In this document: piece by piece, positions 1 through 64,000 of the stretch
How positions within the stretch are numbered: position 1 is the stretch's first letter
How the letters are laid out: each line of letters starts with the position of its first letter
Source: Salsipaludibacter albus
GTDB lineage: Bacteria > Actinomycetota > Nitriliruptoria > Nitriliruptorales > Nitriliruptoraceae
Length of the DNA: 64,000 nucleotides
Direction: 5' to 3'
Assembly: GCF_019798055.1 (NCBI RefSeq)
Contig: NZ_JAHOPH010000009.1
Coordinates: forward strand, 62,001-126,000
The notes under the pieces: generated by a model
Database searches by the model: none
Seen by the model: the letters and a program-made list of their open reading frames with translations, nothing else
What the model was told of the DNA's origin: nothing
Made by a program: the position numbers and the translations under genes

Positions 1-2
1 CG

Positions 3-1115
3 CTGCCGACGTCCGGGACCACCAGTGTCGACGACCTCGTGCGTGGGGAGGTGACCTGGGACTGGGCCAACGAGTCGGACCCCGTCCTGGTCCGGTCCAA
101 CGGGGCCGTCACCTACCCGCTGGCCAACGCCGTGGACGACCTCGCCCAGGGCGTGTCGGTGGTGTGCCGGGGCGAGGACCTGTTGTCGGTCACGCCCCGC
201 CAGCGTCGGCTGTACGAGTTGCTGCTGGCCGACGACCTGCTCGACGATGCCCTCGCGGAGGCCGGCCTGCCGGCTCGGGACCCGTCCTGGGAGGCACCGT
301 CGACCTTCGCCCACCTTTCCATGGTGGTGGGCCAGGACCGCAAGAAGCTGTCCAAGCGGCATGGCTCGGTCTCGATCCAGGAGTTCGCCCGACGTGGCTT
401 CCTCCCCGAGACCCTGCTGAACTACATCGCGCTGCTCGGGTGGTCACCGCGGGACGGCCGTGAGCGCATGGACCGCGACGAGGTCGTGGCCGCGTTCGAC
501 CTCACCAACGTCGGTGCGTCGGCGGCCGCGTTCGACACCGACAAGCTGACCGCCTTCAACGGCGAGCGGATCCGCGACCTGTCCCCGGACGCGCTGGCCC
601 ACCGGCTGGTCCCGCATCTCGACGGCACGCACCTCCCCGACGACGACGAGGGCGATCCCGACCCCACCTTCGAGCCGGTGGTGGCCACGCCACCGACCGA
701 CGAACAGATGGCCACCCTGGTCGCGCTGGTCCCGCTGGTCCAGGAGCGCATGCAGACGCTGGCAGAGATCGCGGACTACGCCCCGCCGTTCTTCCGCGAG
801 GTCGGCATCGACGACGCCGCTGCGGCCAAGGTGTTCCGCAAGGCCGGCGCCGTCGAGGCACTGGAGGCGGGGGCACGCGTGCTGGCCGACGTGGACTGGA
901 CCGTCGAGGGGATCGAGGAGGCGCTGCGTGGCCTGACCGACGAGCTCGGGATCGGGTTCGGCAAGGTCGCCCAGCCCATCCGGGTCGCCGTGACCGGGTC
1001 CAACGTCTCCCCGCCGTTGTTCGAGTCCCTGGAGATCATGGACCGGGCCGTGGTCCTGTTGCGGCTCGAGGCGGCGCTGCCGATCGCTCGTGACATCCAG
1101 GCCGGCACGGACTGA
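3..1115 (+). CDS. gltX: Glutamyl-tRNA synthetase, 3' part (truncated by window edge)
   Basis: Class I glutamyl-tRNA synthetase, which charges tRNA with glutamate in the cytoplasm. The frame is open to the left edge, so the 5' part with the HIGH motif is missing; the GTG at 39 is internal. The class I lysine loop is visible as KLSKRHG (KMSKS equivalent), followed by the FLPETLLNYIALLGWSP segment typical of GluRS and then the helical anticodon-binding domain. Two tRNA genes for Gln and Glu lie 3 kb downstream on the same strand. In actinobacteria GluRS usually also mischarges tRNA-Gln for GatCAB, so the grouping fits. The identification is secure. Confidence 0.96.
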   Translation: MPTSGTTSVDDLVRGEVTWDWANESDPVLVRSNGAVTYPLANAVDDLAQGVSVVCRGEDLLSVTPRQRRLYELLLADDLLDDALAEAGLPARDPSWEAPSTFAHLSMVVGQDRKKLSKRHGSVSIQEFARRGFLPETLLNYIALLGWSPRDGRERMDRDEVVAAFDLTNVGASAAAFDTDKLTAFNGERIRDLSPDALAHRLVPHLDGTHLPDDDEGDPDPTFEPVVATPPTDEQMATLVALVPLVQERMQTLAEIADYAPPFFREVGIDDAAAAKVFRKAGAVEALEAGARVLADVDWTVEGIEEALRGLTDELGIGFGKVAQPIRVAVTGSNVSPPLFESLEIMDRAVVLLRLEAALPIARDIQAGTD

Positions 1116-1119
1116 GGCG

Positions 1120-1728
1120 ATGGACGCCGAGGCTGCCGACGCGACCCGCCCGCCCCCGGAGCCCGGGCCGGCGTGGCCGGCGGCGGAGCGGCTCTCGGAC
1201 GCAGCGGTGGTCCTCGCGCGTCCGGATCCTGCCCAGGCACCGGCCGTGTTCCGGCTGGCCGCCGACCCGGCGCTGTGGGTCGACGTGCCCGAGGCCGGCA
1301 GGACCACCTCGGTGACGGCCCAGCGCGACGACCTCGAGCGGTTCGCCGCCCACTGGGACCGGTACGGATTCGGGTACTGGCTCGCCTGGTCGGCGACCGG
1401 GGACGACGACCCGGAGGAGGCCGTCGGCGGCGACCTGCTGGGCCTGGGCGGGCTCCGCTGGTTGTGGTGGCGCGACGACTGGGTGCTCAACGTGTACATC
1501 CGACTGGCGGCACGTGCGCAGGGTCGGGGCATCGCACGTCGCCTGCTGGAGACCGGGATCGAGCGGCTGGACGACTCCCTCGACATCGCGACGCCGGTGG
1601 TCGTGCGCACGAGGCCCACGAACGAATCCATGGTCGGCCTGGCCCGGCGCATTGGCTTCGTCGACGCTGGCACGGAGGAACGTGAGCTCGGCACCTACCG
1701 GGTGCTGGTCCGCGAGCTCGGCACATGA
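1120..1728 (+). CDS. GNAT family N-acetyltransferase
   Basis: A 202-residue GNAT-fold acyltransferase of the RimJ/RimL-like type; the substrate is unknown. The acetyl-CoA pyrophosphate loop is visible as AQGRGIARRLL, after the strand WVLNVYI. The C-terminal segment SMVGLARRIGFVDAGTEER is the usual end of such proteins. I chose the ATG at 1120, 4 bases after the gltX stop, over the in-frame GTG at 1090 inside gltX. The stop overlaps the next start (ATGA), so it is probably co-translated with the CDGSH gene and co-transcribed with gltX. Family assignment is good; function is open. Confidence 0.85.
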   Translation: MDAEAADATRPPPEPGPAWPAAERLSDAAVVLARPDPAQAPAVFRLAADPALWVDVPEAGRTTSVTAQRDDLERFAAHWDRYGFGYWLAWSATGDDDPEEAVGGDLLGLGGLRWLWWRDDWVLNVYIRLAARAQGRGIARRLLETGIERLDDSLDIATPVVVRTRPTNESMVGLARRIGFVDAGTEERELGTYRVLVRELGT

Positions 1729-2213
1729 GCGTCGCCGAGCCGGACGGCCGCCCGGACGAGGTGCGTCTGCGGGATCGTGGCCCCGCGGTCGTCCCGCTGG
1801 ACCTGCCGGTGGTCCGGGCCGGTGCGGCGTCGGCGACCGGTGGCGAAGGCGGGACCACGCGTGAGGTCACGGTGCCCGACGATCCCCGTGGCAACGTGGC
1901 GCTGTGTCGCTGCGGGCACTCCGCGATCCGTCCGTTCTGTGACGGCACCCACCGGTCCCGGCAGCTCGGCCACGACCGCCTGGTCGAGCCGCCCGACGCG
2001 GCCGCGGGCCCGGTACCCGACGACCTCGGGCCGTCGCTGGTCCTGCAGGACGACGGACCGCTGCGGCTGTGTGGCGGGGTGTCGGTCCGACTGCCCGACG
2101 GCACCGTCGTCGCGCCCGCGGACGGCACCGGCCTGTGCCGGTGCGGTGCATCGACGAGCCGTCCGTGGTGCGACGGGAGCCACTCGTCCTGTGGCTTCCG
2201 CGAGCACGGCTGA
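1725..2213 (+). CDS. Protein with two CDGSH iron-sulfur domains
   Basis: A 162-residue protein with two CDGSH (mitoNEET-type) motifs, each expected to bind a [2Fe-2S] cluster by three Cys and one His. The first uses C61, C63, C72 and H76 (CRCGHSAIRPFCDGTH) and the second C138, C140, C149 and H153 (CRCGASTSRPWCDGSH). No membrane anchor is present, so it is probably cytosolic. The middle part (about residues 80-135) links the two motifs and has the DGPL/LCGG pattern of bacterial dual-CDGSH proteins. It overlaps the preceding acetyltransferase by four bases. A redox or Fe-S storage role is the family expectation, not shown here. Confidence 0.9.
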   Translation: MSVAEPDGRPDEVRLRDRGPAVVPLDLPVVRAGAASATGGEGGTTREVTVPDDPRGNVALCRCGHSAIRPFCDGTHRSRQLGHDRLVEPPDAAAGPVPDDLGPSLVLQDDGPLRLCGGVSVRLPDGTVVAPADGTGLCRCGASTSRPWCDGSHSSCGFREHG

Positions 2214-2253
2214 ATGTCTGGGCGCGCCCTGCCGGTCCCGGCGCGGTGCGGCG

Positions 2254-3672
2254 TCACGAGACCCGGGAGTCCCGGCGACGGTCCTGGTCGGGACGCGTCG
2301 GCGGTCGCGGCGTGCGACCGGCCACGACCACGGCCATCGCGCGCACCGCCGCCGAGCCGGGGGCGAAGTAGGCGGCGTGCCCGCGGTTGCTCCGGTCGGT
2401 GGGCAGGCGGTGCACCCGGTCACCCAACCGGTGGATCGCCGGACCGAGCACGCCGGGCAGGAGTGGCACGGGGTCCAGGGCCGCGGTCGCCGACCACACG
2501 CCCACGCCACGGGGCAGGTCGAGGTCGTCCAGGTCGTCGACGCCGGCGCCGGGCCCGGGTGCGCCCAGGGCCACCACGTCGTCGACGTCCAGTGGCGTGA
2601 CGTCGCCGGTCCGCGTCAGTGCGCGGAAGGTCAGCACGGCGCCGTAGGAGTGGCCGACGACGGTGTGGTGCACCCCCGGGTTCGTGGCGCGCAGCCCGGC
2701 GGCGTGGTCCACCAGTGCTGCCCGCTGGGCGTCCGCCCAAGCGTCGGTGGCCGCAGCGGCCAGGGGACGCGGGTCGCCGGTCGCCAGGCCGGACCCGATG
2801 GCGACGATGCCGGGTGGGGTGTCGTAGCCCAGCCACGCGACGGTCGCGACCCGCTCGTCGACCACGCGCGCGGCGTCGCGGAGGACGGCGGCCTCGCGCA
2901 GCAGTCGGGGCGTGGCGGCCAGCGTCGTGCCGATGCCCGGGACGATGGTGGCGACGTGGCGGGCCCGGTCGGGGTCACCCCAGGCCACGACCGCACGTCC
3001 GTCCCCGCTCGGGTCGAAGGCGAGGATCCGGTCGGCCGCCAGCAGTCCCTCGAGGCGCCCGATCTGACGGTCCATGGCGGTCCGGCCCGGGTCCGGGTCC
3101 CACGCGGCGGCGCCGGTCAGGGCGGTCGGGTCCCATCGCACGCGGTCGCGTGCGGATCGCAGGCCGTCGAGGTGGTCCCGGAGGATCGCCCGGTTGCAGC
3201 CGTCGCGGACGTCGATCGGGATGCCGGCGAGACGGCCGAGCACGTCGGGGTGTGCCGCAATGGCGGCCTGCCGGTCGACCGACGACAGGCCGGCCCAGAG
3301 TCCGGCCACGGCGTCGGGCCGGAGTGTGGCCAGCGAGGCCACGACCAGGTCCGGGTCGGCCACGCCATCCGTCCCGGCAGCGGCCAGGATAGACCACGCC
3401 ACGGCTCGGTCGACGGCGTACGAGCGGTCGAGACGGGCGAACCGCGTCCCGACGACGGCCGGCTGGGCGACCAGGTGGGCGAGGTCGCCCAGCAGGTCCT
3501 CCACGTCGTCCAGGATCCCGCTCAGCGTCGCCGCCGGTCCGTCCGGGTCACCGTCCGTCGCCGCGTGCAGGCGGGCCCGGGCGTCGTCCAGTCGCTCGAC
3601 CGTCCGGCGCACCGCGTGCAGGCCGTCGTCGGTGAAGGCCGTCATCGCCCGGGGATCCGCGCGCACGGTCAT
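2254..3672 (-). CDS. DUF1023 family alpha/beta hydrolase
   Basis: A 472-residue member of the actinobacterial DUF1023 alpha/beta hydrolase family. The N-terminal half is helical and has the family pattern GLSSVDRQAAIAAHPDVLG followed by VRDGCNRAIL. The C-terminal half holds the hydrolase, with nucleophile elbow GHSYG (Ser near 342), an Asp in ALDPVPLL and a His in RGHAAYF. The start used is ATG at 3672; the frame continues upstream only as the antisense of the partner gene. It overlaps the small WXG-like gene by four bases, the usual arrangement in this family, where such pairs are suspected type VII secretion cargo. Substrate unknown. Confidence 0.85.
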   Translation of the reverse strand: MTVRADPRAMTAFTDDGLHAVRRTVERLDDARARLHAATDGDPDGPAATLSGILDDVEDLLGDLAHLVAQPAVVGTRFARLDRSYAVDRAVAWSILAAAGTDGVADPDLVVASLATLRPDAVAGLWAGLSSVDRQAAIAAHPDVLGRLAGIPIDVRDGCNRAILRDHLDGLRSARDRVRWDPTALTGAAAWDPDPGRTAMDRQIGRLEGLLAADRILAFDPSGDGRAVVAWGDPDRARHVATIVPGIGTTLAATPRLLREAAVLRDAARVVDERVATVAWLGYDTPPGIVAIGSGLATGDPRPLAAAATDAWADAQRAALVDHAAGLRATNPGVHHTVVGHSYGAVLTFRALTRTGDVTPLDVDDVVALGAPGPGAGVDDLDDLDLPRGVGVWSATAALDPVPLLPGVLGPAIHRLGDRVHRLPTDRSNRGHAAYFAPGSAAVRAMAVVVAGRTPRPPTRPDQDRRRDSRVS

Positions 3673-3932
3673 GGGCCGCCACCGTCGAGGTGCCGGTCGG
3701 CGAGGTCGTGGCCTGCCCTGGCGAGCCGGTCCGCGACGACCCCGAGGTCGTCCAGGCGCGTGGCCAGCAGGTCGTCGAAGCGCTCCCGGGCCAGGCCCCG
3801 CCATGAGAGTGCGCGGACGCCGTCGGCCAGGTCGTCGCCCAGCCGCACGAGTCGTCGGACGAGGCGCTCGACGTGGTCGACGAGGTCGTCCAGCACGGCC
3901 GGATCGCCAGGCCATGGGTCCGGTGTCGTCAC
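3669..3932 (-). CDS. Small WXG100-like helical protein
   Basis: An 87-residue, strongly helical, charged protein that overlaps the downstream DUF1023 hydrolase by four bases. It has a central WRG tripeptide (LSWRGLARERFDDLL) flanked by two long heptad-like helices, which matches the helix-turn-helix WXG100 (ESX) fold. The start is GTG at 3932 with a GCGAGG sequence upstream on the minus strand. In related loci a WXG100-like protein precedes a DUF1023 hydrolase, possibly as secretion partner or chaperone. No EccC, EccD or other type VII genes are in the window, so a secretion role is inference. Confidence 0.7.
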   Translation of the reverse strand: MTTPDPWPGDPAVLDDLVDHVERLVRRLVRLGDDLADGVRALSWRGLARERFDDLLATRLDDLGVVADRLARAGHDLADRHLDGGGP

Positions 3933-4072
3933 GTCCGTGCCTCGCTCACCCGCCCCCGGGGGGCCTCACGCTACGGCTGCCTCGGCCGGACGGGCAGGCT
4001 CGTGTCGACCGTGTGGACAGTCGTCGACTCGCACCACCGTCCGCGAGCCGTTACCATTCACAGCCGCCTCAT

Positions 4073-4144
4073 TCGGGGGTGGTGTAATCGGTAACACGGC
4101 TGGTTCTGGTCCAGTTATTGAGGGTTCGAGTCCTTCCCCCCGAG
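4073..4144 (+). tRNA. tRNA-Gln (anticodon CTG)
   Basis: A complete cloverleaf can be drawn. The acceptor stem TCGGGGG (4073-4079) pairs with CCCCCGA (4137-4143). The anticodon stem GCTGG/CCAGT encloses the loop TTCTGGT with CTG at the anticodon positions. The T arm is GAGGG-TTCGAGT-CCTTC. CCA is not encoded. It lies 64 bp upstream of tRNA-Glu and is probably transcribed with it. Confidence 0.95.
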
Positions 4145-4208
4145 CTGTCAGTGGTATCCTCCGCTGAACAACTCGCCCCGCGTACCTTGCGGGGCGAACA
4201 CGTGTCCT

Positions 4209-4281
4209 GCCCCCGTCGTCTAGCGGCCGAGGACGCCGCCCTCTCAAGGCGGTAACGTGGGTTCAAATCCCATCGGGGGTA
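4209..4281 (+). tRNA. tRNA-Glu (anticodon CTC)
   Basis: The acceptor stem GCCCCCG (4209-4215) pairs with CGGGGGT (4274-4280), with one G-T pair. The anticodon loop CCTCTCAAG shows CTC, and the T loop GGTTCAAATCC is canonical. CCA is not encoded. Bases 4273-4290, covering the 3' end and the next nine bases, recur exactly at 5425-5442, as expected of a tRNA used as an integration site. Confidence 0.95.
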
Positions 4282-4290
4282 CGTCTCGAA
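4273..4290 (+). repeat. Direct repeat, left copy (3' end of tRNA-Glu, att-like)
   Basis: Eighteen bases, TCGGGGGTACGTCTCGAA, form the tRNA-Glu 3' end plus nine following bases. The same sequence occurs at 5425-5442, and similarity continues into the hairpin that follows each copy. The pair brackets the HNH nuclease gene and the LOG pseudogene. Direct repeats of a tRNA 3' end are the usual trace of site-specific integration. Confidence 0.75.
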
Positions 4291-4318
4291 GCCCTGCCGT
4301 CATTGACGGCGGGGTTTC
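4289..4318 (+). terminator. Intrinsic terminator after tRNA-Glu
   Basis: An inverted repeat of about 10 bp (CCCTGCCGTC / GACGGCGGGG, one mismatch) with loop ATT is followed by TTTCGCG. It lies just downstream of tRNA-Glu and would end the tRNA-Gln/tRNA-Glu transcript. A related hairpin follows the second copy of the tRNA end at 5443. Confidence 0.7.
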
Positions 4319-4324
4319 GCGCGT

Positions 4325-4999
4325 TCACGGGGTCTTCAGCAGGTCGGGGGCGTAGCGCTCCAGCATCTCGATGGCGAACGCCACCTTGTCCTCGCTCCGC
4401 TGCCCACTGGGATGTGCCGAACTCCACAGCTCCAGGTTCTCCAGCCGATTGTCCGTCCGGTCCCCGTTGACGTGGTGGACGGTTTCGTCTGCGAACAAGG
4501 CGCGGCCGAGATGCCGTGCCATGACCAACCGATGTTCGGCCATGGCACTCGCGCCGTTCGCGAGGTCACGGTCCGAGCCGGCCACGGGGACGAACCAGTA
4601 CCCGTGGCTCAGCCACCCCTGACCGGTCACGACGCGGATCGGCTCGTTCTCGACCGGGTGGCCGTGGACCAGGACCCGGCGATAGTGAGTCTGACAGAAA
4701 CCCCGGGCATGACTCGGTCGTGTGCATCCATCTGCTCGGCAGTCCTGCATGGATCGCAGGGGCACGCCGGCGCGGACGTCCCCATGGGCGCGCCACCGCT
4801 GGTAGTGAGCGTGGCACCACCCGCGGCTCTTGGACTGCCGGTCGCAACCGTCGACGGCACAGGGAGCTGGTGGGGCGCCGTCCGTCGGCACGCCGGTCCG
4901 GTACCAGCGCTTGTAGTGCATCGAGCACCAGCTCCGGGCGTAGTGCGGACGGTGGCAGCCCGCGACGGTGCACCTCCGAGGTGCGTGGCTGCCGCTCAT
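4325..4999 (-). CDS. HNH endonuclease with three Cys/His repeats
   Basis: A 224-residue protein. Its N-terminal half has three copies of a C-x4-C-x9-C-x2-H-Y motif (starting CTVAGC, CAVDGC and CRADGC), which look like small zinc-binding or DNA-binding units. The C-terminal half is an HNH_3-type nuclease: AEHRLVMARHLGR followed by HHVNGDRTDNRLENLEL. Such proteins are typical of phages and free-standing homing endonucleases. I used ATG 4999, with GGTGGAG upstream; a GTG at 5035 lacks a ribosome site. It stands alone beside tRNA-Glu, inside the duplicated tRNA end, with no integrase, and is a likely acquired gene. Confidence 0.85.
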   Translation of the reverse strand: MSGSHAPRRCTVAGCHRPHYARSWCSMHYKRWYRTGVPTDGAPPAPCAVDGCDRQSKSRGWCHAHYQRWRAHGDVRAGVPLRSMQDCRADGCTRPSHARGFCQTHYRRVLVHGHPVENEPIRVVTGQGWLSHGYWFVPVAGSDRDLANGASAMAEHRLVMARHLGRALFADETVHHVNGDRTDNRLENLELWSSAHPSGQRSEDKVAFAIEMLERYAPDLLKTP

Positions 5000-5158
5000 G
5001 GACTCCACCCGTCGTCCAACGGTGCGTGGCGTCACGCCGTCGCATCGTGAACGGCGGCGATCGTTGACGACGCTACGAGCCGACCGGCGGGCACAGGATG
5101 GCGATACGACGACGTGTGGACAAGCGTCGTCGCGCGTGTCCCGTCAGGCGGCGCGGGC

Positions 5159-5416
5159 GTGGGGGATCGGGGGGTGGTCGAGGAGGAAGGTGACCGCGTC
5201 GTCCGGGTCGTCGACGAGCGCCAGCATGCCGGTGTCGGCGAACAGGGGACGAGCAGGGGCAGGGCGGGCTGCTGTTCGGTCCAGAAGTGCCGTCCGACGA
5301 ACACCATGGGACTCACCAGGCCGTGCAGGCCGTAGAAGTTCTGGCAGGCGTCCTGGAACACCTCTTGGAGGGTGCCGGCGCTCCCGGGCGCGCGGACCAT
5401 CCGGTGGCCGCCCATG
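5159..5416 (-). pseudogene. Internally deleted LOG-family pseudogene
   Basis: This stretch is a DNA-level copy of the intact gene at 12843-13805. The C-terminal coding region (about 12848-13078) is nearly identical and is joined directly to the MGGHRMVR region (about 13530-13556), so roughly 450 bp are missing. There is also an indel near 5246-5270 that shifts the frame after PLL, and the start region is gone. It cannot make the protein. It sits just inside the right-hand copy of the tRNA-Glu repeat, suggesting it was captured or rearranged with the neighbouring HNH element. Confidence 0.85.
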
Positions 5417-5424
5417 GAATCCGC

Positions 5425-5442
5425 TCGGGGGTACGTCTCGAA
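5425..5442 (+). repeat. Direct repeat, right copy (tRNA-Glu 3' end duplicate)
   Basis: An exact 18-base copy of the tRNA-Glu 3' end at 4273-4290. No tRNA body precedes it. It is followed, as at the tRNA, by a hairpin with a similar stem. It would mark the original downstream flank of tRNA-Glu before the insertion. Confidence 0.75.
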
Positions 5443-5475
5443 GGCCCTGTCGTCCACGACGACAGGGTCTTCTTC
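5443..5475 (+). terminator. Terminator-like hairpin after the repeat copy
   Basis: A perfect 10-bp stem, CCCTGTCGTC / GACGACAGGG with loop CAC, is followed by TCTTCTTCG. The T-rich side faces the plus strand, so it does not serve the minus-strand LuxR gene nearby. It resembles the hairpin after tRNA-Glu and may be the original tRNA terminator. Confidence 0.6.
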
Positions 5476-5559
5476 GTTGCTGGCTCGGCAGGACCGACCG
5501 CCGCGCGTGCCACGCGGTCGTGCCGCCTGGATCGCGCTGCCCCTCGACTGCCGGCGAGG

Positions 5560-8298
5560 TCAGGGAAGTTCCAAGTCGGCGAGTTGTCGACGGGAGTTGA
5601 GGCCGAGCTTCTGGAAGATGTTGCGCAGGTGGGCGTCGATCGTGCGGGGGCTGAGGAACAGTTGTGCGGCGACCTCCTTGGAGGTTGCTCCGGTGGCCAC
5701 GAGCCGGGCAACGTGCGTTTCCTGGGGGGTGAGCGCGTCGGTCGGGCGGGCGGTTCGGCTGCGTGGCTGCTCGCCGGTGGCGCGCAGCTCGCGTGCGGCT
5801 CGGGTGGCGAACGCGTCCGCGCCCATGTCCGAAAGAAGCTCGTGTGCGGTGCGAAGCTGTTCACGGGCGTCCCGGCGCCGGCCCTCGCGGCGCAGCCACT
5901 CGCCGTAGACCAGGTGGGCGCGGGCCAGGTGGGTGGCCATCCGGCAGCGGCCGAGTCGTTCGATCGCCTCGCGGTAGTGCTCCTCGGCGGTGGGCCCCGT
6001 GCTGGTCAGCGCGCGCGACCGCGCCGCCAGCCCGAGCGCCCATTGCGTACCGCTGGCACGGGCCCGGATCTCGAGTTGCTCCATCGCCGCGGGCTCGGGC
6101 TGGCCGGCGCGGGCGGCCGCCTCGATGAGTTCGGGCAGCGCAACGCTGCTGAACGCCAGCTCGTCGTATTCGCACGCCGCCGCCGCGGCGGCGAGCGCGG
6201 CGTCGTAGTGGCCCAGCCCGTTGTGCAGGTATGCCAGCGAAACCTGCGACGAACCGACCGCGGAACCTTCACCTCGCTTCGTCGCGTCCTTGACGATGGT
6301 CGAGTAGAGGTCCAATGTCTCTGCCTGGCGGCCGCGCCAGGCAGCCAGGACGAGCCTGGCGTTGGGTATGAGCGGGGCACCCGTTGCCTGCGTGATCGCG
6401 TCCTCCTCCGCCAACAGCTCGGCGACACGGGCAAACTCGCCGGTGAGCACGAGCACGGAGGACAAGGCGTTGAGCGCGGGGGCGAGCGTGGTCAGGGCGC
6501 CTGCCTCGCGGCCGAGGCGGACGGCGCGGCTGGCCAGGACGTAGAGCGCCTCGTCGTCCCAAAGCATGGCCGCGACGTGGCAGGCCAGCCACAGCCAGGG
6601 GCGGCTGTCGTCGCCGGTTCGCGAGTCGCGGGTACGCAGTGCCTCCAGGGCCTGTTGCAGGGTGGGAACGCTCGCCTCGTAGCCCTGCGTGAACCTGATG
6701 GCCAGTCCGTCCAGCAGGAGATCGACCGGCCGCGGCGGCGTTGGCGTTGCAGGCGCGTCCAGGGCGGCCTCGGCCACGTCCACCAGCCCTCGGCCTCGGC
6801 CGAGACGACCAGCGTGGAAGGAGGCCTCGAGTGCCTGCAGGTAGGTCTCACGGGCCAGCGCGGCGTCCATCGGGCCCAGCGTCCTGGCGGCGTCGAGCAG
6901 CAATCCTGGTGCGTCGCCGCCGCGTGTGGTGTGGAACGCGATCTGGGCACGCAGCAACGCGGCACGGGCGAGTTGCCTGTCGTCCAGCGGTCCGCTCGCC
7001 GCGACCGCAAGCAGCTCCAGGGCGGCGTCGGATGCACCGGCTTCGTGCTTGGCGTACGCGGCATCCAGCGCACGTGTCGATCGGCGTCTGGGCTCGGGGG
7101 TCAGTTCGGCGGCGCGCTGCAGGAACGCAGCAGCCGCGGCCAGGCCGCCACGGGCACGTGCGCGCCCAGCCGAGCGCTCCAGCTCCGCCGCGACCGTCTC
7201 ATCGGTGCCGAGCGTCGCTTGCGCCCGGTGCCACGCCCGCCGGTCGGGGTGACCGACCGGGTCGGTCGCGACCGCCAGTGCGCGGTGTGCGTGGCGACGG
7301 TCCGCAGCCGTGGCGGCCCGGTAGACCGCCGAGCGCACCAGCGGATGACGAAACCGCACCCGGCTGTCGACGGTCAGCAAGCCGGCGTCTTCCGCCGGCG
7401 CGGCGGCCTCGTCGGCGATCCCCAGGTTCCCGGCCGCGCGCCACAGCAGGGCCACGTCGCCGGTCGGCTCGGCCGCGGCGACCAGCAGGAGCAGCTGGGT
7501 GTCGGCCCGCAGGCTCGTCGAGTGGCGCCGGAAGCCCGCTTCGATCCGGCGCGGGACGTCCAGTGCATCCGGCAGCTCGAACCCGCCCGCGAGCTCCACG
7601 AGTTGAGAGCTGTGCGGCAACTCGAGGAGTGCAAGTGGGTTGCCGCGCGCCTCGGCCACCACCCGGTCGCGCACCTGGTCGTCCATGGGTGTGTGGACCG
7701 CCGCGTCCAGCAGCGACCGTGCATCGGTCTCACCGAGCCCCTCCAGGTGCAACTCCGGCAAGCCCGCGAACGGGTCGACGTCCGCGTCGCCGAGATCGCG
7801 CAGCGCGAACACCATCGCGATCCGCTCGGCCTCCACCCGGCGGGCCACGAACGCCAGCACCTGCGCGGACACCTCGTCCAGCCACTGGGCGTCGTCCACC
7901 ACGCACAGCAACGGCCCGTCCTCGGCGGCCTCGGCCAGCAGGTTCAGGGTGGCCAGCCCCACCAGGAACTGGTCCGGCGCCGCACCATCCCGCAACCCGA
8001 GCGCCACGCCCAGGGCCGCCTGCTGCGGCTCGGGCAGCGCCCCCACGCGGTCGAGCATCCCGGCGCACACCTGGTGCAGCCCGCCGCAGGCGAACTGCGC
8101 CTCGGACTCGATCCCGGCTGCCTCCTCCACGCGGAAACCGAAGCCGTCGGCAGTGGCCGTGTCGCGGGCGTGGTCCAGCAGCGCGGTCTTGCCGATGCCG
8201 GCCTCCCCGCGCACCACCAGCACGCCGCTGCGGCCGGCCCGTGCTCCCACCAGCAGTTGCTCGACCACCTCGTGTTCGGTGCGCCGGCCCAGGATCAC
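5560..8298 (-). CDS. LuxR family ATP-binding transcriptional regulator (LAL type)
   Basis: A large, 912-residue LuxR/MalT-like regulator. The N-terminus is a STAND ATPase with Walker A GEAGIGKTA (about residues 35-43) and a Walker B-like LLCVVDDAQWLD near 130. A long alpha-helical TPR-like middle follows. The last 60 residues form the LuxR HTH: LTPQETHVARLVATGATSKE, then LSPRTIDAHLRNIFQKLGL. The GTG start at 8298 has GAGGA eight bases upstream; a TTG one codon earlier is possible. The gene stands alone between the HNH/LOG remnant and a SRPBCC gene, and the inducer and targets cannot be read from sequence. Confidence 0.92.
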   Translation of the reverse strand: MILGRRTEHEVVEQLLVGARAGRSGVLVVRGEAGIGKTALLDHARDTATADGFGFRVEEAAGIESEAQFACGGLHQVCAGMLDRVGALPEPQQAALGVALGLRDGAAPDQFLVGLATLNLLAEAAEDGPLLCVVDDAQWLDEVSAQVLAFVARRVEAERIAMVFALRDLGDADVDPFAGLPELHLEGLGETDARSLLDAAVHTPMDDQVRDRVVAEARGNPLALLELPHSSQLVELAGGFELPDALDVPRRIEAGFRRHSTSLRADTQLLLLVAAAEPTGDVALLWRAAGNLGIADEAAAPAEDAGLLTVDSRVRFRHPLVRSAVYRAATAADRRHAHRALAVATDPVGHPDRRAWHRAQATLGTDETVAAELERSAGRARARGGLAAAAAFLQRAAELTPEPRRRSTRALDAAYAKHEAGASDAALELLAVAASGPLDDRQLARAALLRAQIAFHTTRGGDAPGLLLDAARTLGPMDAALARETYLQALEASFHAGRLGRGRGLVDVAEAALDAPATPTPPRPVDLLLDGLAIRFTQGYEASVPTLQQALEALRTRDSRTGDDSRPWLWLACHVAAMLWDDEALYVLASRAVRLGREAGALTTLAPALNALSSVLVLTGEFARVAELLAEEDAITQATGAPLIPNARLVLAAWRGRQAETLDLYSTIVKDATKRGEGSAVGSSQVSLAYLHNGLGHYDAALAAAAAACEYDELAFSSVALPELIEAAARAGQPEPAAMEQLEIRARASGTQWALGLAARSRALTSTGPTAEEHYREAIERLGRCRMATHLARAHLVYGEWLRREGRRRDAREQLRTAHELLSDMGADAFATRAARELRATGEQPRSRTARPTDALTPQETHVARLVATGATSKEVAAQLFLSPRTIDAHLRNIFQKLGLNSRRQLADLELP

Positions 8299-8453
8299 CA
8301 AGCTGGTCCTCGTCGTGGATGCCCGACCGCGGCCCGCCGGCTGTGTGCCCGCACGACCAGCCGCGCCTCGGTCGCGACGAGACTAGGCGACGGTCATCGA
8401 GGCAGGTCGAGGCGCTGCTGTCCACGCCGGGTCGGATCAGGGCCTGGTGCCCC

Positions 8454-8903
8454 TCATGGCTGGACCGCCCCGTCCGCACGGGCGACCGCCCGGTCACGGA
8501 GCGCGGCGTTCATCGCGGCGAACCCGGGCTCGGTGTCGTCGAGCACCCGGCCCATCACCGGGACGAGCAGCCCGCTGAACACCTCGCGCTGGACGAACCG
8601 GGTCCCACCCTCCGGCGGCGACACCAGGCGGAGTTCGTGGTCGCCGTCGAAGATGCCCGGGACGCCGAGCCGGCCCCGCCAGCGAACGAAGGTGCCCTCC
8701 TCGATCGCGAGCACGGTGGGTCGGAAGGTCAGCGATCGTCCTCCGGGCCGGATGGTCACCGTCAGCTGCTCGCCGACGGCCAGCCGTCCGGACAGTTGGG
8801 TCATGAACGGGTTCCACTCGTCGTAGCGGTCGGTTTCGGCCAGGACCTGCCAGACGGTGTCCGGGGGTGCGGGGATGTGGACGTCGTGCTCGACGATTCT
8901 CAT
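8454..8903 (-). CDS. SRPBCC (START-like) family protein
   Basis: A 149-residue protein of the SRPBCC/START-like hydrophobic ligand-binding fold. The N-terminus VEHDVHIPAPPDTVWQVLAE and the following YDEWNPF are the family signature, and the C-terminal helix begins near GFAAMNAALRDRAVA. The ATG at 8903 has AAGGAG six bases upstream. Homologues bind lipids or aromatic ligands or act as Aha1-like stress proteins; nothing here fixes the ligand. The gene diverges from the ABC transporter genes across 265 bp containing two palindromes. Confidence 0.85.
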   Translation of the reverse strand: MRIVEHDVHIPAPPDTVWQVLAETDRYDEWNPFMTQLSGRLAVGEQLTVTIRPGGRSLTFRPTVLAIEEGTFVRWRGRLGVPGIFDGDHELRLVSPPEGGTRFVQREVFSGLLVPVMGRVLDDTEPGFAAMNAALRDRAVARADGAVQP

Positions 8904-9104
8904 GCGGGCTCCTTGCTCCTGTGTGTGGTCGCGTCATGCGTGCCGTGCCGGGGCCATCACGGACCGAGCCGTGGTGGGGCGGTGTCTCGCCGAGCCGGAC
9001 GCGTGTCGTGTCCCCAGGTTCGCCCGATGGTCACCCCCTCGCATCGGTGAAGGCCACCTATGTCGTCGACCCGAGGTCGTGACGGGATGAACGAGAACGC
9101 GGAT

Positions 9105-9132
9105 GTACGTACGGGACTAGGTGACGGTCACC
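9105..9132. promoter_or_regulatory. Two palindromes upstream of the ABC transporter operon
   Basis: GTACGTAC at 9105-9112 and GGTGAC-G-GTCACC at 9120-9132 lie in the 265-bp divergent spacer between the SRPBCC gene and the ABC ATPase. Apart from these I see nothing else in the spacer (8904-9168). They could be operator sites; no regulator gene is adjacent, so the reader protein is unknown. Confidence 0.35.
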
Positions 9133-9168
9133 GATGCGAACTGCCGGCGTGCAGGAGAGCCTCGTGAC

Positions 9169-10153
9169 ATGGCAACGACGAGTCGACCGACCCCAACCCC
9201 ACAGGGCCCCGTGATGACCAGCATCGACACCCTGAGGCGTCCCGCCTCTGCTGGCCCCGACGCGGGTCCCGTGATCGCCGTGGATGCGCTGGACGTGAGG
9301 TACGGGGAGTTCCACGCGGTCAAGGACCTGTCGTTGCGGGTCGAGCGGGGCGAGGTCTACGCGCTGCTCGGGACGAACGGGGCGGGCAAGACCTCGGCCC
9401 TGGAGGTGATCGAGGGCCACCGGACGGCGTCGTCGGGCACGGTCCGCGTGTTCGGCGAACACCCGTCGGACCGACGCACGGTGCGACCCCGGATGGGGAT
9501 CATGCTGCAGGAGAGCGGGTTCTCGCCTGACCTGACCGTCTCCGAGTCCGCACGGCTGATCGGTGCACTGACCGGGCGGTCGGACACCGTCGAGCGGGTG
9601 CTGGAGGTCGTCGACCTCTCCCGCAGGTCCGACACCAGGGTCTCGCAGTTGTCGGGCGGCGAGAAACGCCGTCTGGACTTCGCCACCGCCGTTGTACGGG
9701 CGACCCGAGCTGATCGTCCTCGACGAGCCCACGACGGGTCTGGACATCCGGTCCCGCGACGCGGTGTGGGGCGCCGTCGAACAGCTGCGTGAGGACGGTT
9801 CGACGATCCTGCTGACGACGCACTACCTGGAGGAGGCCCAGCAGCACGCCGACCGCGTCGGGCTGATGCACCGGGGCGTCCTGCAGGCCCAGGGCACCGT
9901 GTCCGAGCTGACCCGCATGCTCCCGGCGTCGATCCACTTCTCGCTTCCACCCGACGTCCCGGCACCGCCGATGCGGACCGTCGCCGGAGCGGACCAGTCC
10001 TACCTGGTCGAGACCTTCGACCTGCAGGCCGACCTCAAGGTGCTGCTCGACTGGGCGGCCGCACACGATGTCGAACTTCGTGAGCTGTCCGCTGCGCCGA
10101 CCCGCCTCGACGACGTCTTCCGCGCCATCGACGCCGACCCGGCATCCGCCTGA
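9169..10153 (+). pseudogene. ABC transporter ATP-binding protein, frameshifted
   Basis: ATPase of an ABC-2 type exporter. Walker A (LGTNGAGKTSA), Q-loop region, signature LSGGEKRR, Walker B (LIVLDEPTTGLD) and the switch His (LLTTHYLEEA) are all present, but the second half is in a different frame. The shift falls at GTTGTAC (9691-9697): removing one T restores GCC GTG TAC GGG and a continuous protein of about 327 residues. It starts at ATG 9169 with AGGAGAG nine bases before. The permease follows 40 bp downstream. Either a recent inactivating mutation or a sequence error; the rest is undamaged. Confidence 0.75.
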
Positions 10154-10192
10154 CCCTGCAACGTCACCGGGCAAACACGAACGGACACCGGA

Positions 10193-10912
10193 ATGATCCC
10201 CATCGCCCACAGCGAACTCGTCCAGATCTTCCGCAACCGGGCCGTGCTGCTCACCGGCCTCGTCATGCCGGTCGCGGCCAGCGCCTTCTTCCTCGTCAAC
10301 CGCGACACGTTCGAGCGGATCGGCAGCCTCGGCTACATCGCGGCCGTCGTCGTCGTCACGATCGCCGCGTTCAGCCTCTACGCCACGACCGTGACCACGT
10401 TGGCCACCCGCCGGCAGGACCTGTTCCTCAAGCGGATGCGCTCGACCGCGGCCGCCGACCCGACCATCCTGACCGGACTGGTGCTCCCGGTCAGCGTCAT
10501 CTCCGCGCTGCAGGTGACCGTGATCCTGGTGGTGTTCGCCGCCGTCAGCGGCACGCCGGCCAACGTCGCGCTCCTCGCCGTGGCGGTGCTCGCGACGTGG
10601 GCGATGATGCTCGCGCTGGGGCTGGCCACGGCCGGCGTGACGGACTCGCCCGAGCAGGCCCAGGTCACCTCACTGCCGCTGAGCCTGGGCGTGGTCGCCG
10701 TGACCAGCTGGGTCGGCATCACCGGCACCGCCGACCTTCCGTGGCTCAAGCGCCTGCTGCCCGGAGGATCGGCCGCCGAGCTGGTCGTCGATGCCTGGGA
10801 CGGCGGCGCAGCCCTCACCGACTCACTCACCCTGCTCGTGCCGACCCTGTCGTGGGTCGTCGTGGCGATCGCCCTCGCCACGAAGATGTTCCGCTGGGAA
10901 CCCCGCCGGTGA
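10193..10912 (+). CDS. ABC-2 type exporter permease
   Basis: A 239-residue inner-membrane protein with about six hydrophobic segments (for example VLLTGLVMPVAASAFFLV, LGYIAAVVVVTIAAFSLYA, VISALQVTVILVVFAAV), which fits the ABC-2 permease family. It begins 40 bp after the ATPase and should form the transport channel with it. The cytoplasmic loop LATRRQDLFLKRMRSTAAAD between the second and third segments is typical of drug or lipid exporters of the DrrB kind. Substrate unknown. If the ATPase frameshift is real, this permease has no matched motor in the operon. Confidence 0.85.
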   Translation: MIPIAHSELVQIFRNRAVLLTGLVMPVAASAFFLVNRDTFERIGSLGYIAAVVVVTIAAFSLYATTVTTLATRRQDLFLKRMRSTAAADPTILTGLVLPVSVISALQVTVILVVFAAVSGTPANVALLAVAVLATWAMMLALGLATAGVTDSPEQAQVTSLPLSLGVVAVTSWVGITGTADLPWLKRLLPGGSAAELVVDAWDGGAALTDSLTLLVPTLSWVVVAIALATKMFRWEPRR

Positions 10913-10961
10913 CCCACCGCCAGCACCACGGCACCCACCACCCAACCAGGAAGGACCTGAC

Positions 10962-11804
10962 ATGCCACACGTCACCGTCGGGCGCGAGAACAGCGCCGAC
11001 ATCCGAATCCACTACAACGACCACGGCGAGGGACGGCCGATCGTCCTGATCCACGGCTACCCACTCGACGGCAACTCGTGGGAGCGCCAGGAACGCGCCC
11101 TGCTCGCCGCCGGCTTCCGCTGCATCAGCTACGACCGACGCGGGTTCGGGAAGTCCTCGCAGCCGACCACCGGCTACGACTACGACACGTTCGCCGCCGA
11201 CCTCAAGGCGCTGCTCGACCACCTCGCGCTCGAACGCGACGTCGTCCTCGCGGGCTTCTCGATGGGCACCGGCGAGGTCACCCGCTACCTGGGCACCTAC
11301 GGGTCCGGCGGGGTCAGCCACGCGGTGCTGCTCGGCGTGGTGCCGCCGTTCCTCCTGCAGACCGACGACAACCCCGAGGGCGTGCCCGGTGACGTCTTCG
11401 AGGGCATCAAGCAGGCGATCGTCGCCGACCGCTACGCCTACTTCGACACCTTCTTCGCCGACTTCTTCAACACCGACGTGCTCGCACCGGAGCGCATCGA
11501 CGCCGCCGCGCTGCGCGCCGCCTTCCAGGTCGCCTCGGGCTCGTCGCCCTACGCCACCCACGCCTGTGTGGACACCTGGCTGACCGACTTCCGCGACGAC
11601 CTGCCACGCATCGACGTCCCGACGCTGGTCGTGCACGGCACCGCCGACCGGATCCTGCCCTTCGACGCCACCGCAGGTCGCCTCCGCGACGACGAGCTCA
11701 TCGCCGACCTGACCGTGGTCGAGGTTCCCGACGGGCCGCACGCCATCGGGTGGACCCACCCCGACGAGGTCAATGACGCACTGCTGGCCTTCCTGGCCCG
11801 CTGA
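10962..11804 (+). CDS. Alpha/beta hydrolase, non-haem chloroperoxidase-like
   Basis: A 280-residue alpha/beta hydrolase close to the bacterial cofactor-free haloperoxidase/esterase group. It shows the oxyanion segment LIHGYPLDGNSW, the nucleophile elbow GFSMG (Ser 100), an Asp in HGTADRILPF and a His in GPHAIGW. The ATG at 10962 has AGGAAGGA upstream. It follows the ABC permease by 49 bp and may belong to that operon. In practice such enzymes are esterases or perhydrolases; the true substrate is not indicated. Confidence 0.88.
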   Translation: MPHVTVGRENSADIRIHYNDHGEGRPIVLIHGYPLDGNSWERQERALLAAGFRCISYDRRGFGKSSQPTTGYDYDTFAADLKALLDHLALERDVVLAGFSMGTGEVTRYLGTYGSGGVSHAVLLGVVPPFLLQTDDNPEGVPGDVFEGIKQAIVADRYAYFDTFFADFFNTDVLAPERIDAAALRAAFQVASGSSPYATHACVDTWLTDFRDDLPRIDVPTLVVHGTADRILPFDATAGRLRDDELIADLTVVEVPDGPHAIGWTHPDEVNDALLAFLAR

Positions 11805-11876
11805 ACACGCGGGCGGGAGTCGCCCCGGAAGCGCGCACCCGACGTTCAGCGATCAGCGGACTCGAAGGTCACGACG

Positions 11877-12827
11877 ATGAGAAGAAGCGATGCCACCAGT
11901 GGTCACCCAGGGGCCTGGCCGAGCCTGCGCGTGGACGACTGGGTTGACACCCGCGACACGCTGCACATGTGGACCCAGGTCATCGGCAAGATCCGGCTGG
12001 CCAAGGCACCGATGGTCAACCACTGGTGGCAGGTCCCGTTGTACGTCAGCCCCCGAGGCCTGACGACCTCCAACATCCCCGACGGCACCGGCAGTTTCGA
12101 CATCGAGTTCGACTTCCACACCCACCAGCTCACGATCGACACCGACCACGGCGAGCGGCGCACCGTGAGCCTGGAACCCAAGTCGGTCGCGACGTTCCAC
12201 GCAGAGGTCATGGCCGCACTGGACACGCTCGGCGTCGACGTGACGATCCGCACCACCCCCACCGAGGTCGAACGGGCCATCCCGTTCGAACACGACGACG
12301 AGCACGCCAGCTACGACCCCGACGCGGCCCACCTGTTCTGGCGACAGCTGGTGCAGGCCGACCGCGTGCTGGGCGAGTTCCGGTCGCGGTTCATCGGCAA
12401 GGTCAGTCCCGTGCACGTCTTCTGGGGTGGGCTGGACCTGGCGTGCACCCGCTTCTCCGGCCGCACCGCACCACCCCACCCGGGAGGCGCCCCCAACTGT
12501 GGCGACTGGGTCATGGTCGAGGGCTACTCCCACGAACTGTCCAGCTGCGGGTTCTGGCCCGGCGGCTCCGACGAGGGCAGCTTCTACGCCTACGCCTACC
12601 CCGAACCCGACGGCTTCGCCGACCACCCCGTCGAGCCGTCCGCCGCCCACTACCACCACGAGGGCGGCCAGTTCCTGCTGCCCTACGAGGCCGTGCGGAC
12701 CGCCCCCGACCCCGACGCCACCCTGCTCGACTTCCTCCAGACCACCTATGAAGCGGCCGCCGACCACGGCGACTGGGACCGCGACGTGCTCGAGGACGAC
12801 CCCGTCCGACGAGCCAACCCACGCTGA
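11877..12827 (+). CDS. DUF5996 family protein
   Basis: A 316-residue protein matching the DUF5996 family: WPSLRVDDWVDTRDTLHMWT, then VNHWWQVPLYVSPRGLTTS and FDIEFDFHTHQLTI. No signal peptide or membrane segment is visible. The C-terminal half is rich in aromatic residues and His (GYSHELSSCGFWPGG, YHHEGGQFLLPYEA). The function of the family is unknown. It starts 72 bp after the alpha/beta hydrolase on the same strand and ends 15 bp before the convergent LOG gene. Confidence 0.8.
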   Translation: MRRSDATSGHPGAWPSLRVDDWVDTRDTLHMWTQVIGKIRLAKAPMVNHWWQVPLYVSPRGLTTSNIPDGTGSFDIEFDFHTHQLTIDTDHGERRTVSLEPKSVATFHAEVMAALDTLGVDVTIRTTPTEVERAIPFEHDDEHASYDPDAAHLFWRQLVQADRVLGEFRSRFIGKVSPVHVFWGGLDLACTRFSGRTAPPHPGGAPNCGDWVMVEGYSHELSSCGFWPGGSDEGSFYAYAYPEPDGFADHPVEPSAAHYHHEGGQFLLPYEAVRTAPDPDATLLDFLQTTYEAAADHGDWDRDVLEDDPVRRANPR

Positions 12828-12842
12828 CGAACCGAGGACCCG

Positions 12843-13805
12843 TCAGGGGTGGGGGATCGGGGGATGGTCGAGGAGGAAGGCGACCGCGTCGTCCGGCTCG
12901 TCGACGAGCGCCAGCATGCCGGTGTCGGCGAACAGGCGGCCCAGCAGCGGCCAGGCGGGCAGGGTCTCGGTCCAGAAGGGCCGTCCCACGAACACCATCG
13001 GACTCACCAGGCCGTGCAGGCCGTAGAAGTTCTGGCAGGCGTCCTGGAACACCTCCTGGAGGGTGCCCGCGCTCCCGGGGAAGAACACCACCCCGTGCCG
13101 CGCGATCGCGAGCAACCCGTGCTCGCGCACCGAGTTCTGGAAGTACTTCGCATGGTGGGTCGCCAGCGGGGTGGGTGGCTCGTGACCGTAGAACCACGTC
13201 GGCACGCCCAGCGACACGCCGGGCTCGTCGCAGGTCGCGTCGTGCACGGCGAACGCCGGGCGTTGCCAGGCGTGCAGGCGTGTCAGGACGTCGAGGTCGA
13301 CCGCACCGTCGGCAGCGACGACCCCCCCGACGCCGTCGGGGAAGGACGGGACGCTGGCGAGCGTGTCCAGGTGCGTGACGACCTCGGACCAGTCGCGCGT
13401 GGCCGTCCTGGCCCCGAGGTGGGTCGCCTCCATCGCCCCGGGACCGCCACCGGAGGTCGGGACGATGCCTGCGCCGGCCAGCGCGCGGGCCACCCGCACG
13501 ACCCCGACGTAGGGCGCGTCGTCGGCGGTCGCGCGGACCATCCGGTGGCCGCCCATGATCCCGACCAGCCGGCGCGAGGTCGTGAAGCCGTCGAGGGCGT
13601 CGGAGATCGACGAGTCGTGGATCGCCTGCGCCACGGCGTGGATGTGGCTGGCGCGGTCCCGCCCGGCTGCCACCCAGGCCCGGTAGACCGCGAAGTCGTG
13701 GGTGGCCGCGTAGGACGCGGGGTCGGCGGGATCGAAGCCGGCCAGCAGGTCGTCGCCGTACAGCCGGGTCCGGAAGGGCTGGACCGGGATCGCGTCGGAC
13801 TCCAT
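12843..13805 (-). CDS. LOG family Rossmann-fold protein
   Basis: A 320-residue LOG/lysine-decarboxylase-like Rossmann protein. The expected PGGxGTxxE motif appears as FFPGSAGTLQEVFQ, with Ser for the second Gly; GGGPGAMEA provides the first phosphate loop. Smaller LOG proteins are cytokinin-riboside phosphoribohydrolases or nucleotide 5'-monophosphate nucleosidases. This one has a longer N-terminus, and the exact substrate is not known. Its start overlaps the stop of the upstream hydrolase by one base (TGATG), so the two are translationally coupled. A deleted copy of this gene lies at 5159-5416. Confidence 0.85.
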   Translation of the reverse strand: MESDAIPVQPFRTRLYGDDLLAGFDPADPASYAATHDFAVYRAWVAAGRDRASHIHAVAQAIHDSSISDALDGFTTSRRLVGIMGGHRMVRATADDAPYVGVVRVARALAGAGIVPTSGGGPGAMEATHLGARTATRDWSEVVTHLDTLASVPSFPDGVGGVVAADGAVDLDVLTRLHAWQRPAFAVHDATCDEPGVSLGVPTWFYGHEPPTPLATHHAKYFQNSVREHGLLAIARHGVVFFPGSAGTLQEVFQDACQNFYGLHGLVSPMVFVGRPFWTETLPAWPLLGRLFADTGMLALVDEPDDAVAFLLDHPPIPHP

Positions 13806-14548
13806 CACCCGGCCAGCTCGTCGACCACGGCGACGACCCGGTCGAAGAAGGCCGACCCGGCATCGAGGACGTCGTAGTGGCCGGCGTCGACCGCCTCGAC
13901 CCGTGCCCGCCCTCCGGCAGCCACCGCTGCGTCCGCGTAGGCCTCTGCCTGGGTGATCGGCACGCTGTCGTCGTCGCGTCCGTGCACCAGCACGACCGGG
14001 ACGTCCAGCGGCACGTCCTCGATGGGCGAGGCCGAGCGCCAGCGCTCGGGGAACTCGTCGGGCTCGCCACCCATCAGGTCCAGCGTGGCCGTGCCCCCGT
14101 CCGACAGGTGTCGCGCGTGTGCGTCGTGGAGGTCGGTGACGGCCCCGATCGGGACGACCCCCGCCAACGCGACGCCGGTGTGCGCGGCCGCCCACAGCGC
14201 CAGGTGGCCTCCGGCCGAGTGGCCGGTCAGCACGACCCGGCCCGGATCGAGCCGCTGCTCGTCCACGAGCCGGGGGACCAGGTCGAGCGCGTCCCGGGCG
14301 TCGTCGAGGGTGCCGGGCCAGCCGCCGCCGTCGTTGCCGACCCGGCGGTACTCGACGTTGCAGGTCGCGTAGCCGGCCCGCCGCATCCCGGCGCAGAACG
14401 GCCGTGCGTGGTCCAGGGCGTACTCGGCACGCCAGAACCCCCCGTGCAGGTGCACGACCAGGGGGACACGGCCCTCGACGTCCGGGCGGCGGAACTCGAC
14501 CCACTGGTGGGGCGACGACCCGTAGGTCAGACGTGTCGCAGCACGCAC
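13805..14548 (-). CDS. Alpha/beta hydrolase, kynurenine-formamidase-like
   Basis: A 247-residue alpha/beta hydrolase of the BD-FAE/KynB-like group. It shows the HGGFWR oxyanion motif, the nucleophile GHSAGGHLA, an Asp in VHGRDDDSVP and a His in AGHYDVLDAG. KynB hydrolyses N-formylkynurenine, and kynureninase (17976-19268) is close by, which supports but does not prove that role. The start is uncertain: GTG 14548 gives the usual N-terminal length (VRAATRLTYGSSPHQW), though the frame is open to 14644. It is coupled to the LOG gene downstream. Confidence 0.7.
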   Translation of the reverse strand: MRAATRLTYGSSPHQWVEFRRPDVEGRVPLVVHLHGGFWRAEYALDHARPFCAGMRRAGYATCNVEYRRVGNDGGGWPGTLDDARDALDLVPRLVDEQRLDPGRVVLTGHSAGGHLALWAAAHTGVALAGVVPIGAVTDLHDAHARHLSDGGTATLDLMGGEPDEFPERWRSASPIEDVPLDVPVVLVHGRDDDSVPITQAEAYADAAVAAGGRARVEAVDAGHYDVLDAGSAFFDRVVAVVDELAG

Positions 14549-14648
14549 GCTGGATCGCCGATCGGTCGGGGACGGCGGAGTGTAGGCCGACCCGGGTCGG
14601 ACGCACCCGGTCGGTGGCCGGCCCCGCGACCACGCCTGGGCCACCTGG

Positions 14649-15107
14649 TCACCCGGCAGCCTCGACGGTGGTGACGGGGACGTCGACGACCTGCCCGATC
14701 CGGGTCGGCAGATCCACCTTCAGCCACCGGGAGATGCCGGCGGGCAGGGTCGAGACCAGTACCTCGTCGTAGTCGTCGCGGAGGAAGCAGGTCGTCACCG
14801 AGTTCAGGGCGTTGGTGGTGCCCACTTCACCCGTGGCCGTTCCGCCGTGCTCCTCGACCAGCGCGATCATCTGCTCCAGCCGATGCTCGGCCCGTCGGTT
14901 GGCCTCCTCCAGGGCGTCGTCCCGGGAGCCGCGGTCCGGGATCGCGAAGGACGGGTTCCACACCACCCGCCGGTCGTGCTCCAGTCCGGGCCTGGTGACC
15001 GGCACGACGACGTGGAACCGGTCCCGCCCCTGCTCGATGCGTTGGGTGACCTCGAGCTGCAACTCGGGTCCGCCCAGGGTCTGGTTGGCGACGATGAGGC
15101 AGGTCAC
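14649..15107 (-). CDS. Actinobacterial conserved hypothetical, USP-like
   Basis: A 152-residue protein starting CLIVANQTLGGPEL and ending near VSTLPAGISRWLKVDLPTRI. This matches a small conserved actinobacterial family with a universal-stress-like alpha/beta layout (strand, helix with RRAEHRLEQMIALVEEHGG, strand, loop). No catalytic residues are recognisable. The GTG at 15107 has GGGGAG seven bases upstream. It is on the minus strand between the KynB-like hydrolase and the symporter gene. Function unknown. Confidence 0.65.
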   Translation of the reverse strand: MTCLIVANQTLGGPELQLEVTQRIEQGRDRFHVVVPVTRPGLEHDRRVVWNPSFAIPDRGSRDDALEEANRRAEHRLEQMIALVEEHGGTATGEVGTTNALNSVTTCFLRDDYDEVLVSTLPAGISRWLKVDLPTRIGQVVDVPVTTVEAAG

Positions 15108-15178
15108 GATGGGCTCCCCGGTCGGTCACTCCACCATGCCGAATCGACGGACACGCCGTCAAGGGCCGATGCGCCACG

Positions 15179-16435
15179 TCACCCAAGACTCGAGGCCCTG
15201 TCCATGCGCCGGGACAGCAGCCCGGTTCCCACCCAGGCGCCGACGGCCACGACCGCGAACACCCCCAGGCTCAGGGGCAGCGACAGTGCGCCCTGGGCCG
15301 TCGCGGTCGCCACGGCGACACCGCCGAGGACGAGTGGCGCCGACGGGACGACCGCCGCCCCGAGCTCGACGGCCACGACGTCGCGATCGTCGGGGTCGGC
15401 CAGCGAGACCAGGGCCAGCCCCGACGACACGGTCCCGGTCACGGTCCCGAACAGGGCCAGGCCACGCGTGAACCGATGGGGCTGCGGCAGGCGGCGGGTG
15501 ACCAGGACGACCGTCGCGATCGTCGCCGCCACGGTGGTGACGACCAGCACGGCGAGGGGGAGGGCATCGGCGGCGATGCTGGCCCACGCCAGCGACGCGA
15601 GGATCGCCACCGTGAGCCCGTCCACGGCCGCGACCGCGATGCGACGCTGCGGCTCGGCCGGGATCCGCCGGCCGGTCCGTTCCACGAGTGTGCGCACGCC
15701 CAGCCCAACGAGCAGGGCGAGGAAGAACAGGATCCCCAGCACGGTGTCGCGCACCTCCGCGCCGCCCAGTCCGGCCAGCGCGCCGACCAGCACGTACAGC
15801 ACGACGTAGCCGGCCACGACGAGCGCGACGGACCCCACCAGCGACCATGGCGCGACGTGGTCCTGCACGTCAGGCGCGCGGGTCGTCCGGTCGGGTCCAC
15901 CGCGACGTCGCCCGTGCAGCCGCAGGGCCCACAGGCCCAGTCCGTAGGCCACGACGAACCCCAGCGAGGCGACGGTCGCACCCAACGACACCGCGTCGGT
16001 GAAGCCCGACGACTCCCAGATGCCCCCGATGGACACGGCCTGGCCCGGGCCCTCCTCCAGTCCCATCGGTGCGAGGTAGCCGAACGCGGGGAAGAGGTCC
16101 CGGCCGGACGCGCGCCAGACGACGGTGACGAGGCCGCCGACCACGGCCTGCACGGCGAACACCAGCCCTGCCCCCACCCCCAGCCACAGGGCACCCCGCG
16201 TCACGCCCGACCGCTCGGAGCGGGTCAGCCCGATCGCCAGGAACGAGATGCCGAACAGGTGGTAGGCCACCTCCTGCCAGGCCTCGATCGACCCCGGGAG
16301 CACGTCGAACTGGCGCAGGACCAGCCCCAGGACCCCACCGACGATGGCAGCCGGGACCAGCCCGTCGCGGCGCCGCCCCGTCACCAGCCAGCCGATCGCG
16401 TACAGCACCGCGGTGCCCAGCAGTGCGACGAGCAT
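15179..16435 (-). CDS. gltS: GltS family sodium/glutamate symporter
   Basis: A 418-residue polytopic inner-membrane protein of about 11 segments belonging to the ESS/GltS sodium:glutamate symporter family. The reentrant-loop region LEEGPGQAVSIGGIWESSGF is the family hallmark, with a second conserved block FLALLVGLGVRTLVER. The ATG at 16435 begins MLVALLGTAVLYAIGWL, a natural first membrane segment. It lies 58 bp downstream of a PLP decarboxylase on the same strand, so the pair may handle an imported amino acid. Actual substrate specificity is inferred only from the family. Confidence 0.85.
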   Translation of the reverse strand: MLVALLGTAVLYAIGWLVTGRRRDGLVPAAIVGGVLGLVLRQFDVLPGSIEAWQEVAYHLFGISFLAIGLTRSERSGVTRGALWLGVGAGLVFAVQAVVGGLVTVVWRASGRDLFPAFGYLAPMGLEEGPGQAVSIGGIWESSGFTDAVSLGATVASLGFVVAYGLGLWALRLHGRRRGGPDRTTRAPDVQDHVAPWSLVGSVALVVAGYVVLYVLVGALAGLGGAEVRDTVLGILFFLALLVGLGVRTLVERTGRRIPAEPQRRIAVAAVDGLTVAILASLAWASIAADALPLAVLVVTTVAATIATVVLVTRRLPQPHRFTRGLALFGTVTGTVSSGLALVSLADPDDRDVVAVELGAAVVPSAPLVLGGVAVATATAQGALSLPLSLGVFAVVAVGAWVGTGLLSRRMDRASSLG

Positions 16436-16493
16436 GGGTCCTCCGGGCGTGGGACGGACGGCCACGCCTCCGTGGCCGGCCACCACCGACGGT

Positions 16494-17909
16494 TCAGGGG
16501 GTGAACAGGTCCTCGAGCGTGCTGCGGATGGCCACGGCGCGCAGTTCGGGGGGCAGGGCGTCGAGCGTCGCGTCGATGCGCGCCCGGTCCGCCACCAGGT
16601 CGACCTGGCCCAGCAGGTCACCCAGGAGCGCCTCGGCCGCCGCGGGGTCGAGGCCGTCCGGACCCAGCGCGCCGGGGTCGAACCCGTCCGGCAGCAGGGG
16701 AGCGGTCGGTCCGGTCTCGTGCACGGCGGCGTCGAGGTCGGCACACAACTGGTCGACCAGGGGGAGGTGGCCGGCGGTCAGGGTGAGGTGCAGGTGCGCG
16801 GGCGACGAGCCGTACGCCGGCGTGGGACCGAGGTGCCATCCCCGCGCTCGCATCGCCGCGGCCAACCCGAAGACGTCGGCCTCGGCCTCCATCGTGGTGA
16901 CCAGCGCCAGCAGGGTGGCGTCGGGTGGGGCGGTCAGGGCGAGCAGCTCGTGGTCGTCCACGAAGGTGGCGACCCGCTCGGTCGCCTCCCGCGCGCGGTG
17001 GGCCAGGTCGCGGTAGCCGTCCCGGCCCAGCAGGCGGACCACGGCCCACGCGGCGGCCAGCGGCCCGCCCGACTTCGTCGACTGCATCGTCGGGTTGACC
17101 AGCGGATAGCCGGTCCAGTGGGTCGAGGTCGCGTACTGCCAGCGTCGGTGGGCGGCGTCGACGTACAGGGCGATCGACGCGCCCTTGGTCGTGTAGCCGT
17201 ACTTGTGGAGGTCCAGCGAGATCGAGGTGACGCCGTCGACGTCGAAGCCGAAGGCCGGCGCGCCGTCCAGGAAGGGCATCGTCAGCCCGCCCATGCACGC
17301 GTCGACGTGCAGCCACAGGCCCTGCTCGCGCGTTCGGGCGGCGATCTCCTCGATCGGGTCCACGACGCCGTGGGCGAACTGCGGGGCGGACGTCACCACC
17401 ATCGCGGTGGCCTCGTCGGTGGCGGCCAGCAGCGTGTCCGGGTCGGCGCGGTGGTCGTTGCCGGCCGCCACGCTGCGGACGTCGAGGTCGAAGTACGCCG
17501 CGGCCTTGTGGAACGCGGCGTGGGCACTGTCGGCCAGGACCAGGTTGACGGTGCGGTTTGGGTCGCCCAGCTCGTCGCGTCGTGCGTCCCGGGCGGCCTT
17601 GACGGCCAGCAGGATCGACTCGGTGCCCCCGGACGTGAACGAGCCGACCACGTGGTCGGCGCCCCCGACGAGGTCGCGACAGAACGTGACGAGGTCGTTC
17701 TCGAACCGGGCGAACGAGGCGAACACCGTCGGGTCCAGGCCGTTCGCCCCCGAGAAGCGCTGGTGGGCCTCGTGTCCGAGGGCGACCAGGTCGGCGGCGA
17801 CGTCGTCGCTGGGGTGGAACACGTAGGAGAAGAACCGGTCGCTGTCCCAGGGCGGGTCGCTCGCCGCCACGGTGTCGAGCTCGGCCAGGACGTCGTCGAT
17901 GGATGTCAT
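16494..17909 (-). CDS. PLP-dependent decarboxylase / sphingosine-phosphate-lyase-like
   Basis: A 471-residue fold-type I PLP enzyme of the group II decarboxylase family, nearest in motif to sphingosine-1-phosphate lyase and DOPA decarboxylase. It has SGGTESILLAVKAARD for phosphate binding, HVDACMGG for the Asp that contacts pyridine N, and SLDLHKYGYTTKGAS with the Schiff-base Lys. The long C-terminal tail after about residue 400 is rich in Asp and Ala. The ATG at 17909 is 66 bp from the divergent kynureninase start, so a shared control region is likely. Substrate is uncertain. Confidence 0.85.
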   Translation of the reverse strand: MTSIDDVLAELDTVAASDPPWDSDRFFSYVFHPSDDVAADLVALGHEAHQRFSGANGLDPTVFASFARFENDLVTFCRDLVGGADHVVGSFTSGGTESILLAVKAARDARRDELGDPNRTVNLVLADSAHAAFHKAAAYFDLDVRSVAAGNDHRADPDTLLAATDEATAMVVTSAPQFAHGVVDPIEEIAARTREQGLWLHVDACMGGLTMPFLDGAPAFGFDVDGVTSISLDLHKYGYTTKGASIALYVDAAHRRWQYATSTHWTGYPLVNPTMQSTKSGGPLAAAWAVVRLLGRDGYRDLAHRAREATERVATFVDDHELLALTAPPDATLLALVTTMEAEADVFGLAAAMRARGWHLGPTPAYGSSPAHLHLTLTAGHLPLVDQLCADLDAAVHETGPTAPLLPDGFDPGALGPDGLDPAAAEALLGDLLGQVDLVADRARIDATLDALPPELRAVAIRSTLEDLFTP

Positions 17910-17975
17910 GGGGCGCAGCGTAGGCTGGCCGGCGGTGGCAGCAGGCCATCGGCGCGTCGAGACGGGAGTGGTCCC

Positions 17976-19268
17976 ATGGCCGGTGTCGACCTCGGTCCGT
18001 TCCCCGACCTGGCGGGGTTCGATCGCGCCGCCGCGCTCGACGCCGACGATCCGCTGGCCGGGTGGCAGGACGCGTTCGTCGTGGCCGAGCCGGACCTGCT
18101 GTACCTCGACGGGAACTCGCTCGGGCGCCTGCCGCGGGCGGCGGTCGACGCGGTCGAGGATGTCGTCACGACGCAGTGGGGCCACCGCCTGATCCGGTCG
18201 TGGAACGAGGGCTGGTGGGACGCGCCCACGCGGCTGGGGGACCTGCTCGCCCCCGTCGTGGGAGCACGGCCGGGCGAGGTCGTGGTCTCGGAATCCACCT
18301 CCACGAACCTGTTCAAGCTCGCCGTGGCCGCCGTGCGTGCCCGGCCGGGCCGGACCCGGATCATCACCGACGACCTGAACTTCCCGACCGACAACCACGT
18401 CCTGGCGGGCGTCGCCGACCTGCTGGGTGACGGCGTGGAGGTGGTCACGGTGCCGAGCGCCGACGGGATCCACGGTCCGGTGGAGGAACTGCTCGCCGAG
18501 ATCGACGACGCGACAGCCCTGGTCTCGCTCAGCCAGGTCTGCTTCAAGTCCGGCTACGCCTGGGACGTCGGGCAGGTCACCCGTGCGGCACATGCCGCGG
18601 GGGCGATGGTGCTGTGGGACTGCAGCCACTCGGTCGGCTCGGTGCCGGTCGACCTGGGGGCCCACGACGTGGACCTGGCCGTGGGGTGCACCTACAAATA
18701 CCTCAACGGCGGGCCGGGGGCGCCGGCGTTCGCCTACGTGCGCGCCGACCTGCAGGACGAGCTGGCCAACCCCATCACGGGCTGGTGGGGTCACGACGAG
18801 CCGTTCTCGTTCGACCTCGACTTCCGCCCCGCCTCGGGCATCCGGAAGTTCCACGTCGGCACGATGCCGATGCTGTCGCTGCTGGCGGCGGAGGCGGGGA
18901 TCGCCATGGTCGCCCAGGTCGGCATCGACGCGATCCGCACGAAGTCCGTCGCCCTGACCACCGTGCTGGTGGACCTGGTCGACGAGCACCTCGCGCCGCT
19001 GGGGTTCGCACTGGCCTCACCCCGTGACCCCGATCGTCGGGGCGGCCACGTGTCGGTGTCGCACCCGCAGGCGTGGGGGATCACCCGCGCACTGGTGGAG
19101 GAGGGCGAGGTCGTGCCCGACTTCCGGGCTCCCGACGTCGTGCGCCTGGGCCTGTCGCCGCTGACCACCTCGTTCACCGACGTCCACACGGCCGTCGGGC
19201 GGATCGCCGATGTGGTCCGCGGCGACCGCCACCTGGCCCATGCCGACAGCGACCTGTCGGTGACCTGA
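17976..19268 (+). CDS. kynU: Kynureninase
   Basis: A 430-residue PLP-dependent kynureninase that cleaves kynurenine to anthranilate and alanine in tryptophan breakdown. Signatures: YLDGNSLGRLP at the N-terminus, STSTNLFKL for phosphate binding, WDCSHSVGSVP with the Asp for the pyridine ring, and CTYKYLNGGPGAPAF with the Schiff-base Lys. ATG at 17976 gives the usual start. It diverges from the decarboxylase. A possible formamidase lies at 13805-14548; no tryptophan 2,3-dioxygenase is seen in the window. Identification is firm. Confidence 0.95.
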   Translation: MAGVDLGPFPDLAGFDRAAALDADDPLAGWQDAFVVAEPDLLYLDGNSLGRLPRAAVDAVEDVVTTQWGHRLIRSWNEGWWDAPTRLGDLLAPVVGARPGEVVVSESTSTNLFKLAVAAVRARPGRTRIITDDLNFPTDNHVLAGVADLLGDGVEVVTVPSADGIHGPVEELLAEIDDATALVSLSQVCFKSGYAWDVGQVTRAAHAAGAMVLWDCSHSVGSVPVDLGAHDVDLAVGCTYKYLNGGPGAPAFAYVRADLQDELANPITGWWGHDEPFSFDLDFRPASGIRKFHVGTMPMLSLLAAEAGIAMVAQVGIDAIRTKSVALTTVLVDLVDEHLAPLGFALASPRDPDRRGGHVSVSHPQAWGITRALVEEGEVVPDFRAPDVVRLGLSPLTTSFTDVHTAVGRIADVVRGDRHLAHADSDLSVT

Positions 19269-19291
19269 TCCCGCGGGGCGACGGTGAGTGG

Positions 19292-19870
19292 TCAGTCGAG
19301 TTCGTCCAGGAACGCAAGGACACGCCGGACGAGCAGGTCGGCGGCCTCGGGATCGTGGACGTCCAGTGACGCGTCGGCGAACAGGTGGACATCCCCGTCG
19401 TAGAGGAACAGCTCGGCGTCCTCGGTGGTCGCGACCAGCTCACGCGCGGCGTCGAGGTCGCCGCCGGCGGCGAAGAACGGATCGTTGCCCATGCCGTGCA
19501 CCTGCACGGGCACGTCCTCGGGCCAGCCGTCGCTGAACTCCGACACGGGCGCGCAGGCATCGACGAGCACGGCGCCACGGGCGTCGGCTCGGGTCTGGGC
19601 GAGTTGCTGGGCGGCCATGACGCCCAGCGAGAACCCGATGAACACCGGCGCCGAACCGAGGTCGTCGGCCGCCGCCACCCCCCGGCCGGCCAGTTCGCCG
19701 AACCCGACCTCGCGCGCGTGGGCCATGCCGTCGTCGATGGTGGTGAACGTCCGCCCGTCGAACAGGTCGGGTGCGTGGACGGTGTGCCCGGCGTCGCGCA
19801 GCGTCGACGCGAACGCCTCCATCCCCGGTGTCAGCCCCTGCACGTGGTGGAGCAGCAGCACGTCTGCCAT
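19292..19870 (-). CDS. Dienelactone hydrolase family protein
   Basis: A 192-residue small alpha/beta hydrolase of the dienelactone hydrolase type. It starts ADVLLLHHVQGLTPGM and has the nucleophile elbow GFSLGVMAA, where Ser replaces the Cys of classical DLH, and a terminal His in DGDVHLFAD. The ATG at 19870 has AAGGAGAC seven bases upstream. It is divergent from an ArsR-like regulator across a 71-bp spacer containing palindromes, so that regulator is the likely controller. Substrate unknown. Confidence 0.85.
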   Translation of the reverse strand: MADVLLLHHVQGLTPGMEAFASTLRDAGHTVHAPDLFDGRTFTTIDDGMAHAREVGFGELAGRGVAAADDLGSAPVFIGFSLGVMAAQQLAQTRADARGAVLVDACAPVSEFSDGWPEDVPVQVHGMGNDPFFAAGGDLDAARELVATTEDAELFLYDGDVHLFADASLDVHDPEAADLLVRRVLAFLDELD

Positions 19871-19888
19871 GGTCGTCTCCTTCGGACG

Positions 19889-19935
19889 TCGATAAATGAT
19901 CCAATAGTTTCGAACGTTCCAGAAGACTAGTGTGA
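19889..19935. promoter_or_regulatory. Divergent promoter/operator region
   Basis: An AT-richer stretch between the dienelactone-hydrolase-like gene and the HTH gene. It contains GAACGTTC (19912-19919) inside the longer imperfect dyad TTTCGAACGTTCCAGAA, beside GATAAATGATCC. It is a candidate binding site for the adjacent regulator; no footprint evidence is available. Confidence 0.45.
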
Positions 19936-19941
19936 CGCATC

Positions 19942-20517
19942 ATGACGAGCAACCCCGTTCCGCCCGGCCACGACCTCGCCGACCGGCTGGCGCTGACCAC
20001 CCCGGCGCAGGTCAAGGCGATCAGCCATCCGCTGCGGACCGCGATCCTCGGGCTGCTCCACGAGCGGGCCGCCAGCGTGACCGAGCTCGCCGAGGCCGTC
20101 GAGCGCCCACGCAGCACCGTGGCCTACCACGTCGAGGTGCTGGCCGACGCGGGGTTGCTGCAGGTCGTGCGGACCCGGCGCGTGCGCGCGATCGAGGAGC
20201 GGTTCTGGGGTCGCACCGCCCGCCTGTTCTTCGTCGGCGTCGACCAGGAGTCCGACGGCGAGGAGCTGCCACGGGACTTCAACGACTTCGCGGTGGCCGC
20301 GCACGAGTCGCGCCAGGCGTTCCTGGACGGCGAGCTGTGGGGCTTCATCCGCCATGCCCGCATCTCTCGTGCGCAGGCGGGCGCGCTCTGGGAGCGCATG
20401 GCCGCACTGGTCGGCGAGTTCGAGACGCTGCCTCGCGAGGGCGACACCGTCTACGGCTTCGCCGTCGGCGTCTATCCGACAGACCAGGCCAGCCTGCCCC
20501 CACCCGACGATGAGTAG
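19942..20517 (+). CDS. ArsR-like winged-helix transcriptional regulator
   Basis: A 191-residue regulator with an ArsR/HTH_20-type winged helix near the N-terminus: QVKAISHPLRTAILGLLHER, then VTELAEAVERPRSTVAYHVE as the recognition region. The C-terminal 100 residues have no motif I recognise but are helical, as in regulators of this type that bind ligands. No Cys pair for metals is present. It diverges from the dienelactone-hydrolase-like gene and probably controls it and itself. Confidence 0.85.
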   Translation: MTSNPVPPGHDLADRLALTTPAQVKAISHPLRTAILGLLHERAASVTELAEAVERPRSTVAYHVEVLADAGLLQVVRTRRVRAIEERFWGRTARLFFVGVDQESDGEELPRDFNDFAVAAHESRQAFLDGELWGFIRHARISRAQAGALWERMAALVGEFETLPREGDTVYGFAVGVYPTDQASLPPPDDE

Positions 20518-20555
20518 GCTCGGACCCGTCGGTCGCCGTCGATGAGGAAGCCGCG

Positions 20556-20837
20556 ATGATCCACGCCTTCGTGCTCATGAACGTCGCCCCCGAGCACATC
20601 GCCGAGGTGGCCGAGCGCACCGCGGCGTTCGACGGGGTCCAGTCGGCCCACTCGGTGGCCGGCAGCGAGGCCGACGTCGTCGCCGTGCTGGCCGTGTCGA
20701 GCCACGACGAGATCGCCGCAGTCGTCACCGAGCACCTCGTGACCCTCCCCGGGATCCTGTCGACCCGGACGATGATCGCCTTCCGCAGCTACTCCCCGGA
20801 CGAGCTCGACGCTGCCTGGGAGGGCATCGGCGACTGA
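20556..20837 (+). CDS. Stand-alone Lrp/AsnC ligand-binding domain protein
   Basis: A 93-residue protein equal to the C-terminal RAM/ligand domain of Lrp/AsnC regulators, without a DNA-binding domain: HAFVLMNVAPEHIAEVAERT, then VAGSEADVVAVLAV and the usual final strand. ATG at 20556 has GAGGA upstream. Such SraA/B-type proteins bind amino acids and may modulate full-length Lrp proteins. It ends seven bases before the convergent dapE, so it fits an amino-acid sensing role in the lysine region. Function is inferred from family. Confidence 0.85.
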   Translation: MIHAFVLMNVAPEHIAEVAERTAAFDGVQSAHSVAGSEADVVAVLAVSSHDEIAAVVTEHLVTLPGILSTRTMIAFRSYSPDELDAAWEGIGD

Positions 20838-20844
20838 TCCGGTC

Positions 20845-22035
20845 TCAGCCGGTCTGCCCGAGCGCGTCCGCGTCGAGGGCCGCCAAGAAGGTCGCCAGTG
20901 CGTCGTGGGCTGCGCGCAGGCGCCACACCTCGACGAACTCGCCACGTTGATGGGCCTGGTCGGTGCGTCCGGGCCCGAAGTTGACGGCCGGGACGCCCAG
21001 GGCGGCGAACCGGGCGACGTCGGTCCACGCCTGCTTGGCGGCGACCTCGGCCGGCACCGCGGCGACGAAGGCCGCGGTCACCGGGCGGTCGGCCATCGGG
21101 GCCGCAGGAAGGGCCCGGTCGGTGATCGTGACGTCGATCTCGAGGTCGAGGTCGGCCGCGAGGCGTCGGATCTGGTCGCGCAACTCGGCTTCTGCGGTCT
21201 CGAGGTCGCGACTGGGGCTGAACCTGAAGTTGAGGTTGAGGTTGAGTGCGCCGGGCAGGACGTTTCTTCCGTTGTCGGTGTGGGCCTGGGTCATCGACCA
21301 GACGTCGTGGAAGGTCACGCCGTCCAGTTCCACCGGGGTCGGGCCGCGATCGTCGAAGGCCGTCAGCAGTCGACCGGCGGCCGTCAGCGCGTTGCGTCCG
21401 TGCCACGGACGGGCCGAGTGGGCCTGGCGACCGTGCACCACGAGCGTCGCATGGAGCCCACCCAGGCACCCCAGCTGGATCTCGCCGTCGGTCGGTTCGA
21501 GGATGACCACCAGGTCGGCGCGTGACAGCCACCCGACCTCGTCCAGCACCACGCCCAGTTCATTGTCCTCGGCCGGGCCCTCCTCGGCGGCGTACAGGAC
21601 CAGCACGACGTCGACGTCGGTGCCGAGCTCGCCGTCCGCGACCCGTTCGAAGATCCGGGTGGCGACGACGTTGCCGGCCTTCATGTCGGACGTGCCACGC
21701 CCGACGACCACGTCGACGCCGGCGACGACGTCCCGCCGTGGTTCGCGGTCCGCCGGGGTCGGGGCCACGACGTCGAGGTGTCCGGCCAGGACGACCAGTG
21801 GCCGATCCCCGGCGCCGGGTGGACCGGCCGTCGCCGAGCGGACCACCAGCGAGTTGCCGATCCGCCGGACGTCGTCGCCACGGGCGTGGTGATGGGCGGC
21901 CACCGCGTCGGCGATGGGACCCTCGTCGCCGGTCTCGCACACCAGCGCACAGTGCTCCAGCAGGCGGTCGACCAAGTCCGTGGTGGTCGCGTCGTCGACC
22001 GCCACGCCGTCGGGGGCAGGGACCGGGGTGGTCAT
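20845..22035 (-). CDS. dapE: Succinyl-diaminopimelate desuccinylase
   Basis: A 396-residue M20-family zinc metallopeptidase homologue; DapE removes succinate from N-succinyl-LL-DAP in lysine and peptidoglycan synthesis. Visible metal ligands: His of AGHLDVV, Asp of GRGTSDMKAG, the Glu pair YAAEEGPAEDNELG, and His of TDQAHQRGE at the C-terminus. ATG at 22035 has GAGGAC upstream. dapD is 72 bp upstream on the same strand, so the two form an operon, and dapC is nearby. Assignment is secure given this context. Confidence 0.95.
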   Translation of the reverse strand: MTTPVPAPDGVAVDDATTTDLVDRLLEHCALVCETGDEGPIADAVAAHHHARGDDVRRIGNSLVVRSATAGPPGAGDRPLVVLAGHLDVVAPTPADREPRRDVVAGVDVVVGRGTSDMKAGNVVATRIFERVADGELGTDVDVVLVLYAAEEGPAEDNELGVVLDEVGWLSRADLVVILEPTDGEIQLGCLGGLHATLVVHGRQAHSARPWHGRNALTAAGRLLTAFDDRGPTPVELDGVTFHDVWSMTQAHTDNGRNVLPGALNLNLNFRFSPSRDLETAEAELRDQIRRLAADLDLEIDVTITDRALPAAPMADRPVTAAFVAAVPAEVAAKQAWTDVARFAALGVPAVNFGPGRTDQAHQRGEFVEVWRLRAAHDALATFLAALDADALGQTG

Positions 22036-22107
22036 CGGGTCCTCGCGGTGAGGGGAACGGTGACGCGGATCGTCATTTCAGGTGGCCCTTCGGTCACGGG
22101 ACCGGAC

Positions 22108-22929
22108 TCACACCTGGACGGCGAAGTCGCGCAGGGTGGCGTTCAGCGACGTCTTGGCGTCGGTGGACTCGGTCCGCTGGCCGATGATCAGGGCGGCCGG
22201 CAGCTGCCACGTGCCTGCCGGGAACTCCTTGGGACGCGTGCCGGGGATCACCACGGCGCCCTGCGGCACGTGTCCCCGCACCTCGACCGGCTCGTCCCCG
22301 GTGACGTCGATGATCGGGGTCGACCCGGTCAGCACCGTGTTGGCCCCGACGACCGCGCCGCGACCGACCCGAACGCCCTCCACGATGATCGAGCGCGACC
22401 CGATGAAGCAGTCGTCCTCGATGATGACCGGCGTGGCACCGGCCGGTTCGAGCACCCCGCCGATGCCGACCCCGCCCGACAGGTGGACGTTGCTGCCGAC
22501 CTGGGCACACGAGCCGACCGTGGCCCAGGTGTCGACCATCGTGCCGGCCCCGACCCAGGCACCGATGTTGACGTAGCCGGGCATCAGCACGACCCCGCGC
22601 TGGAGGTGTGCGCCGTGGCGGGCGGTGCCCGGCGGCACGACCCGCACGCCCTGCTCGGCGTAGCCGGTCTTCAGGGCGACCTTGTCGTGGTACTCGTACG
22701 GGCCGACCTCGATGGTCTCCATCTCCGCCTGGCGGAACATCAGCAGGATCGCCTGCTTGGTCCACGCGTTGACGACCCAGTCGCCGTCGGGACCCGGCTC
22801 GGCGACGCGGACCTCGCCGCGGTCGAGCAGGTCCAGCGTCTCGGTGACGGCGGTGCGCGCCTCGGAGGACTGCCAGCCGTCCTCGCTGGCGGCGGCCGCG
22901 GTGATGGTGGCTTCGAGCTGGTCGGTCAC
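22108..22929 (-). CDS. dapD: Tetrahydrodipicolinate N-succinyltransferase
   Basis: A 273-residue acyltransferase of the left-handed beta-helix family; DapD transfers succinate to tetrahydrodipicolinate. Its length and hexapeptide repeats (VVLMPGYVNIGAWVGAGTMV, then GSCAQVGSNVHLSGG) match the 274-residue enzyme known best from proteobacteria, and RQAEMETIEVGPYEY lies in the N-terminal domain. GTG at 22929 is the start. It pairs with dapE downstream. The longer actinobacterial DapD form is about 310 residues, so this class is mildly unexpected for the inferred host. Confidence 0.95.
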   Translation of the reverse strand: MTDQLEATITAAAASEDGWQSSEARTAVTETLDLLDRGEVRVAEPGPDGDWVVNAWTKQAILLMFRQAEMETIEVGPYEYHDKVALKTGYAEQGVRVVPPGTARHGAHLQRGVVLMPGYVNIGAWVGAGTMVDTWATVGSCAQVGSNVHLSGGVGIGGVLEPAGATPVIIEDDCFIGSRSIIVEGVRVGRGAVVGANTVLTGSTPIIDVTGDEPVEVRGHVPQGAVVIPGTRPKEFPAGTWQLPAALIIGQRTESTDAKTSLNATLRDFAVQV

Positions 22930-23138
22930 GACGGAGGTCCTTGGCTGGCGGTGTCCTGGGGGCGGTGGGACCCGGCTCCGGGGGTGGTGCGACGCGTGCG
23001 GTCGACGTCCGGCGACGGGGTCCGGGTGGGCGAGACCGCAGCGTACGCCGGGCTACCGTGGGGGCGGCCACTCGGCCCCCTCGGCGGTCCGATCTCCCGC
23101 CGGTCCCGATTCCCGTCGATCCTGACGCAAGGCTGTCC

Positions 23139-24167
23139 GTGACGTCCGACCTGCGCGAATCCCGCGAGCACCGCCGGCTGCGCCACGACCTCGGCACGCT
23201 GGCCGGTGGTGCCTTCATGGGGGCTGCCGAGATCGTCCCGGGCGTCTCGGGTGGCACGATCGCGCTGGTGTTCGGCATCTACGACGCCCTGATCACCACC
23301 CTGTCGACCGGGGCGGGCGCCCTGGGACGGCTGTTGCGTGGTGACCTCGCGGGCACGGGGGACGCGCTGCGGCGGATCGACTGGCGATTCCTCGTGGCGC
23401 TGCTGGTCGGGATGGGCAGCGCGATCCTGCTGCTGAGCCGGGTCATCGAGGGGCTCCTCGAGGACCAGCCCGTCGTCATGTCCGCGTTGTTCGCCGGCTT
23501 GGTGGCAGGTTCCGTCGTGCTGGCGATGCGCGAGCTCCACGCCACGCCGAGCGGCACCCACGTCGCGGTGATGGCGTTGGTCGGTGTGACCACCTTCGTC
23601 GCGCTGGGGGTGACCCCCAGCCGGATCGTCGATCCCTCGCTGCCGATGTTCTTCGGTGCCGCCGCCGTGGCGATCTGTGCCATGATCCTTCCGGGGATCT
23701 CGGGATCGTTCATCCTGCTCCTGCTGGGCATGTACGAGCCGGTGCTGGCCGCCATCTCGGGTCGCGACCTGGGCGTCCTGGCCGTGTTCGCCGCGGGTGC
23801 GGTGACCGGGCTCGCCCTGTTCTCGTCGTGGCTGGACCGGTTGCTCCTGCGCCGCCACGACCTGACCCTGGCGGTGCTCATCGGCCTGATGGCCGGATCG
23901 ATGCGGGTCCTGTGGCCGTGGCCGGCGGGACCAGAGGGGGTCGGGGACGCCCGGCTGGGCGCACCGGTGTCCGGCGACGTCGTGCCGGCACTGGTCGCCA
24001 CCCTCGTGGGCCTGGTCGTGGTGGTCGCGGTGGCCCGGATCGGCGACCTCACCGTCGGCGACGACCCGCTCGACATCGACCCGGTCGATCCCCCGACCGA
24101 CGATCCCGGCCGGACCACGGACATCGACGCCGGCCGGACCGCACGCAGCGACGAGGTGGGACCATGA
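23139..24167 (+). CDS. DUF368 undecaprenyl-phosphate translocase (PopT type)
   Basis: A 342-residue membrane protein of the DUF368 family, whose members were reported to flip undecaprenyl phosphate back across the membrane to recycle the lipid carrier for the wall. The family motif MGAAEIVPGVSGGTIALVFG near the N-terminus recurs in inverted form as CAMILPGISGSFILLLLGMY. Eight or so hydrophobic segments follow, then an Asp-rich tail (GDDPLDIDPVDPPTDD). GTG at 23139 is the start. It overlaps the next gene by four bases and so is co-translated with the lipid kinase-like gene. Confidence 0.85.
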   Translation: MTSDLRESREHRRLRHDLGTLAGGAFMGAAEIVPGVSGGTIALVFGIYDALITTLSTGAGALGRLLRGDLAGTGDALRRIDWRFLVALLVGMGSAILLLSRVIEGLLEDQPVVMSALFAGLVAGSVVLAMRELHATPSGTHVAVMALVGVTTFVALGVTPSRIVDPSLPMFFGAAAVAICAMILPGISGSFILLLLGMYEPVLAAISGRDLGVLAVFAAGAVTGLALFSSWLDRLLLRRHDLTLAVLIGLMAGSMRVLWPWPAGPEGVGDARLGAPVSGDVVPALVATLVGLVVVVAVARIGDLTVGDDPLDIDPVDPPTDDPGRTTDIDAGRTARSDEVGP

Positions 24168-25078
24168 CCAACGACATCCCGACCAGGCTGCTGGTGGTCA
24201 GCAATGCCGACGCCGGCACCAACGACGAGGCCGCCGTCGACGCCGCCCGGGCGGTGTGGGAAGCAGCCGGACGCGAGGTGCGGGTCGTCGCCACCGCGGG
24301 GCCCGACGAACTGGCGGACCTGCTGCGCGACGTCGACGACGAGCTGGTCGTGGCGGCCGGTGGCGACGGCAGCCTCCACGCCGTGGTCCAGGCCCTGGCC
24401 GACGTCGAGCGCCTCGATCGTGTCCCCGTCGGCCTGCTGCCACTTGGCACCGGCAACGACATGGCGCGGGGGCTCGGGTTGTCGCTGGAGCCCGAGGACG
24501 CGGCCAACGACCTGCTCGTCGGATCGCTGCACGGCATGGACCTGCTCGTCGACCAGGACGGCCGGATCGGCATGAACGCCGTCAACATCGGGATCGGTGC
24601 GGCCGCGTCCCAGCGCGCGACCAGCCTGAAGAAGGGGATGGGGCCGGCCGCCTACCCCGTCGGGGCCGTCGCGGCCGGGGCGACCGAGCCGGGCTGGACC
24701 CTCACCATCACCGTCGACGACGAGGTGGTGGTCGACGCCCAGCCGGTCCTGCACGTCGTGATCGGCAACGGTCCCTCGGTGGGAGGCGGGACCGCGGCGG
24801 CGCCCGGTGCCGACCCCGAGGACCACCGCGCCGAGGTCGTGGTGTCGCTCGCGACGTCGGCGATGGCCCGGATCGGCTACGCCACCGACCTCCGGCGGGG
24901 CGAGCACGTCGACCGGGACGACGTCCTGGCCGTCGGCGGCCGCGAGATCGTGGTCGAGGGTGACGAGCATCCCTGGAACGTCGACGGGGAACTGCCGCCC
25001 GAACGCACCCGGTCGCACTGGGTGCTGCACTCCGCTGCGTGGCACCTGGTCCACCCGGGACGACCCTCGGACGTCTGA
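24164..25078 (+). CDS. Diacylglycerol kinase family lipid kinase
   Basis: A 304-residue DAGK catalytic-domain protein, expected to phosphorylate a lipid head group at the inner membrane face. The nucleotide-binding glycines are in VVAAGGDGSLHAV and the second motif is LLPLGTGNDMARGLGL; NIGIGAAASQR marks the second domain. ATG at 24164 overlaps the DUF368 stop. The pairing suggests recycling of lipid products or carrier lipids. The specific substrate (diacylglycerol, undecaprenol or other) is not determined by sequence. Confidence 0.88.
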   Translation: MTNDIPTRLLVVSNADAGTNDEAAVDAARAVWEAAGREVRVVATAGPDELADLLRDVDDELVVAAGGDGSLHAVVQALADVERLDRVPVGLLPLGTGNDMARGLGLSLEPEDAANDLLVGSLHGMDLLVDQDGRIGMNAVNIGIGAAASQRATSLKKGMGPAAYPVGAVAAGATEPGWTLTITVDDEVVVDAQPVLHVVIGNGPSVGGGTAAAPGADPEDHRAEVVVSLATSAMARIGYATDLRRGEHVDRDDVLAVGGREIVVEGDEHPWNVDGELPPERTRSHWVLHSAAWHLVHPGRPSDV

Positions 25079-25103
25079 ACTGCCCGGGCGAGCGACCGAT
25101 CGG

Positions 25104-26288
25104 TCAGGGTCGCGGCACCCGGCCGTCGTCGAGCCCGGCCTGCCACCCCGCCACCGCGGTCCTGCAGTCCTCGACCGTGGGCACCAGTGCCAGTCGCAGC
25201 CAGCCGGCCCCGGCCGGCCCGAACGACCGGCCCGGCGAGGCCACGACCCCGGCGCCCAGCAGGGCCTCGGCGTGGCCGACGTCGTCGCCGTCCGGCGCCG
25301 CGAACCAGACGTAGAACGTCGCGGTGCTGTCCAGCACGTCGTAGCCGGCGGCGGACAGGAAGCCGGCCACGACGTCGCGCTTGTCCCCGAACACGGCGCG
25401 CCGGTCCGCGACGTGCTCGTCGTCCTGCCAGGCCACGGTCGCCGCCGCCTGCACGAAGTCCTGCGACGCCGTCCCGAAGTTCGGCCGCAGCAGCCGCTGG
25501 GTGCGCAGGACCGCGGCGTCGCCCACCAGTGCGCCGGAGCGATAGCCGGTCATGCCCGAACGCTTCGACAGCGACACCGTGGCCACAACCCCGGTCGGGT
25601 CCCCGTCCACGGCCTCCAGCACCGAGGGTGGCGGGGTGTTCCCGAACCACACCTCCTGGTAGCACTCGTCCGAGCACAGCAGGATGTCGTGCGCCCGTGC
25701 CACCGCCACCTGGTCGCGCCAGTAGGACAGGTCGGCCTCCGCGCCGGTCGGGTTGTGCGGGTAGTTCAGCCAGGCGATGGCGGCGGCGTCCAGGCGATCG
25801 TCGTCCAGCGTGGCCAGGTCCAGCAGCCAGCCACGGTCGTCGCGCAGGGTCACCGGGTCGGACCGGCCGCCGGCGAGCAGCGCGGAGCGGCCGTACACGG
25901 GGTAGCCCGGGTCGCCCCAGATGACCGACCGCCTGTCCGCGTCCGGGTCGATGATCGCGAACGGGAGATGGAAGATCGCCTCCTTGGAACCTGCGGTCGG
26001 GAGCACCTGGGTCGCGGGGTCGACCCAGTCCACTCCGTGGCGACGGGCGAAGAAGCCGGCCACGGCGGCCCGCAGCCCGGGCTGCCCGTAGGTCGTCGGG
26101 TAGTCCGAGACGGGACCGACCGCGTCGACCAGGGCTCGGCGCACGAACTCGGGCGTGGGCTCGTCGGGGTCCCCGATCGAGAAGTCGTGCAGCACGGCGC
26201 CGGCCGCGCGCAGGTCCGTGACCCGGTGACGCAGTTCCTCGAGGGCGTAGGCCCCGATCTCGTCCAGTCGGGGGTTGCGAGTGACCAT
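25104..26288 (-). CDS. dapC: Succinyldiaminopimelate aminotransferase
   Basis: A 394-residue class I/II PLP aminotransferase. FSIGDPDEPTPEFVRRAL at the start, WLNYPHNPTGAEADL, CSDECYQEVWF and VSLSKRSGMTGYRSGALVG (Schiff-base Lys) are all present. This pattern matches actinobacterial DapC, which forms N-succinyl-LL-DAP, and the neighbours dapD and dapE use the succinyl route. ATG at 26288 is chosen; the longer open frame upstream is only antisense of the tyrA region. Another aminotransferase function cannot be excluded, but the context is strong. Confidence 0.88.
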   Translation of the reverse strand: MVTRNPRLDEIGAYALEELRHRVTDLRAAGAVLHDFSIGDPDEPTPEFVRRALVDAVGPVSDYPTTYGQPGLRAAVAGFFARRHGVDWVDPATQVLPTAGSKEAIFHLPFAIIDPDADRRSVIWGDPGYPVYGRSALLAGGRSDPVTLRDDRGWLLDLATLDDDRLDAAAIAWLNYPHNPTGAEADLSYWRDQVAVARAHDILLCSDECYQEVWFGNTPPPSVLEAVDGDPTGVVATVSLSKRSGMTGYRSGALVGDAAVLRTQRLLRPNFGTASQDFVQAAATVAWQDDEHVADRRAVFGDKRDVVAGFLSAAGYDVLDSTATFYVWFAAPDGDDVGHAEALLGAGVVASPGRSFGPAGAGWLRLALVPTVEDCRTAVAGWQAGLDDGRVPRP

Positions 26289-26430
26289 GGTGGGCCTCGG
26301 TGGCATCGGTGCCGAGCGGCGGCGGAGTGGCGGGCCGCAGCGTAGGCCACGGGACATCCCCGATCGGCCCGGCCTAGCCTCGACCGGGCCCACCTCGTGC
26401 CCGCCTGCCCGCCGCCGGATCGGCCCCTCC

Positions 26431-27192
26431 GTGACCACCGCCTGTGTCGCCCCGCCCAGCGACGCCGCCCGTTCGGCGGCGGCCCTGGTGCTGGGCGAGG
26501 GCGTCGCGCGTGGTGCGGCCCTGATGCCCGACGCCGACACGGCCCTGCGCGCCGTCGCGGCGGGGACCTGTGAGGTCGCGGTCGTGCCGTGGGAGGACTC
26601 CCACGCCGGGACGGCGACCGACACCGTGGACGCGCTCGTCTTCACGCCCGGCGACCTCGTGGTGTGCGCCGAGGTCGACCGCGTCGAGGACGGACGCACC
26701 ACGCGCTGGGTGGCGGTCCGCGCGGCCGACGACGCCGCCCGCCCGGCCGTGGGCGACCGCGTCCAGACCCTGCTGTTCGCGGTGCCCCACCTCAACCGAC
26801 CCGGGTCGCTGACCGAGATGCTCGCGGCCTTCTCGTCGCGTGGCATCAACGTGACCCGGTTCGAGCCCCGCCCGCTCCACGCCGCCCTGGGCATGTACGG
26901 CTTCCTGCTGGAGGTCGAGGGCCACCCCGCGGATCCGTGGCTGGCCGACGCGCTCGCCGACCTGTTGACCGCCTCGTCGGTGGTCACGCACCTGGGGACC
27001 TGGGAGGCCGGGACCCGGGCGTGGTCGGCGGTGACCGGGCGCGCGCCAGAGGGCCCGGTCGTGCGCGATCGTGCGGACGTGGTGGCGCTGGGGGAGCGGT
27101 GGTCGCCCGCGACCACGTCCCGGGACACCGACGGGTCTGGCGGAGCCGAGCCGGCAGGGCCGGTTCCGGACGCCGACCGGGTCGACCCATGA
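26431..27192 (+). CDS. Prephenate-dehydratase-like protein with ACT domain, lobe II absent
   Basis: A 253-residue protein with the first lobe of prephenate dehydratase in reduced form (DADTALRAVAAGTCEVAVVP then WEDSHAGT, in place of PIENS), then directly DGRTTRWVAVRA (the TTRF strand), then a full ACT domain (LFAVPHLNRPGSLTEMLAAF, RGINVTRFEPRP). About 80 residues, the second catalytic lobe, are missing, and the GPEGT start of lobe I is replaced by APPSD. GTG at 26431. The stop overlaps tyrA (ATGA). The ACT half suggests phenylalanine binding; catalysis is doubtful. Confidence 0.75.
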   Translation: MTTACVAPPSDAARSAAALVLGEGVARGAALMPDADTALRAVAAGTCEVAVVPWEDSHAGTATDTVDALVFTPGDLVVCAEVDRVEDGRTTRWVAVRAADDAARPAVGDRVQTLLFAVPHLNRPGSLTEMLAAFSSRGINVTRFEPRPLHAALGMYGFLLEVEGHPADPWLADALADLLTASSVVTHLGTWEAGTRAWSAVTGRAPEGPVVRDRADVVALGERWSPATTSRDTDGSGGAEPAGPVPDADRVDP

Positions 27193-28133
27193 CGGTCGGG
27201 GTCGTCGGGCTCGGCCTCCTGGGCGGGTCGATCGCGCTGGAGCTCGTGGGGCTGGGCGACCACGTCGTCGGCCACGACCCGGACCCGGACACGGTCGCCC
27301 GCGCGGCGACGCGCGGCATCGAGATGCTCGACGACCCGGCCGCGGTCGCGGCCGCCAGTGACCTGGTCGTCGTCGCGACCCCGATCGCGCACGTGCCCGG
27401 ACTGGTGGAGGAGGTTGCCCACGGCGGGGCCACGGTGACCGACGTCGCCTCGGTCCGCGCCCCCGGGGCCCTGGGGTTCGACCCGGACACCGCCCCCGCC
27501 AACTGGGTCGGTGGCCATCCCATGGCGGGAACGGAGCGTCGAGGGTTCGCCGCGGCCCATCGTGGCCTGGTCGTCGGGTCGCCGTGGTTGCTGACCCCCC
27601 ACGACGCGATCGATCCGGGGGCGCTGGTCGACGTCGTCGAGCTCGCGCTGCGGCTGGGTGCCCGACCGCTGGTCCTCGACGCCCACCTGCATGACACCGT
27701 GGTGGCGACCACCAGCCACCTGACCCACCTGCTGTCGTGGGCCCTGCACGCCGACGCCCGCAGCCTGGGCACGGGCGTCGTCGACCACCTCGCCGGGCCG
27801 TCGTTCCGGGACGCGACCCGCGTCGCCGCGAGCTCGCCGGAGTTCTGGGCCGACCTGCTGGGACGCAACCGCGACGCCGTCCGCCTCGCGCTGGACCGCG
27901 TCCGTGACTGGCTGGACGCGACCGTCGCGGCCCAGCAGGACGACCTCGTCGCGCGGCTCGCGGCGGCCCAGCGGGTCCCGGGCCCGCCGTCCGCCCCGTC
28001 CGAGACCGTGACCGTCGACCTGGCCGATGTCGCGACGGCACTGGCCGACCTGCGTCGCGCCGGTGCGGCTGGCCGCGCCATCACCGGCATCGCTACCGTC
28101 GGCGATCGTCCGGGCCTGCTCGTCTCGTCCTAG
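27189..28133 (+). CDS. tyrA: Prephenate dehydrogenase
   Basis: A 314-residue NAD(P)-dependent prephenate dehydrogenase for tyrosine synthesis. The nucleotide-binding GLGLLGGSIALEL opens the protein, GGHPMAGTERRGF is the prephenate-binding signature, and HDTVVATTSHLTHLL contains the conserved substrate His. ATG at 27189 overlaps the upstream ACT-domain gene by four bases, so translation is coupled and the two may interact. No own ACT domain is present, which would suit regulation in trans by the neighbour. Confidence 0.92.
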   Translation: MTVGVVGLGLLGGSIALELVGLGDHVVGHDPDPDTVARAATRGIEMLDDPAAVAAASDLVVVATPIAHVPGLVEEVAHGGATVTDVASVRAPGALGFDPDTAPANWVGGHPMAGTERRGFAAAHRGLVVGSPWLLTPHDAIDPGALVDVVELALRLGARPLVLDAHLHDTVVATTSHLTHLLSWALHADARSLGTGVVDHLAGPSFRDATRVAASSPEFWADLLGRNRDAVRLALDRVRDWLDATVAAQQDDLVARLAAAQRVPGPPSAPSETVTVDLADVATALADLRRAGAAGRAITGIATVGDRPGLLVSS

Positions 28134-28173
28134 CCCTGGCCCCTCCCCTCGACTCCCACGCCGGAACGCCGCC

Positions 28174-29433
28174 ATGACCGTCGACTCCGCCGACCCGGCC
28201 CCCACGGGGCGCACCGTGCTGATCCGGGTGTCCGGCCACGACCGCCCCGGGATCACCGCCGGCCTGCTGGAGCTGCTGGCCGGCCACGACGTGGACGTCT
28301 ACGACATGGAACAGGTCGTCGTTCGCGAACGGCTCACCCTGGACGTGTTGGTCGGGGTGTCCGGAGGTGACGACTCGCTCAAGGACGCCCTGTTCTGGGC
28401 CTTCGAGTCCGGGGTGCAGCTGGACTTCGAGATGGTCGAGCCGACCTCGACGCGGGCCGGCCTGCCCCGCACGGTGGTCACGACCGTGGGTTCCCACGAC
28501 CGGATGACACCGGCCGCCCTGGGGGCCATCACGCGCGCGATCGCGGCCGCCGGCGGCAACATCGACCGGATCCTGCGTCTCGCGCGCTACCCCGTGCGAT
28601 CGTTCGAGTTCGTCGTGGTCGACGGCGACTCTGACGAGCTTCGCACCAGGGTGGTGGAGGCCAGCGCCGAGCACGGCGTGGACGTCGCGGTCCAGCGTGG
28701 GGACATCGTCCGACGGGGCAGCCGGCTGGTGGTGATGGACGTCGACTCCACGCTGATCCGCAACGAGGTCATCGACCTGCTCGCCGAGGAGGTCGGCGTG
28801 CGCGACGAGGTCGTCGCGATCACCGAGTCGGCGATGGCGGGTGAACTCGACTTCGCGACGTCCCTGCGCCGCCGGGTCGCGCTGTTCGCCGACGTGCCGG
28901 TCGAGGTGCTCGACCGCGTGTACGAGCGCGTCGACCTCACGGCCGGGGCCCGCACGTTCGTGCGCACGCTCAAGCGGCTGGGCTTCAAGGTCGCGCTGGT
29001 GTCCGGCGGCTTCGGCAGCGTCGTCCGCCGGCTCGCCGACGACGTGGGGGTCAGCCGGGTGGCGGCCAACGAGTTGGAGGTGGTGGACGGCCGACTCACG
29101 GGGCGGCTCGTCGGCGAGATCGTGGACCGGGCAGGCAAGGCCCGGGTCCTCGAGTCCTTCGCCGCCGCCAACGACATCCCGATGTCCCAGACGGTCGCGA
29201 TCGGGGACGGGGCCAACGACCTCGACATGCTGGCGGTGGCGGGGCTGGGCATCGCGTTCAACGCCAAGCCGATCGTGGCCGAGTCGGCCGACACCGCCAT
29301 CACCGTGCCCTACCTCGACGCGATCCTGTTCCTGCTCGGGATCCGACGCGAGGAGGTCGAGGCCGCCGACGTCGCCGACCCGGCGGTCGAGACCAACGGC
29401 CTGGTCGCGATCCCGGGGACCCCGCCCGCCTGA
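28174..29433 (+). CDS. serB: Phosphoserine phosphatase with two ACT domains
   Basis: A 419-residue HAD enzyme that hydrolyses phosphoserine to serine. Residues 1-170 form two tandem ACT domains (SGHDRPGITAGLLELLAGHD, SHDRMTPAALGAITRAIA), likely serine sensors as in mycobacterial SerB2. The catalytic part has DVDSTLIRNEVIDLLAEE with the nucleophile Asp, VSGGFGSVV, and GDGANDLDMLAVAGLGIA. ATG at 28174, 40 bp after tyrA, so possibly the same operon. Identification is secure. Confidence 0.95.
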   Translation: MTVDSADPAPTGRTVLIRVSGHDRPGITAGLLELLAGHDVDVYDMEQVVVRERLTLDVLVGVSGGDDSLKDALFWAFESGVQLDFEMVEPTSTRAGLPRTVVTTVGSHDRMTPAALGAITRAIAAAGGNIDRILRLARYPVRSFEFVVVDGDSDELRTRVVEASAEHGVDVAVQRGDIVRRGSRLVVMDVDSTLIRNEVIDLLAEEVGVRDEVVAITESAMAGELDFATSLRRRVALFADVPVEVLDRVYERVDLTAGARTFVRTLKRLGFKVALVSGGFGSVVRRLADDVGVSRVAANELEVVDGRLTGRLVGEIVDRAGKARVLESFAAANDIPMSQTVAIGDGANDLDMLAVAGLGIAFNAKPIVAESADTAITVPYLDAILFLLGIRREEVEAADVADPAVETNGLVAIPGTPPA

Positions 29434-29487
29434 CCGGGCGCGCGGCCGGACCCCGCCGCCCCCGCCGCCCTGGCCCGTCAGCGCTCG

Positions 29488-30477
29488 TCAGTGCTCGTCG
29501 GGCCGGGCCTCCACGACGTGCTCGACGACGTCCGTGCGGCGAACGACCTCCATGCCGGCCCGCTCGTACAGGTCGGCGGCACCGTCGAGGGTGTCGTCGT
29601 CCACCTCCAGTGCCACCGCCGACAACCCGCGTGCGTAGAACCGGCGGAACGCCGTCATCAGCAGGGCCAGCGCGATGCCCCGGCGTCGCCACTGCGGCAC
29701 GACCCCCAGGTCGCGGATGTACCCGACCTCCTTGCCCTCCGGCGTGCCGGATCGCCCGAGGCAGATCCCGACGACCCGGTCGTCGACCTCGGCGACCAGC
29801 CACAGGGGCCAGTCGGGTGGGGCACCGGCGGTGCGCGACTCGACCCAGTCGGTCAGTCCCAGGGGCATGGCCGTCGGGTGGTCGTCGAACGCCACCTGGT
29901 GGGTGCGGTGGATCGCGGCGAGGTCGTTGTGGCTGGCGGACCGGATGGTGACCGGGTCGGGCCAGACCGGTCGGGACGGGGGTTCGTGCAGGCCCAGGCG
30001 CATCGCGAGGTAGTGGTGGGCAGGCTCGAAGCCGCGGGCGCGCAGGAAGGCCGCCGCAGGCCGGTCACCGGCCGTCAGCGTGGTGCGGAGCATCACGGTG
30101 TCCAGGCCCCGGTCCCGAGCCTCGCGACGGGCACGCTCCTCGCCCTGGCGATGCAGCCAGCTGGCCAGTCCCTTGTCGAGGTGGTGCGGGTCGACCCGCG
30201 CGTCGATCCACACGTCCGGCCGGTCCGAGAACATCCCGTCGTCGACGGTGAACTCGGCGAAGGCGGCGAGGTCCCCCTCGCCGTCCAGGACGACCACGGT
30301 GTCGGTGAAGTCGTCGCGCCCCAGCCACCGCAGGCGCAGGTCCTGCTCGCGGAACGAGATCGTGCCCTGCCGATCGGCCTCGGCACGCTGGAAGAGGCGG
30401 GCGACGCCGTCCAGGTCGTCCCACGTCGCCGGCCGCGCGACGTGGTCGACCGGCAGGTCGACCGCATGCTCCGCCAC
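29488..30477 (-). CDS. Double-GNAT acetyltransferase, mycothiol-synthase-like
   Basis: A 329-residue protein with two GNAT domains. The N-terminal one is degenerate (DVWIDARVDPHHLDKGLASW in place of a clean acetyl-CoA loop). The C-terminal one is active-looking: DLGVVPQWRRRGIALALLM, then AVALEVDDDTLDGAADLYER. The layout resembles mycothiol synthase (MshD), but the conserved MshD ends are not clear, so it may be another acetyltransferase. GTG at 30477 has GAGGAG upstream and gives the proper N-terminus. It lies convergent to serB. Confidence 0.85.
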   Translation of the reverse strand: MAEHAVDLPVDHVARPATWDDLDGVARLFQRAEADRQGTISFREQDLRLRWLGRDDFTDTVVVLDGEGDLAAFAEFTVDDGMFSDRPDVWIDARVDPHHLDKGLASWLHRQGEERARREARDRGLDTVMLRTTLTAGDRPAAAFLRARGFEPAHHYLAMRLGLHEPPSRPVWPDPVTIRSASHNDLAAIHRTHQVAFDDHPTAMPLGLTDWVESRTAGAPPDWPLWLVAEVDDRVVGICLGRSGTPEGKEVGYIRDLGVVPQWRRRGIALALLMTAFRRFYARGLSAVALEVDDDTLDGAADLYERAGMEVVRRTDVVEHVVEARPDEH

Positions 30478-30609
30478 GTCCCGCTCCTCGTCTCTTCCGG
30501 AGCATGCTAGGGCTTGGCTCGGAGGTGGGGCGTGGTGGGGCCCGGCGATACGCTGCGGGGTCGATCGCGGCCCGTCCGGCCGCCCTGTCCCCGATCCGAA
30601 GGCCTTCCC

Positions 30610-31410
30610 GTGGCGCGTGTCCCGGTGTTCCACCTGACTCAGCCCATTCGGCTCCCCGTCATCGAGGAGGAGGGCCTGCGCACCCGCGCCGACCTGTCCG
30701 GCCTGCTCGGCCCGGTCGACGACTTCGACCAGGCCGCGCCCGGCACCTTCGCCCGTGGCAAGCGGGTCTCGGCCTACGTGTCGCGCGCCCATGCCCAGGA
30801 CTGCGTCGGCGAGCACGGCTGCGGCCTGGTGACCACCTCGGTGGACCCGACCAAGGCCCTGGCGAACACGGCCTCGGCCCGGAAGTCGGACGACCCGGAG
30901 GCGTACTGGGAGGGCGCCCGACCGCTGGCCGACTGGCAGGCCGAGGGTGACCTGCCCGAGGACCTCGAGGTCCACGTCAACGTCGGCGTGCGCGCCAAGT
31001 TCGTGGAACTGCTCGCCCCGCTGGTGTCCGACGACGAGCTGGGCGACTACGCCGGCCTGGTCCGGGCCGCGACCGACGAGGACAGGTTGTCGGCCAAGGC
31101 GCTGATGCACCTGGCGCTGATCGCGTCCGAGGGCGACTTCACGTCCGAGGCGTTCACCGCCGCGTGTGCGCTGGCGTGGCGGGACGAGCCCGACCCACCG
31201 AGCGTCATGACCGAGCTGGTCGAGCTCGGACCGGACAAGATCGCCTCGGCCGCCCTCGCCGAGTTCGGGGGTGACTCGCCGGACGCGGTGGTCCGGCTGC
31301 GCGAGGTGCTCGACGAGACCCGGGAGTGGGCCGACGAGAACGGCCTGCCGCACGGCCAGGGGATCCTCGCCCGCACCGCGTTGGTCCTGGACGAGCTGCC
31401 GACCGCCTGA
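30610..31410 (+). CDS. Hypothetical protein with DarT-like N-terminal pattern
   Basis: A 266-residue soluble protein with no family I can name. The first 30 residues, VFHLTQPIRLPVIEEEGLRT, faintly resemble the opening of DarT-type ADP-ribosyltransferases (H-I-T then ILxxGL), and SAYVSRAHAQDC follows, but the rest is an acidic helical region without catalytic residues I can identify. GTG at 30610 is the start. It stands alone between the divergent acetyltransferase gene and mgsA. Nothing suggests mobility. Confidence 0.6.
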   Translation: MARVPVFHLTQPIRLPVIEEEGLRTRADLSGLLGPVDDFDQAAPGTFARGKRVSAYVSRAHAQDCVGEHGCGLVTTSVDPTKALANTASARKSDDPEAYWEGARPLADWQAEGDLPEDLEVHVNVGVRAKFVELLAPLVSDDELGDYAGLVRAATDEDRLSAKALMHLALIASEGDFTSEAFTAACALAWRDEPDPPSVMTELVELGPDKIASAALAEFGGDSPDAVVRLREVLDETREWADENGLPHGQGILARTALVLDELPTA

Positions 31411-31592
31411 GCGCGCCGGCCTGCGCGTCGACCGGCGGCGGGATGGTGGCCGTTCGCGGGGTCCGGACCTGCACCGTGGTCGTGACGTCCCCGCAACCTC
31501 GTGGTGACAACGCCCGGGTACCCCGGGCTCGACGGCCGCTGTTGCCGGCCGATGCCAGCCTTCCCCTGATCCCCGCTGCGAGGGACACCGCC

Positions 31593-32049
31593 ATGGACGT
31601 CGAACGTCTCACCCCGCCACCTCACCATCGCGCTGGTGGCCCATGACAACTGCAAGGTCGACCTGCTCGAGTGGGCCGAGTTCAACCGCGACGTGCTGCG
31701 TGACCACGTGGTCGTCGCGACGGGCACCACCGGCACGATGCTGGAGTACGAGCTGGGCCTGGACGTCACCCGGGTCAACAGCGGCCCGCTGGGCGGCGAC
31801 CTCCAGATCGGCGCCCGCATCTCCGAGGGCGCCATCGACGTGCTGGTGTTCCTCTGGGACCCGCTGGAGCCACAGCCCCACGACCCCGACGTCAAGGCGC
31901 TGCTGCGGATCGCGACCCTGTGCGACGTGCCCGTGGCGTGCAACCGCGCGACGGCGGACTTCCTGATCTCCAGCCCGCTGTTCGGTGGCGATCGTCGGAC
32001 ACGCCCGGCCCACGACTCCGCCCGCAGCCGGCGAGCGCGAGGCGCCTGA
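31593..32049 (+). CDS. mgsA: Methylglyoxal synthase, with apparent 5' frameshift
   Basis: MgsA converts dihydroxyacetone phosphate to methylglyoxal. Core motifs are present: TIALVAHDNCKVDLLEW, ATGTTGTMLE, GPLGGDLQIGARI with the catalytic Asp, VFLWDPLEPQPHDPDVKALL, and CNRATADFLI. The natural start ATG 31593 (GAGGGA upstream) reads MDVERLTPP but stops 18 codons on; the catalytic frame joins after an extra base near 31620. The only in-frame start is GTG 31636, which would remove the first beta-strand. Either the sequence has an error or the gene is damaged. Confidence 0.75.
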
Positions 32050-32053
32050 CGAC

Positions 32054-32263
32054 CTACAGGCTGACGATGCCCAGGTGGCCGACGGTCTCGCCGCCCTCGC
32101 CATCGTCGACGAACTCGAACCGCACCCGCTGGCCGACCCGCAGCTCCAGCAGGGGAGCGGCCTCGAACGTCGCGGCCGGCACGACGTGCTCGACCAGGTC
32201 GTCGGTCAGCAGCACGGACTCGTGGGTGCGGTGGTCGAAGCTCTTGACGGTTCCCTGCGGCAT
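32054..32263 (-). CDS. Small cold-shock-domain-like protein
   Basis: A 69-residue protein opening MPQGTVKSFDHRTHESVLL and ending VGQRVRFEFVDDGEGG, which follows the cold-shock OB-fold in length and edges. The RNP1 (KGFGFI) and RNP2 (VFVHF) nucleic-acid motifs are absent: the expected region reads THESVLLTDDLVEHVVPAAT. It therefore looks like a CSD-derived protein that does not bind single-stranded nucleic acid in the usual way. ATG at 32263. It is convergent with mgsA, ending 4 bp from it. Confidence 0.7.
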   Translation of the reverse strand: MPQGTVKSFDHRTHESVLLTDDLVEHVVPAATFEAAPLLELRVGQRVRFEFVDDGEGGETVGHLGIVSL

Positions 32264-32430
32264 GCCGGTTCCCCAGGCGTGTGGACGTGGCGATGGACTC
32301 GGAGGATAACCCACCGTGCCAGTCCTCCCACGGCCCGCCACGACCGATCGCCTTGGGTGGCGGGGCGTCCTGACTGACGCCCGACGGGGACCCGACTAGC
32401 GTCGGCCGCGGGCGGCGAGAGAGGTCGAGC

Positions 32431-33438
32431 ATGGGCAGGACGGCGGTGATGGGTGCCGGGTCGTGGGGGACCGCGTACGCCCTGATGTGCCACGACGCGG
32501 GCGAGGACGTGGTCGTGTGGGCCCGCCGCCCCGAGGTCGCCGAGGAGATCAACGTCGAGCGGACCAACCGGGCGTACCTCCCGGACGCCGAGCTGCCGCC
32601 GTTGCGGGCGACCGCCGACCCGGAGGAGGCCCTGGACCGAGCCGACGTCGTCGTCCTGGCGGTCCCGTCCATCGGGATCTCCGACCAGCTCGCCGCCTGG
32701 GGCCACGCCGTGCCGGACCGGGCGTCGCTGGCCAGCCTGATCAAGGGCGTCGACGTCGAGACCCGGCGGTTCGGCTCCGAGGTCATCGCCGACGGGATCG
32801 GGGGTGACCCCGACCGGATCGTCGTGGTGTCGGGTCCGAACCTGGCCAAGGAGTGTGCCCAGCGGCTCCCGGCCGCCACCGTCGCGGCCAGCCCGTCCAT
32901 CGACCATGCCCGCCGCGTCCAGCAGGCGGCGCACGCCCCCTACTTCCGGGTCTACACCAACCCGGACCGGATCGGCGTCGAGGTGGGTGGCGCGGTCAAG
33001 AACGTCGTGGCACTGGCTGCCGGGATCGCCCACGGCATGGGCTTCGGCGACAACACGATGGCCACGGTCATCACCCGTGGCCTGGCCGAGATGCAGCGGC
33101 TCGGCGTCGCCCTGGGTGGCGAGGCACTGACCTTCGGCGGCCTGGCCGGGGTCGGGGACCTGGTCGCCACGTGCACGTCACCGAAGTCGCGCAACCGCAC
33201 GGTCGGGACCCGGCTGGGCACGGGTGAGTCGCTCGACGACGTGATCGCCTCGATGAACATGGTCGCGGAGGGCGTGAAGTCGTCGAGGGCGATCGTGGCC
33301 CTGGCCCGCGAGCAGGAGGTCGAGATGCCGATCGCCGAGGCGGTCGTGGCGATCCTGCACGAGGGGTTGGACGCGCGCGACGCGATCAAGGCCCTCCTCG
33401 CGCGTTCCGCCAAGCCCGAGATCTACGGCCTGGACTAG
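32431..33438 (+). CDS. gpsA: NAD(P)-dependent glycerol-3-phosphate dehydrogenase
   Basis: A 335-residue GpsA that reduces dihydroxyacetone phosphate to glycerol-3-phosphate for phospholipid synthesis. MGAGSWGTAYALMC is the NAD fold, SGPNLAKECAQRLPAATVAA the substrate loop, and EVGGAVKNVVALAAGIAHGM holds the catalytic Lys. The last codons, GGC CTG GAC TAG, form the first unit of the 17-bp tandem repeat that follows. ATG at 32431 gives the usual N-terminus. Confidence 0.96.
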   Translation: MGRTAVMGAGSWGTAYALMCHDAGEDVVVWARRPEVAEEINVERTNRAYLPDAELPPLRATADPEEALDRADVVVLAVPSIGISDQLAAWGHAVPDRASLASLIKGVDVETRRFGSEVIADGIGGDPDRIVVVSGPNLAKECAQRLPAATVAASPSIDHARRVQQAAHAPYFRVYTNPDRIGVEVGGAVKNVVALAAGIAHGMGFGDNTMATVITRGLAEMQRLGVALGGEALTFGGLAGVGDLVATCTSPKSRNRTVGTRLGTGESLDDVIASMNMVAEGVKSSRAIVALAREQEVEMPIAEAVVAILHEGLDARDAIKALLARSAKPEIYGLD

Positions 33439-33519
33439 GTCGAGGCCTGGACGAGATCGAGGCCTGGACGAGGTCGAGGCCTGGACGAGGTCGAGGCCTG
33501 GACGAGGTCGAGGTCTGGT
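33428..33519 (+). repeat. 17-bp tandem repeat at the 3' end of gpsA
   Basis: Five units of GGCCTGGACGAGGTCGA plus a partial sixth. The first unit contains the gpsA stop (GGCCTGGACTAGGTCGA); the second differs by one base (GAGATCGA) and the rest are identical until the final GGTCTGG. The array fills the whole gap between the gpsA stop and the convergent hemerythrin gene stop at 33520. Confidence 0.9.
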
Positions 33520-34029
33520 CTACTCGGCGCGGTCCTCGGCCCGGGCGACCAGCCGGCGGACGTTGGCGATGTCGCCGCAGTCGTCGTCGAGCTCCTCCTG
33601 GCGGACCCGCGTGAACGCCTCGCCGAGCCGCACCAGCACCTCGTCGTCGATCTCCTCGCGTGCCGGGTTGAGGATCGTGCGCTCCTCCTCGTCGAGGTGG
33701 TGGCTGAGCGCCTCGCTGAGCTCGTGCACTGCCTCGCTGAACTGGTCGGAGTCGACATCGTCGACCTCCATCAGGTCGAGCAGTGCCACGTGGCCCTCGT
33801 CGTGCTCCTCGGCGCCGTGCTCGGCCTCGTCCTCGTCGATGGCGTCGCGCGTGCGCAGGGTCGGATACACCTCGGCCTCCTCGGCCTCGGCGTGGGCCAC
33901 CAGCACGGCCGCCAGCTCGGCAAGGACGCCCGCGCGGTCCGGGGTCTCGGTGCTGCGCAGGTTGCGCAGCAGCGACTCGAAGCGGCGGTGGTCGTCGAGG
34001 ATCAGGTCGATGACGTCACGGTCGGGCAC
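33520..34029 (-). CDS. Hemerythrin-like HHE domain protein
   Basis: A 169-residue four-helix HHE cation-binding protein. Iron ligands can be matched to DDHRRFESLLRNL, AHAEAEEAEVYPTL, EEHDEGHVALLDLM and LSHHLDEEERTILNP. The protein is very acidic. Hemerythrin-like proteins bind oxygen or store or sense iron; the exact role is not shown. ATG at 34029. It is convergent with gpsA, and the 17-bp repeat directly abuts its stop codon. Confidence 0.88.
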   Translation of the reverse strand: MPDRDVIDLILDDHRRFESLLRNLRSTETPDRAGVLAELAAVLVAHAEAEEAEVYPTLRTRDAIDEDEAEHGAEEHDEGHVALLDLMEVDDVDSDQFSEAVHELSEALSHHLDEEERTILNPAREEIDDEVLVRLGEAFTRVRQEELDDDCGDIANVRRLVARAEDRAE

Positions 34030-34125
34030 GGTGCTCTCCGGGGTCGGGGATGTCGGGGATCGGGATCGGGTTTCGGGCGGGTCGGACGCGACGGTCGGCG
34101 ACCGGGTCGTGGGGGAGGGGACCTG

Positions 34126-35046
34126 TCAGGCGCCGGGATCGATGCCCAGCGCCGAGACGATGCGGCCACTCTGCTCCATCACGCCGTCGGTGAACTCGAC
34201 GCGGTCGTCGCCCAGGTCGGTGAGCTGGTCGAAGTGGTCGGCGACCTCCTCGACGGTGGGGGTGTGGTCGAAGGTCAGCGGAGTGCCCTCGACGATCGCG
34301 ACCCGGGCGATGTAGCCCCCGCCCACGGAGTAGATCCGCCCGGTCGTCGTGTTGGCCTCGCTGGTCAGCCACGCGACCAGCGGCGAGACCTCGTCGGGCT
34401 GGAGCTTGTCCAGCAGTGCGGCTGGCCAGATGTCCTCGGTCATGCGGGAGGCGGCGACCGGCGCGATGGCGTTGGCGAGGATCCCGTACTTGGCCCCCTC
34501 GATGGCCAGGGTGCGGGTCAGGCCCACCAGCCCGAGCTTGGCCGCGGCGTAGTTGGACTGCCCGAAGTTGCCGTACAGCCCGGAGCCCGACGACGTCATG
34601 ACGACCCGGCCGTAGGACTGCTCACGGAAGTGGGGCCAGGCGGCCCGGGTGACGTGGAACGCCCCGGAGAGGTGGACCTTGAGGACGGCGTCGAGCTGGG
34701 CCTCCTCGAGCTTGGCGAACGACACGTCGCGCAGGATCCCGGCGTTGTTGACGACCACGTCGATCCGTCCCCAGGTGTCCAGGGCGGTCTGGACGATCGC
34801 CTGTCCGCCCTCCCAGGTGTGCACGCCGTCGGTGTTGGCGACCGCCTCGCCGCCGGCGTCGGTGATCTCGGCAACGACCGCGTCGGCCATCTCCGAGCCG
34901 CTGCCGGTCCCGTCGCGGGCCCCGCCGAGGTCGTTGACCACCACCCGGGCGCCGAGCCGGGCCAACTCGTGGGCGTGGGCACGCCCGAGGCCGCCACCGG
35001 CGCCGGTCACGACCGCCACGCGCCCGTCGAAGTCGACTGTTGACAT
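34126..35046 (-). CDS. SDR family oxidoreductase (3-hydroxyacyl-CoA dehydrogenase type)
   Basis: A 306-residue short-chain dehydrogenase matching the 3-hydroxyacyl-CoA dehydrogenase part of peroxisomal-type MFE-2. The nucleotide fold TGAGGGLGRAHAHELARLGA, VVNNAGILRD, the catalytic Ser in MTSSGSGLYG and QSNYAAAKLGLVG (Tyr and Lys) are present. The C-terminal extension (about residues 220-306) is as in this subgroup, without hydratase domain. ATG at 35046. It is alone on the minus strand between hemerythrin and ddl. Likely fatty acid or steroid oxidation; exact substrate open. Confidence 0.88.
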   Translation of the reverse strand: MSTVDFDGRVAVVTGAGGGLGRAHAHELARLGARVVVNDLGGARDGTGSGSEMADAVVAEITDAGGEAVANTDGVHTWEGGQAIVQTALDTWGRIDVVVNNAGILRDVSFAKLEEAQLDAVLKVHLSGAFHVTRAAWPHFREQSYGRVVMTSSGSGLYGNFGQSNYAAAKLGLVGLTRTLAIEGAKYGILANAIAPVAASRMTEDIWPAALLDKLQPDEVSPLVAWLTSEANTTTGRIYSVGGGYIARVAIVEGTPLTFDHTPTVEEVADHFDQLTDLGDDRVEFTDGVMEQSGRIVSALGIDPGA

Positions 35047-35195
35047 GCGGAGGACTCCTGCTCGACGACCCGTCCGACGGCGTCGAGGGTAGGCCGGACC
35101 GGACGTCGAGCGTCCGGGCCGGTGGACCGGGGGCCACCACCGTGGGCGCTACCGTCCGCCCCGGCGTCCCCCGACAGACGACGAGGAGTGCGAGG

Positions 35196-36284
35196 ATGGC
35201 CGACGAGCGCGTGCTGGTCCTCTACGGCGGCCAGTCCAGCGAGCACCCGGTGTCGTGCCTGTCCGCCCGGTCCGTGCTGGAGGTGGTGGACCGGGAGCGC
35301 TACGAGGTGGTCCCGGTCGGGATCACCCGGGGCGGTCGCTGGCTGCTGACCGACGGGGTCATCGAGGCACGTCCGGGCTCGCCGCTGCCGGAGGTGGACG
35401 AGGATGCGGGTGACCCGGTGACCCTGGTGCGTGGTGTCGACGGCACCCACCTCGTGCGCCTGGTCGGCGACCGCGCCGAGGACCTGGGCGCCATCGACGT
35501 CGCGTTCCCGGTCCTCCACGGACCGTTCGGCGAGGACGGCACCATCCAGGGCTACCTCACGACGGTCGGGCTGCCCTACGTCGGCGCCGACGTGACCGCG
35601 TCGTCGGTGGGGATCGACAAGCGGGCGATGAAGCTGGCCTTCAAGGCACGCGGGCTGCCCCAGGTGCCCTACCTGCCCGTGACGTGGGGACGCTGGCAGC
35701 GAGACGGTGCGGCGTTGCTGGACGAGGTCGAGGCCGCGCTGTCGTACCCGATGTTCACCAAGCCGGCGCGCCAGGGCTCGTCGATCGGGATCACCCTGGC
35801 CCGGCATCGCGAGGCGCTGGCGGCCGGGCTGGACGAGGCCTTCACCCACGACCGGGTGGTGATCGTCGAGCAGGGACTGGACCGGCCCCGCGAGGTCGAG
35901 GTGGGCGTGCTCGGCAATGACGAGATCGAGGTGACCGCACCCGGCGAGATCGTGCCGTCGGACGAGTTCTACACCTTCGAGGCGAAGTACATCGACGACT
36001 CGCAACTGCACGTGCCCGCCGACCTGCCGCCCGACGTCGTCGCCAACGTGCAGCGCTTCGCGACGCAGGCGTGGCTGGCGATCGGGTGTCGTGGCATGGC
36101 TCGCGTGGACTTCTTCCTCGACCGGGACGGCACGCTGTACCTCAACGAGATCAACACGATCCCCGGCTTCACGCCGTCGTCGATGCTGCCCATGCTGTGG
36201 CAGGCCGAGGGGCTGTCCTACCCCGAGTTGGTCGACCGGCTCCTGGAGTTGGCCCTGGAGGCCGCCGCCGACGACCTGGGATGA
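35196..36284 (+). CDS. ddl: D-alanine--D-alanine ligase
   Basis: A 362-residue ATP-grasp ligase making D-Ala-D-Ala for peptidoglycan. Motifs: LYGGQSSEHPVSCLSARSVL, FPVLHGPFGEDGTIQGYL, KPARQGSSIGITLA, and the metal and ATP region ARVDFFLDRDGTLYLNEINT then GFTPSSMLP. ATG at 35196 has a GAGG upstream. It reads toward rpmB, 250 bp away, with which it is probably not co-transcribed. Identification is secure. Confidence 0.96.
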   Translation: MADERVLVLYGGQSSEHPVSCLSARSVLEVVDRERYEVVPVGITRGGRWLLTDGVIEARPGSPLPEVDEDAGDPVTLVRGVDGTHLVRLVGDRAEDLGAIDVAFPVLHGPFGEDGTIQGYLTTVGLPYVGADVTASSVGIDKRAMKLAFKARGLPQVPYLPVTWGRWQRDGAALLDEVEAALSYPMFTKPARQGSSIGITLARHREALAAGLDEAFTHDRVVIVEQGLDRPREVEVGVLGNDEIEVTAPGEIVPSDEFYTFEAKYIDDSQLHVPADLPPDVVANVQRFATQAWLAIGCRGMARVDFFLDRDGTLYLNEINTIPGFTPSSMLPMLWQAEGLSYPELVDRLLELALEAAADDLG

Positions 36285-36293
36285 TCGGGCGGG

Positions 36294-36323
36294 CTGATCG
36301 GGCCGAGAGCGGTCTGGTAGGAT
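36294..36323 (+). promoter_or_regulatory. Candidate rpmB promoter
   Basis: A -10-like TAGGAT (36318-36323) lies 18 bases after CTGATC (36294-36299) in the 250-bp gap before rpmB. The -35 match is weak. The rest of the gap (36285-36534) shows no other feature I can support. Confidence 0.3.
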
Positions 36324-36534
36324 GACGGGCCGCAGCGCGCGGTGACGCCCGCTGGCCACGATCCACGCGCCCGATGCCCCACGTCCCACACGGCGCACCC
36401 TCGCGAACGTGCGTCGACGACGCGCGTCCCCGGGTCACCTCGAGGCCACCGTCCCCGCCCACCCGACTTCACCCCAGACCATCTCGCGTGCCCCGGCCAT
36501 GCCGACGGCACGTCCATCCGGAGAGGAGCCGCCC

Positions 36535-36735
36535 ATGGCCTCCACCTGTGACATCTGCAACAAGGGCCCCTGGTTCGGCAAGCAGGTCAGCCACTCGCAC
36601 CGCCGGTCCAGCCGTCGGTGGAACCCCAACATCCAGAAGCTGCGGGTCATGCACGAGGGCCGCGCCCAGCGCCTGAACGTGTGCACCTCGTGCCTGAAGG
36701 CCGGCAAGGTCCAGCGCCCGCCCGTCACCAGCTGA
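36535..36735 (+). CDS. rpmB: 50S ribosomal protein L28
   Basis: A 66-residue L28, a component of the large ribosomal subunit. CDICNKGPWFGKQVSHSHRR and the final CTSCLKAGKVQRP supply four cysteines in two CxxC pairs, so this is the zinc-containing (C+) form. ATG at 36535 follows GGAGAGGAG. In many genomes rpmB neighbours the fakA-recG pair; here those are 8 kb away. A strong terminator follows. Confidence 0.97.
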   Translation: MASTCDICNKGPWFGKQVSHSHRRSSRRWNPNIQKLRVMHEGRAQRLNVCTSCLKAGKVQRPPVTS

Positions 36736-36797
36736 CCCGACGGCACCCGCCCGGCCCCATGACGGGCGTCCGAGGCCCGGTGCCTGCAGGAGATCGA

Positions 36798-36826
36798 ACG
36801 ACCGCCACCCAGTGGGTGGCGGTCGT
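36798..36826 (+). terminator. Strong hairpin terminator after rpmB
   Basis: A perfect 13-bp inverted repeat, ACGACCGCCACCC / GGGTGGCGGTCGT with loop AGT, lies 62 bp after the rpmB stop. It is followed by CGTCGTGTG rather than a pure T run, as is common in high-GC actinobacteria. Confidence 0.75.
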
Positions 36827-36888
36827 CGTCGTGTGAGGCTGTACGCGGCCATCGACCACGTGCCCCGGCCCGGCACCCCATCGGGGCG

Positions 36889-37458
36889 TCACGTCGTCGT
36901 TCGCCTGGGCCGGTACCGCAGGGCGACCGCGCCCGACCGGAACTCGTGGCGATCCACGAGCTCGAGCTGGATGCGCTCGCGCAGACCGGCGAGCAGCGTC
37001 GGCCCGTGTCCGGCAAGGACCGGCTGCACGACGAACTCGTACTCGTCGATCAGGCCCATGTCAGCCAATGCCCGGGGGAGCGTCACGCCACCGACGAACA
37101 GGCCCTCGCCGGGCTCCTCCTTGAGCCGCCGGACGGCGTCGCCCAAGTCGGTTCGCACCAACTCGGCGTTCCAATCGACCGTGGCCAGGGTGCTCGACAC
37201 GACGTACTTCTTCGCAGCGTCGATGGTTTCGGCGAAGGGGATCTCCCACTCGTCCATCCAGTCAGGCCACCCGCCCGTGGTCGGGTGCCGCCACGCCGAT
37301 TCCATCATCTGGTAGGTCACGCGGCCGAACAGCAGGGCGTCGGCTCGTTGCATCGCGTCTGTCCAGTGGCGCATCGAGTCCTGGTCGGGTGGCAGCCCTG
37401 CCTCGTGATGGCAGCAGCCATCGAGGGTGACGTTGATCGAGTATCGAAGCGGCTTCAT
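36889..37458 (-). CDS. Dihydrofolate-reductase-like (RibD C-terminal) family protein
   Basis: A 189-residue protein of the RibD_C/YyaP-like family: RYSINVTLDGCCHHEAGLPP, DALLFGRVTYQMME, VSSTLATVDWNAELV, and GGVTLPRALADMGLIDEYEF. Members share the DHFR fold and may bind NADPH; few are characterised. ATG at 37458 follows GGAGAG; a start at 37473 is possible. It lies alone on the minus strand between the rpmB terminator and the DinB-like gene, and its substrate is unknown. Confidence 0.85.
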   Translation of the reverse strand: MKPLRYSINVTLDGCCHHEAGLPPDQDSMRHWTDAMQRADALLFGRVTYQMMESAWRHPTTGGWPDWMDEWEIPFAETIDAAKKYVVSSTLATVDWNAELVRTDLGDAVRRLKEEPGEGLFVGGVTLPRALADMGLIDEYEFVVQPVLAGHGPTLLAGLRERIQLELVDRHEFRSGAVALRYRPRRTTT

Positions 37459-37585
37459 CTCGTTGCTCTCCATTGGTGCGCGTGGTGCGTCCACGGTCTG
37501 TCAGACGACTGACGGCCTCGGTCCTCACCGTCATGTGCGGATCCACGCGCGCCGCCGGGTGGCCGGACTGCGGAACAGCCGGTGA

Positions 37586-38164
37586 TCAGGTGAACTGCTC
37601 GGCGAGTGCGGTGAGGCGGTCGACGTACGCCGGGAAGTCGTAGTCGTCGGGGAGGTTGTCGCCGGGTGACCACCATCCAGCGGCCCCGTCGATTCTCTCG
37701 CGCAGGATGTCGGCCTGGCCGGCGTGACGAGCGACGTCGGCGTGGACGTGGGTGAGGACGTGGCCCAGGGTCACCTCTGGCGCATCGGGGCCCCACCACG
37801 GCACCCGGCCGGTGGCATCGAGGTCGAGTTCGGCGATGGTCCGGTCGGCGAAGGTGATCACCCGCCGATACAGCGCGACGATGTCGTCGGCGGTCTCGGT
37901 GGCAGTGGCGTACCAGTCGGCCTGAGGATCCGTCTCGAAGTCTTCGGGCTCCTGCAGTCCGGAAGGGTCGTCGATCATGCGACCGAATGTCGGCCCGAAG
38001 TAGCCGAACTCGACGTTCGCACAGTGCTTGACGATGCCCAGCAGATTGGTGCCGGTCGGAGTGCGAGGCAGGCGCAGGTCGCGTTCCGACAGGCCGTCGA
38101 CCTTGGCGAACAGGGACTCCCGTTCATGGTCGAGGTACTCGTGCATGCGGTCCTTGAGGTCCAT
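37586..38164 (-). CDS. DinB/DUF664 family protein
   Basis: A 192-residue DinB-superfamily four-helix protein: EYLDHERESLFAKVDGLSER, TPTGTNLLGIVKHCANVEFG, and TLGHVLTHVHADVARHAGQA. The metal-binding histidines (KHCANVE, HVHADVARH) are kept. Members include mycothiol- and bacillithiol-dependent S-transferases; in mycothiol producers some act as detoxifying transferases. ATG at 38164. The DHFR-like gene follows it on the same strand 127 bp on. Biochemical role open. Confidence 0.88.
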   Translation of the reverse strand: MDLKDRMHEYLDHERESLFAKVDGLSERDLRLPRTPTGTNLLGIVKHCANVEFGYFGPTFGRMIDDPSGLQEPEDFETDPQADWYATATETADDIVALYRRVITFADRTIAELDLDATGRVPWWGPDAPEVTLGHVLTHVHADVARHAGQADILRERIDGAAGWWSPGDNLPDDYDFPAYVDRLTALAEQFT

Positions 38165-38796
38165 GCCCACGTCCTGCCGCTCGCCCGGAGAGCCATCAGA
38201 CTCCCGCAACGGTAGGCGCCTGGTGTTCTGGCGGTCATCTCCGTTCGGGAAGGATCTGGCGACCCACGGGGCGAGCCACCGCTCCATCCACGTGCCGGCA
38301 CGCCCGGAATCCTCTCGCGCCTGGCATGGCCAACGACCGGGCGATCGGGGCTGACGTGAGCTGGGACGTCTCTGTGCAGGACATCCCCCGCGACGCGAGC
38401 CGCGAAGTCGCCAAGAAGTCGATTGTCGCTTTGACCCCTGCTGGTGGGCGCGCAGTCGACAATCGATCGAGCAGTTCCGCGTGAAACAAGTCGATTGTCG
38501 ACTGGGCACCTGCCCACGCCACCAAAGGCGACAATCGATCGGGATCCGCCGATCTTGCCACTCCCTCGGCGCTCTCCGCGGATACGCCATCCATCGGGGA
38601 AATGCCCGATCCTGACGCTCCGTCGGGAGGACGCGAAGCTGGGGAAGCCGTCCGATCTTGATGCTGCGTCGCTGGCCAGGGCCGGCGCGGATTGTCCGGG
38701 AGCGGGGATGGTTCGTGGTCCACCGGTGATCTGCGTGCGTGGGTGCGTAGGATCCGGGTGGGGTGGCGATCGCCGGAGCGGACCGGAGGTGCAGCA
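38165..38796. other. 632-bp non-coding stretch with repeats
   Basis: This is the longest gap in the window with no gene I can support. Its left part (38165-38400) shows nothing clear. The middle has the inverted repeat cluster at 38416-38540, and the right part has two similar blocks (CGATCCTGACGCTCCGTCGG and CGATCTTGATGCTGCGTCGC) about 44 bp apart. Codon bias is absent. It may hold a regulatory or degenerate mobile sequence. Confidence 0.6.
38416..38540. repeat. Paired palindromic repeat element
   Basis: The core TCGATTGTCG occurs four times in alternating orientation, at 38419-38428 (+), 38457-38466 (-), 38491-38500 (+) and 38529-38538 (-), giving two hairpins with 28-base loops. The second hairpin is roughly the reverse complement of the first (shared TTTG and CAGTCGACAATCGA edges), so the whole is a diverged inverted duplication. 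It recalls extragenic palindromic repeats. Confidence 0.8.
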
Positions 38797-39669
38797 GTGG
38801 TGAGCCCGGAAGATCACGTTGCCGAGCACCGCGCTGCGGGCAGGATGGTGGACGCGAACGGGGTGCGGACGTTCGTTCGTGAGGAGGGCGGCGGCGAGCC
38901 GGTGCTGTGCCTGCACGGCGTGCCCACCAGCAGCTTCCTGTACCGCAAGGTGCTCCCCGACCTGGCTGATCGCGGGTTGCGTGGCATCTCCTACGACCTG
39001 CCCGGGCTCGGACTGACAGCCCGGGATTCCGGGGTCGGGCCGACCTGGAGCGATCTCGGGCGCCATGCGGTCGACGTGGTACACGCGCTGGGTCTGGAGC
39101 GGTTCCACCTCGTTGTCCACGATGTGGGCGGGCCCGTCGGAATGGAGGTGGCGGCACACCTGCCTGACCGGGTGGCCTCCCTGACCGTGTTGAACACCAT
39201 GGTGGCGGTGAGCACGTTCGTCAAGCCGTGGACCATGCGTCCCTTCGAGGCGCCCGGCCTGGGCTGGCTGTGGCTCAAGGGGATGGTCGACCCGGCGTTC
39301 GTCAGGTCGATGTACGACGTGGGCATCGCGGATCGGTCGGCGACCTCGCGAGCCGAGGTGCTGGCCCACCGTCGGCTGCTACTGCACGAGGACGGTGGCC
39401 GCGCCTTCCTGGGGATCATGCGCAACTTCGAGACCACACCGGCGAAGGAGGCGCTGTACCGCGACGTTGTGGGGTCGGACCGCTACCCGGTCCAGGCGGT
39501 GTGGGGAGAACTCGACCCGGCCCTGCGCGTCGACGAGCATGCACGACCCGTCGTGGAGATCGTGGGCGAGGCGAACTTCCACCGCGTGCCGGGCAAGCAC
39601 TTCCTCCAGGAGGACTGCCACGAAGCCGTCGCGGACCATGTCGCGTCGATCGCGTCGCGCACCGCCTGA
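38797..39669 (+). CDS. Haloalkane-dehalogenase-like alpha/beta hydrolase
   Basis: A 290-residue alpha/beta hydrolase. CLHGVPTSSFLYRKVLPDLA is the oxyanion segment, and the nucleophile elbow is VVHDVGGPVG, with Asp as nucleophile as in haloalkane dehalogenases and epoxide hydrolases. GELDPALR supplies the acid and GKHFLQED the His. GTG at 38797 follows GGAGG by seven bases. Halide-stabilising Trp residues cannot be assigned with certainty, so haloalkane dehalogenase is a suggestion only. It stands before the ars operon. Confidence 0.85.
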   Translation: MVSPEDHVAEHRAAGRMVDANGVRTFVREEGGGEPVLCLHGVPTSSFLYRKVLPDLADRGLRGISYDLPGLGLTARDSGVGPTWSDLGRHAVDVVHALGLERFHLVVHDVGGPVGMEVAAHLPDRVASLTVLNTMVAVSTFVKPWTMRPFEAPGLGWLWLKGMVDPAFVRSMYDVGIADRSATSRAEVLAHRRLLLHEDGGRAFLGIMRNFETTPAKEALYRDVVGSDRYPVQAVWGELDPALRVDEHARPVVEIVGEANFHRVPGKHFLQEDCHEAVADHVASIASRTA

Positions 39670-39729
39670 AGGCAGCACGACGTCCAGCGTTGCGAGGACC
39701 GAGGGCGACGGGCGAGTCCCGGGCCCGGG

Positions 39730-39780
39730 TTGCTCATGTCGAGGCCAGTCGGTTATCTTCTGGGAAGTTGACTCAATTTC
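39730..39780 (+). promoter_or_regulatory. ars operon promoter and operator
   Basis: TTGCTC (39730-39735) and TTATCT (39753-39758) with 17 bases between them form a plausible promoter. Just downstream, GAAGTTGA-C-TCAATTTC (39764-39780) is a near-perfect 17-bp dyad containing TTGA-C-TCAA, typical of ArsR/SmtB sites. It ends 11 bases before the arsR start, so binding would block transcription. Confidence 0.65.
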
Positions 39781-39791
39781 TGGTGAGGTAA

Positions 39792-40460
39792 ATGTCGGAC
39801 GCACGGGATCGGGCGGCTTGGCACCAGGCCCTGGGGGACGTCCACCGCTTGGCGATCGTGGACTTGCTGGAACTGTCGGATGCCACGCCGGGAGAACTGG
39901 GCGAGCACACCGGGCTGGCGTCCAACCTGCTGGCCTTCCACCTGGATGTGCTGGAGGCGGCGGGGCTGGTGGTGCGCCATCGCTCACAGGGGGACGGACG
40001 CCGGCGCTACGTGACGCTCGGGCCCACCGCGACCCGGTCCGTGTTCGACCCGGACGGCGACCGCACGGCGGTGCCCGCGGACCGGGTGGTGTTCGTGTGC
40101 ACCCACAACTCCGCGCGGTCGCAGTTGGCGTCGGCGATGTGGACGGCCCGCACGGGCCGCACGGCATGGTCGGCCGGCTCGCAGCCCGCCGAGCACGTGA
40201 ACCCGGATGCCGTCGCGATCGCCGCGGCCCACGGCCTGGACCTGTCCGTGGCACGGCCACACGCCTACGGGCAGGTCGAGGTGGATCCCGACCTGGTGGT
40301 GTCGGTGTGTGACCGTGTCCGCGAGGACGGCCTGCCGTTCGACGCCCCGCTGTTGCACTGGTCGGTCCCCGAGCCCGAGACGGCCGCCGACTTCCCTGCG
40401 ACCTGGTCCGACCTCGACCGGCGGCTGGACCGGTTGGCCGACCGGGCGGCCGTGGCATGA
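39792..40460 (+). CDS. ArsR regulator fused to LMW-phosphatase-like arsenate reductase domain
   Basis: A 222-residue two-domain protein. Residues 1-85 are an ArsR winged helix (HRLAIVDLLELSDATPGELG, LASNLLAFHLDVLEAAGLVV). Residues 95-222 form a low-molecular-weight phosphatase fold with the loop VCTHNSARSQ (C103 and R109, CX5R). No Cys pair for metal binding is seen in the HTH, so sensing may use the phosphatase part. It starts the ars operon: an aquaporin (4-bp overlap) and ArsC follow. Activity of the fused domain is unproven. Confidence 0.88.
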   Translation: MSDARDRAAWHQALGDVHRLAIVDLLELSDATPGELGEHTGLASNLLAFHLDVLEAAGLVVRHRSQGDGRRRYVTLGPTATRSVFDPDGDRTAVPADRVVFVCTHNSARSQLASAMWTARTGRTAWSAGSQPAEHVNPDAVAIAAAHGLDLSVARPHAYGQVEVDPDLVVSVCDRVREDGLPFDAPLLHWSVPEPETAADFPATWSDLDRRLDRLADRAAVA

Positions 40461-41320
40461 CCACGGCGGCGGCCCTGCCACGACGCGATCCGGCCCGGCG
40501 GCTGGTGGCCGAGGGCCTCGGCACGGCGGTGTTGCTCCTGGCGGTGGTCGGGTCCGGCATCGCCACGAGCGACACGGCGGCCCCGTCCACCCAGCTGTTC
40601 CAGCACGCCGCAGTCGTCGGGATGACCCTGGTCGTGCTGATCTGGGTGCTCGCCCCCGTGTCCGGCGCCCACCTCAACCCTGCGGTCACCCTGGCCGCGG
40701 TCGTGTCCCGTCGCCTCGCCCCAGGACTGGCCGCCGCCTACGTCGTGGTGCAGCTGGCAGGGGCGATCGCCGGGACGGTGCTCGCCGACCTGCTGTTCGC
40801 CCGCCCGGCGCTGGCGTGGGGCACGATCGACCGGTCGGGTCCGGAACTGTGGGCCTCCGAACTGGTCGCCACCGCTGGCCTCGTCGGCGTGATCTTCGCG
40901 CTGCTGGCCACCGACCAGACCGCACGCGTCGGTGCCGCGGTCGGGGCCTGGGTCGCCGCGGCGATCTACTTCACCTCGTCGATGAGCTTCGCGAACCCGG
41001 CCGTGACCATCGCCCGCATGCTCACCGACTCGTGGACCGGGATCGTGCCCGCCCACGTCCCCGCATTCGTGGCCGCCCAAATGCTCGGCGCCGTGGTCGC
41101 GGTCGCTGCCGTCACCTGGCTGTTCCGGCCCGTGCCCGACCGGGCCGGGACCTCACCCACGCCGCGACCCGTGGCCGCGGCCGATCCCACCAGGAGCACG
41201 TCCCATGACCACCAGCCTGGACCTCGCCCAGCGCAACCAGCTCAGGACCACCGCCCAGGTCCTCAACCGCGAGTTCAAGGGGGTCTTCGCGACCGAGGTG
41301 ATCGAACGGTTCCTCCATGA
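40457..41320 (+). CDS. MIP/aquaporin channel (arsenite efflux type)
   Basis: A 287-residue major intrinsic protein. Both NPA boxes are present (AHLNPAVTLAAVV and FANPAVTIARML) among six hydrophobic segments. In ars operons aquaporins such as AqpS allow arsenite to leave down its gradient in place of ArsB. ATG at 40457 overlaps the ArsR fusion. The C-terminus is odd: the frame runs 116 bp into arsC as a Pro/His/Arg-rich tail, and the membrane part ends about residue 230, so a normal stop has probably been lost or shifted. Confidence 0.85.
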   Translation: MTTAAALPRRDPARRLVAEGLGTAVLLLAVVGSGIATSDTAAPSTQLFQHAAVVGMTLVVLIWVLAPVSGAHLNPAVTLAAVVSRRLAPGLAAAYVVVQLAGAIAGTVLADLLFARPALAWGTIDRSGPELWASELVATAGLVGVIFALLATDQTARVGAAVGAWVAAAIYFTSSMSFANPAVTIARMLTDSWTGIVPAHVPAFVAAQMLGAVVAVAAVTWLFRPVPDRAGTSPTPRPVAAADPTRSTSHDHQPGPRPAQPAQDHRPGPQPRVQGGLRDRGDRTVPP

Positions 41321-41846
41321 ATCGCTCGACCAGCTCCTCCGCGGTGCCAACTACACCAACTTCGTCCCCGTCCTGGCCGAACGCTTCGCCCGCGAACGCC
41401 TCCGCGCGCTGGGCAAGATCCAAGGAGACATCGTGACCGACACCCCGACCGTGATCTTCCTGTGCGTGCACAACGCCGGCCGCTCCCAGATGGCCATGGG
41501 CTGGATGCAGCACCTCGCCGGCGACCGCATCGAGGTCATGTCCGGCGGGTCCGACCCCGGCAGCCAGGTCAACCCGTCCGCGGTCGCCGCCATGGACGAG
41601 GTCGGCATCGACATCTCGTCGGGCTACCCCAAGCCATGGACCGACGAGACCATCGGCGCCGCCGACGTCATCGTCACGATGGGCTGCGGGGACGCCTGCC
41701 CCGTGCTGCCCGGCAAGCGCTACCTCGACTGGGAGCTCGAGGACCCCGCCGGCAAGGGCGTCGCCGAGGTCCGGCCGGTCCGTGACGACATCGAACGACG
41801 CGTCCGCGGGCTGATGCGCGAACTCGGCGTCGAGCCCCCGGCCTGA
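41205..41846 (+). CDS. arsC: Arsenate reductase with N-terminal three-helix bundle domain
   Basis: A 213-residue ArsC. Residues 1-70 form a three-helix bundle found near actinobacterial arsenate reductases (FKGVFATEVIERFLHESLDQ). The phosphatase-type domain follows, with FLCVHNAGRSQ (C87, R93) and VTMGCGDACPVLPGKRY carrying the second Cys pair used by thioredoxin- or mycothiol-linked enzymes. An internal AAGGAG and GTG at 41433 could make a separate short ArsC. It is the last gene of the ars operon. Confidence 0.92.
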   Translation: MTTSLDLAQRNQLRTTAQVLNREFKGVFATEVIERFLHESLDQLLRGANYTNFVPVLAERFARERLRALGKIQGDIVTDTPTVIFLCVHNAGRSQMAMGWMQHLAGDRIEVMSGGSDPGSQVNPSAVAAMDEVGIDISSGYPKPWTDETIGAADVIVTMGCGDACPVLPGKRYLDWELEDPAGKGVAEVRPVRDDIERRVRGLMRELGVEPPA

Positions 41847-41961
41847 ACGCCGGCACGGCCCCGGATGTCCGCCGACGTGTTGGCACGCCAGCGTGTCGAC
41901 CTGACGGCTCGGGTGCACACCCTCGTACGACGTTCCGGGCGTGCCACCCGGGACGGACCCC

Positions 41962-42846
41962 TCAGCGAGGTGACGCGGTGATCACGCCTGCGTAGGGGCC
42001 GAGGTACGGCAGTGGGTCGTCGCTGAGGCCGTCGACCCACAGCTGGGAGATCTGGCCGTCGAGGTACAGGGCGTCGTCCACGCCCAGTTCGTCGCGGAAC
42101 AGGGTCGCGAAGTCCCAGAGGTTGACCGGCCGGAAGGTGGCGACCAGGTAGACGGTGCGGCCGTCGGGGCTGACGCCGACGCCCGACCGGATGGCGACGT
42201 TCTCGCTGCCCTCCCGGAACTCGGGATGCACTTCACCGTCGAGCAGCAGGGCCGGCCCGGACTGGGTGGCGTGGACCACACCGGTCGGGTCGTAGACGGT
42301 CGAGTCGACCACCGCGGCCGTGCCGTCGTCGTGGACCGCGAAGACCGCGTTGGGCTTGAGGTGGAAGTTGCCCCCACCATCGGCGAGGTTCAACTCGCGC
42401 AACTCCTGCCCGTCGGCGACGAGCAGCCCGCCGGGGGTCAGGTCGGTGGAGAAGATCCCCGCGTTGGTGAGGACGGTGACCTCGGGGTGGGCGTCGAGGT
42501 AGGCGCCCAGGTCGGTTCCCTCGGGGTCCTGTGGCCAGTCGACGCGGACATCCCACCGGTCCAGGGGCAGCACGACCGCGTCCGCTGGTCCGATCCCACG
42601 CACGTCGACCTCCGTGCGTGCATCCGTCGACCTCGGCGTGGGGACTGGCTCGGTCGCCACGGTCGTCGAAGGCCCGACGTCGGGCAACGCTGCGGCCGAC
42701 GGCGAGGGCTGGGCGGCCGACGTCGTGCCGTTAGGCGCTGGCGGGGGAGTGGGGCCGGACCCGGGCGAGGAACAGGCGACCGCCGCGGTCACCAGGACCA
42801 CGGCGGCACGACCAGCGAAACGGAACACGGGCGCACGGTACGCCAT
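41962..42846 (-). CDS. Phosphodiester glycosidase-like lipoprotein
   Basis: A 294-residue exported lipoprotein. The N-terminus AAVVLVTAAVACSSPGS is a type II signal with the lipobox Cys near residue 25, followed by a Pro/Ser-rich linker. The body matches the NAGPA/phosphodiester glycosidase family: TVLTNAGIFSTDLTPGGLLV, NAVFAV, VHATQSGPALLLDGEVHPEF, and GVDDALYLDGQISQLWV. Such enzymes remove sugars linked by phosphodiester, for example from wall polymers. Its substrate is unknown. ATG at 42846. Confidence 0.85.
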   Translation of the reverse strand: MAYRAPVFRFAGRAAVVLVTAAVACSSPGSGPTPPPAPNGTTSAAQPSPSAAALPDVGPSTTVATEPVPTPRSTDARTEVDVRGIGPADAVVLPLDRWDVRVDWPQDPEGTDLGAYLDAHPEVTVLTNAGIFSTDLTPGGLLVADGQELRELNLADGGGNFHLKPNAVFAVHDDGTAAVVDSTVYDPTGVVHATQSGPALLLDGEVHPEFREGSENVAIRSGVGVSPDGRTVYLVATFRPVNLWDFATLFRDELGVDDALYLDGQISQLWVDGLSDDPLPYLGPYAGVITASPR

Positions 42847-42884
42847 CGCCCGTTCCGGCCCCTGCGGGGTTGGGTCGCCGGCGG

Positions 42885-43262
42885 TCAGACCGCCGAGTCG
42901 GCCGGCTCGGGCTCGGCCTGCTCGGGATCGGGCGTGGGCGCGGTGTCGTCGGCGCGCGGGCGGGGTGCGTCGAGGAACTCGACCCGGTCGGCGACCACGA
43001 CCACCTTCTCCCGGTTCGCGCCGGTCTCGCGATCGGTCCAGGTCTGCTGCTCGAGCCGGCCGGACACGGCCACCCGGCGGCCGGTCGTGAGGTGCTCGGC
43101 GGCGACCTCGGCCGTGCGCGACCAGGCGGTGACGGTCAGGAAGTCGGTCCCGTCGCCGAGCCGGTCCACGGCAAGGCGCAGGTCGGTCACGGGCGTGCCG
43201 GTCGGGGTGTGGCGCAGCTGGGGTGTCGCGGTCAGCCGGCCGACGAGCGTGGTGGTGTTCAT
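42885..43262 (-). CDS. ssb: Single-stranded DNA-binding protein (accessory type)
   Basis: A 125-residue SSB with the OB-fold: TTTLVGRLTATPQLRHTPTG, FLTVTAWSRTAEVAAEHLTT, GRRVAVSGRLEQQTWTDRET. The tail is Pro/Glu-rich and ends ADSAV, without the DDDIPF tip that recruits repair partners, so it is probably a secondary SSB rather than the main one. ATG at 43262. It lies in a minus-strand run with corA and the glycosidase lipoprotein. Confidence 0.88.
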   Translation of the reverse strand: MNTTTLVGRLTATPQLRHTPTGTPVTDLRLAVDRLGDGTDFLTVTAWSRTAEVAAEHLTTGRRVAVSGRLEQQTWTDRETGANREKVVVVADRVEFLDAPRPRADDTAPTPDPEQAEPEPADSAV

Positions 43263-43361
43263 GGGTGGGTCCTGTCGATGACTCCAGTCGATGTCCGGGA
43301 CCCTACGGACACCTTCGCCCGGGCCGAGGCGCCACCTGCCGACCTGTGGACGACCGCGTCG

Positions 43362-44567
43362 CTACCGCCGTCGCAGCAGCCGGCGGGTGCCGCGCCCGAG
43401 GCTGCGCGCCCCACTGACCGGGACCTTCAGGATCGTGCCCAGGACCGGGACGTCGAGGGTGTCGGACAGCCGGGCGCGTCGGGCGGTCGCGTCGCGTTCG
43501 GCCTGGCCGCCGATCCAGCCCCGCAACCGGAACCAGGTGCCCATCACCGCGATGATCAACGCGAACGACCCCATCATGATCGCGAATCCCCAGCGGTCGT
43601 CGGCTCCCGGCAGGTTGAAGAAGTTCGTCCCCCAGATCCCGGCCAGGACCGAGATCGGCAGGAGCATGGCCGAGACCAGGGTCAGCACGCGCAGCATGTC
43701 GTTGAGCTCGTCGTCCTGGGCCGCGCGGTAGGTGTCCAGCGCGCTGTCGAGCAGCTGGCTGTAGGACTCCGACAGGGCGCTCATGCGGTACAGGTGGTCG
43801 TAGATGTCCCGGAATCGCGGGAGGTCGCCGTCCCGGATGGCGACATTGTCCACCAGCGGTTCGATCTCGCGGACGGTCCGGCGCAGGACCTCGGCCTGCG
43901 GGACGACCACCCGGCGCAGCTGGATGACGTCGCGCTGGAGTCGGTACAGGTCGTCGCGGGTCGCCTCGGTGGGCGTGGTCAGCAGGTCCGCGTCGACGAC
44001 GTCCAGCCGACGCTCGAAGTGGTCGACGAACGGCACCATGACGTCGGTGATCGAGTCCAGCAGGTGGTGGACCAGCAGGATCGGCCGGGGGATGAACGCA
44101 CCCGCGCGCCGCTCGAGGTGGGTCGCCAGGGCGTCCAGGGCCGGCATCCTCCATCGGTGCCAGGTGACCAGCAGCCGCGGCGCCAGCAGCACGTCGAGCT
44201 CGCCCGTCACGACGCTGGACGCGCCCCGCACGTCCGCACCGCCGTCCGGGTCGGGTTCCGGCGCGACAGTGTCGTCCTCGCGCAGCCGCAGCGCGTGCAC
44301 CACCAGCAGCAGCTGGTCGTCGATCAGCTCCACCTTCGGGAGGTGGCGGTCGTCGCGCATGTCCTCGGCGAACAGGGGGGCGACCCCGAGCCGGGACAAC
44401 AGCGTGTCCTGGAGTGGGTCGGGATCGGCCTCGTCGAGCACGTCGACCCAGTACCACGGGACAGCCCGTCCCGCCGCCTGGGGGATGTCGTCCTCCAGCG
44501 CGGCGACGACCTCGTCGAGGGTGGCCGTGGTGCAGGCGTCCTCGGTGACGTGGCGGATCGTGATCAT
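43362..44567 (-). CDS. corA: CorA family magnesium/metal transporter
   Basis: A 401-residue CorA-type channel. The long N-terminal cytoplasmic domain is acidic, and two C-terminal membrane segments follow TLVSAMLLPISVLAGIWGTN and FAIMMGSFALIIAVMGTWF. The invariant GMN selectivity motif reads GTN. That change abolishes magnesium transport in characterised CorA, though divergent GxN motifs occur in the wider 2-TM-GxN family, so the ion may differ. ATG at 44567. The protein ends in a basic tail (SLGRGTRRLLRRR). Confidence 0.88.
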   Translation of the reverse strand: MITIRHVTEDACTTATLDEVVAALEDDIPQAAGRAVPWYWVDVLDEADPDPLQDTLLSRLGVAPLFAEDMRDDRHLPKVELIDDQLLLVVHALRLREDDTVAPEPDPDGGADVRGASSVVTGELDVLLAPRLLVTWHRWRMPALDALATHLERRAGAFIPRPILLVHHLLDSITDVMVPFVDHFERRLDVVDADLLTTPTEATRDDLYRLQRDVIQLRRVVVPQAEVLRRTVREIEPLVDNVAIRDGDLPRFRDIYDHLYRMSALSESYSQLLDSALDTYRAAQDDELNDMLRVLTLVSAMLLPISVLAGIWGTNFFNLPGADDRWGFAIMMGSFALIIAVMGTWFRLRGWIGGQAERDATARRARLSDTLDVPVLGTILKVPVSGARSLGRGTRRLLRRR

Positions 44568-44758
44568 CGGACTCCCGACGTCCGCGGGTGCATGTGCCCG
44601 GCCGAGGCTATTGGTCCCGGGCCGATCCGCCGGGGACCGCTCCCGGACCGCCCCGGACGGACCACCCGCCCAACCGGGCTGCCACCCGTCGCGCCCCGCC
44701 CCTAGGCTGCGGACGTGCGGCGTCGTTGCGCGCAGTCGATCTCCCGGGAGGTGAACCG

Positions 44759-46393
44759 ATGACCCCGACCGCACCCGAGACCGGTCGACAGGTCACCCTG
44801 GCGACCCTGGTCGACGTCATGGGGACGATCGAGTCCGCGCTGTCCATGGCGCGCGAGGAGGTCGATGCGCTCAACGTCTTCCCCGTGCCCGACGGCGACA
44901 CCGGCACCAACCTGCTGATGACCGTGCGGTCCGCGCTGGCCGAGGTGTCCGACGACGCCGACGCGGCCACCCGCGCGCACCAGCTCGGCCACGGGGCGGT
45001 GCGCGGTGCGCGGGGCAACTCCGGGGTCATCTTCTCCCAGGTCGTGCGTGCCCTGCTCGAGCACGTCACCGACGAGCCGTTCACGACCCGGGACCTCGCC
45101 GCCTTCCTGTCCTCCGCACGGGACCTGTCCTACGACGCCGTCGCCGAACCGGTCGCGGGCACGATCCTGACCGCGATGGACGAGGCGGTGGCCGCGGCCG
45201 AGCGGTCCATGGAGGACCACCTCGACCTGCCCCTGGCGCTGGAACAGGTCACCGACGCCGTCGCGCTGGCGGTCGCCCGGACCCGGGACGTCCTGGACGC
45301 CAATCGCCATGCCGGCGTGGTCGACGCCGGCGCGCGCGGGTTCGAGGTGGCGATGGTCGCCCTGCGGGCGCACCTGCAGGGCGACGAGGTCCCCAGCCAC
45401 CCGCCACCGGTGCGTCGCAGCCAGGAGACCGGCGACATCCGCCGCGAGTCCGGCTCGCTGGCCTACCAGTACGAGGTGCAGTACCTCCTCGAGGCCCCCG
45501 ACGACCGGGCCGAGACGCTCCGGCGAGAACTGACCGACCTCGGCGACTCGGTCGTGGTCGTGGCCTGCGGCGGGCTGCTCAACGTCCACGTCCACACCAA
45601 CGAGGTGGACGCCGCCGTGGCCGTGGGTGCGGCCCTGGGGACCACCACCCGGGTCGAGGTGCACGCCTTCGCCGACCAGATCGACCGCCCCACCGTCGAG
45701 GCGACGTCGCAGCACCGCGCGGTCGGCCACGTCGTCGTCCTGCCCAGCGCCGCGCTCGGCGACCTGGTCACGGTCCCCGGCGTGCGGGTCGTGGTGGCGT
45801 CACCCGGTCGCCTGCCCAGCGTCGCCGACCTGCTCGCGGCCGCGGGCGAGGTCGACGCCGACGACGTCGTGGTGCTGCCCGGACATCGCAACGTGGTGCC
45901 GACGGCCGTGCAGGCCGCTCGCGTGTCGCAGGCCGAGGAGGGACCGGACCTGCACGTCGTGGCCGAGGCCGACACCGCGCCGGCGGTGCTCGCGGCGCTG
46001 GCCGTGGCCGACGAGGAACTGCTGGACGTCGAACTGCTCGCCACCGCGGCGGCCGACGTGGTGGCCGGCGAGATCGTCGGTGCCGTGCGCGACGCCACCA
46101 CCCCGGTGGGAGGGGTCCGCCGTGGCGACCACCTGGTCGTCGTGGGCGGCCGCGTCGTCGCCGCGTCCGACGACGCCGACGCGATGCGCGAGCGACTTCT
46201 GGACGCATTGCTGGCCGACGGGGCCGAGCTCGTCACGGTGCTGGCGGGCCACGACACGACCGTGGCCGACCGGGCAGCCTTCACCGAGGCGGTCCGTCGC
46301 CGGGTGCCCGACGCCGAGGTCGAGGTCCTGGCCGCGGACCTGCCGACGTCGCGCTGGCTCGTGGGCGCCGAGGGCGTCCCGGTGCATCGCTGA
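44759..46393 (+). CDS. DAK2 / FakA-like dihydroxyacetone-kinase-family protein
   Basis: A 544-residue protein of the FakA/YloV family. The N-terminal DAK2 kinase-like domain has FPVPDGDTGTNLLMTVRSAL and ARGNSGVIFSQVVRALLEH. The middle and C-terminal domains are as in FakA, which phosphorylates fatty acids bound to FakB. No fakB is in the window. The stop is followed by recG after 2 bp, the conserved gene order. ATG at 44759 has GGGAGG upstream. Confidence 0.92.
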   Translation: MTPTAPETGRQVTLATLVDVMGTIESALSMAREEVDALNVFPVPDGDTGTNLLMTVRSALAEVSDDADAATRAHQLGHGAVRGARGNSGVIFSQVVRALLEHVTDEPFTTRDLAAFLSSARDLSYDAVAEPVAGTILTAMDEAVAAAERSMEDHLDLPLALEQVTDAVALAVARTRDVLDANRHAGVVDAGARGFEVAMVALRAHLQGDEVPSHPPPVRRSQETGDIRRESGSLAYQYEVQYLLEAPDDRAETLRRELTDLGDSVVVVACGGLLNVHVHTNEVDAAVAVGAALGTTTRVEVHAFADQIDRPTVEATSQHRAVGHVVVLPSAALGDLVTVPGVRVVVASPGRLPSVADLLAAAGEVDADDVVVLPGHRNVVPTAVQAARVSQAEEGPDLHVVAEADTAPAVLAALAVADEELLDVELLATAAADVVAGEIVGAVRDATTPVGGVRRGDHLVVVGGRVVAASDDADAMRERLLDALLADGAELVTVLAGHDTTVADRAAFTEAVRRRVPDAEVEVLAADLPTSRWLVGAEGVPVHR

Positions 46394-46395
46394 CC

Positions 46396-48585
46396 GTGGC
46401 CGACGACGCCGTGCTGTCGCTCGACGACGCCGTGACCGTGCTCGAGGGGGTGGGACCGAAGACCGCCGAGCAGTTCGCGGACGGTCTCGCGATCCACACC
46501 GTCGGGGACCTGCTCCACCACTACCCCCGGCGCCACGACGACCTCGGCGAGCTGATGGACCTGTCCGCGGTCACCGTGGGCGAGCCCGCCACCCTGGTCG
46601 GGACCGTCCTGGACTGGACCACCCGGACCGTGCCGCGCCGGGGACGGCGCGGACGCCTCACGATCTCGGAGGCCGTGGTCGCCACCGACCCCGGACCGAC
46701 CTTCCTGGTGACGTTCTTCAACCAGGGATGGCGACCGAACACGCTGCCCCGTGGCTCGATCGCCGCCTTCTCGGGCAAGGTCGAGCGGTTCCGCTCGATG
46801 CTCAAGATCTCGACGCCCGAGGTCGTCGACCTCGGGCGTGCCCGGGACGTCGACGCGGGCGAGGCGGTGGCCGCGTTGGACCACCAGGTGCTGCTGCCGG
46901 TGTACCCGGCGACCGAGGACCTGCCCACCTGGAAGCTGGCCCGGTGGGTCGAGCAGGCGCTGGAGTCCGTCCCGCCGTACGCCGACTGGCTGGACGAGGA
47001 CACGCTGGACCGGTTCGACCTGGTCACGCTCGACCAGGCGATGCGCTGGATCCACGTCCCACCCGACAAGCCCAGCTTCTCGGCGGCACGGCGGCGGCTG
47101 GTGTTCGACGAGCTCTACGCCCTCCAGCTCGGCCTGCAGTGGCGGCGCGCGCACCTGCGCGCCCGGTTGGCGGGCGTGGACAACCATCCTCGCCCCGACG
47201 GCCAGGCGGTCGCCTTCTGGGACTCGCTGCCGTTCACCCCGACCGAGGCCCAGACCGACGCGGTCGCCGAGATCGGGACGGACCTGGGTGCCGAGGCACC
47301 GATGCACCGGCTGCTGCAGGGCGATGTCGGGTCGGGCAAGACCCTCGTGGCCGTGCACGCGATGCTGACCGCCGTCGACAACGGTCGCCAGGCCGCACTG
47401 ATGGTCCCGACCGAGGTGCTCGCCGACCAGCACTTCCTGACCCTGCTGGAGCTGCTCGAGCCGTTGGGCGTCAACATGTTCGACGGGGTCCGGGTCGAGT
47501 TGCTGACCTCGTCGACCACGACGACGGAGCGACGCCGCATCCTGTCGGGGCTGCTCACCGGCGAGGTCGACCTGCTGGTCGGCACGCACGCCCTGCTGAC
47601 CGAGGAGGTGCGCTTCGCCGACCTCGGACTGGTGGTCGTCGACGAGCAGCACCGGTTCGGGGTCAACCAGCGGGTCGGGCTCAAGGACAAGCGTGACGCG
47701 CCGTCGGCCGACGGCCGCGCCACCATCCCGGACGTGCTGGTCATGACCGCGACCCCCATCCCGCGCTCCCTCGCGCTGACCCTCTACGGCGACCTCGACG
47801 TCACCGTCCTCGACGAGCTCCCGTCCGGTCGCAAGCCCATCGTCACCCAGCTGATCACCCCCGACCAGGTCGGACGCCGCCAGAAGCTGATGGCCTTCGT
47901 GCGTGAACAGGCGAGCGAGGGTCTGCAGACCTACGTCGTGTGCCCGCTGGTCGAGGAGTCCGACGCGCTCGAGGGCGTGAAGTCGGCGGTCGCCGAGCAC
48001 CGTCGGCTGTCGCGGGACGTCTTCCCGGACCTGGAGGTGGCCCTGGTGCACGGCCAGCTCTCGGCCGCCGACAAGGAAGCCGCGATGACGAGCTTCCGGA
48101 CCGGCGCTGCGAGCGTGCTGGTCGCCACGACCGTGATCGAGGTCGGGGTGGACGTCCCGACCGCGACGATCATGGTGGTCGAGAACGCGGACCGGTTCGG
48201 CATCTCGCAGCTGCACCAGTTGCGGGGGAGGGTCGGACGTGGCGCCGACATGTCCTACTGCGTGCTGTTCGCCGACCCGGTGAACGACGACACGCGCGAG
48301 CGCCTGGAGGCGGTGGCCGCGACCGTCGACGGGTTCGAACTGGCCGACGTGGACCTGCGGATCCGCGGACAGGGCCAGCTGTTCGGAGCGCGCCAGTCGG
48401 GCATGCCCGATCTCAAGCTGGCCAGCCTGCACCGCGACCTGTCGGTGGTCGCCGCCACGCGGAACCTGGCGCGTTCGGTGATCGACGCCGACCCGGACTT
48501 CACCGACCACCCGCTGCTGCGCGCGGAGGTCCTGCGCCGCTACGAGGGCGGCCTGGAGGACTTCGCCGCCTTGCAGACCGGGTGA
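46396..48585 (+). CDS. recG: ATP-dependent DNA helicase RecG
   Basis: A 729-residue RecG that regresses stalled forks and processes recombination intermediates. The N-terminal wedge has GVGPKTAEQFADGLAIHTVG and LVGTVLDWTTRT (OB-fold). The helicase has LLQGDVGSGKTLVAVHAML (motif I), VVVDEQHRFGV (DEQH, motif II), MTATPIPRSLALTLYGDLDV and the motif VI region LHQLRGRVGRG. GTG at 46396 is 2 bp after the fakA-like gene. Full length. Confidence 0.97.
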   Translation: MADDAVLSLDDAVTVLEGVGPKTAEQFADGLAIHTVGDLLHHYPRRHDDLGELMDLSAVTVGEPATLVGTVLDWTTRTVPRRGRRGRLTISEAVVATDPGPTFLVTFFNQGWRPNTLPRGSIAAFSGKVERFRSMLKISTPEVVDLGRARDVDAGEAVAALDHQVLLPVYPATEDLPTWKLARWVEQALESVPPYADWLDEDTLDRFDLVTLDQAMRWIHVPPDKPSFSAARRRLVFDELYALQLGLQWRRAHLRARLAGVDNHPRPDGQAVAFWDSLPFTPTEAQTDAVAEIGTDLGAEAPMHRLLQGDVGSGKTLVAVHAMLTAVDNGRQAALMVPTEVLADQHFLTLLELLEPLGVNMFDGVRVELLTSSTTTTERRRILSGLLTGEVDLLVGTHALLTEEVRFADLGLVVVDEQHRFGVNQRVGLKDKRDAPSADGRATIPDVLVMTATPIPRSLALTLYGDLDVTVLDELPSGRKPIVTQLITPDQVGRRQKLMAFVREQASEGLQTYVVCPLVEESDALEGVKSAVAEHRRLSRDVFPDLEVALVHGQLSAADKEAAMTSFRTGAASVLVATTVIEVGVDVPTATIMVVENADRFGISQLHQLRGRVGRGADMSYCVLFADPVNDDTRERLEAVAATVDGFELADVDLRIRGQGQLFGARQSGMPDLKLASLHRDLSVVAATRNLARSVIDADPDFTDHPLLRAEVLRRYEGGLEDFAALQTG

Positions 48586-48684
48586 CCGCGCCCCCCTGCC
48601 CCGTGCCTGGATCATCGGCGGTGTCGTGGCCGCGCTCGCCTTGCTGTTCGTGGCGTCAGCGCAGGTCGCAGGCGCGCCGGCGTG
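48582..48684 (+). CDS. Possible 34-residue membrane peptide after recG, frameshifted
   Basis: A GTG overlaps the recG stop (GTGA). Reading it gives a short TAPP segment, and one base away the sequence encodes PRAWIIGGVVAALALLFVAS, a clean single membrane span ending at TGA 48682-48684. The two parts are joined if the C6 run at 48591-48596 had seven C. A small membrane protein is plausible, but the frame depends on one base in a homopolymer. Confidence 0.3.
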
Positions 48685-48730
48685 ACCGTCGGCGCCCTAG
48701 GGTTCCGATCTGGCGAGGAAGGATCCACCC

Positions 48731-49474
48731 GTGACGTCGAGTGACGACCTCTGGATGGAGGCGAAGGACCGCGAGGAGCTCGTGGAGGCCTCGGGGACGA
48801 CCCTGGTCGACCGGTTCGACGTCCTGCTGGTGCTGGTCGTGGCGTCCCTGGCCGTGCAGTCGCTGATCGACATGACCGATGCCTTCCGCGACCGTGGCGC
48901 GCTCGCAGGCGCGTTGTTGGTCACCGCCCTGGTCGGCTCCACGATGATCGTGGCGTTGCGCACGGCCGGGCTCCAGCGTCGCCGCCGGCGCCCCACGGAG
49001 ATCTTCCTGGTCGTCGTCGTCGTCCTGTTGGGGTTGGTCCTGGTCCTGCAGCTGGCGGCAGGGCAGTCGATCCGCCTCGACGAAACGGGGGGCGCGCCCT
49101 GGTTCTGGCTGGCGCTGTCGGTGATGGCACCCGTCGTCGTGGTGCGTCGCCTGCTCCACCACAAGGCCGTCACTCGCCAGACGTTGTTCGGGGCACTGTC
49201 GGGGTATCTGCTGATCGCCATCGCGTTGTCGTTCGCCCTCCAGACGGTGGGCAGCGTCCAGTCCACGCCATTCTTCGGCTCGCCCCAACCCACGACGACC
49301 TTCATCTACTACAGCCTCGTGACCGTGACCACCGTGGGCTACGGCGACTTCACCGCCGCGACCGACCTCGGTCGGATGTTGTCGGTCTTCGGCGCCGTCC
49401 TGGGCCAGGTCTACCTCGTGGTGGTGGTGGCGATGGTCGTCGGCCTGCTGGCGCAGCGACGTCGACAGACCTGA
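48731..49474 (+). CDS. Potassium channel family protein
   Basis: A 247-residue membrane protein. The selectivity filter TVTTVGYGDF lies in the last third, between two pore helices (SYYSL-like and LGRMLSVFGAVLGQVYL), after several other hydrophobic segments (LVLVVASLAVQSLIDMTD, IFLVVVVVLLGLVLVLQLAA). No RCK or cyclic nucleotide domain is attached. GTG at 48731. A simple voltage-sensor-like N-terminal region without clear Arg repeats makes it a small ungated or weakly gated channel. It reads away from recG. Confidence 0.85.
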   Translation: MTSSDDLWMEAKDREELVEASGTTLVDRFDVLLVLVVASLAVQSLIDMTDAFRDRGALAGALLVTALVGSTMIVALRTAGLQRRRRRPTEIFLVVVVVLLGLVLVLQLAAGQSIRLDETGGAPWFWLALSVMAPVVVVRRLLHHKAVTRQTLFGALSGYLLIAIALSFALQTVGSVQSTPFFGSPQPTTTFIYYSLVTVTTVGYGDFTAATDLGRMLSVFGAVLGQVYLVVVVAMVVGLLAQRRRQT

Positions 49475-49548
49475 GACCCGCGCCACGCCTCGACCGGTCG
49501 TCGTCACGGTCCGGGCTGGCGTGCGGCCGCCCGAGGCACTGGGGGCGT

Positions 49549-49797
49549 CTAGGACGTCCGCCGGGTGGTCGCGTTCGGGCGAGACCGGGACCGGCCGCCC
49601 GCGTCTGCACCACCGCTCGGCTCCGGTGTCGAGGAATCGGCCAGCATCGCGACGGGCAGCAGGAAGACGTGGCGGTCGAGGCACCGCACCCGGGCGTGCT
49701 CCACGGGGCCGTCGGTCGACGCCAGCACCGCGCGGTCCCAGACCTCCGCGGGCAGTCCGCATGCCGGGCAGGCCGTCACCTGCAGTGTCGGGACCAT
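49549..49797 (-). CDS. Small zinc-ribbon-like hypothetical protein
   Basis: An 82-residue protein with ACPACGLPAEVWDRAVLAST near its start, and one more Cys in VRCLDRHVFLLP, so at most one zinc site. The C-terminal third is Ser/Gly/Arg-rich low complexity. ATG at 49797 follows GGAGGT by seven bases; a longer frame to 49842 overlaps the IclR gene stop. No family name can be given. Confidence 0.6.
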   Translation of the reverse strand: MVPTLQVTACPACGLPAEVWDRAVLASTDGPVEHARVRCLDRHVFLLPVAMLADSSTPEPSGGADAGGRSRSRPNATTRRTS

Positions 49798-49841
49798 CTC
49801 CGCCACCTCCCTGCGACCGACCGGCGTGGCCGGTCCGGGCA

Positions 49842-50675
49842 TCAGGAGGCGGCGTCGCCCGTGCGCGATACATCCGTGGTCGCGGAGACGGGCTGGTCGG
49901 CCAGCTCGGTCCGCACGTGGCCCGTGCGATGCGAGATCTGGTCCGCAGCCGCCGCGGTCGCGGCCCCGATCGCGGCCAGGCGTTCACCGGCCAGCCGGAA
50001 CGAGGGCCCGGACAGCGCCAGGGCCGCCACGACGTTGCCGTCCGGTCCCAGCACGGGTGCGGCGACCGACGTCAGTCCGTCCTCCTGCTCGTCGACCGAC
50101 GCGGCCCAGCCACGCTCTCGGACCCGGGCCAGGTCGGTCTCCAGCACGTCGACGTCGGTGATGGTGGACGGGGTCAGCGAGTCCAGCCGTCGCGACAGCA
50201 GGACCCGACGTTCCTCGGGGGGGACGTGGGCGAGGAAGGCCTTGCCCGAGGCGGTGGCGTGGACCGGGCTGCGCTTGCCGACCCAGTTGATGGTGGTGAC
50301 GGACGCCGACCCGATGACCTGGTCGATGCACATGGTGCGGCCGTCGTCGAGGATGACGACGTTGACGGTCTCGCCGGTCTCCTGGGCCAGCCGCGTGCAC
50401 ACCGGGCGGCTGACCGATCCCAGGTCGAAGCCGTGGTCGACCGCGCCCGCGAGCCGGACCACGCCGTGGCCCAGGCGGTAGGTCCCGCTGCCGGGGTCCT
50501 GGTCGGCCAAGCCCCGTGCCTGCAGGGTCGACAGCAGTCGCGACGCGGTCGACTTGTGGATCCCGACGGTGCGGGCGAGGTCGGTCACCCGCATCGGACC
50601 GCCGTCGGCCAGGAGGTACAGGAGGGTGACCGCCCGGTCCACCGAGCGGATCAGGGGTGCGTCGTGGTCAGCCAT
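49842..50675 (-). CDS. IclR family transcriptional regulator
   Basis: A 277-residue IclR regulator. The winged helix is SVDRAVTLLYLLADGGPMRV then GIHKSTASRLLSTLQARGLA, and the effector domain contains QVIGSASVTTINWVGKRSPV, HATASGKAFLA and AAPVLGPDGNVVAALALSGP. ATG at 50675 (MADHDAPL). IclR regulators often control catabolism of small acids or aromatics. The demethylase operon lies 1.4 kb away, but it has its own GntR gene, so the target is unsettled. Confidence 0.92.
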   Translation of the reverse strand: MADHDAPLIRSVDRAVTLLYLLADGGPMRVTDLARTVGIHKSTASRLLSTLQARGLADQDPGSGTYRLGHGVVRLAGAVDHGFDLGSVSRPVCTRLAQETGETVNVVILDDGRTMCIDQVIGSASVTTINWVGKRSPVHATASGKAFLAHVPPEERRVLLSRRLDSLTPSTITDVDVLETDLARVRERGWAASVDEQEDGLTSVAAPVLGPDGNVVAALALSGPSFRLAGERLAAIGAATAAAADQISHRTGHVRTELADQPVSATTDVSRTGDAAS

Positions 50676-50757
50676 GGACGGCACCGTAGCGATGCCCCAC
50701 TCGTCGACGCGGGCAGCCTCGAGTGACCCGGACGAGACGGCCCGGGCCCGGGCCGTC

Positions 50758-51261
50758 TCAGGCCATGGTGCGGTCGCGGACCCGGGTGGTCATGATCATG
50801 TCGTGCCAGGCCCGGTTCTCGTCGTCCCACAGGGGCCACAGGTAGTTCAGGACGCACAACGAGCCCAGGATCGACATCAGCAGCGTCCGCAGCACCGCCA
50901 TCCCGAAGCCGAGGTACTGGCCGTCGGTGTCGACCGTCTCGATGTTGAGCATCCCCTTGCCGATGGACTGTCCCGTGGTGCCCTGCTTGTAGCCCTGGTT
51001 CCACAGCGCGATGACCAGGGCGACGATGCCGCCCAGGCCGATGAACAGGAAGCCGATGCCCCCCGCATCCGACTCGAGGGAGCCCTCGGGAGTGGAGCCG
51101 CTCGCGAGGAAGATCCCGCCGACGACGTAAAGGACCCCGGCGGGGACGGCCACGACCAGCCAGTCGACGATGTAGGCGGCGGCCCGGCTGCCCCACGAGG
51201 CCAGCGGGCCTCCATGCATCTCGGGGTGGCTCGGGGGTGGAGGCGGAGGGGCGAAGCTCAT
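50758..51261 (-). CDS. RDD family membrane protein
   Basis: A 167-residue membrane protein with a Pro-rich start (FAPPPPPPSHPEMHGGP), the RDD-type opening ASWGSRAAAYIVDWLVVAVP, and the conserved GTTGQSIGKGMLNIETVD loop. Three membrane segments are visible. RDD proteins occur in membrane transport and stress contexts but are mostly uncharacterised. ATG at 51261. Confidence 0.88.
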   Translation of the reverse strand: MSFAPPPPPPSHPEMHGGPLASWGSRAAAYIVDWLVVAVPAGVLYVVGGIFLASGSTPEGSLESDAGGIGFLFIGLGGIVALVIALWNQGYKQGTTGQSIGKGMLNIETVDTDGQYLGFGMAVLRTLLMSILGSLCVLNYLWPLWDDENRAWHDMIMTTRVRDRTMA

Positions 51262-51356
51262 GGATGTCTCCCGCAGACGTCGTGATGGTCGCAGCGGCGA
51301 CCTCGCGGGACCCTAGTGGCTCGGCACGGACGAGCGCGCCGGTTGGGGGGTTGCGG

Positions 51357-52052
51357 TCACCACAGGTTCGTGACGGCGGTCTCGAAGTGGCGCACGTGGG
51401 CCGTGGCCGTGGCACGCGCCGCGTCGGCGTCCCCCGCGACGATCTGGTCGACGAGGGAGCGGAGCTCGTCGACGTGGTCGGGCACGTGGGGGAGGCGGTC
51501 CACGAACAGGTACCAGATCCGGGTCGACAGGCTGTGGTGGCGGGCAGCCGTCCGGGCCAGGAAGGGGTTGTGGGTCGCGGCCCAGATGGCCTGGTGGATC
51601 GCGTGGTCGTGTCGCATCGCCGCGAGCGGCTCGGCGCCCGCGGCGGAGGACGACACCAGCGTCGCGAGGCGCTCGCGCTCGGCCGGGGTCGCGCGCTCGG
51701 CCGCGCGCGCGGCGGCCAGTCCCTCGAGTTGGGCACGCAGGTCGGTCAGCAGCGCGAGGTCGCCGATGTTGACGTCGCTGGCGAACGTGCCGCGCCGGGG
51801 GTGCACCACGACCAGGCCGTCCACGGCCAGCCGGTTGACGGCCTCACGCAGGGGTGTGCGCCCGACGCCGAGCCGCTCCATCAGGGCCGCCTCGCGCAGG
51901 GGCTCGCCGGGCCGGACCTGGAGGGTCACGAGCAGGTCGCGGAGTTGGTCCTCGGCCAGGTCCGCCTGCGTGCGCGGTGGTTCGTCGGGTCCTGTGGAGG
52001 CCCCGGTGGTGGCGGTCGCGGTCGGATCCGCGGTGGGTGTTGATGTCGTCAT
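51357..52052 (-). CDS. GntR/FCD family transcriptional regulator
   Basis: A 231-residue GntR regulator of the FadR/FCD group. The winged helix includes LQVRPGEPLREAALMERLGV and GRTPLREAVNRLAVDGLVVV; the FCD ligand domain has RHDHAIHQAIWAATHNPFLA and VDQIVAGDADAARATATAHV, with the His/Asp residues that bind metal or small acids. ATG at 52052. It diverges from the demethylase operon across about 100 bp with two palindromes and is the likely local regulator. Confidence 0.92.
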   Translation of the reverse strand: MTTSTPTADPTATATTGASTGPDEPPRTQADLAEDQLRDLLVTLQVRPGEPLREAALMERLGVGRTPLREAVNRLAVDGLVVVHPRRGTFASDVNIGDLALLTDLRAQLEGLAAARAAERATPAERERLATLVSSSAAGAEPLAAMRHDHAIHQAIWAATHNPFLARTAARHHSLSTRIWYLFVDRLPHVPDHVDELRSLVDQIVAGDADAARATATAHVRHFETAVTNLW

Positions 52053-52057
52053 GGCCG

Positions 52058-52088
52058 ACAGTGTACTGTGTCGACGACTGATATATCA
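52058..52088. promoter_or_regulatory. Operator palindromes between GntR gene and demethylase operon
   Basis: ACAGT-GT-ACTGT (52058-52069) and TGATATATCA (52079-52088) lie between the GntR start and the demethylase start. The second is an exact 10-bp palindrome, in the range of FCD-type GntR operators, and is more AT-rich than the surrounding DNA. Confidence 0.55.
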
Positions 52089-52154
52089 CTTGCCGACCAA
52101 GACGGGCGCGAACTCGTCGCGGCCGACGACACCTGGCACACCGATGGAGTACAG

Positions 52155-54680
52155 ATGAGCGACTTCCCCGCCCGCACCGACGTCGTCGTGATCGGCGCCG
52201 GCATCGTGGGCAACTGCCTGGTCGGCCACCTGTCGCGGCTCGGGTGGACCGACATCGTGCAGGTCGACAAGGGCCCGCTGCCCAACCCGGGCGGCTCGAC
52301 CGGCCACGCCTCCAACTTCATCTTCCCGGTCGACCACGGCAAGGAGATCGCCACGCTCACGCTGGAGTCCCAGCGCCAGTACGAGGAACTGGGTGTGCAG
52401 GTCAGCCCGGGGGGCATCGAGGTCGCCCGCACCGAGGAGCGCATGGAGGAGCTGCGCCGACGGATGACCTCGGCGAAGGCCTGGGGGGTCGAGGCCGAGT
52501 TGCTGACGCCGGCCCAGGTCAAGGAGCTCGTCCCCTACATCGAGGAGGACGTCATCCTGGGTGGCTTCCACTCGCCGACGACGTCGGTGGTCGACTCGTT
52601 GCGTGCCGGCACCCTGCTGCGTGACGAGGCGCGAGACGCCGGTCACCTCCAGGTCTTCCCCAACACCGAGGTGCTCGACGTCGAGACCGAGCCGGTCGAC
52701 CACGGCCTGCCCCGGGTCACCGCCGTCGTCACCGACCGTGGCCGGATCGAGGCCGACCACGTGGTCGTCGCATGCGGCGTGTGGAGCCCCCGGATCGCCG
52801 AGATGGCCGGGGCGACCATCCCGCTGACCCCGGCCGTCCACCAGATGGCCGACGTCGGCCCGATCGAGATCCTGCAGGAGACCGGGACCGAGATCGCCTT
52901 CCCGATCGTGCGGGACATGGACACGTTCATGTACGAGCGCCAGGCCGCCGGTTCGATGGAGGTCGGGTCCTACGCGCACCGCCCGATCTTCCACCACCCC
53001 GACGAGATCCCGTCCAACGACGAGGCGGCCCTGACCCCGACCGAGATGCCGTTCACGATGGAGGACTTCGACGACCAGCTCGAGGACGCCCTCGAGCTGA
53101 TGCCGTCGATCCTCGAGACCGCCGAGATCCGCTACGCCATCAACGGGCTGCTCAGCCTCACCCCCGACGGTGGCCCCCTGCTGGGCGAGACCGTCGAGGT
53201 GGCCAACCTCTGGTCCGCCGCCGCGGTCTGGATCAAGGAGGGCCCCGGGGTCGGACAGCTCCTGGCCGAGTGGATGACCCACGGCCATCCCCACCTGGCC
53301 GACCCGCACGGCACCGACATCGCCCGCTTCTACGACCACGAGCGGTCCGAGCGCCACGTCCTCGAGCGCTGCGCGGAGCACTTCAACAAGACCTACGGGA
53401 TCGTCCATCCCCGCGAGCAGTGGGCGACCGACCGGGACATGAACGTCTCGCCGTTCCACCCCCGCGAGGTGGACCACGGTGCGGTGTTCTTCGACGCCCG
53501 TGGCTGGGAGCGGCCGCAGTGGTACGAGGGCAACGCCGACCTGGTCGACCGCCACCACGTCGAGGACCGCGAGGTCGAGTGGGACCGCCGCTGGTGGTCG
53601 CCGATCATCAACGCCGAGCACCTGCACCTGCGCGAGAAGGTCGCCATGGTCGACCTCACCGCGTTCCAGCAGTTCGACGTCAGCGGGCCGGGCGTCGTCG
53701 ACTACGTCGAGACCATGTTCGTCAACAAGTGCGACCAGCCCGTGGGTTCGTCGATCTACACCCCGGTCCTGGCCCCCAACGGGGGGTTCCGGTCCGACCT
53801 GACCGTCCTGCGGCTGGCCGACGACACCTTCCGGATCATCACGGGTGCCTTCGACGGCGCCCGGGACGCCCACTGGTTCCGCAAGCACCTGCCCCGGGAC
53901 GGATCGGTGACGTTCACCGACGTGACCTCGGCGACCTGCACGATCGGCGTCTGGGGCCCGGACGCGCCGGCCCTGGTGGGCAAGGTCTGCGAGGCGGACC
54001 TGTCGGCCGAGGCGTTCCCGTACGCCAGCGTCCAGCAGACCCGGATCGAGGGCATCCCGGTCACCATGTTCCGGATCTCCTACGTCGGCGACACCGGCTG
54101 GGAGATCACCACCGCGACCGAGCACGGACTGCGGCTGTGGGACACGCTCGCCGCCGCCGGCGAGGAGTTCGACGTCCGTCCGGTCGGCATCGGGGTGTAC
54201 GGCACGACCGGTCGGCTCGAGAAGGGCTACCGGCTGATGGGCGCGGAGTTGGAGTCGGAGTACACGCCGGTCGAGGCCGGTCTGGCACGCCGGAAGGTCA
54301 AGGCCCACGACTTCATCGGCAAGGAGCCCTACCTCGCGGCTCGCGAGGAGGACCCGGTCGCAATCCTGTGCACGCTGACGATGGACGACCACGTCGACGC
54401 GCAGGGCCGCACGCGTTACCCCACCGGCGGCAGCGAACCGATCCTGACGCTGGACGGCGACCGGATCGTGGATGCGAGGGGCCGGGTGTCGATCGTGACC
54501 TCGGCCGGCTCCGGGCCGTCGGTCGGCGCCTACCTGCTGATGGCCTACCTGCCCCCCGAGCACGCGGTCAACGGCACGAAGCTGCAGGTGATGTACATGA
54601 ACGAGCTGTTCCCGGTCACCGTCGCCGAGGCCGGCAGCACCCCGCTGTTCGACCCCGACAACACCCGCCTGAAGGGCTGA
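52155..54680 (+). CDS. Dimethylglycine oxidase/dehydrogenase-like FAD and folate enzyme
   Basis: An 841-residue fusion of an FAD-dependent amine oxidoreductase (residues 1-400) and a GcvT-type tetrahydrofolate domain (about 430-841). The start VVVIGAGIVGNCLVGHLSRL is the FAD site, and PGGSTGHASNF holds the His that carries covalent FAD in Arthrobacter dimethylglycine oxidase. The C-terminal part (YVGDTGWEITTATEHGLRLW, GVYGTTGRLEKGYRL) is GcvT. It removes a methyl or methylene group from an N-methylated glycine. It lies in one operon with etfB and etfA, so electrons probably go to ETF rather than oxygen. Confidence 0.88.
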   Translation: MSDFPARTDVVVIGAGIVGNCLVGHLSRLGWTDIVQVDKGPLPNPGGSTGHASNFIFPVDHGKEIATLTLESQRQYEELGVQVSPGGIEVARTEERMEELRRRMTSAKAWGVEAELLTPAQVKELVPYIEEDVILGGFHSPTTSVVDSLRAGTLLRDEARDAGHLQVFPNTEVLDVETEPVDHGLPRVTAVVTDRGRIEADHVVVACGVWSPRIAEMAGATIPLTPAVHQMADVGPIEILQETGTEIAFPIVRDMDTFMYERQAAGSMEVGSYAHRPIFHHPDEIPSNDEAALTPTEMPFTMEDFDDQLEDALELMPSILETAEIRYAINGLLSLTPDGGPLLGETVEVANLWSAAAVWIKEGPGVGQLLAEWMTHGHPHLADPHGTDIARFYDHERSERHVLERCAEHFNKTYGIVHPREQWATDRDMNVSPFHPREVDHGAVFFDARGWERPQWYEGNADLVDRHHVEDREVEWDRRWWSPIINAEHLHLREKVAMVDLTAFQQFDVSGPGVVDYVETMFVNKCDQPVGSSIYTPVLAPNGGFRSDLTVLRLADDTFRIITGAFDGARDAHWFRKHLPRDGSVTFTDVTSATCTIGVWGPDAPALVGKVCEADLSAEAFPYASVQQTRIEGIPVTMFRISYVGDTGWEITTATEHGLRLWDTLAAAGEEFDVRPVGIGVYGTTGRLEKGYRLMGAELESEYTPVEAGLARRKVKAHDFIGKEPYLAAREEDPVAILCTLTMDDHVDAQGRTRYPTGGSEPILTLDGDRIVDARGRVSIVTSAGSGPSVGAYLLMAYLPPEHAVNGTKLQVMYMNELFPVTVAEAGSTPLFDPDNTRLKG

Positions 54681-54682
54681 CC

Positions 54683-55450
54683 ATGCGAGTCCTCGCGTGC
54701 ATCAAGCGCGTGCCGATTCCCGGGGCGAAGATTCCGCTGACGGATGACGGAACGGCCGTGGACGACGAGCGCCTCGGCCACACCGTCAGCCCACACGAGG
54801 AGTGCGCGGTGGAGGAGGCCGTGCGCCTGGTCGAGGCGCACGGTGGGACGTCGACCGTGCTCACGGTCGGGCCACCGGACGCCGAGGAGCAGTTGCGCGC
54901 GGCGGTCAGCACCGGTGTCGACCAGGCCGTCCTGGTGCCGACCGACGGGGCTGACTGGGATCCCCAGCGGACCGCCGCGGCCGTCGTGGCGGCGATCGGC
55001 GAGCTCGAGCAGGCCGACGGACCGTTCGACCTCGTGCTGTTCGGCAACGAGTCCGCCGATGCCGGTGGGTTCCAGGTCGGCATCCGCGTGGCGGTCGCGC
55101 TCGGCCGGCCGATGGTGCAGGGCATCAAGGAGGTCGAGGTCGATGGCGACACCGTGCGTGTCAGCCGGCCGACCGGCACGACCTCCGAGGTCTACGAGCT
55201 TCCACTGCCCGCCTGCCTGGGCGTGCGCGAGGGCCTGAACCTCCCGCGGTATCCCACGATGCGTGGGCGACTGGTGTCTCGCAAGGCCACGATCGCCGAG
55301 GTCACGGTCGATGGGCCGGCAGGTGGCCAGTCGCTGGTCGCGCTGGAGTCCCCGCCCGAGCAGGAGGTCGAGACCGAGGTGCTCGGCTCGGGGCCCGAGG
55401 CGATCGAGCGCGTCATCTCCGTCCTCGAGGACCTGAAGGTGCTGACATGA
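54683..55450 (+). CDS. etfB: Electron transfer flavoprotein subunit beta
   Basis: A 255-residue ETF beta subunit. RVLACIKRVPIPGAKIPLTD, HTVSPHEECAVEEAVRL (substitute for the usual NPxDxxAxEEA), VLFGNESADAGGFQVGIRV and the recognition-loop region LPACLGVREGLNLPRYPTM match. ATG at 54683 is 2 bp after the demethylase and its stop overlaps etfA. It should accept electrons from the upstream FAD enzyme. A dedicated ETF is a sign of a dehydrogenase rather than an oxidase. Confidence 0.92.
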   Translation: MRVLACIKRVPIPGAKIPLTDDGTAVDDERLGHTVSPHEECAVEEAVRLVEAHGGTSTVLTVGPPDAEEQLRAAVSTGVDQAVLVPTDGADWDPQRTAAAVVAAIGELEQADGPFDLVLFGNESADAGGFQVGIRVAVALGRPMVQGIKEVEVDGDTVRVSRPTGTTSEVYELPLPACLGVREGLNLPRYPTMRGRLVSRKATIAEVTVDGPAGGQSLVALESPPEQEVETEVLGSGPEAIERVISVLEDLKVLT

Positions 55451-56421
55451 TCGTGGTCTTCGTGGAGACGACCGCCGGGGACGACGGTGACGTGCTGGCC
55501 GGACCGTCCCGACAGGCGCTCACCCTCGCCCGGTCGTTGGACGACGACGTGGTGGCCGTGGCGGTGGACGACGGCGAGGTCGACCTCGACGAGGTCGCCG
55601 AGGACGCGGGCCGGTACGGCGCGGTGCAACTGCACGGTGCCTGGCACGACCTGCTCGATCGCTACGGACCCGAGAGCTGGGCCGCGGCACTGGACGGGCT
55701 GGTCGAGGAGCTGGCTCCCGGTGTCGTCCTGGCAGCCGGCACCGAGCGTGGTGGCGAGGTGCTGGCCCACGTCGCGGCGCGACGGGACCTGCCGCTGGTG
55801 GCCAACGTCACCCATGCGGAGGCGGACGACGCGGGGTGGAGGTTGCAGCGGGTCCGGTGGGGCGGATCGCTGTTCGAGCACACCCGGCTGGAGGCGGAGC
55901 GGGTGCTGCTGACCGTGCAGCCGCACGCGGTCGACGCGGTGGAGGTCGTGGACCCCGCGGCCGCCGAGTTGGTCGAGCACGACGTCGAGCTCGACGACGT
56001 CGTGGCCCGGACCCGGGTCGTCGAGGAGGTGGTGACGTCCACCGGGGTGAGCCTGGCCACGGCGCCGGTCGTGGTCGGGGGAGGTCGCGGCGTGGGGTCG
56101 GCCGAGGGCTTCGCCGACCTGGAGCGCCTCGCCGGGCTGTTGGGTGGTGCCGTCGGCTGCTCACGGGTGGCGACCAACAACGGCTGGCGTCCGCACCGCG
56201 ACCAGGTGGGCCAGACCGGTACCGCGATCGCGCCGACGATCTACATCGCCTGTGGCATCTCCGGGGCGATCCAGCACTGGGCCGGGGCGAAGTCGGCCAA
56301 GCACGTCCTGGCCATCAACACCGATGCCGAGGCCAACATGGTCGCCCGCGCCGACTGGGCCGTCGTCGGTGACCTCCACCAGGTCGTCCCGGCCCTCGTC
56401 GCTGCGATCGAGGCCCGCTGA
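55447..56421 (+). CDS. etfA: Electron transfer flavoprotein subunit alpha
   Basis: A 324-residue ETF alpha subunit. The C-terminal FAD domain shows VVVGGGRGVGSAEGFADLER, GQTGTAIAPTIYIACGISG, AIQHWAGAKSAKHVLAINTD and the end MVARADWAVVGDLHQVVPAL. ATG at 55447 overlaps etfB by four bases. With etfB it forms the FAD/AMP-binding electron carrier for the demethylase, passing electrons to the quinone pool via ETF-QO, which is not in the window. Confidence 0.94.
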   Translation: MIVVFVETTAGDDGDVLAGPSRQALTLARSLDDDVVAVAVDDGEVDLDEVAEDAGRYGAVQLHGAWHDLLDRYGPESWAAALDGLVEELAPGVVLAAGTERGGEVLAHVAARRDLPLVANVTHAEADDAGWRLQRVRWGGSLFEHTRLEAERVLLTVQPHAVDAVEVVDPAAAELVEHDVELDDVVARTRVVEEVVTSTGVSLATAPVVVGGGRGVGSAEGFADLERLAGLLGGAVGCSRVATNNGWRPHRDQVGQTGTAIAPTIYIACGISGAIQHWAGAKSAKHVLAINTDAEANMVARADWAVVGDLHQVVPALVAAIEAR

Positions 56422-56464
56422 GGGCTGTGGAACGTCGACGAGCAGGAGGCGACGAGCAGGTGCG

Positions 56465-57625
56465 TCACCCGGCGATGCGTGCCTGCAGGATCGGGTCCCC
56501 GGCGTCGCGCTGGAACGCCGAGATCCCGTCGGGATGCCAGGGTCCCACCGAGCCGGCGGCCAGCGCCCCGTCGGACTTGTCCGGGATCCCGAAGCGGCGT
56601 CGCACCTCCTCCAGCGGGAGGTCGGCGTAGTCGAACCAGTCCACCGCCAAGAACGCCTTGGCGACGTCGCCGTCGGGTCGGGCGAGGGCCCCGCGCCGCA
56701 TGGCGTCGGCCAGTCGCGTCGCCATCCCGTGGACCGACAGGTGCCCGGCGCTGGCCTCGAAGAGGCCGCCTGCCTCCGGGATGGCGCCGGTCTCGAACAG
56801 GCCGATCACCATGGCCAAGAGGCTGAAGCCGCGCGGGTCGTCGTCTGCCCGGGCGATGAAGGCGAACACCTCGAGTTCGTTCTGGAGCGTGGTGCCGTAG
56901 TCCGCCAGCACGTGCACCCAGTCGTGTTGGGCGAGCAGGGGTGGGGCCGATCCGGGTGAGCCCGGGAACATGAAGCCCCGACTCACGTAGAACTCCCAGA
57001 CGTCGCGCCCGAGCGACCCGGTCGAGCAGTCCTCGAGCCGGGCCCATCGACCGGCGAGCCCCGGGTCGTCATCCACCACGCCCCAGCCGTCCCCGATGTC
57101 CCGCTCGGTGCCCAGGACCGGTCGGTGCCTGGCGGTGAAGTCCCCGGCGTAGCCGTTGCGGGCGAAGTCGATGAGCGCGGCGTCGTAGCTCTCGGGACCG
57201 TACTTCTCGACGTCACCGAGGAAGTGGTCGTCCACGCCGAGCGCCGTCGCGACCTGGCCGATCCGTTGGACCACCTCGGGGGGCGTCGGGGTGACCACCA
57301 TGGCGTGGAGCACGACCTGCTGGAGGATCCGGGCGCGCACGAACTGGTCGCGCCTCGCCAGCCCCCGAGCAAGGTCCATCGGCGTGACCACGTCGTCGTA
57401 CCAGGCCGGGTCGAACGTGAAGCCCGACAAGCCCTCGCACATGGCGCCCATCAGCACGTGCTGGAGCTCGGTCCACCCGGAATCCGGCGCCGCGTTGGTG
57501 TGCACGCCGCCGCAGATCAACCGGATCTCGTCACGGTCGGGTGGTACCTGGTCAGCCTCCTCCTGGGTCGGAAGGGGCACCGTCGTCAGTTCCCGGTCGC
57601 GTTGCACGAGCTTCCCCCCGCCCAT
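56465..57625 (-). CDS. Hypothetical protein with Coq4-like motif
   Basis: A 386-residue protein without a named family in the N-terminal half. In the second half it has AQHDWVHVLADYGTTLQNEL, close to the Coq4 zinc motif (HDxxH then a distant Glu), followed by helices like those of Coq4 (FIARADDDPRGFSLLAMVIG). Coq4 supports ubiquinone synthesis, but actinobacteria use menaquinone, so the role here is open. ATG at 57625. It is convergent with the etfA operon. Confidence 0.65.
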   Translation of the reverse strand: MGGGKLVQRDRELTTVPLPTQEEADQVPPDRDEIRLICGGVHTNAAPDSGWTELQHVLMGAMCEGLSGFTFDPAWYDDVVTPMDLARGLARRDQFVRARILQQVVLHAMVVTPTPPEVVQRIGQVATALGVDDHFLGDVEKYGPESYDAALIDFARNGYAGDFTARHRPVLGTERDIGDGWGVVDDDPGLAGRWARLEDCSTGSLGRDVWEFYVSRGFMFPGSPGSAPPLLAQHDWVHVLADYGTTLQNELEVFAFIARADDDPRGFSLLAMVIGLFETGAIPEAGGLFEASAGHLSVHGMATRLADAMRRGALARPDGDVAKAFLAVDWFDYADLPLEEVRRRFGIPDKSDGALAAGSVGPWHPDGISAFQRDAGDPILQARIAG

Positions 57626-57683
57626 CGGTGCCGTCCATGCTAGGCCGGGGCACCGGGATCGGGGGGGGCGCCGGCAGACCGTC

Positions 57684-58553
57684 TCAGCGGTGCAGCCAGG
57701 TGTCGAGGTCCGGCGGGACCAGGCCGGCCATGCGCGCCCGGTAGGCAGCAAGGTCGGCTGGTGGCAGCGCCGCGACACCGTCCCCCCGCCGACCACCGCG
57801 GAAGAACCGTGCCCGGTCGCGCAGCACGCCGGTCGTGTCCGGCGCGAGGGCCGTGGCCCGGTCCCGCATGGCGTCGAAGCGTGTCGCCTCGACCACGGCG
57901 TCGAGGTCGACGTCCACGCCCAGCCCGGTGCGGCGGGCCAGGCGACGCACCTGCCCGGGAAGGTCGGTGGCCAGGTCGGCGTAGTGCACGAGCGTCACGT
58001 CGGCCCGGTCGCGTCGGGCCCAGGCATCGGTGACGTGCCACGCGACGCCCTGCAGCGAGTCCAGTGCCTCGATCGGGTCGCGCTGGGCATGGATCCAGTC
58101 GACCAGCCACGTCGTCTCGTCGGGTCGTCCGGTCACGGTCGGGGTGGGTGCGCCGGTCAGCTCGGCCAGCCGTCCGCGGTCGATGTTGGCGCCCTGGTGG
58201 TACAGCGACAGCGCCGCGTCGAGGGGGTGGCGCGCCACGACGACGACGTGCACCCCGTCGCGCAGTGCGAGCCCGTCCAGCGGTGTGTGGGTCTTGAGGA
58301 CCCGCCGGTGCTGCTGGGCCTCCAGGCGGGCAGCGACCTCGTCGACCGGCTCGACGAGGTGGTCGACCCACGGTGACAGGACCGGCAGGGGCGCCGGCAG
58401 CACGGGACCGTGCTCGAGCATCAGGAGGATCGCCTGCACCCACGTCGTGCCGTGCTTGGAGCGTGTGCTGACCACCACGTCGCCATCGCGCAGCGTGATG
58501 GCGTCCCAGCGCGCGCTGTCCTCGTCCGCCGACGTGTAGTGGCGAGGACGCAT
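57684..58553 (-). CDS. Sulfotransferase family protein
   Basis: A 289-residue PAPS-dependent sulfotransferase. The 5'-phosphosulfate loop VSTRSKHGTTWVQAILLMLE and the 3'-phosphate loop VVVARHPLDAALSLYHQGAN are clear, with the catalytic His in LKTHTPLDGL. The acceptor is not known; members sulfate lipids, carbohydrates or small molecules. ATG at 58553. It is on the same strand as the ABC exporter genes upstream, 36 bp after the permease, so it might modify what they carry. Confidence 0.9.
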   Translation of the reverse strand: MRPRHYTSADEDSARWDAITLRDGDVVVSTRSKHGTTWVQAILLMLEHGPVLPAPLPVLSPWVDHLVEPVDEVAARLEAQQHRRVLKTHTPLDGLALRDGVHVVVVARHPLDAALSLYHQGANIDRGRLAELTGAPTPTVTGRPDETTWLVDWIHAQRDPIEALDSLQGVAWHVTDAWARRDRADVTLVHYADLATDLPGQVRRLARRTGLGVDVDLDAVVEATRFDAMRDRATALAPDTTGVLRDRARFFRGGRRGDGVAALPPADLAAYRARMAGLVPPDLDTWLHR

Positions 58554-58589
58554 GCGGCTTCCTCCGGTCGACGATCGCGGGTGCGGTGG

Positions 58590-59468
58590 TCAGCCCAGTG
58601 TGGCCTCGCGGTCGCGCCGCCACCCGACGGCGGCGAGGATCCCGAACACCACGAACGAGCCGAGCATCCAGGCCACGTGTGGCCACAGCGATCCCGTCGC
58701 CTCCGCACCGGTCCAGGCGGTGACGTCGACCGGTGGTGCCAGCTGCGCCCACACGACGCGGCCGTAGTGGTAGGTGGGCAGCCAGGGTGCCGCTTCGGCC
58801 AGCACCGGTGGCAGCTCGGACAGCGGGAAGAAGAACCCCGACGCGAACGACAGCGGCAGGAACAGCAGGTTGCCGATCGTGGAGGCAGCCCGTGGCCGCG
58901 CGAGCCACGCGATCGCGAAGCCGAACGTGCTGAAGACGATCGCCCCGCTCGCGAGCACGGCCCACAGTCGGATCCAGGTCTCCATCGGCAGTCGCACGTC
59001 GCCCAGCGTGACGGCCACGACGGTGATGCCGGCCAGGATCACGACCGAGTACGCCAGCGCCATGGCGATCTTCCCGGCGAAGTACACCCACGTGGGCAGG
59101 GGCGTGACCCGTCGGGTGCGCAGCCAGCCCTGGCCGCGCTCCCGCGCGATGTCCACGCCGAAGGTGAAGATCGCCAGGCTGACGATCCCGTAGGCGGCGA
59201 ACGACACGGCCATCATCGCGGCTACGGACGTGCCGGCGGGCAGCGCCTCGCCGGCCTGGGCCGACCCGAACATGGCGTAGAGCAGGACCGGGACCGACAC
59301 CGCCCCGACCAGGAACTCGGGCACGCGGAGGTTCGTGCGCACCTCGGCGGCGACCTGGGCCGACAGCACCCGGATGGCGTCCCGGGGTCGTCGACGGATG
59401 ACGGGTGAGACGTCGAGGTCGGATGTGGTGGGTGGGGTGGTGGGTGGGGTGGTCATCAGCGTGCTCAC
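58590..59468 (-). CDS. ABC-2 type exporter permease
   Basis: A 292-residue permease with about six membrane segments (FLVGAVSVPVLLYAMFG, VAAMMAVSFAAYGIVSLAIF, TIGNLLFLPLSFASGFFF). The cytoplasmic EQ-loop-like DIARERGQGWLRTRRVTPLP follows the second segment. The first 15 residues are a repeated PPTT tract encoded by a G-rich plus-strand sequence; a start at the second ATG (59456) is possible. It follows its ATPase by 51 bp. Confidence 0.9.
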   Translation of the reverse strand: MSTLMTTPPTTPPTTSDLDVSPVIRRRPRDAIRVLSAQVAAEVRTNLRVPEFLVGAVSVPVLLYAMFGSAQAGEALPAGTSVAAMMAVSFAAYGIVSLAIFTFGVDIARERGQGWLRTRRVTPLPTWVYFAGKIAMALAYSVVILAGITVVAVTLGDVRLPMETWIRLWAVLASGAIVFSTFGFAIAWLARPRAASTIGNLLFLPLSFASGFFFPLSELPPVLAEAAPWLPTYHYGRVVWAQLAPPVDVTAWTGAEATGSLWPHVAWMLGSFVVFGILAAVGWRRDREATLG

Positions 59469-59519
59469 GGTGGTCCTCCGGTGGGTGGTGGTGACGTTGA
59501 TCGGGTGGTGTTGCGCGGG

Positions 59520-60419
<900 letters not shown>

Positions 60420-60575
60420 GGCGGACCTCGCGGTTCGGGGCTGTGGGCTGGTCCCGGCAGCACGACCAGGACCGTACGAACGGGCCCCCCGTCGGCACGC
60501 GTGCCGGTGGTCACGACCTGCACCCATGACTTCTGGCACCCGTGGATCCCGCGCAGGAGCCGTAGAGTCCCCCTC

Positions 60576-61781
60576 ATGACCACGATCGACACCGACCGGC
60601 TGACGCAGTCGACCGCCTGGCTGGGGATCGGCACGACCCTGGCCGTGGCGATCCCGGTGGTGGTCGCCCAGCTGGCCGGCGACGTCCACGAACTGCTGCG
60701 CTCGCCGGTGGGGTGGTGGACCGCCTACCTCGTGTTCGTGGCGGTGCTGGTCGCCGACGTGCGGGGATGGGCCGGATCCCAGACCACGACCGGCCAGCGC
60801 ATCGTGGTGGCGATCATGGCGGTCAGCGGACTGGTGGCCGTGGCGATGTCGCCGGCCTACGGCTTCTCGGTCGTGCTGCCGATCGTCACTGCCACCGCGG
60901 CGACCTTCGTCATCGGCTTCCGCCCGGCCCTGGTGCTGACGGCCGGGCAGGCGGTCCTGATCATGCTGGTCTACGTCGCGGTCCCGGGGGTCGGCGTCGG
61001 CGACGCCGTCCTGCAGGGCGTCGCGTGGGGCGGCTTCATGGGGTTCGCGGTGTTCACGGTGGAGGTCGGTGCACGCGAGGGCCGTGCGCGGGAGCATCTC
61101 GCCGTGCTCAACGACGAACTGGCCGAGACCAACGCCCGACTCGCCCGCACCAACGTCGAGCTCGAGGAGGCGCAGCGGCAGCTGGCGGTGCAGAGCCGCA
61201 CCGCGGAGCGGCTGCGGATCTCGCGCGACCTCCACGACCTCATCGGTCACCAGCTCACCGCGCTGTCGCTGCAGCTGGAGGCGGCGGGCCACCGGGGGGC
61301 CGGCGCGGCGACCGACAACGTCGAGCGCTCCCGGGCGATCGCACGCGACCTCCTGGGCGACGTCCGCGACGTCGTGGGGCGCCTGCGTGAGGACGGCGCC
61401 CACGACGACCTCGCCGCGGCCCTGCGCGATGCTGCCACCGTCGCCGGGCCGATGGCCGTGGAGCTCGAGGTGGACGACGACGCCCTGCCGACCGACGCGG
61501 AGCGGGCCACGACCGTGCTCCGGGTCGTGCAGGAGTCGGTCACCAACGCGGTGCGCCACGCCGACGCCCGCAACCTGTGGATCCGGGTCGGCGAGGCAGG
61601 CAGCGGGGTGGTGGTGGAGGTGCGCGACGACGGGCGCGGGTCACCGGACCTGGTGCCCGGTCACGGACTGACCGGGATGCGGGAACGGGTCGAGGCCGTG
61701 GGTGGGACCGTCGAGACCTCCACGTCGGCCGGGGGCGGCTTCCACCTCCGTGCATCCCTGCCGGGGCCGGCGCGACCATGA
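60576..61781 (+). CDS. Two-component sensor histidine kinase (NarL/LiaS group)
   Basis: A 401-residue membrane kinase. Five or six hydrophobic segments (up to about residue 165) form the sensor. A coiled-coil-like region (LNDELAETNARLARTNVELE) leads to the HisKA_3 phosphoacceptor ISRDLHDLIGHQLTALSLQL and a HATPase_c domain (VVQESVTNAVRHADARNLWI, VRDDGRGSPD, GHGLTGMRERVEAVGG). ATG at 60576. Its stop overlaps the response regulator by four bases. The exporter diverges from it and is the likely target. Confidence 0.95.
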   Translation: MTTIDTDRLTQSTAWLGIGTTLAVAIPVVVAQLAGDVHELLRSPVGWWTAYLVFVAVLVADVRGWAGSQTTTGQRIVVAIMAVSGLVAVAMSPAYGFSVVLPIVTATAATFVIGFRPALVLTAGQAVLIMLVYVAVPGVGVGDAVLQGVAWGGFMGFAVFTVEVGAREGRAREHLAVLNDELAETNARLARTNVELEEAQRQLAVQSRTAERLRISRDLHDLIGHQLTALSLQLEAAGHRGAGAATDNVERSRAIARDLLGDVRDVVGRLREDGAHDDLAAALRDAATVAGPMAVELEVDDDALPTDAERATTVLRVVQESVTNAVRHADARNLWIRVGEAGSGVVVEVRDDGRGSPDLVPGHGLTGMRERVEAVGGTVETSTSAGGGFHLRASLPGPARP

Positions 61782-62461
61782 CCACCGACCGGAGCAGCCG
61801 AGGTGTCGTCCGGGTCTGCCTGGTCGACGACCAGACGCTGGTGCGGGAGGGCATCCGGGGGCTGCTCGACCTCGCCGACGACGTCGAGGTCGTCGCCGAG
61901 GCGACCGACGGCGACGAGGGCCTGGCGGTCATCGCCACGCATCGACCCGACGTCGTCCTGCTGGACCTGCGCATGCCCCGCCTCGACGGGATCGGGTTGC
62001 TCGAGGAACTGGCCGCCCGGGGCGCACCGATGCCGGCCGTCCTCGTGCTCACGACCTTCAACGACGACGAGCTGGTCCTGCGGGCACTGCGGGCCGGGGC
62101 GCGGGGCTACCTGCTCAAGGACGTCACGCTCGAACAACTGGTCGCGGCGATCCACCGGCTCGCGGACGGCGGGACCCTCGTGCAGCCGGCGATCACCGCG
62201 GGCCTGCTCGAGCGGCTCGGCTCGCGCACTGCCGACCGACCGTCCCTGCCGGTCCCGCCGGAACTCACCCCGCGGGAGCACGACGTCCTGGGACTGGTCG
62301 CCGCCGGCTTCCCCAACCGCGAGATCGCCGAGGCCCTCCACCTCAGCGCCGGCACGGTGAAGAACCACGTCTCCAGCATCCTGCTCAAGCTGGGCGTGCG
62401 CGATCGGACACAGGCCGTCCTGCGCGCACTCGAGTTGGACCTGGTCGACCCGTCCGGCTGA
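61778..62461 (+). CDS. NarL-family response regulator
   Basis: A 227-residue response regulator. The receiver starts VCLVDDQTLVREGIRGLLDL with the acidic pair, the phosphoacceptor is VVLLDLRMPRLDGIGLLEEL, and LVLTTFNDDELVLRAL and GYLLKDVTLEQLVAAI follow. The LuxR HTH is LTPREHDVLGLVAAGFPNRE then LSAGTVKNHVSSILLKLGVR. ATG at 61778 overlaps the kinase gene. It should activate the divergent exporter genes on signal; this is inferred from layout. Confidence 0.96.
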   Translation: MTTDRSSRGVVRVCLVDDQTLVREGIRGLLDLADDVEVVAEATDGDEGLAVIATHRPDVVLLDLRMPRLDGIGLLEELAARGAPMPAVLVLTTFNDDELVLRALRAGARGYLLKDVTLEQLVAAIHRLADGGTLVQPAITAGLLERLGSRTADRPSLPVPPELTPREHDVLGLVAAGFPNREIAEALHLSAGTVKNHVSSILLKLGVRDRTQAVLRALELDLVDPSG

Positions 62462-62482
62462 CGAGGAGCGGCCTCGGTGCGC

Positions 62483-64000
62483 TCAGGACAGGCCGACGAT
62501 CTCGCCGTCCTCGTCGATGTCGATGCGTTCCGCCGCGGGGTGGCGGCCCAGGCCGGGCATGGTCCGCATGTCGCCGCACAGCGGGTAGATGAACCCGGCC
62601 CCGACCGAGGCGCGGACCTCGCGCACCGGCATGGTCCAGCCGGTCGGGGCGCCCAGCAGCTTGGGGTCCGACGAGATCGACAGGTGGGTCTTGGCGATGC
62701 ACACGGGCAGGTTGCCGAACCCGGCGTCCTCGTAGGCATCGATCTGGCGTGCCGCGGCCAGGTCGTACTCCACGTTGGCCGCCCCGTAGACCTTCGTCGC
62801 CACGGCCTCGATCTTGTCGCGGATGCTGGCCTCGTCCGGGTACAGCAACTGGAACTCGCCGGGCTGCTCGGCCGCGTCGGCCACGGCCTCGGCGAGGTCG
62901 GCCGCCCCCGCGCCGCCCTTCTCGAAGTGCCGGCTCACCACGGCCTGCACCCCCACCTCCTCGGCCAGCTCGCGGATGGCGTCGTGCTCGCTGGCGTGGT
63001 CGGTCGGGAAGGCGTTGATCGCCACGACCGGCGTGACCCCGTGCATCCGGAGGTTCTCGACCTGCTTGTGGAGGTTGGCGCCCCCGGCCACGACATCGTC
63101 GGGGTTCTCGGTCAGCAGTTCGTCGGGCAGGGGCTGCCCGGCACGGATCGTGAAGCGTCCCGAGTGGGCCTTGAGCGCCCGCACCGTTGCGACCAGCACG
63201 GCGGCGTCGGGCGCCAGGCCGGACGTGCGGCACTTGATGTTGAAGAACCGCTCGGCGCCCATGTCGGCGCCGAACCCGGCCTCGGTGACGAGGTAGTCGC
63301 CGGTGTGGATGCCGATCCGGTCGGCCACGACCGAGGAGTTGCCGTGGGCGATGTTGCCGAACGGACCCGCGTGGACCAGGACCGGCGTGTTCTCGAGGGT
63401 CTGGAGCAGGTTGGGCTGGAGCGCGTCCTTCATGATCACGGTCATCGCTCCTGCGGCGCGGAGCTGCTCGGCGGTGATCGGCTCGCCGTCGACGGTCCGC
63501 CCGATGACGATGCGTCCCATGCGCTCGCGCATGTCCCGCAGCGACGTCGACAGGGCCAGGACGGCCATCACCTCGCTGGCGGCGGTGATGTCGAAGCCGG
63601 TCTCGCGGATGACCCCGTCGGTGCGCGACCCGAGACCCACGATGATGTTGCGCAGGGCGCGGTCGTTGACGTCCATCACCCGGCGCCACGTCACCGAGTG
63701 GCGATCGATGGTGAAGAAGTCGTCGTCGTGGTGGACCCGGTTGTCGATCATGGCCGCGAGCAGGTTGTGGGCCGCGGTGACGGCGTGCATGTCGCCGGTG
63801 AGGTGGAGGTTGAGTGTCTCCATCGGCACCACCTGGCTGTGGCCGCCACCCGCGGCCCCACCCTTGATCCCGAAGGTCGGACCCATCGACGGTTGGCGGA
63901 TCGCGATCGTGGCCTGCTTGCCGATGTGGCCGAAGGCCTGGCCCAGTCCGACCGTCGTGGTGGTCTTGCCCTCGCCCAGCGGGGTGGGCGTGACCGCCGA
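62483..64000 (-). CDS. fhs: Formate--tetrahydrofolate ligase (5' part beyond window)
   Basis: The C-terminal 505 or so residues of Fhs, which makes 10-formyl-THF from formate, ATP and THF. At the window edge the frame reads VTPTPLGEGKTTTTVGLGQA, the P-loop of the family, then GPTFGIKGGAAGGGHSQVVP and HLTGDMHAVTAAHNLLAA. The C-terminus (HLSISSDPKLLGAPTGW, GFIYPLCGDMRTMPGL) is complete. An ATG at 63886 is internal, and the true start is off the window. Links one-carbon use to the folate-dependent demethylase. Confidence 0.97.
   Translation of the reverse strand, partial: SAVTPTPLGEGKTTTTVGLGQAFGHIGKQATIAIRQPSMGPTFGIKGGAAGGGHSQVVPMETLNLHLTGDMHAVTAAHNLLAAMIDNRVHHDDDFFTIDRHSVTWRRVMDVNDRALRNIIVGLGSRTDGVIRETGFDITAASEVMAVLALSTSLRDMRERMGRIVIGRTVDGEPITAEQLRAAGAMTVIMKDALQPNLLQTLENTPVLVHAGPFGNIAHGNSSVVADRIGIHTGDYLVTEAGFGADMGAERFFNIKCRTSGLAPDAAVLVATVRALKAHSGRFTIRAGQPLPDELLTENPDDVVAGGANLHKQVENLRMHGVTPVVAINAFPTDHASEHDAIRELAEEVGVQAVVSRHFEKGGAGAADLAEAVADAAEQPGEFQLLYPDEASIRDKIEAVATKVYGAANVEYDLAAARQIDAYEDAGFGNLPVCIAKTHLSISSDPKLLGAPTGWTMPVREVRASVGAGFIYPLCGDMRTMPGLGRHPAAERIDIDEDGEIVGLS

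Follow-up and report, generated by a model that had tools for sequence, protein, structure and literature searches.

The window analysed in this study, a whole stretch of 64,000 nucleotides from Salsipaludibacter albus, contains a short pheA-like gene that overlaps the start of tyrA, raising the question of what a reduced prephenate dehydratase (PDT) does when its gene is joined in this way to the gene of a prephenate/arogenate dehydrogenase. The short PheA-like protein is referred to as PheAs, a name coined here. The preferred reading, to which a probability of about 60% is given, is that PheAs is a catalytically dead PDT descendant that regulates the co-translated TyrA as a subunit able to sense an amino acid.

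The short pheA-like gene and the full-length PheA

26431..27192, + strand: PheAs, the short PheA-like gene, encoding PDT lobe I, an ACT domain and a non-conserved tail, in this order (253 aa)
27189..27192, + strand: ATGA, the tyrA start over the PheAs stop (TGA at 27190-27192, ATG at 27189-27191)

The sequence-only reading that preceded this analysis had described a short PDT-like reading frame translationally overlapping tyrA, and this description stands: the frame at 26431-27192 runs from a GTG start to a TGA stop over 253 aa, with TGA and the ATG of tyrA sharing ATGA. In the sister species (G001), the overlap is GTGA, in frame with tyrA, for which an alternative ATG start lies 33 bases downstream. 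The NCBIfam PDT model PRK11898 matches PheAs with E=1.1e-25 and 90 bits (cut-off 219), PF00800 reaches 23 bits (cut-off 25.2) over residues 32-82, covering positions 28-76 only of the 181 in the profile, and PF01842 reaches 20.6 bits, slightly below its curated cut-off, over residues 122-178. At the level of sequence, the resemblance to PDT is beyond chance. Substitutions relative to the sister species fall 53/61/103 across the three codon positions and dN/dS is 0.42; this codon-position bias and the dN/dS value support the coding status of PheAs.

A search for a full-length pheA elsewhere in the genome, as had been proposed, located one on another contig (G000:C23), with a PF00800 score of 173.6 bits over profile positions 2-179 of 181. 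The sister species carries both forms in the same gene order, the short form being 63% and the full PheA 83% identical, and full-length PheA is encoded in all 28 loci (L005-L032) drawn from other genomes. Since the same genome has a normal full-length PheA, PheAs does not serve as the dehydratase of the cell. Both genomes of the genus carry a normal pheA apart from the short gene, and the full-length gene on a separate contig rules out PheAs as the active or sole PheA; the situation named beforehand as fatal to a regulatory role, namely the short form being the only PheA in relatives, was examined and did not hold.

The short form was found in 2/66 genomes of the class (G000 and G001) and in the same two of the 396 genomes of a phylum sample, a count that leaves out the second PF00800 matches of six genomes, and G231. 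Two PF00800 matches occur in eight of these 396 genomes, namely G000, G001 and six others. A widespread short form was ruled out, as the phylum matches with E<=1e-17 in G217, G315 and G390 are full-length PDTs. In the tree, the two short forms fall on a branch 6.27 long that lies apart from every full-length PheA. Separately, the sole PDT match of G231, an 81%-complete genome of the phylum sample, is weak (7.8e-7), and this genome may hold another reduced PheA; G002 (L006, L066) and G034 (L032, L067) have two full-length PheA genes apiece.

Lobe I, the missing lobe II and the ACT domain

26431..26724, + strand: lobe I, residues 1-98, delimited by alignment to the genome's own PheA (AF2 block pLDDT 81-89 over residues 1-50)
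26680..26709, + strand: junction of the deletion (residues 84-89, predicted to form a hairpin) and, after it, TTRW at residues 90-93, the counterpart of TRF
26761..27006, + strand: ACT domain, residues 111-192, predicted beta-alpha-beta-beta-alpha-beta, with NRPGSL and EPRP (77% identity between the two species)

The active-site motifs of PDT are GPxGT and PIEN(S/T). They read GPAGT and PIENT in the own PheA of the same genome, APPSD and PWEDS in PheAs, and APATD and AFEDS in the sister-species PheAs, so that both are altered in either species; the altered lobe I motifs noticed from the sequence are thereby confirmed. A TRF-type motif sits after lobe II in a normal PDT. Both short forms have TTRW at this place, which matches only loosely because W replaces F.

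In the own PheA, lobe II is flanked by the strands EAELEL (hinge, from residue 76) and NTTRF (return, from 178), and in PheAs the corresponding AEVD (from residue 80) is joined to TTRW via the predicted hairpin. A whole-sequence MAFFT alignment misplaced TTRW into lobe II, and a HMMER alignment with GqqA, a PDT, assigned it to the return strand, pairing PheAs residue 86 with GqqA residue 86 and residue 89 with GqqA residue 172. With TTRW kept, lobe I of PheAs is complete including its return strand, and lobe II has been cut out cleanly at the lobe hinge. PheAs has no two-lobed PDT domain scoring above the PF00800 cut-off. The reported absence of lobe II is therefore borne out, although the size of about 80 residues given for it was too small; the net deficit is ~92 residues relative to the own PheA and ~85 relative to GqqA.

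The ACT domain belongs to the PDT type, as judged from its predicted beta-alpha-beta-beta-alpha-beta order, NRPGSL (NRPGVL in the sister) and EPRP, and the closest PDB sequence match of PheAs is a PDT (3mwb, E=5.8e-21); its identity to the ACT domain of full-length PheA is ~40%. The earlier claim of a complete ACT domain thus holds for the predicted fold, with the qualification that the ligand motifs have changed from ESRP to EPRP and from GAL to GSL here (GVL in the sister). Because these motifs are altered, ligand binding by PheAs is an assumption. Altogether, PheAs resembles PDT (PheA, PF00800 plus PF01842) in having the lobe I fold, a TRF-like motif and an ACT domain in the same order, but differs in lacking lobe II, in its altered GPAGT and PIENT, and in being encoded next to tyrA in a genome that also has a normal pheA.

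AF2 models were built from two-row alignments and are of low confidence overall (mean pLDDT 55.4 for PheAs and 51.3 for TyrA); they served only to read local secondary structure and, cautiously, to compare folds. The best match of the low-confidence PheAs model was 3mwb in its Phe-bound form (Z 12.9, rmsd 11.1, 177 residues), and the same model also matched the 194-residue chain of 7ALZ (Z 8.5, rmsd 11.7, 171 residues), a match that is to be read domain by domain because of its rmsd. The 7ALZ structure, SeGqqA from Komagataeibacter europaeus, provides a close precedent: SeMet GqqA lost residues 86-170 through proteolysis during crystallisation, and the remaining lobe I and ACT domain retained both their fold (C-alpha rmsd 0.76 A) and their binding of L-Phe (PMC8192741). 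The GqqA fragment indicates that folding and amino-acid binding are possible for a PDT lacking lobe II, whereas a two-lobed active site cannot form. The PheAs gene encodes nearly this fragment, with the difference that the loss in SeGqqA was a crystallisation artefact, whereas in PheAs the part is missing from the gene. According to one account (PMC8192741), the two lobes of PDT enclose the active site in a cleft between them. There is good support for the view that PheAs derives from an enzyme without being an active dehydratase, both from the absence of lobe II with its share of the cleft and from the normal PheA in both genomes.

TyrA, its truncated tail and the history of the locus

27189..28133, + strand: tyrA, prephenate/arogenate dehydrogenase, 314 aa (PDH_N 77.8 bits, PDH_C 60.3 bits)
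28005..28127, + strand: half-ACT-like tail of TyrA, residues 273-313, predicted beta-alpha-beta-beta, without the paired RPG...N(I/V)ED signature
25104..26288, - strand: aminotransferase gene (dapC), divergent left neighbour and left border of the variable site
28174..29433, + strand: serB-like gene, right border of the variable site

The window's tyrA encodes the only TyrA above the Pfam cut-off in its genome (a single PF02153 match over the cut-off). TyrA was extracted from 44 genomes of the class, and 41 C-termini were readable (G059, G060 and G014 being left out); an ACT signature, RPG...N(I/V)(E/A)D, is present in 35 of them and absent from six (G000, G001, G003, G008, G019 and G025). No Pfam ACT domain was detected in these six, for which the G028 control was itself weak (0.00023, below the cut-off), and their tails align with the first half of an ACT domain. 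The window TyrA tail was modelled as beta-alpha-beta-beta with a block pLDDT of 64-68, again in a low-confidence model. The statement that TyrA lacks an ACT domain of its own is accordingly right in that no complete ACT is present, and needs amending in that a truncated, half-ACT-like tail remains. Half-ACT TyrA occurs in both PheAs genomes and also in four genomes without PheAs (G003, G008, G019 and G025), which rules out a perfect swap in which TyrA loses its ACT only alongside PheAs. TyrA can thus lose its full ACT without PheAs, and a half-ACT TyrA does not require PheAs.

The genes flanking PheAs-tyrA, which we take to be dapC and serB, are the same in both species, and all six half-ACT tyrA genes sit between them. 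Among the 17 genomes with a divergent dapC-serB pair, the window's included (G009, G044, G046, G047 and G038 were left out, the pair not being seen there), this site holds PheAs and tyrA in two, tyrA alone in four, unrelated genes (640-1771 bp) in four, and only 36-143 bp in seven. The unrelated inserts, named by eye, are a DinB-like frame (G005), lipoprotein-like frames (G004, G015) and a large secreted repeat-like frame (G035). The family site of tyrA is scpA-scpB-rluB-aroH-tyrA-aroA-cmk/der, the names other than tyrA being presumed from the families of these genes. In G003, G008 and G019 the family cluster reads aroH-aroA with tyrA missing, and in G000 and G001 aroH directly adjoins cmk, with tyrA and aroA both missing from the family site.

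In a tree of full-length TyrA, the TyrA of the window's genus falls inside the ACT clade. A core-only tree groups it with G003, G008, G019 and G025 (85/75, not starred and carrying a long-branch warning), and an AU test did not reject a grouping with G011 either (p 0.442). The trees appear compatible with both a single relocation and separate relocations of tyrA. As to the order of events, we infer that tyrA moved and its ACT decayed, and that PheAs arose later or in parallel, in one genus. With respect to aroA, the gene of the window's genus lies on another contig and its product has just 47-50% identity to the family form; additionally, AroA of G007, G002 and G035 (L102, L108, L110) is 29-31% identical to that of G028 within the same gene cluster, which suggests replacement in place.

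A proposed regulatory role and its alternatives

Compared across the two species, PheAs and TyrA have diverged alike, with dN/dS values of 0.42 and 0.42 and identities of 63 and 62%, against dN/dS values of 0.20 for SerB, 0.135 for DapC and 0.19 for the full PheA. The ACT domain is the most constrained part of PheAs (dN/dS 0.24, compared with 0.54 for lobe I). The joint fast evolution of PheAs and TyrA could reflect local relaxation, though dapC and serB are without such a signal.

Because half of the catalytic part has been lost and the amino-acid sensor kept, PheAs probably controls the neighbouring TyrA. In the proposed mechanism, PheAs would dimerise via its ACT domain, an aromatic amino acid would bind at the dimer interface as in PDT ACT domains, and PheAs would contact TyrA, possibly via lobe I or the half-ACT tail of TyrA, so that the bound amino acid would tune the prephenate flux into tyrosine; translational coupling would set the PheAs:TyrA stoichiometry. 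The ligand could be Phe or equally Tyr. The regulatory role claimed in the sequence-only reading is favoured indirectly, by the gene order and stop-start overlap in both species, the alike fast divergence, the constrained ACT, the truncated ACT of TyrA, the full PheA elsewhere, the clean excision and the disappearance of tyrA from the aroH-tyrA-aroA site. It is weakened by the four relatives whose half-ACT TyrA has no PheAs, by the restriction of PheAs to two genomes and by the altered ACT motifs; on balance, it remains the probable reading.

Two alternatives keep a function for PheAs and relocate it. PheAs might act on the full-length PheA, forming mixed dimers through its PDT-type ACT that alter Phe feedback and coordinate both branches through co-expression with TyrA; the best solved match (3mwb), the pairing of ACT domains in PDT dimers (PMC8192741) and the presence of PheA in both genomes would fit, yet PheAs is coupled to tyrA and not to pheA, shares its fast rate with TyrA while PheA evolves slowly, and its ACT has fallen to ~40% identity with that of PheA, so that we consider this unlikely. 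Quite unlikely is a role in TyrA folding, stability or co-translation without sensing, with the lobe I and ACT fold as a scaffold. The gene overlap, the changed ligand motifs and the retention of lobe I without its catalytic partner lobe agree with such a role; nevertheless, conservation is highest in the ACT core, NRPG and E-P-RP included, and the half-ACT TyrA of G003, G008, G019 and G025 has no such partner.

A functionless, decaying duplicate of pheA is suggested by the fast evolution, the lost domain and the single genus, but is improbable given that the frames are intact in both species, that dN/dS is below 1 and just 0.24 in the ACT, and that the excision is clean at the lobe hinge with the tyrA overlap retained. 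The least credible reading is that PheAs is still an enzyme, either a minimal dehydratase or one of other activity: TTRW and the lobe I core are kept, and GqqA is presented as a PDT scaffold that gained another activity (PMC8192741), whereas one of the two lobes that would enclose the active site is absent, neither species has kept GPAGT or PIENT intact, and a normal PheA exists.

Returning to PheAs as a subunit of TyrA, we advance more tentatively the evolutionary account that a PDT which had shed one catalytic lobe was turned into an allosteric subunit dedicated to acting in trans on TyrA after the TyrA ACT had decayed, with a sensor taken from the competing Phe branch and one amino acid cross-regulating the sister pathway. 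If true, related genomes display the stepwise passage from a cis regulatory domain to a trans subunit: TyrA first carries a fused ACT and is encoded at the family site, next has a half-ACT and is encoded at a new site, and then gains a PDT-derived sensor. It would also be a further case of an enzyme turned regulator, in which, unusually, the donor enzyme serves the competing branch of the same metabolic fork. The PheAs/TyrA pair is small and readily testable in vitro, and a 'prephenate dehydratase' annotation of such genes would assign the wrong function.

Dead-enzyme regulatory subunits are already known as a kind, with HisZ as an example; HisZ is enzyme-derived, being related to histidyl-tRNA synthetase. 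PheAs likewise descends from an enzyme, with its catalytic site gone, and is encoded with its presumed catalytic partner, overlapping tyrA in both species. HisZ, the regulatory subunit of the short-form ATP phosphoribosyltransferase, is described as non-catalytic, activating its catalytic partner and mediating amino-acid feedback (PMC9734150), and PheAs is proposed to work in the same manner, with PDT as its source and TyrA as its partner. A literature search over titles and abstract openings of open PMC papers returned no lobe-II-less PDT acting as a TyrA regulator, and a PDT-derived TyrA subunit would be a new case. In TyrA-ACT fusions, the ACT is described as an in-cis sensor through which TyrA responds to aromatic amino acids, and 'PheB' of B. 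subtilis as a free-standing ACT protein (PMC1173090). Different from the fusions, the complete ACT of PheAs lies on a separate PDT-derived protein; the separate encoding of an ACT domain is shared with 'PheB' and with the AHAS small subunits (IlvN/IlvH). To our knowledge, the AHAS small subunits have no PDT lobe I, unlike PheAs, and their ACT folds also align with the AF2 model of PheAs.
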